Shown one piece after another: positions 1-21,158 of a stretch of 21,158 nucleotides of DNA (its first letter is position 1; each line of letters opens with the position of its first letter). The DNA is from a virus, in the IMG/VR virus record IMGVR_UViG_3300049893_003113, positions 1 through 21,158 of that record. One strand, 5' to 3'. Under the pieces are notes generated by a model. The model worked only from the letters and a program-made list of their open reading frames with translations. It ran no database searches and was not told the DNA's origin. The position numbers and the translations under genes were made by a program.

Positions 1-28
1 ACTGTGCTCACCTTCAAAGGAGGAACCG

Positions 29-478
29 ATGAACCTTGACGAATCAGAACTGGCCCCGGGCTACTGCGGGCTGCTCTTCGACGAAACCCCACTACTGACC
101 CAGGCCCACGTGCGGTCGTTCGTGTGGCCGATCCTGCTCTACAGGGGTGCCGTACGGCCCCATGAGGTGATTGCGGCCGTCTCTGCCGTGTGTTCCACCG
201 AGGACCTGAAAACGGGCGCTTGGGACGCCCTGGAGGGCGATTACAGCGATCGCACCCGGGTAGAGATCCTGGTCGACGAAGTCCTGGGCGAGATGGTCTC
301 CGAAGGCGTCTGCCGGTACAACGAGGAGCGGGACATCTGGGTCCTTGACCTCGGTGCCAACAAGGAAAACCTCCCGAAGATCATTGGCGTCGTCTGCTCG
401 CTCGACAGCGCCATGCCTCACCACCTGCTGGCAGATCTGTCCCTGGCCGATCGTCAGCGCCTCCCCATTCCCTTCTGA
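29..478 (+). CDS. Hypothetical protein, possible winged-helix fold
   Basis: A 149-residue ORF with a very good Shine-Dalgarno sequence (AAAGGAGG, 16-23) five bases before the ATG, so the start is well supported. I do not recognise the family. The middle of the protein (about residues 25-105) alternates predicted helices with a short beta hairpin ending in RDIWVLD. That order is compatible with a winged helix-turn-helix, but this is inference from composition only. No signal peptide, membrane segment or cysteine motif is seen. The next gene begins two bases after the stop, so the two are probably cotranscribed. It could be an early regulatory or host-takeover protein, but nothing in the sequence proves that. 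Confidence 0.75.
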   Translation: MNLDESELAPGYCGLLFDETPLLTQAHVRSFVWPILLYRGAVRPHEVIAAVSAVCSTEDLKTGAWDALEGDYSDRTRVEILVDEVLGEMVSEGVCRYNEERDIWVLDLGANKENLPKIIGVVCSLDSAMPHHLLADLSLADRQRLPIPF

Positions 479-480
479 TC

Positions 481-711
481 ATGGGCCAACATCAAAACAA
501 GCGAATCCGGAGAGAGCGCTACGAGCGCAATCTCGAACGCGAGGTCCAGGAACACCTGGATCCACCATCCGACGGCCAATTCTGTGTCTATGACAAGAAG
601 ACCAAGGAGCGTCACAAAGGTTTGAACTTCAAGCAGGCCCAGGCCCTCTGGAACTCCTTGGACAGTGCTATAATCCTTCAAGACGAGCACGTTCGTGGGA
701 AGGTTCTCTAA
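481..711 (+). CDS. Hypothetical small charged protein
   Basis: A 76-residue, strongly charged ORF with many Arg, Lys and Glu residues in the first 30 positions (for example RIRRERYERNLEREVQEH), suggesting a solvent-exposed helix. Residues 33-60 resemble a small beta-alpha unit with an FCVYDKKTKERHKGL stretch. No family is recognised. It starts two bases after the upstream stop without an obvious Shine-Dalgarno sequence, which suggests translational coupling. Its 3' end contains an extended -10 promoter-like element (666-674) and overlaps the next gene if that gene uses its GTG at 695. Confidence 0.6.
   Translation: MGQHQNKRIRRERYERNLEREVQEHLDPPSDGQFCVYDKKTKERHKGLNFKQAQALWNSLDSAIILQDEHVRGKVL
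666..674 (+). promoter_or_regulatory. Extended -10 promoter candidate TGCTATAAT
   Basis: Reads TGC TATAAT, a perfect -10 hexamer (669-674) with the TGn extension. The preceding G makes the GTGCTATA form shared with several other sites in this window. No TTGACA-like box lies 16-19 bases upstream. It sits inside the 3' end of a coding region and would drive the gene starting at 695 or 764 and the DUF3310 and LOG genes beyond. Confidence 0.55.
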
Positions 712-961
712 AACCACAGGGGAGTTCACCCCTAAGCCGTCGGTCGTCAAGGCCGGCGAGCGCATGCAGCAGGCCCCCACGCCACTGCCCATCTACCGCA
801 AAGGTGCCCACGTCGAGGTCTTCCTTGGCGCGGGTTGGGGCAAAGGCGGGATCGAGTACTCTGATCGAGACCGCTGTATCGTGTTCCTGAAGGTCGGCCA
901 GCGCCGAGTAACCTGTTACGACAGGCGTAACATTCGCGAGTACACTCCTTCATCCAAATGA
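695..961 (+). CDS. Hypothetical protein, SH3/KOW-like barrel
   Basis: An ORF of 88 residues from GTG 695. An ATG at 764 would give 65 residues and better fits a transcript starting at the promoter-like site at 666-674, so the start is uncertain. The core (about residues 33-83) has the rhythm of a small SH3 or KOW-like barrel: GAHVEVFLG, then GWGKGGIE, then a DRCIVFLK strand and an RRVTCYDRRNIREY end. This is inference from pattern, not a confirmed family. The stop overlaps the next ATG as ATGA (958-961), a sign of coupled translation with the DUF3310 gene. Confidence 0.65.
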   Translation: MGRFSKTTGEFTPKPSVVKAGERMQQAPTPLPIYRKGAHVEVFLGAGWGKGGIEYSDRDRCIVFLKVGQRRVTCYDRRNIREYTPSSK

Positions 962-1503
962 CCTACAACGCCATCAACCCCAGCCACTATCACGGCGACC
1001 GCCGCTTCGAGCCAATCGAGGTCATCGAAGACTGGCAGCTGAACTATCGCCTGGGCAATGCTCTGAAGTACATCTCTCGCAATGGCCGCAAGCCGGGCGA
1101 AGATCCGTGTGAAGGACTTCGAAAGGCCGTGTGGTATCTCACCCGTGAGATCGAGGCCCTCGAGGGCGCCAAGACTCCTTACGCCGTGACCTATCAGGAT
1201 GTCCTGGAGGACTACGCAGCCTGCGCTGCCGAGGGCGCTGAGCCCCATGAAAGCCTCGACGAAGCGTATGACGCATGGGAGGCCCTGGAGCGTCAGGAGA
1301 GCCTCTGGGACCCCTCTCTGGGCCCTGTTGAACCGGAGGAGGAACTGACCGGCGAGTTCTGCGAGGTCGACCTGCATGAGCTCCACAAAGACCTTGATCA
1401 GTTCGAGACGGATGAGATCATCTCGACTTTCGAGCGTCGCGGCCTCATCTTTGGTGTTGACAAACTCGGTCGCACCTATGTCCTTGGCACCCAGGAGGTT
1501 TGA
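958..1503 (+). CDS. DUF3310 protein (T7 gp1.7-like nucleotide kinase family)
   Basis: A 181-residue protein whose N-terminal 70 residues carry the DUF3310 signature: NPSHYHGD, then IEVIEDW, then RLGNALKYISRNGRK and a GLRKAVWYL helix. The family includes phage T7 gp1.7, described as a nucleotide kinase acting on dTMP and dGMP. Here the activity is inferred from family only. The C-terminal half (about 85-181) is acidic, not part of the core domain, and unrecognised. The gene starts in an ATGA overlap with the upstream ORF. Its end contains the Shine-Dalgarno AGGAGG for the LOG gene, linking two nucleotide-metabolism genes in one transcript. Confidence 0.85.
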   Translation: MTYNAINPSHYHGDRRFEPIEVIEDWQLNYRLGNALKYISRNGRKPGEDPCEGLRKAVWYLTREIEALEGAKTPYAVTYQDVLEDYAACAAEGAEPHESLDEAYDAWEALERQESLWDPSLGPVEPEEELTGEFCEVDLHELHKDLDQFETDEIISTFERRGLIFGVDKLGRTYVLGTQEV

Positions 1504-1505
1504 TC

Positions 1506-2063
1506 ATGACTAGAACCGTAGCTCTGTTTGGATCTGCTCGTCCTAAGGACACCTCTCCCCTCTATTGGGAGACTTTCAAGGCAGCCGAGCACCTGGCCGA
1601 GAATGGCTGGACAATCGCCACCGGTGGAGGCCCTGGCCTCATGGAAGCCGCCAATGCCGGCGCCAAGCGCGTTTGCGAGGGTGGCGTCTGCTCCCTTGGT
1701 TACAGCATATTCCTGCCATTCGAGTCATCCACAAACGACTCAGTGCAGTTGGACAGTCACCACGACAATTTCTTCACCAGACTCCAGCAGTTTACTGATG
1801 ATTGCGATGCTTTCATCGCTCTTCCTGGTGGCTATGGGACTCTGCTCGAGGTCCTGACCGTCGTTCAGCTCTTGCAGGTCGAGCACATGAAACCCAAGCC
1901 GTTGATCCTCGTCGGCAGTATGTGGGACAACATCATGCGCTATTCGTCCAACCTCATGTGGCGAAACAGGTTCATCGGAGAGGACGAGCAATCGTTCTGG
2001 TGGGTGGCGAGGGATCCCATGGAAGCAGCTACTAGACTGGTGGCATACCAACCGCTCCTGTAG
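1506..2063 (+). CDS. LOG-family nucleoside 5'-monophosphate phosphoribohydrolase
   Basis: A 185-residue Rossmann-type protein of the Lonely Guy (LOG, 'lysine decarboxylase-like') family. Visible motifs are the N-terminal strand and loop VALFGSA, the GGGPGLMEAAN loop (about 40-50) and the diagnostic PGGYGTLLE active-site motif (107-115), all intact. LOG and PpnN enzymes hydrolyse nucleoside monophosphates to a base and ribose 5-phosphate. In a phage this could recycle bases, but the substrate cannot be read from sequence. I chose ATG 1506 over the in-frame TTG at 1500 because AGGAGG at 1493-1498 sits seven bases upstream of the ATG. Neighbours are DUF3310 and, further on, ThyX and RNR, which supports a nucleotide role. 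Confidence 0.9.
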   Translation: MTRTVALFGSARPKDTSPLYWETFKAAEHLAENGWTIATGGGPGLMEAANAGAKRVCEGGVCSLGYSIFLPFESSTNDSVQLDSHHDNFFTRLQQFTDDCDAFIALPGGYGTLLEVLTVVQLLQVEHMKPKPLILVGSMWDNIMRYSSNLMWRNRFIGEDEQSFWWVARDPMEAATRLVAYQPLL

Positions 2064-2065
2064 CG

Positions 2066-2173
2066 ATGCCACTCTTGTCACTGGCCGGCCTTACGGTCGG
2101 CTCCATGATCATCAGCGGATTCTTCTTCTTGATGATCGTTCTCCTGGTCACCTACCTCGAGATCCGCAAATGA
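2066..2173 (+). CDS. 35-residue single-span membrane miniprotein
   Basis: A short ORF from ATG 2066 to TGA 2171-2173, two bases after the LOG stop and overlapping the RusA start as ATGA (2170-2173). The product has one strongly hydrophobic segment (about residues 3-29, including GFFFLMIVLLV) and ends in a short tail EIRK, suggesting a single transmembrane helix with the C-terminus inside. No family is recognised. The tight fit between two real genes and the coupling overlap argue that it is translated. Two other miniproteins of this type occur at 18024 and 20939. Confidence 0.65.
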   Translation: MPLLSLAGLTVGSMIISGFFFLMIVLLVTYLEIRK

Positions 2174-2541
2174 TCGAGCTGACCATCCACATGGTCCTGT
2201 TCTCGAAAGCACGCCCCAGGGTCACAAGCCGTGGGGCTTTTATGCCGAAAGAGTATCAGGCCAAGCGAAAGGAGATGCTGCGGCAGATCCAGGAGCAGTA
2301 CCAGGGGCCACCAATGGAGGGGCCGATCAGGCTCGAGATTGACGTGTTCGGGGAGGGGCGAGCCGATGCCGACAACATCATCGGGGCCCTGATGGACGCA
2401 GCCAACAAAGTCCTCTGGGTTGACGACCGCGTCAGCATCATTCCAGAGATCCAGGTCAAATGGACCAAGGCCCAGAGGGGGAACTCGAAGTGGGTGATCC
2501 GCATCTACCCACTAGACTCGGGGCAGGAACCGCTGTTCTAA
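2170..2541 (+). CDS. rusA: RusA-family Holliday junction resolvase
   Basis: A 123-residue protein matching RusA in length and motif order: ARPRVTSRG near the N-terminus (14-22), then RADADN (64-69), a helix ALMDAANKVLWVDD (73-86) and a KWTKA strand near 97-101. The acidic residues Asp66, Asp68 and Asp85 or Asp86 correspond to the metal-binding aspartates of Escherichia coli RusA. The enzyme cuts four-way junctions symmetrically. In phages it resolves recombination or replication intermediates, often before packaging. It follows the membrane miniprotein by an ATGA overlap and is followed one base later by the RecE-like exonuclease, giving a recombination pair. Confidence 0.93.
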   Translation: MIELTIHMVLFSKARPRVTSRGAFMPKEYQAKRKEMLRQIQEQYQGPPMEGPIRLEIDVFGEGRADADNIIGALMDAANKVLWVDDRVSIIPEIQVKWTKAQRGNSKWVIRIYPLDSGQEPLF

Positions 2542-2542
2542 C

Positions 2543-3394
2543 GTGGCCGAGACTTGCTTCAACCAGTCCGACTTTGACTACCGCAGGGAGGAAGGCGCAA
2601 ACCAGTCCTCCCTCAAGAAGATCCTAGAGAGCCCTGCCCACTACCAGGCGGCCCTCAAGTTCAAGATGATTCCGACTCCTGCCATGGAGATCGGCACCGC
2701 CCTGCATTGCCGCGTGCTTGACGGCGAGCAGGCGTTCCAGAATGCCTACGCAAAGAAGCCTGACGGGCTGTCCCTGGCCACCAAGGAAGGCAAGGAGTGG
2801 AAGGCCAACCTGGGCCGGAAGAAGGCGCTGTCAGCTGGCGGCAAGGACGATCCGTGGGGCAGCGTGGAAGGGATGACGGAATCCCTGCGCAAGCTTGCCT
2901 GGTTCTCGGGTGATGACGCCGAGTACGTCAAGCACAACGAGGTCTCGATCTACTGGGACTGGGAAGGGGTTCGCTGCAAGGCCCGCCTGGACCGCATACT
3001 CGTCGACGAGGGCATCGTCCTGGACCTCAAGACCACGGACTCCATTGAACCCGACGTGTTCGCCAAGAAGGTCGTGTCACTGGGGTACGACTTCCAGGCC
3101 GCCTACTACGCCAAGGCCGCTGAGGTCGCCTTCGGGAAGCCATTCAAGTTCATCTTCGCTGGCGTCGAACGAAAGCCCCCCTACGCGGTCGACATGTTCG
3201 AGGTGAGCGATGCGATGATGCAAGAGGGCATGGCGAAGTGCCTCGCCGCGGTCAGACTGCTCAAGACTTGTAACGAAACCGGCCAATGGCCCAGCCGTGA
3301 GCCTAGGATCATGAGGCTCGACTATCCCAGCTGGTACGTGCCCTACGGTCAGCCGGAAGCCCAGCCCCAAACCGAATCGGAGGATCTGTTCTGA
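2543..3394 (+). CDS. RecE/ExoVIII-like PD-(D/E)XK exonuclease
   Basis: A 283-residue protein starting at GTG 2543. It resembles the nuclease domain of RecE (exonuclease VIII): IGTALHCRVLD with conserved His55, then CKARLD (Asp150), VLDLKTTDS (Asp161 and Lys163, the D-x-K core) and YDFQAAYYAKA with the Gln of motif QxxxY (182-192). Such enzymes degrade one strand of duplex DNA 5' to 3' to give single strands for annealing. A short linker after residue 265 is acidic and Pro/Gln-rich. No RecT, Erf or Beta-like annealing protein is recognised in the window, so its partner must be elsewhere or unrecognised. The TGATG overlap at its end couples it to the next ORF. Confidence 0.85.
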   Translation: MAETCFNQSDFDYRREEGANQSSLKKILESPAHYQAALKFKMIPTPAMEIGTALHCRVLDGEQAFQNAYAKKPDGLSLATKEGKEWKANLGRKKALSAGGKDDPWGSVEGMTESLRKLAWFSGDDAEYVKHNEVSIYWDWEGVRCKARLDRILVDEGIVLDLKTTDSIEPDVFAKKVVSLGYDFQAAYYAKAAEVAFGKPFKFIFAGVERKPPYAVDMFEVSDAMMQEGMAKCLAAVRLLKTCNETGQWPSREPRIMRLDYPSWYVPYGQPEAQPQTESEDLF

Positions 3395-3588
3395 TGAGCG
3401 CCAACTTCAAGATCACCATCGAGGAGATCGATGGCTGGTACGACTGGGTGGTAGAGGGTGACCGCAACGCACGCGGCCCCTACTGCGGAGGCGGACGAAA
3501 CCTCAACCAGGTGCTAGACTCCATCGGCGAGACCGTCAAGGACAAAGCTCGCCACCCCTACAACCCCAAAGTTCGCACGGAGTACTGA
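3394..3588 (+). CDS. Hypothetical protein, 64 residues
   Basis: A small ORF flanked by TGATG overlaps on both sides (3392-3396 and 3586-3590), between the RecE-like nuclease and ThyX. The sequence begins with a likely beta hairpin (FKITIEEIDGWYDWVVEGD), has a Gly-rich turn (GPYCGGGRN) and then a helix (LNQVLDSIGETVKDKA). The family is not recognised. The bases TGCTAGACT at 3512-3520 within it match the extended -10 pattern seen elsewhere, but they encode an ordinary helix and may be chance. Confidence 0.7.
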   Translation: MSANFKITIEEIDGWYDWVVEGDRNARGPYCGGGRNLNQVLDSIGETVKDKARHPYNPKVRTEY

Positions 3589-4274
3589 TGGCCATTGTCA
3601 ACACCGACTACAGCAAGGCGTCGTTTCCTCGCGTCGACCTCGAGTTCGTCACGCCTAACGCTGAGCGATTCATGGGCTACGTGGCCCGGGTTAGCAACCC
3701 CCAGAACCAGGACAACCCCAACGTCGCTGGTCTCCTGAAGTACTGCATCAAGAATGGCCACTGGAGCGTGTTTGAACACTCCCAGATGACCCTGCAGATC
3801 ACCACCACCCTAGACATTGCCACTCAGATCCTGCGTCACCGAAGCTTCTGCTTCCAGCAGCTCTCGAGGCGCTATGCAGGCGAGGCTGAGGCGCCCCTGA
3901 ACATCCACATGCCCCACCTGCGGGCACCGCACCCCAAGAACCGTCAGAAGAGCGTAGACGAGCTCCCGAGCGACACTCAGCTCTGGTTCCAGGCCAAGCT
4001 TGACGAGCACTTCCGTCAGGCGGAGGAGCTCTACAAGGCGATGCTCGAGCATGGTGTGGCCAAGGAGTGCGCCCGCGCTATCCTGCCCCAGGCCGCTGAG
4101 ACCACTCTCTACATGACCGGCAACTGCCGCAGCTGGATCCATTACATCTGCCTGCGCTCTGCCAACGGCACTCAGGAGGAGCACCAGGACGTTGCATTAA
4201 AGGCTCAGGCTATCTTCCGCGACCACTTCCCCTCAGTAGCGGTCGCCCTCGACGAACTTAACTGGACACTCTGA
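3588..4274 (+). CDS. thyX: FAD-dependent thymidylate synthase ThyX
   Basis: A 228-residue protein with the ThyX signature RHRx7S at residues 83-93 (RHRSFCFQQLS). HWSVFEH (58-64) lies upstream and NCRSWIHYICLRSANGTQEEH (about 178-198) downstream, the latter contributing dUMP-binding residues. ThyX methylates dUMP to dTMP using methylenetetrahydrofolate and FADH2, without releasing dihydrofolate, so no phage dihydrofolate reductase is needed. It is common in cyanobacteria and their phages. The start overlaps the previous stop as TGATG, and the end overlaps the next ORF in the same way. It belongs with RNR, glutaredoxin and the dCTP deaminase family protein in supplying dNTPs. Confidence 0.97.
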   Translation: MAIVNTDYSKASFPRVDLEFVTPNAERFMGYVARVSNPQNQDNPNVAGLLKYCIKNGHWSVFEHSQMTLQITTTLDIATQILRHRSFCFQQLSRRYAGEAEAPLNIHMPHLRAPHPKNRQKSVDELPSDTQLWFQAKLDEHFRQAEELYKAMLEHGVAKECARAILPQAAETTLYMTGNCRSWIHYICLRSANGTQEEHQDVALKAQAIFRDHFPSVAVALDELNWTL

Positions 4275-4561
4275 TGACTGACACACTCAAAATCGTTCAT
4301 GTGGTAGAGGAGACGTCGTCCCTGGGAGAGGTTTTCCCGGGGTACACCTTTGAAATGAAAACTGACGTCTCAGACGTTACTGTTCATGAATGGTTCAAGA
4401 TCTTTGAGAAGGTCCTGGCCGCCAGCGGGTTCAGTGATCGCGTCATCATGAAGGGTGCATGCGAGTTGGCCTTTAATAGCATGCGCGACAGGAAGGACAT
4501 GGTCTGGCTCCATGAGGAGTACGACCTGGGTGAGTTTGGCAAACTACCGGGCGAGGAGTGA
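4274..4561 (+). CDS. Hypothetical protein, 95 residues
   Basis: An ORF coupled to thyX by a TGATG overlap. The N-terminal half reads as beta strands (TLKIVHVVEE and GYTFEMKTD), followed by helices (VTVHEWFKIFEKVLAASGF, then MKGACELAFNSMRDRKDMVWL) and an acidic tail. It has no transmembrane segment or recognised motif. It lies directly before the terminase pair and is separated from it by only ten bases. No function is assigned. Confidence 0.7.
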   Translation: MTDTLKIVHVVEETSSLGEVFPGYTFEMKTDVSDVTVHEWFKIFEKVLAASGFSDRVIMKGACELAFNSMRDRKDMVWLHEEYDLGEFGKLPGEE

Positions 4562-4571
4562 CTCCCCAGTT

Positions 4572-5201
4572 GTGACAAGTGATCCCAGTTCTTGGCGTGA
4601 GGCCAAGCCCCCGTACAATCCCGGCCCGATCACCAATTTCAGGCGTGGGTACAAGGTCAACGAAGCAGGCCGGCACGAGACTGATCAGCAGTATCGAGCC
4701 TTTTGCTTCTACATGAACCTGGGGGCTGGCCGCTCCTACTCTGAAACGGCCAAGATCGCCGAGGTGACGGAGGACACCATCCAAGCCTGGGCCAACAAGT
4801 ACAACTGGCAGCGCCGGGCAGCTCATCACGACAAGCAGCAGATGGCCCTGGCCCTCAAGGATGCGAACAAGATGGAGCGCCGGAAGCACCGGAAGGCCAT
4901 CGAGCAGTTCCGTGCAGCCAACGAGGAACAGGCCCGTCTGATGATGGACGTGTCTTCTGATCTGATGAACATCATCCAGAAGCGCATCCAGAAAGCCGAG
5001 GACCGGGAGGAGGAGATCCCGATGGCTCTGGTGTCCGGCCTGATGCGCGCAGCTGCCAACATCTCAGACAGTGGCCGCCAGGCATGGGCAACCGCTCTTG
5101 GCGTCAACGAGCTGATGCAGGTTGTTGAGCAGGAGCTCGAAGAGGTGACGGTTGAAGACGTTACCGATGATGTCTACGAGATTCCCCTGGACGAAGACTG
5201 A
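4572..5201 (+). CDS. Probable terminase small subunit
   Basis: A 209-residue ORF read from GTG 4572. The same frame is open further upstream, but that part lies over the previous gene. Residues 42-85 look like a helix-turn-helix: RAFCFYMNLGAG, then SYSETAKIAEVTEDTIQAWANKY followed by NWQRR, the layout of DNA-recognising small terminase domains. A long charged helical part follows (KMERRKHRKAIEQF onward), suited to oligomerisation, and the tail is acidic. It stops in a TGATG overlap with the large terminase. The identification rests on position plus the HTH, since small terminases are poorly conserved. GAGGAG at 4553-4558 is rather far (13 bases) from the start, so the exact start is uncertain. 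Confidence 0.65.
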   Translation: MTSDPSSWREAKPPYNPGPITNFRRGYKVNEAGRHETDQQYRAFCFYMNLGAGRSYSETAKIAEVTEDTIQAWANKYNWQRRAAHHDKQQMALALKDANKMERRKHRKAIEQFRAANEEQARLMMDVSSDLMNIIQKRIQKAEDREEEIPMALVSGLMRAAANISDSGRQAWATALGVNELMQVVEQELEEVTVEDVTDDVYEIPLDED

Positions 5202-6724
5202 TGTCAACCAAGCTCGGCAAGGACTACCTGGCCAAAGCGGCCCAGGGGCAGGACCTCGTGCAGGCCGTCAAGGCAAAGAAGGCTCAGCGGCAAGCCAGCG
5301 GCGACAAGGTCGTGCTCTGGAAGTTCATCCGCAAGGTGTTCCCCAACTACAAGTTCTACAAGTTCCATGCAGCAGTTATCGAGCAGCTCCAGCGCGTTCT
5401 CGACGGAGAGTGCAATCGACTCATACTTCAGGTCCCGCCGCGACACGGAAAGAGCCTCCTTGCAAGCCAACTTCTTCCTGCTGCTTATCTACTTGCTCAT
5501 CCCGATCGGTTTGTTGGTATCAGCTCCTACTCAGCAGAGCTCGCGGAAGGCTTCTCCAGAAAGGCTCGAGACTACTATCGCGAAGCTGGGGGACTCCTTA
5601 ATCCAAGCAGTCAGGCCGTAAACGCCTGGGGGACAGAGGGCGGCGGCGGTTTGTGGGCTGCTGGTGTTGGTGGTGCCATCACTGGTCGTTCTGGCCACCT
5701 GCTGATCATCGATGACCCCGTGAAGAACCGCGAGGACGCCGAGAGCGCCCGCATGATGGACAAGCTCAACGACTGGTACACCTCGACCCTGTACACCCGT
5801 CTTGAGCCCCAGGTGGGAGCGATTGTCGTCATTCAGACCCGATGGTCCGAAAACGACATGATCGGGCAGCTCCTGGAGAACGAGATGAACGTCTCGGAAA
5901 AAGGCCGGGAGAATTGGACGATCGTCGACCTGCCGGCCCTGTACGAGGAACAGGACGACCGCCCCCTCCTCCCTGCGCACTGCGAGGTGATCCAGGACTG
6001 GCGCACCGAGATTGGCCAGGCATTGTGCCCACAGCGGTACGACACTGACGACCTGGAGCGCATCCGGGAGGCCGTCGGCTCGAGGGACTTTGCCTCGCTG
6101 TACCAACAGCGGCCAGCCCCCGAAGGCGGCAACATGTTCAGCCCAGACTGGTGGCAGTACTACAGCCATGACACGGTGATGCCAGACTTCAGTCGCGTCA
6201 TGCTGGCGGTGGACGCCACCTTCACCGCAACCAACAAGAGTGACTACGTGGTTGGAGCCGTCGTCGGCCAGGCCGGCAACAAGTTCTATGTTCTTGATCT
6301 GGTCCGGGAAAAACTGGATGTGGTGGGTACGATGGCAATGATCAATCGAATGTATCAACGCCATGCTCTCTCTGGTACTGTTATCGAGTTGGCTGCTTCT
6401 GGCTATGCTGTCTACCAAATGATGAGTACCCGGGTCCCTGGCCTGATCGGGTTCAAGCCCGAGAAGAGCAAGGAGGCTCGGGCAGCGGGCATTGTGCCTG
6501 TGGTGGAAGCCGGCAACGTCTTCTTGCCTGTCAGCGCTCCATGGTTGGATGCCTTCATCAACGAGTTCTCGCTGTTCCCGGCTTCAAAGAACGACGACAT
6601 CGTCGACGCCATCACCATGGCAATCAACTACTGCAGCCAGCGGACGGCTCCTCAGCTGACGTCTGTTACCTGGGGGCGAGGCGACAGAATCCTGCCTGAT
6701 GTCCCGAGGTACTCACCCTGGTAG
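5201..6724 (+). CDS. terL: Terminase large subunit (packaging ATPase and nuclease)
   Basis: A 507-residue motor protein with both expected domains. In the ATPase domain, VPPRHGKS (78-85) is Walker A, LLIIDDP (167-173) is Walker B with the catalytic acid, and IQTRWSEND (211-219) is the coupling motif. The C-terminal RNase H-like nuclease has MLAVDAT with Asp338, a VIELAASG strand near 394-401, and NDDIVDA (464-470) supplying the last metal-binding aspartates. It translocates DNA into the prohead and cuts concatemers. It is coupled to the probable small subunit by TGATG. Its TAG stop falls inside an 11-bp repeat that also resembles an extended -10 element. The portal gene is about 9.5 kb away rather than adjacent. 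Confidence 0.96.
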   Translation: MSTKLGKDYLAKAAQGQDLVQAVKAKKAQRQASGDKVVLWKFIRKVFPNYKFYKFHAAVIEQLQRVLDGECNRLILQVPPRHGKSLLASQLLPAAYLLAHPDRFVGISSYSAELAEGFSRKARDYYREAGGLLNPSSQAVNAWGTEGGGGLWAAGVGGAITGRSGHLLIIDDPVKNREDAESARMMDKLNDWYTSTLYTRLEPQVGAIVVIQTRWSENDMIGQLLENEMNVSEKGRENWTIVDLPALYEEQDDRPLLPAHCEVIQDWRTEIGQALCPQRYDTDDLERIREAVGSRDFASLYQQRPAPEGGNMFSPDWWQYYSHDTVMPDFSRVMLAVDATFTATNKSDYVVGAVVGQAGNKFYVLDLVREKLDVVGTMAMINRMYQRHALSGTVIELAASGYAVYQMMSTRVPGLIGFKPEKSKEARAAGIVPVVEAGNVFLPVSAPWLDAFINEFSLFPASKNDDIVDAITMAINYCSQRTAPQLTSVTWGRGDRILPDVPRYSPW

Positions 6725-6728
6725 ACTG
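6718..6728 (+). repeat. 11-bp direct repeat CTGGTAGACTG, copy 1
   Basis: The sequence CTGGTAGACTG is at 6718-6728 and again at 6904-6914, bracketing the non-coding tRNA-like stretch. Both copies contain TGGTAGACT, which fits the extended -10 pattern (TGn TAGACT). The core GGTAGAC also matches the D-loop of bacterial tRNA-Leu. Copy 1 includes the stop codon of the large terminase. Confidence 0.6.
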
Positions 6729-6800
6729 TCTATGACAGAGGCCGGGTCACTGCCCCAAAAGGGCACACCTGGTCCATCCGCTTAACACCCTCCATGCCTC
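6729..6800 (+). other. Non-coding stretch after the terminase
   Basis: Together with the tRNA-like sequence that follows, about 210 bases after the terminase stop (6725-6936) hold no convincing gene. Visible here are a small hairpin TGTC-TAT-GACA (6727-6737) and a second hairpin TGCCC-CAAAA-GGGCA (about 6751-6765), neither followed by a T tract. No clear terminator closes the terminase transcript, so readthrough into the sigma factor gene is possible. Confidence 0.5.
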
Positions 6801-6896
6801 TCCGTGGAAGCACAAACAGGAGGGTCGCTGTCGAGGTGACAGGAAGCTGCCGGCCGTCAAAGCCGGTTTGCGCGGGTTCGAATCCCGCCCTCGGCC
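6801..6896 (+). tRNA. Degenerate tRNA-Leu(GAG)-like sequence
   Basis: The 3' part is tRNA-like beyond reasonable chance. It has a perfect T arm GCGGG-TTCGAAT-CCCGC (6872-6888), then CCTCGGC (6889-6895), which matches the 3' acceptor strand typical of tRNA-Leu. Before it are a long variable-arm-like hairpin CCGGC-CGTCAAA-GCCGG (6850-6866) and a 5-bp stem CTGTC-GAGGT-GACAG (6828-6842). The last resembles a tRNA-Leu(GAG) anticodon arm missing two T residues. The 5' side is decayed: TCCGTGG at 6801-6807 pairs only five of seven with the acceptor strand, and no D stem is seen. No CCA is encoded. It may be a pseudo-tRNA, an attP-like tRNA fragment or an unusual functional RNA. Confidence 0.45.
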
Positions 6897-6903
6897 TTCG
6901 CAG

Positions 6904-6914
6904 CTGGTAGACTG
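6904..6914 (+). repeat. 11-bp direct repeat CTGGTAGACTG, copy 2, promoter-like
   Basis: Second copy of the repeat at 6718. As TGG TAGACT (6905-6913) it could serve as the -10 of the sigma factor gene. Transcription would then begin near 6920, leaving a leader of about 17 bases before GTG 6937. Confidence 0.4.
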
Positions 6915-6928
6915 GATGCACTGCATCC
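6914..6928 (+). promoter_or_regulatory. Perfect hairpin over the first possible start codon of the sigma gene
   Basis: GGATGC-ACT-GCATCC forms a 6-bp stem with a 3-base loop, and the in-frame ATG at 6916 lies inside the left arm. If the RNA includes it, that ATG would be hidden. This is one reason to prefer GTG 6937 as the start. Confidence 0.4.
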
Positions 6929-6936
6929 TGATCGCC

Positions 6937-7671
6937 GTGGCACGCAAGCCTGCTAAGTTCCAGCTCAGCAAGGAGCAGCAAAAGCTTGCGGCTGCAAACC
7001 TCAACCTAGCACGCCGTGAGGCATGGCGCATTCAGCGATCGACTGGTATCGAGTACCACACGCTTGAGTCTGTGGCCTTTGAGGGGTTGTGCAAAGCCGC
7101 CTATCGCTATGATGCTGAGAGGCCCCACCCCGTCACGGGCAAGGCAATGAAGTTCAGCAGCCTGGCGGTGCCCACCATCCGCGGTGAGCTGCTGCACTGG
7201 GTGCGCGACAGAACCTATTCGATGCGCCTCAGCCACAAGATGAGGGAGCACTGGGTGAAAGGTCGGAAGCTGCTGTACGCAGGCGCCACTGACATCGAGG
7301 TTGCTGCCCAACTCTGCATCGACCTGGAGGAGTGGCAAGAGGTCCGCAAGGTGTGCTCTGGGCCGCCGCTGGAGCTCAAGGACCAGGCTACTCCCACCGA
7401 GCCCCTGGAACCGAACGAGGTCGACTTCGCTGGCATCTACCTCCGGGCAGCCGAGAAGGCCCTCGCCGACGTCTCAGAGACTCGCCAGCGCCTGCTTGGA
7501 GAGGTGGAGGTCTACCTCAGTGGAGCTGGCTCGAGGATCCCCCGCCAGGCCATTGACGCACTTCTCCATAGCGCCGGCTGCGCGACCACCGATTGGAGCG
7601 AGGTCGACATCGACTTGCTGGAGGGCTGGGAGGACCTGGGTGGCGGCCGGTGCCAGGGCAGTCTGTTCTGA
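6937..7671 (+). CDS. Phage RNA polymerase sigma factor lacking region 4
   Basis: 244 residues from GTG 6937; ATG 6916 would add seven. Sigma-70 region 2 is visible at about 17-85: AAANLNLARREAWRIQ, FEGLCKAAYRYD, then FSSLAVPTIRGELLHWVRDR. A region 3-like segment follows (SMRLSHKMREHWVKGRKLL, then GATDIEVAAQLCID with EEWQEVRKV). After about residue 150 there is a Pro/Glu-rich linker and a C-terminal part with no recognisable region 4 helix-turn-helix, the domain that binds -35 boxes. Such a factor would recruit core polymerase to promoters defined mainly by an extended -10. Many such elements without a -35 occur in this window. No Shine-Dalgarno is seen, so the start is uncertain. Confidence 0.82.
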   Translation: MARKPAKFQLSKEQQKLAAANLNLARREAWRIQRSTGIEYHTLESVAFEGLCKAAYRYDAERPHPVTGKAMKFSSLAVPTIRGELLHWVRDRTYSMRLSHKMREHWVKGRKLLYAGATDIEVAAQLCIDLEEWQEVRKVCSGPPLELKDQATPTEPLEPNEVDFAGIYLRAAEKALADVSETRQRLLGEVEVYLSGAGSRIPRQAIDALLHSAGCATTDWSEVDIDLLEGWEDLGGGRCQGSLF

Positions 7672-7673
7672 TG

Positions 7674-7682
7674 TGATATACT
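7674..7682 (+). promoter_or_regulatory. Extended -10 promoter candidate TGATATACT before primase
   Basis: TGA TATACT, preceded by G, in the 17 bases between the sigma factor stop and the primase ATG. The -10 hexamer ends at 7682 and the ATG is at 7689, where transcription would normally begin. The transcript would be leaderless or nearly so. No -35 box is visible upstream. Confidence 0.55.
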
Positions 7683-7688
7683 GGGAGC

Positions 7689-9284
7689 ATGGCAGTCTCC
7701 CACACCACACTGCAGGCGATCAAGTCTGCACCACTCTCCGCCCTGATCGAGTCGACCGGGGCCCAGCTCAAGCGGGTCGGGCACGAGTTCCTGACCCAGT
7801 GCCTCTGGCACGAAGATGCAAACCCTTCCCTGACGGTCAGCGATGACAAAGGCTTTTGCTATTGCCACGTTTGTCGCGGCGGCGGCGATGCTATCGACTA
7901 TGTCGGCAAGCGTTTTGGCCTGTCGTGGCGAGAGGCTGCTGAACGCGCAGCAGACATCCTCCAGGTGCGTTTCGAGGTTGACGATGAAAACCCAGAGGAG
8001 ACTGCTCGACGCCGTGAGGCTCGCAGGTCAGCCGTAGCCGCCCTGGAGGCTGAGCAGGCAAAGTTCAAGGCCAACATCCGCGACCCCAAGGCCGGCCGCA
8101 TCCGTCAGATCCTGCTGGACCGCGGGATCCAACGCGAGGCAGCCAAGGAGTTCGGGATCGGTTTCTCCTCGTCGGGCTTCTTCGCTGGCCGGATCACCCT
8201 GCCGATCCACAACCACCGCGGCGAACTGGTTGGGTTCACTGGGCGAGCCACAAAGCCTGATCAGGACGCCAAGTACAAGAACAGCTCCGACAGCGACCTG
8301 TTCCAGAAGAAGCAGCTGGTCTTCAACGAGGTGCGAGCCAAGGAGGCCGCCCGGGAAGCCGGATCGATCGTGTTCGTTGAAGGGCACCTCGATGTGGTCT
8401 CAATGTGGCAGGCCGGCATCCGGAATGTGGTCGCATTGCAGGGCACCGGTGCGCCCGATCCGTCAGTGCTCCAGCGCCTGACCCGAACGGTCAAGAACAT
8501 CATCCTGTGCTTCGACGGGGACGCTGGCGGCAAGAAGGCAGCAGAGCAGTTCATCGCAGCTGCTGGCCCGATGGCGATGGCCGGCGAGGTGTCGATCAAC
8601 GTTGTGACCCTGCCGGACGGCCAGGATCCGGACGAAGTGATCCGCACCGGGGGCAACCTCTACAACTTCCTCGCATCGGCCCCCTCCTGGCTTGACTGGG
8701 TTATCGACGTCTGGGCTGCCGCCCTGGACAAGGACGACACTGCGATGGTCACCGAGGTCGAGAGGAAACTCCGGGCCCTGATCGATGGACTCCGCTCGAA
8801 GGCCCTTCGTGCCCACTACATCGACAAGGCTGCCCGGGTCCTGGCGAAGAGCGAGAAGGAGGCTACCAGCATCGCGAAGGAGTGGGGCAACACTGAGTTT
8901 CGCCATTCCGAGTCGACCTGGAAGCTTCGGGAGTTCCCGGAAGCACGCCTGGCCGCGGAGAAGAGGCTGCTTCGCCTGTACACCCACAGGCCGGCGCTCC
9001 GCCCCTCGCTCAAGCCGCTCCTGGGACTCGTGCAGAACCCTGCCCTCAGATGGCTCTCAAACCGCCTGGAGGAGCTCGACGCATGTTCTTCCGTGGATCT
9101 GACTCCACACACCGCCATGGCCGTTGTAGCGGTGGCTGAGCCCCATTACATGCAGCAGCTCCGGACCCTGGTGCGTCCAAATGTGATCATCGATGACAGT
9201 ACTGGCGTCCTGCAGCATCTGTCTGCTATACTGGAGGCTGAGGTAACCCTACCTACCGAATCTGATGAACTTGACCCCGATTAG
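7689..9284 (+). CDS. DnaG-type DNA primase
   Basis: A 531-residue primase. The N-terminal CHC2 zinc finger is complete: Cys38, His41, Cys59 and Cys62 (CLWH ... CHVC), followed by GGDAIDYV. The TOPRIM catalytic core carries FVEGHLDVV with Glu231 and LCFDGDAGGKKA with Asp276 and Asp278. The linker LDRGIQREAAKEFGIGFS and the segment GRITLPIHNHRGELVGFTGR are typical of DnaG. The helical C-terminus (from about 330) would be the helicase-binding part, but no helicase is fused or seen here. It makes RNA primers at the replication fork. It starts immediately after an extended -10 element and ends with a 20-base overlap with the next gene. GGGAG at 7683-7687 is too close to the ATG to be a normal ribosome binding site. 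Confidence 0.95.
   Translation: MAVSHTTLQAIKSAPLSALIESTGAQLKRVGHEFLTQCLWHEDANPSLTVSDDKGFCYCHVCRGGGDAIDYVGKRFGLSWREAAERAADILQVRFEVDDENPEETARRREARRSAVAALEAEQAKFKANIRDPKAGRIRQILLDRGIQREAAKEFGIGFSSSGFFAGRITLPIHNHRGELVGFTGRATKPDQDAKYKNSSDSDLFQKKQLVFNEVRAKEAAREAGSIVFVEGHLDVVSMWQAGIRNVVALQGTGAPDPSVLQRLTRTVKNIILCFDGDAGGKKAAEQFIAAAGPMAMAGEVSINVVTLPDGQDPDEVIRTGGNLYNFLASAPSWLDWVIDVWAAALDKDDTAMVTEVERKLRALIDGLRSKALRAHYIDKAARVLAKSEKEATSIAKEWGNTEFRHSESTWKLREFPEARLAAEKRLLRLYTHRPALRPSLKPLLGLVQNPALRWLSNRLEELDACSSVDLTPHTAMAVVAVAEPHYMQQLRTLVRPNVIIDDSTGVLQHLSAILEAEVTLPTESDELDPD
9224..9232 (+). promoter_or_regulatory. Extended -10 promoter candidate TGCTATACT before the metallophosphoesterase
   Basis: TGC TATACT inside the 3' end of the primase gene, 32 bases before the ATG at 9265. 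The 11 bases TGCTATACTGG are identical to those at 10784. No -35 box is visible. Confidence 0.55.
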
Positions 9285-10536
9285 CCACCTGAGGGACGAA
9301 GTCCTGGCGGTGTACTCCGAAACCGGCTCCTATCTTGGTGCCGCGGAGGAGCTCTACCGCCGATACCCTCACCTCGCCAGGCCCAACCAGCTACGCGGAT
9401 ACATCCGCACTGAGGTGCTCGAGGGAATACGCGACCAGGAGGTGGTCGAGGAGAACGTGCGCCTGGCCAAGGGCATCCAGCGACTGCGCGACCAGAACCG
9501 CATTGCCAACAAGTCGTTCCGCGAGCACGCCCGGATCGAGAATGCGGTAACGCTTTACAACGATTCAATCGTAGAGGTCCTCACCGACGTCGGCAATGCG
9601 CTGGGGGAAGCTCCCATCCGCACCGGCCCCCTCAACCCGGAGGCAGCTGTTCTTGTCGTACACCTGTCCGACAACCACATGAACGAGCTGGTCAACCTGC
9701 CGACCAATCGCTTCGACTTCCAGGTAGCAGCCAAGCGGCTGGCCCTGCTGGCTCAGAAGACCAAACTCCTGGCCGAGGCATACGGCGCAGAGCGGGTGGT
9801 GGTGTTCTTCGGGGGCGACCTGATGAACAGCGATCGTCGTCTTGACGAGATGCTGGCCATGAGCACCAACCGTGCTCGAGCCACCCTGCTGGCAGTTCAC
9901 CTGTACAAGCAGTTCCTGGTGGACCTGCGAGCCGAGCTGTTCGTCGACGTGTTCGGCGTCACCGGCAACGAGTCTCGGGTGAAGGACAACCTGGGTTGGG
10001 TCGATGTGGTCGCCACTGACAACTACGACTTCACCATCTTCAGCATGCTGCAGGTGATCTTCGAGGCCATCGAGGACAAGGGCATGCGCTTCCATGACTT
10101 CCAGGCCAACGAGGTGGTCTTCTCGATCCACAACGAGACCTTCCTGGGCGTGCATGGCCACCAGGTCAGCGCCACCGACCAGAAGAAGTGCCAGGCCATC
10201 ATCGGCAAGTACGCTGCCAAGGGCGTGAACATCACACACATCCTGTGTGGCCACATCCACTCCACTGCGATCTCCGACTACGTGAGCCGCAACTCGTCCC
10301 TGGTGGGTAGCAATGCCTACAGCGAGGAGGCCCTGCAGTTCGTCTCAAAGGCCGCGCAGAACATCCACATCGTCACCAAGCAGGGGCTCGACGGCTTCAA
10401 GGCCGACCTGCAGAACGTTGACAACGTCGATGGGTACGAGGTATTATCGCAACTGGAGGCATACAACGCCCGCAGTGCCGACAAGGCTCATGACGCCATG
10501 AGCGAACCCCAGACCCTTATCAAGGTGATCATCTGA
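9265..10536 (+). CDS. Calcineurin-like metallophosphoesterase with HTH-like N-terminus
   Basis: A 423-residue protein with the full set of metal-binding motifs: LSDNH (Asp136, His138), GGDLM (Asp185), GNES (Asn235), VHGHQ (His297, His299) and GHIHS (His330, His332). This is the fold of Mre11/SbcD nucleases and related phosphodiesterases. Before it, residues 8-52 look like a helix-turn-helix (ETGSYLGAAEELYRRYP, then RPNQLRGYIRTEVL) and residues 55-105 a charged helix, so it probably acts on DNA. No SbcC/Rad50 partner is seen. A nuclease role in replication or DNA repair is inference; other phosphodiesterase substrates are possible. It overlaps the primase end by 20 bases and is coupled to glutaredoxin by TGATG. 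Confidence 0.85.
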   Translation: MNLTPISHLRDEVLAVYSETGSYLGAAEELYRRYPHLARPNQLRGYIRTEVLEGIRDQEVVEENVRLAKGIQRLRDQNRIANKSFREHARIENAVTLYNDSIVEVLTDVGNALGEAPIRTGPLNPEAAVLVVHLSDNHMNELVNLPTNRFDFQVAAKRLALLAQKTKLLAEAYGAERVVVFFGGDLMNSDRRLDEMLAMSTNRARATLLAVHLYKQFLVDLRAELFVDVFGVTGNESRVKDNLGWVDVVATDNYDFTIFSMLQVIFEAIEDKGMRFHDFQANEVVFSIHNETFLGVHGHQVSATDQKKCQAIIGKYAAKGVNITHILCGHIHSTAISDYVSRNSSLVGSNAYSEEALQFVSKAAQNIHIVTKQGLDGFKADLQNVDNVDGYEVLSQLEAYNARSADKAHDAMSEPQTLIKVII

Positions 10537-10733
10537 TGCCCAAAGCGACCATCTACTCCTCCAAGACGTGCCCCTGGTGCGTCCGTGCCAAGGCCCTCCT
10601 TGCGGGGCTGGGGTACGAGTATGAAGAAATCCTGGAAAAACACCAGGACTGGCCAACGGTACCTTATGTTATCGTGGACGGTCAGGCAATTGGCGGTTAC
10701 ACAGAACTGGCCCGGTACATCCGGACCCTCTAG
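10536..10733 (+). CDS. Glutaredoxin
   Basis: A compact 65-residue thioredoxin-fold protein with CPWC at 12-15, a TVPYV cis-proline motif (41-45) and GGYTEL (53-58), all diagnostic of glutaredoxins. It is shorter than typical bacterial glutaredoxins (about 80-90 residues). It is a likely electron donor for the ribonucleotide reductase encoded at 13187, reducing the active-site disulfide in the cytosol at the cost of glutathione. It is coupled to the upstream metallophosphoesterase by a TGATG overlap and is followed by an intrinsic terminator, so it closes the replication transcript. Confidence 0.92.
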   Translation: MPKATIYSSKTCPWCVRAKALLAGLGYEYEEILEKHQDWPTVPYVIVDGQAIGGYTELARYIRTL

Positions 10734-10762
10734 CACACCCGAGAACGAGATCAAGCTGATCG

Positions 10763-10784
10763 GCCCAGGCACCCCCTGGGCTTT
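10763..10784 (+). terminator. Intrinsic terminator after glutaredoxin
   Basis: Stem GCCCAGG (10763-10769) pairs with CCTGGGC (10775-10781) across a CACCC loop, followed by TTT. The short T tract makes it a modest terminator. The T tract runs directly into the extended -10 element TGCTATACT, giving a compact stop-and-restart cassette. Confidence 0.6.
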
Positions 10785-10792
10785 GCTATACT
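10784..10792 (+). promoter_or_regulatory. Extended -10 promoter candidate TGCTATACT before endolysin
   Basis: TGC TATACT abuts the terminator at 10763-10784 and lies 44 bases before the endolysin ATG. The position of a -35 box is occupied by the terminator stem, so no -35 contact can be expected. Confidence 0.6.
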
Positions 10793-10836
10793 GGCCGAAC
10801 AGCCACAGTCTCGTTTGTCGGATACAGGAGAGACAC

Positions 10837-11469
10837 ATGAAACTCAACATCAGCCTGATCCCACTGGCATTCCTCTTGACTGCCAACGCGATCATCCCAA
10901 TGCCACCAGCTCCACCCAGAGTTGCCGTGGTGATCCAACCCGATCCCGTCGCGACAGTCCTGGCAAAAGGAGAGGGCGACTGGGACTCCGTCAACAGGGG
11001 CCGGGCCGGCGACACTCCCGGCGGCATCAAGGCCATAGCAGGTAAGACCTTCTCTGAGCTCACAGTGTCAGAGGTCCAGCGGCTACAGAGAGGGAAGATC
11101 TTTGCCGTCGGCCGGTATCAGTTCATCCCCTCGACGCTCTCGTACGCCATCGAGAAGGCCGGGATCGACTCAAGCGAGCTGTTCACGCCAGAGGTCCAGG
11201 ATCGACTCCTGAAGGCCCTCCTGTTCTTCAAGCGCCCGGCGATCGGCGCCTACATCACCGGTGAGAGCGACGACATTGCGAAGGCCCTTGACGAGATGGC
11301 CCTAGAGTGGGCATCCGTCGCCTGGAGACATGGTCGCAGCTACTACGCCAGCACCGGCGGCAACAGGGCAAGTATTACAAGGTATGAAGCCTCCCTGGCA
11401 CTCCGGCAGGCAAGGGTGCTACACTTGGAGAGTCAAACGGAGGAATCCAACGATGAACCCAGTCCGTGA
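10837..11469 (+). CDS. Endolysin (muramidase-type) with N-terminal signal or anchor
   Basis: 210 residues from ATG 10837, with a Shine-Dalgarno-like AGGAG a few bases upstream. Residues 1-19 (MKLNISLIPLAFLLTANAI) form a short hydrophobic N-terminus, either a cleavable signal or a signal-arrest-release anchor. A Pro-rich linker follows. The catalytic part has GEGDWDSVNRG with a probable catalytic Glu46, TVSEVQRLQ and the AVGRYQFIPSTL motif (90-101) typical of phage lysozyme-like glycosidases and transglycosylases. It would cleave the glycan strands of peptidoglycan. The last 17 bases overlap the next ORF, and a promoter-like TGCTACACT lies in its 3' end. Confidence 0.87.
   Translation: MKLNISLIPLAFLLTANAIIPMPPAPPRVAVVIQPDPVATVLAKGEGDWDSVNRGRAGDTPGGIKAIAGKTFSELTVSEVQRLQRGKIFAVGRYQFIPSTLSYAIEKAGIDSSELFTPEVQDRLLKALLFFKRPAIGAYITGESDDIAKALDEMALEWASVAWRHGRSYYASTGGNRASITRYEASLALRQARVLHLESQTEESNDEPSP
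11417..11425 (+). promoter_or_regulatory. Extended -10 promoter candidate TGCTACACT
   Basis: TGC TACACT preceded by G, in the 3' end of the endolysin gene and 27 bases before the ATG at 11453. It would drive the block of very small genes behind the endolysin. It is weaker than the TATACT sites because of the C at the third hexamer base, and no -35 box is visible. Confidence 0.4.
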
Positions 11470-11617
11470 CTTCACAGTGGTCTACGAGGACGGTAACGGC
11501 ATCCGCCGCGAGCTGTACCTGAAGTCCACCTCCTGCTGTCAGGCCACACTGACGGCCAGGGAACTCTTGCCAGTTTCCTGCGAGATCAAGCGCACCTACC
11601 ACGACCCCAACTGGTGA
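11453..11617 (+). CDS. Hypothetical protein, 54 residues
   Basis: A short ORF with a strong CGGAGGA ribosome binding site ending about ten bases before ATG 11453, overlapping the endolysin end by 17 bases. The product starts with strands (RDFTVVYEDGNGIRRELYLK), carries a CC pair in the middle (STSCCQATLTARELL) and ends HDPNW. It has no recognised family or membrane segment. The TGATG overlap at its end couples it to the next ORF. Confidence 0.6.
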   Translation: MNPVRDFTVVYEDGNGIRRELYLKSTSCCQATLTARELLPVSCEIKRTYHDPNW

Positions 11618-11871
11618 TGGCAAAGACCAACTATACCAAGACCCAGCTGGCGGTCTGTGAGTTGTGCGACGAGATCCGTCACACCCTGGCGGTACACCCC
11701 AGGAGAGTCGGCTGGGTCGTCAGACCTCATCACACCGACAAGAAGGTGATCATTGGCCACAAAGACTCCGACGGCGACCTTGATCTCACGTCCGAGGTCA
11801 CCACCCTCATCCGCTCCCTGGAACACTTAGGACTGGTGAGCAAGTTCAACTACACCATCCAACCCCTCTGA
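11617..11871 (+). CDS. Hypothetical protein, 84 residues
   Basis: An ORF starting at ATG 11617 in a TGATG overlap. An in-frame GTG at 11614 is less likely. The pattern is helix (TKTQLAVCELCDEIRHTLAVH), two strands (VGWVVRPH and KKVIIGHKD), then a C-terminal helix. A CxxC pair (CELC) is present but isolated. No family is recognised. It lies in the block between the two lytic enzymes, so a lysis-related or late role is possible but unproven. Confidence 0.65.
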   Translation: MAKTNYTKTQLAVCELCDEIRHTLAVHPRRVGWVVRPHHTDKKVIIGHKDSDGDLDLTSEVTTLIRSLEHLGLVSKFNYTIQPL

Positions 11872-11873
11872 GC

Positions 11874-12104
11874 ATGACCCACGTCTACGTCTACCTGTTC
11901 CTGGGAGCGCTGATCGCCATGTTCCCCAAGGATGCGGCGATCTTTGCCCAGCTGTGCGAGCAGTGGGTTAAGCTTCATTACATGAATGCCAAGTGCTTCG
12001 TCCAAGCCTACTTCATGTGGCGTAAACTGAAGAAGGACTTCGGAGCCCTTGGGTTCCCCATCCCCCCGTTCAAGTTCATTCCTCTCTGGGAGCGCGACTG
12101 CTGA
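11874..12104 (+). CDS. Small membrane protein, holin candidate
   Basis: A 76-residue ORF with a hydrophobic N-terminal helix (VYVYLFLGALIAMF, residues 4-17) and a second amphipathic aromatic region (about 20-48), followed by a basic segment (WRKLKKDF) and a Pro/aromatic tail. A phage needs a holin or pinholin next to an endolysin, and this is the best membrane-protein candidate in the lysis block. The evidence is only hydrophobicity and position, and it could equally be an unrelated membrane protein. It is coupled to the next small ORF by TGATG. Confidence 0.55.
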   Translation: MTHVYVYLFLGALIAMFPKDAAIFAQLCEQWVKLHYMNAKCFVQAYFMWRKLKKDFGALGFPIPPFKFIPLWERDC

Positions 12105-12250
12105 TGGCCAAGCCTTCATCCTTCTCTAGCCACGTCCACCGTGACGGCCACACGATGGGCGACCGGAACAAGAAAACCTCCATCGGTGACGGGAAGCGCA
12201 AAGCCCGTTCGCTCAAGGGCCAGAAAAAGTACAAGGGACAAGGACGCTAG
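12104..12250 (+). CDS. Very basic 48-residue protein
   Basis: ATG 12104 overlaps the previous TGA as TGATG, and the TAG at 12248-12250 overlaps the next GTG. The product is rich in Lys, Arg and Gly, especially at the C-terminus (GKRKARSLKGQKKYKGQGR), and contains HVHRDGHTMGDRNKK near the start. Such a basic tail suggests nucleic acid binding or disorder. It has no recognised family. The overlaps on both sides make translation plausible. Confidence 0.55.
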   Translation: MAKPSSFSSHVHRDGHTMGDRNKKTSIGDGKRKARSLKGQKKYKGQGR

Positions 12251-12462
12251 TGCTGGTCCCATTCGGCTACATGCACAACCTCTATCAAAAGGCCAACATG
12301 ACTATTCCCTGTTCCCAGTGCAACAACTGCAAGAACTGCAAGTGCGACGGCAGTAGCACCACGGTTAATGCGGCCCCTGCTCACGAAAGCCCGGCCGCAG
12401 CATTCCGTGAGTATCTGGCCGCCAATCCTTCCAACCTCGAGGCAAGAATCTATGATGTGTAG
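12250..12462 (+). CDS. Small cysteine-rich protein
   Basis: An ORF of 70 residues from GTG 12250 (overlapping the previous TAG). ATG 12271 or ATG 12298 are alternative starts. The segment CSQCNNCKNCKC packs five cysteines in twelve residues, with CxxC spacing repeated and a final CxC. This suggests a metal-binding knot of zinc or copper, or a redox motif. The rest is Ala-rich and helical (ESPAAAFREYLAANPS). The family is unknown. Its role in the lysis block is unclear. Confidence 0.5.
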   Translation: MLVPFGYMHNLYQKANMTIPCSQCNNCKNCKCDGSSTTVNAAPAHESPAAAFREYLAANPSNLEARIYDV

Positions 12463-12553
12463 GGCTATTCCGGCAGACCTCCTCGCCGCCGTACTAGCTC
12501 GGGAACAGATGCTGTCAGCCCATCAGTCCATTATCCTTTCTCACGATGTTTGA
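12452..12553 (+). CDS. Possible 33-residue miniprotein
   Basis: A short ORF from the double ATG at 12452/12455 to the TGA at 12551-12553. It overlaps the previous gene by 11 bases and the next by 8. The product is a predicted helix (IPADLLAAVLAREQML) with a short polar tail. The only support is that it fills a gap of about 80 bases in an otherwise fully coding block. It could instead be a spacer between genes. Confidence 0.35.
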   Translation: MMCRAIPADLLAAVLAREQMLSAHQSIILSHDV

Positions 12554-12746
12554 CTTCCTTCGCCGCTACCTCTCCCCGTCGCTCTACAGTGTCTACTACA
12601 CCTATGGCATTGGCACCTATGTGCTTCGTCGCGTAGTGGCAGCCAAGAGCGAATACGAGGCAAACAGACTGTTCGACTTGATGATGGACGATGGCAACTG
12701 CCGCCGGCTGCCTAACGCCACCTGCAAAATTGATCCAAATGGATAA
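12546..12746 (+). CDS. Hypothetical protein, 66 residues
   Basis: An ORF starting at ATG 12546. The N-terminus is aromatic-rich (FDFLRRYLSPSLYSVYYTYGIGTYVLRRVV), possibly membrane-associated. The remainder is an amphipathic helix (SEYEANRLFDLMMDDGNCRRLP) that resembles short phage proteins describing a 'sequence read by position' pattern, without any known function. Its stop codon lies inside the hairpin at 12721-12754 that precedes the M23 peptidase. Confidence 0.6.
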   Translation: MFDFLRRYLSPSLYSVYYTYGIGTYVLRRVVAAKSEYEANRLFDLMMDDGNCRRLPNATCKIDPNG

Positions 12747-12754
12747 ATTGCAGG
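12721..12754 (+). promoter_or_regulatory. Two-helix hairpin in front of the M23 peptidase start
   Basis: CCTGCAA (12721-12727) pairs with TTGCAGG (12748-12754), and inside it ATCC (12733-12736) pairs with GGAT (12741-12744) around an AAAT loop. That gives 11 base pairs with an asymmetric internal loop. The right arm contains the only purine-rich AGG upstream of ATG 12759, so the structure would hide the ribosome binding site and could delay translation of the lytic peptidase. There is no T tract, so it is not a terminator. Confidence 0.5.
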
Positions 12755-12758
12755 CCCA

Positions 12759-13094
12759 ATGATCACTCCAGTGCAAGGCCCCGTCATCCAGGACTACAGT
12801 CAAATCCACCATGGAGTGGATATTGCTTGTGTCACCGGCACTCCGGTGGTTGCTACCATGGATGGCTACGGGTTCTTCCGTTACGACGGAGACATGGGCT
12901 GGCAGTTCATCCAGACCTCTAGAGAGGGGGCCAGGGTCGTGCTCAGCCACCTTGCTGGCGCCGGCCTGAACACCTGGTACACCAAGGGGCAGCAGATCTC
13001 GACCTGTGCTTCCACTGGGCGGTTGTCCTCCGGGCCTCACGTCCACGTCGATGGCTCCGACCCACCAGTGATTCGAGCGGTTTTCGGTTTGTAA
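12759..13094 (+). CDS. M23-family (LytM) peptidoglycan endopeptidase
   Basis: A compact 111-residue protein consisting almost only of an M23 core: HHGVDI (HxGxD, 17-22), the GTPVVATMDG loop (27-36), VVLSHLAG (61-68) with conserved His64, and GPHVHVDG with HxH (94-96). The zinc ligands and catalytic histidine appear intact. It would cut peptide cross-links, complementing the glycan-cleaving endolysin. No signal peptide or cell wall-binding domain is present, so it needs a holin or an association with the virion to reach the wall. An intrinsic terminator follows 13 bases after the stop. The start lacks an exposed Shine-Dalgarno because of the upstream hairpin. Confidence 0.88.
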   Translation: MITPVQGPVIQDYSQIHHGVDIACVTGTPVVATMDGYGFFRYDGDMGWQFIQTSREGARVVLSHLAGAGLNTWYTKGQQISTCASTGRLSSGPHVHVDGSDPPVIRAVFGL

Positions 13095-13107
13095 CGATTC
13101 CCTCCTC

Positions 13108-13132
13108 ACCCGGCCCCCAGCCGGGTTTTTTT
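13108..13132 (+). terminator. Strong intrinsic terminator after M23 peptidase
   Basis: ACCCGGC (13108-13114) pairs with GCCGGGT (13120-13126) across a CCCCA loop, followed by six more T residues to 13132. It ends the lysis transcript. The extended -10 element TGCTAGATT begins two bases after the T tract. Confidence 0.9.
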
Positions 13133-13133
13133 G

Positions 13134-13142
13134 TGCTAGATT
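13134..13142 (+). promoter_or_regulatory. Extended -10 promoter candidate TGCTAGATT before RNR
   Basis: TGC TAGATT preceded by G, immediately behind the terminator at 13108-13132 and 44 bases before the RNR ATG at 13187. The -35 position is inside the terminator stem, so this must work without a -35 box. It has the same arrangement as the sites at 10784 and 17789. Confidence 0.5.
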
Positions 13143-13186
13143 CGTCTTGCCGAAAGGCATCCTACCTTCGCGTCTCAAGATCCAAT

Positions 13187-15490
13187 ATGTCCGATTTCCG
13201 TCCTTCAGCCCCAAGCGCAGAGACGGTGTTCCTTCGCACGTACAGCCGCCGGAAGGCCGATGGCAATCGTGAAAGCTTCGAGGAAGCCATGCTCCGGACG
13301 GTGGACGACATTGCGGCCATTGGCAAGTTCACCCCCGAGGAGTACCGGCTGGTACGTGAGCAAGCCCTGGCCCAACATTCGTTCCCGTCCGGCCGCGCCT
13401 TCTGGGTGGCTGGCACTGAGTGGGGGAAGCGCCCTGAGAACTTCTCCGGCTACTACAACTGCACCAGCACTCACATCTCCGACCTGGAGGCGTTCGGCCT
13501 GCTGGTTGACCTGGCAATGCAGGGCTCGGGTACCGGCGCTGTGCTCGAGTCTGGCGTTGTTGACCAGCTCCCGGCCGTCCGCACCGAGATCAACATCGAG
13601 CGGATCCTGCCGATTGGTGATGAGCCAGGCAACGCCGACACCCAGATGCTCTACGACGAGCGGGGCGCCATCATCATCGTGGGTGACAGCCGCAAAGGTT
13701 GGGTCGACGCCTACATGGCACTGATCCGCATTGCCTTCTACTCCCTCCGCAGCAAGATCAACGTCACGATCGACCTCAGCCAGATTCGCCCTGCCGGGGA
13801 GAAGCTTAAGGGCTTCGGCGGCACGTCCAACCCGATCAAGCTGGGGGACATGTTCACCAAGGTCGCAGCCCTGCTGAACGGCGCCGCGGGGCGCAAGCTG
13901 ACCACCGTCGAGGCGTGCCTGCTGATCGACGAAGCCGCCACCTGCATCGTGGCCGGCAACATCCGACGCAGCGCCGGCATGCGCCAGTTCTCCCAGGATG
14001 ACCAGGAAGCGGCAACCGCCAAGCTTGGCCTATACACCCAGGATGAAGCCGGCAACTGGCGCGTGGATCCCAAGAAGGAGGCCCTGCGCATGGCCAACCA
14101 CACTCGGTGCTACCACACCAAGCCCTCGTACCAGGAGATCGAGGACGCCGTGCGTCTGCAGTTCCAGAGCGGTGAAGGTGCCATCCAGTACGTGCCCGAG
14201 GCGGTCGCTCGAGCCAACGCGGACCTACTGAACACCCCGGAGCGGAAGGCGGAGTTCCTGCGCCTCTACACCGAGTCGGACACCGGCCGCGGCAACGCCT
14301 CCCAGCTATTACTCAGCCTGGCCGAGGAGAAGGGGATCTTCCTTGGCGCCCGTGAGCTCCAGCACCGCATGGACCGCTATGGCCTCAATCCCTGCGGTGA
14401 GATCATCGGTCGCGACTTCCACTGCAACCTGGCCGAGGTGCATCTCAACACCATCGATCCCAGCGATTACAAAGCCCTGTTCGATGCGTTCTACGCCGCC
14501 GGCCTCCAGGTTGCAGCCCTGCTGCAGCACGAGTTCGTGCATGAGCGGTACCAGTACAGCCGTGACATCGATCCCATTGTTGGGGTGAGCTTCACCGGCC
14601 TGTTCGACTTCTTCGTCCACGCCTTCGGGTCAGACTGGCTCGAGTGGATGATGCAGGGACGCCCGGACACCCTGAAGGGCGCCTACTTCGAGGGCGCCGA
14701 GGCTGAGTACCTGCTGCGGTTCCGGGAAGCGGCCCACGAGGGCGTGGTCAAGTACTGTGCCACGCATGGACTGCGGACTCCCAACCGGATCACAACCGTG
14801 CAGCCCGCCGGCACCAAGAGCCTGCTCACAGGCGCCTCCAGCGGCTGGCACCCGCCCAAGGCCCAGCGCTTCATCCGTCGCATCACACTGGGCGTCAAGG
14901 ACCCCCTGGTGCCCGCTCTGCTCGAGTCTGGCTTCAATGTCATCCCCGCCCAGAGCGCACGCGACGAGCACGGCAACCTGTTGGACGACATCACCGACCC
15001 TCGGGTGCAGGAAGTGCTGGTCGAGATCCCGACGGCCGTTTCCTGGGCCGATCTGCCTGGTTGCGACCAGTACGACCTGAGCAAGCTGCCGGCCGCCGCC
15101 CAGTGGGGCCTGTACATGCAGGTGCAGGTGTACTACACGGATCACAACACTTCCGCAACCATCGAGCTGCGTGAGGAGGAGATCCCGGTGCTGGCCAAGC
15201 TGATCTACGACAACATCCAAGAGGATGGTGGCTACATCTCGGCCGCCCTGCTGGCCCGTTTCGATGCCAACGAGACGTTCCCCCGCCTGCCCTTCGAGCC
15301 GATCTCGAAGAAGCAGTACGACCTGCAGATCCTGCCACGCAAGATCGTCGCCGAGACCGACGACCGCTCACTGCTTGAGATTCTGAACAAGTACGACAGC
15401 AGTGAGTGGACATTGGACTCCATCGACGGATGTACCAATGCTGCCTGCATTGCCAAGGCGGAGAAGGAAGAGCGGGAGGGCAAAGCCTGA
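13187..15490 (+). CDS. Class II ribonucleotide reductase, B12-dependent, monomeric
   Basis: 767 residues from ATG 13187. An upstream in-frame GTG at 13133 would lie inside the promoter and terminator area and is rejected. Motifs of the monomeric adenosylcobalamin-dependent reductase are present: the first active-site cysteine in YYNCTST (Cys92), NPCGE (401-405, with the thiyl-radical Cys and the Glu), the partner cysteine in FHCNL (Cys413), and a C-terminal CTNAAC pair (749 and 754) that shuttles electrons to a reductant. It turns ribonucleotides into deoxyribonucleotides and needs cobalamin from the host. Glutaredoxin at 10536 is a plausible reductant. The gene starts a new transcript and is coupled to the next ORF by TGATG. 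Confidence 0.95.
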   Translation: MSDFRPSAPSAETVFLRTYSRRKADGNRESFEEAMLRTVDDIAAIGKFTPEEYRLVREQALAQHSFPSGRAFWVAGTEWGKRPENFSGYYNCTSTHISDLEAFGLLVDLAMQGSGTGAVLESGVVDQLPAVRTEINIERILPIGDEPGNADTQMLYDERGAIIIVGDSRKGWVDAYMALIRIAFYSLRSKINVTIDLSQIRPAGEKLKGFGGTSNPIKLGDMFTKVAALLNGAAGRKLTTVEACLLIDEAATCIVAGNIRRSAGMRQFSQDDQEAATAKLGLYTQDEAGNWRVDPKKEALRMANHTRCYHTKPSYQEIEDAVRLQFQSGEGAIQYVPEAVARANADLLNTPERKAEFLRLYTESDTGRGNASQLLLSLAEEKGIFLGARELQHRMDRYGLNPCGEIIGRDFHCNLAEVHLNTIDPSDYKALFDAFYAAGLQVAALLQHEFVHERYQYSRDIDPIVGVSFTGLFDFFVHAFGSDWLEWMMQGRPDTLKGAYFEGAEAEYLLRFREAAHEGVVKYCATHGLRTPNRITTVQPAGTKSLLTGASSGWHPPKAQRFIRRITLGVKDPLVPALLESGFNVIPAQSARDEHGNLLDDITDPRVQEVLVEIPTAVSWADLPGCDQYDLSKLPAAAQWGLYMQVQVYYTDHNTSATIELREEEIPVLAKLIYDNIQEDGGYISAALLARFDANETFPRLPFEPISKKQYDLQILPRKIVAETDDRSLLEILNKYDSSEWTLDSIDGCTNAACIAKAEKEEREGKA

Positions 15491-15654
15491 TGGAGGAACT
15501 GGACAAGGCCCTGGAGGACTTCAGGGCCAAGTTCAGCCTTTACTCAATGAAGGTTGAACGAAAGTATCGCACCCTGGGCGATATGGACTATGATATGGTC
15601 GGTGCTGCCTGGAACAAGTACCTCCGCCTACGCAAACAACTCAAGGGATTCTGA
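15490..15654 (+). CDS. Hypothetical protein, 54 residues
   Basis: ATG 15490 overlaps the RNR stop as TGATG, and its own stop overlaps the next start in the same way. The product is almost entirely helical and charged (MEELDKALEDFRAKFSLYSMKVERKY ends a first helix; AAWNKYLRLRKQLKGF forms a second), suggesting a helical hairpin. The family is unknown. Its place between RNR and the dCTP deaminase family gene suggests a link to nucleotide supply, but that is inference only. Confidence 0.65.
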   Translation: MEELDKALEDFRAKFSLYSMKVERKYRTLGDMDYDMVGAAWNKYLRLRKQLKGF

Positions 15655-16169
15655 TGGCTACCATTGTCGACTTTCAGATCAGGGAGCTCGCTCGCACCAG
15701 GGGGCTCGTTGAGCCCTACGAGCCCGCCCAGCAAAACCCCGCCAGTTACGACGTCCGTCTTGGTGGGACCATCCTAGTGGAACAGCGTGCCAGCGCGCCT
15801 GGTGGCGCTGAATGGCGGACTGTGGACATCTCGGAGGAGGAGTACCTTCTCCAGCCTGGGGAGTTCGTCCTCGCTCACACCAAGGAGTTTGTCCGTGTTC
15901 CCGTTGAGCTGGAGTGTATCTTCCAGCTTAAGAGCAGCCGCGGCAGGGAAGGGTATGAGCATGCTCTCGCTGGGTACATCGATCCCGGATTCCATGGCCA
16001 GGTCACCCTGGAGCTCACCAACCTACGCCGGTACAAGGCCCTGCCGCTCAAGGCGGGTCTGCTGATCGGACAGCTGCGTTTCTCTCGGGTGGACGAGGTT
16101 CCTCACCGTCCCTACAGCCTCACTGGGAGATACAATAACGACAAGGGAGTCCAGGCCAGCAAAGGCTGA
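15654..16169 (+). CDS. dcd: dCTP deaminase / dUTPase-family protein
   Basis: A 171-residue trimeric-fold enzyme with the motifs of the dCTP deaminase branch: NPASYDVRLG (28-37), LKSSRGREG (92-100, with the Ser-Ser-x-x-Arg phosphate loop), YIDPGFHGQVTLELTN (108-123) containing the probable catalytic Glu120, GQLRFSR (139-145) and the C-terminal TGRY lid (157-160). The branch makes dUTP from dCTP, or dUMP in bifunctional forms, feeding ThyX at 3588. From sequence alone it could be mono- or bifunctional. It is coupled by TGATG to the upstream ORF, in one transcript with RNR. A large stem-loop follows its stop. Confidence 0.88.
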   Translation: MATIVDFQIRELARTRGLVEPYEPAQQNPASYDVRLGGTILVEQRASAPGGAEWRTVDISEEEYLLQPGEFVLAHTKEFVRVPVELECIFQLKSSRGREGYEHALAGYIDPGFHGQVTLELTNLRRYKALPLKAGLLIGQLRFSRVDEVPHRPYSLTGRYNNDKGVQASKG

Positions 16170-16189
16170 CGGAAACCTACTTAATGAAC

Positions 16190-16237
16190 GGTGGCGTGAT
16201 GCGCCGGTCATACCAACCACTTTGGCGCGACGCCACC
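16190..16237 (+). promoter_or_regulatory. Large stem-loop before the portal gene
   Basis: GGTGGCGT (16190-16197) pairs with ACGCCACC (16230-16237), and GCGCC (16201-16205) pairs with GGCGC (16224-16228) inside it, giving 13 base pairs with a small bulge and an 18-base loop. It lies in the 84-base gap between the dCTP deaminase family gene and the portal ATG at 16254. There is no T tract, so a simple terminator is unlikely. It could control portal expression, be an RNA processing site, or be a DNA structure used in packaging or replication. Confidence 0.6.
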
Positions 16238-16253
16238 ATTCGCTGAGAAAGCA

Positions 16254-17738
16254 ATGCAAGGAATCGATCACCCGACAAACGACCCGACCTTGGTGTCGTT
16301 TCATCGCCCCGAACTTGTTCGTCTGCTCCCGCAGCTCGAGAAGGCTTACGACTGCTGGACACTCCTGAACGCCGATGGAGCGGGGGAGTCAAAGCAGAAG
16401 TATCTCCCCAAGGAGCCGGCAGAGCCCAGTGCCGCCTACCAGGCCCGCCTGGGTCGATCCACCTATGCTCCTATCTACCGTGATGCCATCAGGTCCTATG
16501 CCGGCCTGCTGAGTCGGTTCCATCTAATTGACGCTCCGAGCAGCCTCGAGGACAGCAAGACTAATGTTGACCTGCAAGGGTCCAGCATTCAGTCTTTCAT
16601 GACCCAGATCGACGAGCTAGCCCTGCGGGATGGTGGCACCTATATCATGGTCGACATGATGCCAGATAGTGGGGCGAGCAACTTCTTTGATCAGCTCAAC
16701 GATGGCCGCCATCCCTACCTGATCTCCGTCAACCGCGCCGATGTGATCAACTGGTCCGTGCGCTACGACAGGGGCCGCGAGTTCGTTGAGCACGCCACCG
16801 TGCGTCAATTGCGCTCGCTGCCATCTCCTGACGGCACGTACGGTTCCGTTGTAGAGCCCGTCTACTACGTGTTGCGTCCCGGCAAGGTTGAGGCATACCG
16901 ACTTGTCAAGTCTGGCACCCGCCGCTGGGAAAACCAGTTGATCGACACGGTTGAGACGACTCTGCCAATTGTCCCGCTGGTGTGGTATGGCGCCACGACG
17001 AGCCGCTTCGCCCAGGGTGACATGCCCATGGAGGGCCTGGCCGAACTGAGCCTGCAGCACTTCCAGATGCGCTCCGACCTTGGTGAGCTCCTCCACAAGT
17101 GCGCAATGCCGGTCCCAGTGCGGAAAGGTGCTCCGATCGGCCCCGATGGCAAGCCTGCTCCCCTGGTGATTGGCCCCAACACGGCAATCGACCTGTCGGG
17201 TGAGTCTGGTTCCGACTTCAGCTTTGCCGAGCCTTCGGGTAAGAGCCTCGAGCGTCACCAGCAAGAGATCCGCCACGTCGAGGAGCTGATGGATCGCAGC
17301 TCTCTCAACTTCCTCTATGGCGCCAATGTCAAGACGGCGACTGAAGCCTCGCTGAGGGCCTCCCAGGTGGCTTCCAGCATCTCCTCCCTGATCCGGAACA
17401 AGACAGCCGCGTTCGGGGTGATCATGCGTCTCTGGGCTTGGTACGCAGGGGAGCAGGACCAGATCACCGTGGAGTCTGGCATCGCCATCAACGACTCGCT
17501 GATCAACAAACCCCTGGGCGCCTCCGAGATGGCCCAGTTGGTCAACCTGTACTCCCAGGGCCTGCTGTCGAAGCAAACCGTCCTGGATGAGCTGCAGCGT
17601 GGAGGCGTACTCGATCCAGACCTGGTGGTAGAGCAGGAGATCAGCCGAATCACCGAAGAACAACCCGCCCCGGCCGCGGCCCCACAGCCGACCCGCCAGG
17701 CGACTGACACCAGGCTCGCAGCCGAAAACGCACAGTAG
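16254..17738 (+). CDS. Portal protein (DUF4055-like)
   Basis: 494 residues with the general layout of phage portal proteins. An N-terminal region mentions APIYRDAIRSYAGLLSRF, the central part alternates strands and loops (DLSGESGSDFSFAEPSGKSL), and the long clip/stem helices near the end read TATEASLRASQVASSISSL with RNKTAAFGVIMRLWAWYAG. The arrangement matches DUF4055-type proteins from memory, which serve as portals in several siphoviruses. A dodecameric ring of this protein would dock the terminase. The C-terminus is Pro/Ala-rich and probably disordered. The start is ATG 16254, without a strong Shine-Dalgarno. An intrinsic terminator follows, so the portal may be transcribed alone or with the RNR block. 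Confidence 0.75.
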   Translation: MQGIDHPTNDPTLVSFHRPELVRLLPQLEKAYDCWTLLNADGAGESKQKYLPKEPAEPSAAYQARLGRSTYAPIYRDAIRSYAGLLSRFHLIDAPSSLEDSKTNVDLQGSSIQSFMTQIDELALRDGGTYIMVDMMPDSGASNFFDQLNDGRHPYLISVNRADVINWSVRYDRGREFVEHATVRQLRSLPSPDGTYGSVVEPVYYVLRPGKVEAYRLVKSGTRRWENQLIDTVETTLPIVPLVWYGATTSRFAQGDMPMEGLAELSLQHFQMRSDLGELLHKCAMPVPVRKGAPIGPDGKPAPLVIGPNTAIDLSGESGSDFSFAEPSGKSLERHQQEIRHVEELMDRSSLNFLYGANVKTATEASLRASQVASSISSLIRNKTAAFGVIMRLWAWYAGEQDQITVESGIAINDSLINKPLGASEMAQLVNLYSQGLLSKQTVLDELQRGGVLDPDLVVEQEISRITEEQPAPAAAPQPTRQATDTRLAAENAQ

Positions 17739-17756
17739 TGTGAAGATTCACTTCAT

Positions 17757-17786
17757 GCCCTGGGGACTCGCTCCCTGGGGCTTTTT
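17757..17786 (+). terminator. Intrinsic terminator after portal
   Basis: A 10-bp stem runs from 17757 to 17781 with two G-T pairs, closed by a CTCGC loop and followed by TTTTT (17782-17786). The extended -10 element TGCTATGAT starts three bases later, repeating the stop-and-restart layout seen at 10763 and 13108. Confidence 0.85.
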
Positions 17787-17788
17787 CG

Positions 17789-17797
17789 TGCTATGAT
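17789..17797 (+). promoter_or_regulatory. Extended -10 promoter candidate TGCTATGAT
   Basis: TGC TATGAT preceded by G, right behind the portal terminator and 27 bases before ATG 17824. There is no -35 box. The 35 bases from the -10 to the ATG closely resemble those at 20304-20338. Confidence 0.65.
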
Positions 17798-17823
17798 GAC
17801 GGAGTCCTCAGAAGGAACACCTT

Positions 17824-18027
17824 ATGCAACAGATCATCGCTCGCTTCCAGTTCCACCAAGACAGGGCCCCTGAGTTCTGCTGGCCCGGCACGAACTTCGC
17901 CGAGATGCGCTTTGACGATGTAGACGAGATCATCGAGCTCTGCCAGGAGTTCGAGGACGCCCTTGTCGATGTCATCGCCCTGGTCAACGGTCGAATCATC
18001 AGCCTCGCCACGCAACCCCTCAAATGA
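17824..18027 (+). CDS. Hypothetical protein, 67 residues
   Basis: First gene of the small-gene run after the portal, with AAGGA at 17812-17816 seven bases before the ATG. The product begins with a strand (IIARFQFHQD), then CWPGTNFAEMRFDD, an acidic helix (DEIIELCQEFEDALVDVIALV) and a final strand (GRIISLAT). No family is recognised. The ATGA overlap at its end couples it to a membrane miniprotein. Confidence 0.7.
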   Translation: MQQIIARFQFHQDRAPEFCWPGTNFAEMRFDDVDEIIELCQEFEDALVDVIALVNGRIISLATQPLK

Positions 18028-18155
18028 CACAGTACGACTACTACATGGGTCTCCTTCAACAGGTCGCCCTCGGACTCTCCGTCCTGCTCGGACTGAGCGC
18101 CATAGGCTTTTCTGCCTACCTGGCCTACTACTGGATTCTCTGGACCCGTAAATGA
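18024..18155 (+). CDS. 43-residue single-span membrane miniprotein
   Basis: ATG 18024 overlaps the previous stop as ATGA, and the next ATG at 18152 overlaps its own stop as ATGA. The product has a hydrophobic helix of about 25 residues (VALGLSVLLGLSAIGFSAYLAYY) and ends WILWTRK, a polar stub of the positive-inside type. No family is recognised. It resembles the miniproteins at 2066 and 20939 in size and topology. A holin-like or membrane-modulating role is possible but unproven. Confidence 0.65.
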   Translation: MTQYDYYMGLLQQVALGLSVLLGLSAIGFSAYLAYYWILWTRK

Positions 18156-18514
18156 CTTCCCAAGTCCTCGCTCACGGGAAGAACCTGCGCAGCCCTGGCG
18201 GAAGCTTCTTCTACGAGGTGCAAGGCCCTTGCTGCCAGCTCTACGATCGGGAAGAGCTCCCCTGGCCATGCTCATCCTTGGCATGGCGTGGCAAGCAACC
18301 ATCCTGGAACCGGGTCGGCAAGAGGTTCGTTCCCGATCTGGCTGCCTCGAGATGCCCCTCCTATTCCGTCGTCGCCCACGATGCCTGGGGGAACCAGTGG
18401 CAGCAGGTCTTGACCCTGTACCATGATCGACTCGAGGGCAGTCTGAGGAAGTCCTGGTATGCCAAGGTTCCCGCCGGCCACCCTTACCCCTTTTTCAGTT
18501 TCCCTGAAAAGTAA
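18152..18514 (+). CDS. Hypothetical protein, 120 residues
   Basis: An ORF coupled to the upstream miniprotein by ATGA. The protein is rich in aromatic residues and Cys, with GPCCQLYDREELPWPC (25-40) and a later SRCPSYSVVAHDAWGNQWQQVLTLYHDRLEG. Much of it looks like beta strands with Trp and Tyr. It has no recognised domain, signal or membrane segment. Two cysteines close together (CC) might bind a metal, but no partner motif is clear. Confidence 0.6.
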   Translation: MTSQVLAHGKNLRSPGGSFFYEVQGPCCQLYDREELPWPCSSLAWRGKQPSWNRVGKRFVPDLAASRCPSYSVVAHDAWGNQWQQVLTLYHDRLEGSLRKSWYAKVPAGHPYPFFSFPEK

Positions 18515-18520
18515 CGAAGC

Positions 18521-18688
18521 ATGAAAAAGCCGCTCCAGGTCACGTCTCCGCCGAACTGGCGTGATATATTTGAAAGACGGCCGGATCTCAAGCCACCAGG
18601 CTACGAGGAAACAGTCGCACTGATCCAATCCCAAAGAGGTACCAACCATGACACGCTCCAACCGCCAGCTGACCCAGTTCGCCGTTGA
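18521..18688 (+). CDS. Possible 55-residue conserved small protein
   Basis: ATG 18521 begins six bases after the previous stop. The N-terminal part reads SPPNWRDIFERRPDLKPPGYEETV, a pattern familiar from small phage and cyanobacterial ORFs of unknown function (trp, then leu/phe, then PPGY). The last 41 bases overlap the gene at 18648 in another frame, so the C-terminus (TLQPPADPVRR) may be fortuitous. No strong Shine-Dalgarno is seen. The promoter-like site at 18562-18570 lies inside this ORF. Confidence 0.5.
   Translation: MKKPLQVTSPPNWRDIFERRPDLKPPGYEETVALIQSQRGTNHDTLQPPADPVRR
18562..18570 (+). promoter_or_regulatory. Extended -10 promoter candidate TGATATATT
   Basis: TGA TATATT preceded by G, inside the small ORF at 18521 and 77 bases before ATG 18648. 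No -35 box is visible. Confidence 0.45.
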
Positions 18689-19103
18689 CAAGCTTCACAG
18701 CTTCCTGAACGAGGGCAACGCCTTCCAGCCCGAACAGGCTGGGAACACCGCGGTCGCTCTCCTCGCAGACGGCGACATGAGCATCCTCCACTTCTCCCTC
18801 TTTGAGCAGGTGATCCTCGAGGTCTTCTTCGATGGCCAGCTCTGCTCTCACGTCGTCGTCCACGACGGCAACTTCTACGATGAGGAAGGCCGCCCCAGCC
18901 GCACCACTCGCGAGCGCCTCAACGGCCTCCTGGATGCACTGGGCGAGGAGTGCCTGATCCCGGAGCAGGTCCGAGTCCACCTGGACAAAGACAACCAGAA
19001 GGAATGCTACATCGGCCGTCGGGGTACTCGCCAGCGCTTTGGTAAGGACTTCCCTCCAGCCGTCATCCACTCCGATTCCGTTCGCCTCGTTTTCGACAAA
19101 TGA
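18648..19103 (+). CDS. Hypothetical protein, 151 residues
   Basis: ATG 18648 has a good ribosome binding site (AAGAGG, 18634-18639). The protein has an N-terminal helix (RQLTQFAVDKLHSFLNEG), then strands (NTAVALLADGDMSILHFSLFEQVILEVFFDGQLC forms two long hairpins), a helix (TTRERLNGLLDALGEE) and a C-terminal strand pair. It contains no signal or membrane segment. The family is not recognised; similar short alpha/beta proteins of unknown function are common in phage early regions. It is coupled to the next ORF by ATGA. Confidence 0.7.
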   Translation: MTRSNRQLTQFAVDKLHSFLNEGNAFQPEQAGNTAVALLADGDMSILHFSLFEQVILEVFFDGQLCSHVVVHDGNFYDEEGRPSRTTRERLNGLLDALGEECLIPEQVRVHLDKDNQKECYIGRRGTRQRFGKDFPPAVIHSDSVRLVFDK

Positions 19104-19384
19104 CCGACTTCGCTCAGCGCCACAACGACAAGATCATCCTCCTCAAGTTGGCTGCGGCTTATCCGCCAACTTCGTACGACAAGGTTATGCTGGGCGCACT
19201 GATGATGCGCTACAAAGACAACCCCGAGATGAACGAGGATGTCGAACTTGTAATTCGTGCTTACAGGCTCACACCCAAGGAACTGTTTCTGCAGTGTCGC
19301 GAGATTTGGGCCAGCGGTTTCCGCCCCGAGGATCTCGCCTCCTCCGGCAGTTCCTGGGATTCCACCACCAACGAGGCAAACTGA
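19100..19384 (+). CDS. Hypothetical protein, 94 residues
   Basis: An ORF between ATGA (19100) and TGATG (19382-19386) overlaps. It is mainly helical: QRHNDKIILLKLAAAYPP, then SYDKVMLGALMMRYKDNPEM and EDVELVIRAYRLTPKELFLQCREIW. The repeating helix-turn-helix rhythm might be a small DNA-binding fold, but no specific motif is recognised. The tail is Ser/Thr-rich and probably disordered. Confidence 0.65.
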   Translation: MTDFAQRHNDKIILLKLAAAYPPTSYDKVMLGALMMRYKDNPEMNEDVELVIRAYRLTPKELFLQCREIWASGFRPEDLASSGSSWDSTTNEAN

Positions 19385-19575
19385 TGAACAAACTACCCGA
19401 CGGCTTCAGCTTCTACAAAACACGCGGCGGACTTGTCGCCGTCAAGGACGAGGCGGGAACTCCCCTTTTCTACTCAATCAGCGAAGAAAGAGCCCTGCAA
19501 GCCTTGCCATGCCTCGAGCGATTCGGTGGCGTTATCGTTAGTCGTTCTACCAAGGAGAAAGCCGTTGACCTCTGA
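19384..19575 (+). CDS. Hypothetical protein, 63 residues
   Basis: ATG 19384 overlaps the previous stop as TGATG. The product has strands (FSFYKTRGGLVAVKDEAGTP then LFYSISEERA), a short helix (LQALPCLERF) and a last strand (GVIVSRS). The family is unknown. The final 11 bases overlap the next gene, whose ribosome binding site (AAGGAG) lies inside this ORF. Confidence 0.65.
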   Translation: MNKLPDGFSFYKTRGGLVAVKDEAGTPLFYSISEERALQALPCLERFGGVIVSRSTKEKAVDL

Positions 19576-19831
19576 TCAAAGCCCCAACATGTTCCAGGTA
19601 GACCTGGAAGACCTGGACTTCGAGGAACTGCTTGCCAGCACGGATCGGTTCACTTTGGCGATCCTGAATATGATTTACACTCCTCGCCAGATCGAAAAGC
19701 TGGACGAGCAGGGTCTCGCCAGGGGAATTGCTTTTGAGACGTGCCATCGCTACATGGAGGCTATGCACGCATTGGCTCAGCGATTCGTTGAACTTGAGTC
19801 AGTCAAGTCTAGCCTGAACGGTCTCTTATGA
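19565..19831 (+). CDS. Hypothetical protein, 88 residues, TTG start
   Basis: Read from TTG 19565 because AAGGAG lies seven bases upstream, an excellent ribosome binding site. ATG 19589 (80 residues) is the alternative, but no such site precedes it. The product is acidic and helical: QVDLEDLDFEELLAST, then RFTLAILNMIYTPRQIEKLDEQG and ETCHRYMEAMHALAQRF. No family is recognised. It overlaps the previous gene by 11 bases, which suggests coupling. Confidence 0.6.
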   Translation: MTSDQSPNMFQVDLEDLDFEELLASTDRFTLAILNMIYTPRQIEKLDEQGLARGIAFETCHRYMEAMHALAQRFVELESVKSSLNGLL

Positions 19832-19896
19832 CGGTTTTCGGGGTACGGATTGTTCGGTCAAATCCCAGTCACACCAGGTACTCTTAAGGTGCAGAG

Positions 19897-20085
19897 ATGA
19901 CTCATTCAATGTACGACCTGCTTGATCTTCTTGGGCCTCGCATCTATGTTGTCAACGAGAAGCATTACAATGAACTTCTCGGAAAACGACGCAAGGAACG
20001 GCTTGCTCTGTTGGAAGCCGAACAGGTAGCCCTCGAGCAAAAACTCGAGAAGCTGAAGACGGAAATCTCCAGCTTGAAAGAGTAA
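19897..20085 (+). CDS. Coiled-coil small protein
   Basis: A 62-residue ORF from ATG 19897, preceded by AAGGTGCAG. The N-terminus (MYDLLDLLGPRIYVVNEKHYNELLG) is a short folded piece. Residues 30-62 are a charged heptad-like helix (RRKERLALLEAEQVALEQKL, then KLKTEISSLKE) that likely forms a coiled coil, hence an oligomer. No known family. It is followed three bases after its stop by an intrinsic terminator, so it ends the small-gene transcript started at 17789. Confidence 0.65.
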   Translation: MTHSMYDLLDLLGPRIYVVNEKHYNELLGKRRKERLALLEAEQVALEQKLEKLKTEISSLKE

Positions 20086-20088
20086 CCC

Positions 20089-20113
20089 AGGGGCTTCGGC
20101 CCCTATTTTTTTT
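20089..20113 (+). terminator. Strong intrinsic terminator with TTCG loop
   Basis: AGGGGC (20089-20094) pairs with GCCCCT (20099-20104) around a stable TTCG tetraloop, followed by A and eight T residues (20106-20113). This is a textbook intrinsic terminator for the + strand transcript. Confidence 0.92.
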
Positions 20114-20270
20114 GCCTTGAGCAGGTCGCCTTGAGCCGATCGGCAAGGAAGATCTTCTCGAATTGTGACAGAACCGGAGAACTGCTGATCACCCGTGCTG
20201 CGTCCTGGCACCAGATGACTGCAGGGACCGGAGGAGGGGGAGGTGCGTACATCGACGTCACGCTGCCCAT
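20103..20270 (-). CDS. Possible minus-strand 55-residue ORF
   Basis: The about 220 bases between the terminator and the promoter at 20281 carry no convincing + strand gene. On the minus strand, an ATG at 20270 opens 55 codons ending in TAG (20105-20103) at the edge of the terminator stem. The product has a proline run (YAPPPPPVPAVIWC), then an amphipathic helix (FEKIFLADRLKATC) and a basic end. It would be the only minus-strand gene in the window. There is no clear ribosome binding site or minus-strand promoter, so the support is weak. The region may simply be regulatory. Confidence 0.25.
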   Translation of the reverse strand: MGSVTSMYAPPPPPVPAVIWCQDAARVISSSPVLSQFEKIFLADRLKATCSRQKK

Positions 20271-20280
20271 AGGATGCCGC

Positions 20281-20309
20281 TTGACACCCCGAGACCGAGG
20301 GTCTATGAT
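20281..20309 (+). promoter_or_regulatory. Consensus sigma-70 promoter TTGACA-N17-TATGAT
   Basis: TTGACA (20281-20286), exactly 17 bases, then TATGAT (20304-20309). This is near-perfect for the housekeeping host sigma factor and is the only site of this kind I found. It starts the transcript for the gene at 20336 and the small genes beyond. Unlike the other promoters, it lacks the TGn extension. Confidence 0.85.
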
Positions 20310-20335
20310 GAAGGGGTCCCAGAGAGGAACACCTC

Positions 20336-20608
20336 ATGGCCAACCACCAGATCATCCGAGACCTCATCGAAGAGGCCGGCTCCCAGTTCGTCTCCGTCAA
20401 CTTCATCAAGAAGGACGGTTCCGAGCGCCAGATCACCTTCAACCCTGCTGACCACAACGACGTCAAGGGCACTGGCACCCCGACGGCGGATCCCAACATC
20501 TTCCGCATCCGCGACATCAAGCTGGGCGCCTGGCGCTCGTTTGACGCCCGCCGCGTGGTCTGTGTTAGGATCAAAGGCCAGATCACCCGCTTCTACAAGG
20601 AGGACTGA
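20336..20608 (+). CDS. Hypothetical phage protein, 90 residues
   Basis: First gene behind the consensus promoter, with GAGAGGA before the ATG. Its sequence has a short helix (NHQIIRDLIEEAGSQ), strands FVSVNFIKKDGSERQITFNPADH, a loop containing KGTGTPTADPN, and a C-terminal barrel-like segment (FRIRDIKLGAWRSFDARRVV followed by CVRIKGQITRFYKED). This layout, with FIKKDGSER and RSFDARRV, recalls small conserved phage proteins of unknown function seen in T7-like and cyanophages; the function is unknown. A strong AAGGAGG inside its end serves the next gene. Confidence 0.75.
   Translation: MANHQIIRDLIEEAGSQFVSVNFIKKDGSERQITFNPADHNDVKGTGTPTADPNIFRIRDIKLGAWRSFDARRVVCVRIKGQITRFYKED
20541..20571 (+). 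promoter_or_regulatory. Weak promoter candidate TTGACG-N19-TAGGAT
   Basis: TTGACG (20541-20546) and TAGGAT (20566-20571) with a 19-base spacer and a TGT extension, inside the 3' end of the gene at 20336. The spacer is long and the match imperfect, so it could be chance. Confidence 0.25.
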
Positions 20609-20772
20609 TGCAGTTCACTCGCCTTCCCTGGCCCGTCTACTTGTTCTCGGGCCCTGGCCCAGCCACTGTCTTCGGTCGGTTCTCCACCAAGAAAGAGGCT
20701 GAGGAGTTCTGCCGGGCCTGGCAACAGTACGACCCAGCCAACCTCTATGCCGTTCCCGAGGAGCCAGCATGA
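20608..20772 (+). CDS. Hypothetical protein, 54 residues
   Basis: ATG 20608 is preceded by a perfect AAGGAGG (20597-20603) and overlaps the previous stop as TGATG. The product begins with strands (RLPWPVYLFSGPGPATVFGRF), followed by a helix (STKKEAEEFCRAWQQYDP) and a short tail. The family is unknown. The last four bases form an ATGA overlap with the next ORF. Confidence 0.7.
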   Translation: MQFTRLPWPVYLFSGPGPATVFGRFSTKKEAEEFCRAWQQYDPANLYAVPEEPA

Positions 20773-20942
20773 CCCGCATCAAGAACAGCAACACCGATGG
20801 CCAGAACACCCCCGCCAACCTGATCTGGCAACTGAACAACCTGGAGGCCGCCATGCGCAAGCATGCCCCCGATTCCCCTGAGTTCCGCTACCTTGTGAAG
20901 GAACGTATCATTCTTCTCGCCAAACTGGAGGACGCACTGTGA
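20769..20942 (+). CDS. Hypothetical protein, 57 residues
   Basis: ATG 20769 overlaps the previous stop as ATGA. The product has a short polar N-terminus and two helices (ANLIWQLNNLEAAMRKHAP and EFRYLVKERIILLAKLEDAL). No family is recognised, although the two-helix form suits a small dimerising protein. Its stop overlaps the GTG of the next ORF. Confidence 0.65.
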   Translation: MTRIKNSNTDGQNTPANLIWQLNNLEAAMRKHAPDSPEFRYLVKERIILLAKLEDAL

Positions 20943-21046
20943 TCCATGATATTCTGCTCTACGGAGGTTCCATCACCATGGGACTCCTCTTCAGCACCAT
21001 CGTCATCCTGCTCCAGAAGCTGGATGGCTCCACCCCACACCACTGA
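20939..21046 (+). CDS. 35-residue single-span membrane miniprotein
   Basis: GTG 20939 overlaps the previous stop as GTGA (20939-20942). The product has a hydrophobic helix (MGLLFSTIVILLQKL, preceded by HDILLYGGSIT) and a short polar end. It is the third miniprotein of this type in the window, after those at 2066 and 18024. The start could also be ATG 20981, which would give 21 residues. No function is known. Confidence 0.5.
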   Translation: MIHDILLYGGSITMGLLFSTIVILLQKLDGSTPHH

Positions 21047-21054
21047 GGCTCTCT

Positions 21055-21158
21055 ATGCGAACAACAGCGATTCAATGGCTCAACCGCTCCACCGGCTGCT
21101 GGCGTTCCGAGCGTCGGTACCTGTTCTCTCCCCAGGGACAGCCGGTGATCTACACCAC
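21055..21158 (+). CDS. Truncated ORF, possible S-type phycobiliprotein lyase-like
   Basis: An ORF from ATG 21055 that runs off the end of the window after 34 codons. The visible N-terminus reads IQWLNRSTGCWRSERRYLF, then a PQGQPV turn. S-type lyases (CpcS/CpeS) begin with a helix ending in a Ser-x-Gly-x-Trp-x-Ser-x-Arg pattern, and this fragment has STGCWRSER in the same place. The match is only to a short motif, so the call is tentative; another calycin-like family would fit as well. No Shine-Dalgarno is seen. The rest of the protein is outside the window. Confidence 0.4.
   Translation, partial: MRTTAIQWLNRSTGCWRSERRYLFSPQGQPVIYT

Follow-up and report, generated by a model that had tools for sequence, protein, structure and literature searches.

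The sigma factor encoded in a 21,158-base stretch of cyanophage DNA (the window) is probably a clamp-assisted late sigma factor that resembles gp55 of phage T4, was built independently from a SigF-type factor, and reads a class of promoters with a GG core. Its identity as a sigma factor, an unrecognizable region 4, a conserved C-terminal peptide, and promoter classes that segregate by gene were found computationally in the window and its relatives. In this analysis, "late" is judged from gene content.

The sigma factor gene, its relatives, and its neighbors

The window represents part of the genome of a Synechococcus siphovirus of the S-CBS2/S-CRES type. Its gene order matches the S-CBS2/S-CRES genomes, and its TerL is 88% identical to that of S-CBS2, 87% to that of S-CRES3, and 82% to those of S-CRES1/2. 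The sigma factor gene has the following parts:

6937..7671, + strand: sigma factor gene with a GTG start, encoding 244 aa; regions 2 and 3 are SigF-type (group 3), and region 4 is not recognizable
6988..7212, + strand: region 2 (core RNAP binding, -10 recognition), residues 18-92 by Pfam Sigma70_r2; SigF/FliA-like
7234..7356, + strand: region 3 helices, residues 100-140; AF2 helices 100-114, 119-126, and 130-140
7426..7575, + strand: three-helix segment replacing region 4, residues 164-213 (AF2)
7576..7653, + strand: acidic variable linker, residues 214-239; pLDDT about 50 in the full AF2 model
7654..7668, + strand: C-terminal QGSLF, putative beta sliding-clamp-binding motif (Q-x-x-L/V-F-COOH), from ortholog conservation

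A sequence-only reading had described this gene as a sigma factor with regions 2 and 3, and profile searches bore this out. The protein matched PHROG 36098 ("RNA polymerase sigma factor") with an E of 4e-102, and 36098 and 351 were its only PHROG matches at E 0.001 or better, while its match to Pfam Sigma70_r2 was weak (E 0.0032, below the cut-off). The closest models were SigF/SigBFG/FliA, and cyanobacterial SigF NF005644 was the best NCBIfam model, covering residues 14-139 only with 71 bits against a cut-off of 261. The family profile matched solved sigma factors (SigB, FliA, SigF, and SigA) mostly inside residues 6-143, and the matches to SigA, SigF, and FliA extended to about residue 140. 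Measured against group 3 SigF/SigB/FliA factors, the protein has their type of regions 2 and 3, and their region 4 helix-turn-helix was not recognized in it. The residues with which group 1/2 sigma70 factors read promoters are absent. Compared with E. coli sigmas, the protein has L, P, T, G, and L where sigma70 has Y430, W433, W434, Q437, and T440, respectively, with K and a gap in place of H455/E458, which read the extended -10.

Orthologs of the gene include S-CBS2 gp077, annotated as "rpoS" (79% identity), and the "SigF" genes of the S-CRES phages (71-80%). P-SS2 ORF003 is a distant homolog (46% identity), and both S-CBS2 gp077 and P-SS2 ORF003 adjoin terL. The 2009 P-SS2 paper names ORF003 a group 3 sigma factor, credits P-SS2 with two phage sigmas, one of group 3 and one of group 2, and guesses that the group 3 factor serves a particular regulon; the passages considered describe neither region 4 loss, a C-terminal clamp motif, nor a cognate promoter (PMC2784084). 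In S-CBS2 gp077 (L009:13374-13565), a frameshift cuts the annotated protein to 206 aa and places QGSLF out of frame, which is either a sequencing error or a real truncation. A related group of loci (L060-L071) carries a short sigma of 209-214 aa that has no clamp-like tail, and keeps GG sites before the portal gene.

Between terL and the sigma gene lies a tRNA gene with a short D-arm (6830-6896, + strand) that scored 32.9 bits with Rfam RF00005 (gathering score, 29) and has an unusual anticodon loop, CGTCAAA. ARAGORN reported no tRNA anywhere in the window, and the 22-base T-arm/acceptor string of this tRNA was absent from the other fetched loci. Directly upstream, positions 6788-6825 (+ strand) gave a near-threshold match to abiF RNA (RF03085, 36.2 bits vs. 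37; E 3e-5 for the stretch searched), which may reflect a terminator, a hairpin that arose by chance, or mimicry of an RNA linked to defence.

Two promoter classes and their likely readers

When word enrichment was run on whole genomes, low-complexity words and terminators made up most of the result, and motif discovery was therefore limited to intergenic gaps; TTATATATATA repeats were also noticed, in a few AT-rich noncoding gaps. The sequence-only reading had proposed motif discovery for a family of extended -10 (TG) sites. When this was run in complete relatives, a second, different class, GG(A/C/T)AN(A/C)CTA, was also found. EM motif discovery in 67 late-region gaps of three isolate genomes yielded GGnAnMCTA in 82% of the gaps (LLR 255 vs. 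49 in shuffled sequence), and in 68 other gaps it yielded TGGTATACT (LLR 106 vs. 44 shuffled).

The pattern GG[ACT]AN[AC]CTA + 15-27 nt + [AG]TG was counted on each strand and set against the mean of Markov shuffles over both strands. These shuffles ignore coding constraint, but neither the strand asymmetry nor the segregation by ortholog rests on the shuffles. Against them, S-CBS2 had 23/1 sites (mean 3.0), S-CRES3 20/2 (2.8), S-CRES1 21/1 (3.5), and two IMG/VR contigs 3/23 and 18/0 (2.4 each). Two contigs with the short sigma had 10/0 and 9/3, P-SS2 showed a slight excess (6/1), and the control set for both classes, three Synechococcus siphoviruses that lack a window-type sigma, had 0/0, 0/0, and 2/0. 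The sites were strongly strand-biased, and their spacing to the start codon peaked at 19-24 nt. No -35 signal and no conserved column were found upstream of them. In the -10 register, the class keeps A-11 and T-7 and does not keep T-12. Its GG, lying in the -10 element, is reminiscent of group 3 promoters. Three GG sites occur in the window:

4538..4546, + strand: GG core GGCAAACTA; the probable start of terS, a GTG at 4572, follows after 25 nt
13156..13164, + strand: GG core GGCATCCTA, 22 nt before the ribonucleotide reductase (RNR) ATG at 13187
16171..16179, + strand: GG core GGAAACCTA, upstream of portal (16254)

The sequence-only reading had listed eight sites (666, 7674, 9224, 10784, 11417, 13134, 17789, and 18562) as sharing a TG motif that lacks a -35 box. 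All eight strings exist, and the motif TG[CA]TATAMT is fitted by those at 666, 7674, 9224, and 10784 only; the strings at 11417 (TGCTACACT), 13134 (TGCTAGATT), 17789 (TGCTATGAT), and 18562 (TGATATATT) do not fit it. The four strict sites, all on the + strand, compare with a mean of 0.05 in dinucleotide shuffles, and the lack of a -35 box was upheld, as TTGACA was no commoner near TG sites than at random positions. The class, also written TGNTATACTGG, is strict at T-12. Its main members in the window are:

666..674, + strand: TG core TGCTATAAT, before ORF 695; strict match; TGNTANNNT in 4/31 relatives, none with the following G
6905..6913, + strand: TG core TGGTAGACT(GG), string TGGTAGACTGG, 23 nt before the sigma gene; 36/53 relatives
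7674..7682, + strand: TG core TGATATACT(GGGA), before primase, gap 6 nt; TG motif in 25/48 relatives
9224..9232, + strand: TG core TGCTATACT, inside the gene for primase, with an exonuclease gene (9265) beginning 32 nt downstream; 16/30 relatives
10784..10792, + strand: TG core TGCTATACT, before a lysozyme-like gene (ATG 10837); strict match; kept in 1/13
13134..13142, + strand: weak TG core TGCTAGATT, 22 nt upstream of the RNR GG core; poorly conserved
17789..17797, + strand: TG core TGCTATGAT, 26 nt before ORF 17824; TGNTANNNT in 11/18, with the following G in 5/18

The best-conserved position, 6905, was absent from the earlier list, and the listed sites at 666, 10784, 11417, 13134, and 18562 were poorly or not conserved in relatives. 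The predicted +1 of the 7674 core falls on the primase ATG, so that the predicted transcript is leaderless; a core-to-ATG spacing of 5-6 nt at primase is common to about a dozen relatives. Upstream of RNR (13134-13164, + strand), TG and GG cores stand in tandem, as they do in S-CBS2 (63293/63315). A TGGTAG at the end of terL (6719) was not counted as a promoter, since the Trp and stop codons of terL account for it, whereas the copy at 6905 is intergenic.

The two classes mark different genes. With motif positions in relatives resting on predicted starts, the GG motif was found before portal in 33/33 orthologs, terS in 25/37, and RNR in 19/34, and was absent before sigma (0/53), primase (0/48), and exonuclease (0/30). 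Besides the genes listed above, the TG motif was present upstream of exonuclease VIII in 18/44 relatives, and upstream of portal and terS in 1/33 and 2/37, respectively. The random rates for these GG and TG counts were 2.2% and 3.8%.

A second, RpoD-like sigma (gp061 type) is encoded left of the window in S-CBS2, S-CRES1, and S-CRES3. Most relatives in the full-length group keep its Q437 and W434, usually together with Y430, and the S-CBS2 protein has a near-threshold region 1.2. In the short-sigma group, the second sigma has S or C at the Q437 position in most cases, and no enrichment of the TG motif was seen. The gene for the second sigma is itself preceded by TTGAC and a CATACT-like -10 element in 14/35 relatives (vs. 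0.24% at random), and this class stands before almost no other tested gene. The TTGAC-to-CATACT promoters (L009:3700-3810) often overlap a GC-rich hairpin with a T run, so that terminator and promoter look superimposed.

Both sigmas co-occur in the phage group, and co-occurrence alone therefore cannot assign the motifs. Because the window sigma lacks T-12 and extended -10 readers, its reading of the TG class is disfavored, and we infer that the second sigma or host SigA is the better candidate to read this class. That the TG sites are simply ordinary host SigA extended -10 promoters is quite possible, if on the less probable side. A sequence of TGnTATAnT and a GGGA-like discriminator would suit a sigma of group 1, and cyanobacterial promoters often lack a -35 element. 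However, TGNTAKAMTG was absent from three other Synechococcus siphoviruses, and the separate TTGAC plus CATACT-like class looks more host-like. The pairing first proposed, in which the region-4-less window sigma directs the TG sites, perhaps with a coactivator, was not supported and appears improbable: the TG sites are enriched and lack a -35, one of them precedes the sigma gene (possibly for autoregulation), and the controls without a window-type sigma have no TG sites, but the window sigma is devoid of the sigma70 T-12, -11, and extended -10 readers although the sites adhere strictly to T-12, it is replication and regulatory genes that carry the TG class while structural genes carry the GG motif, and the same phages possess a second sigma with Q437 and W434.

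The GG class is the likelier target of the window sigma. Its lack of T-12 matches a sigma without T-12 readers, and the missing -35 signal fits the absence of region 4. Promoter assignments for S-CBS2/S-CRES-type cyanophages were not found in the literature searched.

The C-terminal half of the sigma factor

In the alignment of 38 distinct full-length sigmas, the last five residues were Q in 38/38, a variable pair, L in 37/38 (V in one), and F in 38/38. All synonymous codons of the terminal peptide are in use (2 for Q, 2 for F, and 6 for L). By per-position conservation, the linker before QxxLF is far less conserved than the peptide, and L057 and L058 have a shortened linker and keep QG(S/R)LF. 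Bacterial clamp ligands carry QL(S/D)LF-like pentapeptides (PMC9690074), from whose consensus QGSLF differs at position 2, where G replaces L. This conservation pattern suggests that QGSLF is a beta-clamp-binding hook and that a sliding clamp is the candidate partner. No bacterial-type beta clamp (PF02768) was found in 10 phage records, and DNA polymerases of families A, B, and C were absent from these cyanophages; the partner would therefore be the host DnaN. Searches of open-access papers turned up no account of a phage sigma that binds a bacterial beta clamp.

It is rather unlikely that the sigma reads GG late promoters while QxxLF binds some other partner, such as SSB, a coactivator encoded by the phage, or an element of RNAP. 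In favor of this, position 2 is occupied by G instead of L, and the terminal strands in the AF2 models are short and of low confidence. Furthermore, the terminal peptide is absent from P-SS2 and from the short relatives (209-214 aa), which manage without it. As this short group keeps its portal GG sites, the clamp cannot be essential for reading the GG motif. On the other hand, a Q and an F that never vary and enclose L or V, a free C-terminus, and a variable linker form the consensus layout of clamp ligands (PMC9690074), and the peptide layout also matches that of T4 gp55.

Two other proteins of the window have similar ends. RusA (2170-2541, + strand) terminates in QEPLF, with QETLF and QEELPF in relatives, and a Cas4/RecB-like exonuclease (2543-3394, + strand) terminates in SEDLF, with mostly (E/D)D(L/I/V)F in relatives. 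These are possible further clamp- or SSB-binding tails.

Within the limits of the tools, no functional region 4 is recognizable in the window sigma, as the sequence-only reading had held, although a remnant is possible. Pfam scans of 46 orthologs found region 2 in all of them and a marginal region 4 in one (E 0.16). The C-terminal profile matched no sigma in the PDB; profile matches in the PDB to bleomycin hydrolase and EF-hand proteins were judged to be chance. The full AF2 model showed the helices of regions 2 and 3, a low-confidence linker, helices at 164-178, 181-194, and 203-213, and a low-confidence end, and a separate AF2 model of the C-terminal part showed three helices and a low-confidence tail. 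Foldseek with this C-terminal model alone gave no sigma-4 match (best E 3.2). The whole model aligned to full sigmas over 200-250 columns, so that the three helices may be a remnant of region 4; a flap-binding domain is another possibility. A scan of genome contigs for chromosomal relatives with an intact region 4 returned one locus, on a contig binned to a proteobacterial MAG, which ends in QSSLF.

A functional, highly diverged region 4 in these helices is very doubtful: the whole-model alignment, the single marginal ortholog, and a helix order like region 4.1 plus one helix speak for it, but the segment alone has no sigma-4 match, it is followed by an acidic low-confidence stretch rather than a basic recognition helix, and the GG sites have no -35 signal.

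Proposed late transcription and known systems

The favored reading supposes that a SigF-type (group 3) sigma lost region 4 and gained a short stretch of helices, a flexible linker of acidic character, and the terminal QGSLF. Region 2 would guide host core RNA polymerase to -35-less GG(A/C/T)AN(A/C)CTA late promoters, whose cores stand about 19-24 nt before many structural genes, and QGSLF would bind the host DnaN sliding clamp. The host replisome would load this clamp on replicating phage DNA, and QGSLF would tether it, so that the clamp may supply the promoter affinity that otherwise comes from region 4 and late transcription would be coupled to replication. In the predicted cascade, host SigA would first read TTGAC-CATACT before the gene of the second, RpoD-like sigma. 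The second sigma (or SigA) would then read TGNTANNNTG sites before the window sigma gene, primase, and exonucleases, and the window sigma would finally read the GG sites, with late timing presumed from the genes that carry them.

The broader proposition, that replication-coupled late transcription evolved independently outside the T4 lineage with the host beta clamp as activator at GGnAnnCTA promoters, seems evenly poised. If true, clamp activation would have arisen convergently from another sigma lineage, which would make replication-coupled late genes a general solution, and host DnaN would act as a transcription factor. The GG class would also provide marine cyanophages of an abundant group, of which the isolates S-CBS2, S-CRES1, S-CRES2, and S-CRES3 exist, with a promoter code open to testing.

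Cyanobacterial SigF and the SigB-SigF-SigG family resemble the window sigma in the sequence of regions 2 and 3 and in SigF/FliA-like region 2.4 residues. It differs from cyanobacterial group 3 factors in the unrecognizable region 4, in the added clamp-like C-terminus, and in scores far below the family cut-offs; it differs from P-SS2 ORF003 in the QxxLF tail, which ORF003 lacks.

In T4, a sliding clamp is an established activator of transcription, and the same is inferred for phages related to T4. T4 gp55, a sigma-like protein that lacks region 4, contacts the T4 clamp by means of a motif at its C-terminus, carried on a variable linker (PMC7892883, PMC2988020). The sequence-only reading had compared the window sigma with gp55 and hinted at partners; this comparison was supported, with QGSLF pointing to a sliding clamp as the candidate partner. 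The likeness to T4 late transcription (gp55, gp33, and gp45) extends to a sigma with region 2 and apparently without region 4, to -35-less late promoters, and to a C-terminal clamp-binding-like peptide on a variable linker, a pattern present in 38/38 full-length orthologs; the role of T4 gp33 might fall to the three-helix segment of the window sigma. The systems differ in that the cyanophage promoter core, GGnAnnCTA, is unlike the TATA-type core of T4, and that the window sigma has no gp55 match at the PHROG threshold used and has SigF/FliA as its relatives. In addition, the cyanophage QxxLF is of the bacterial type, and in the 10 records that lack PF02768 the host clamp is its presumed target. 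The arrangement of a region-4-less sigma, a clamp hook, and late promoters is so far known only from T4 and its relatives.
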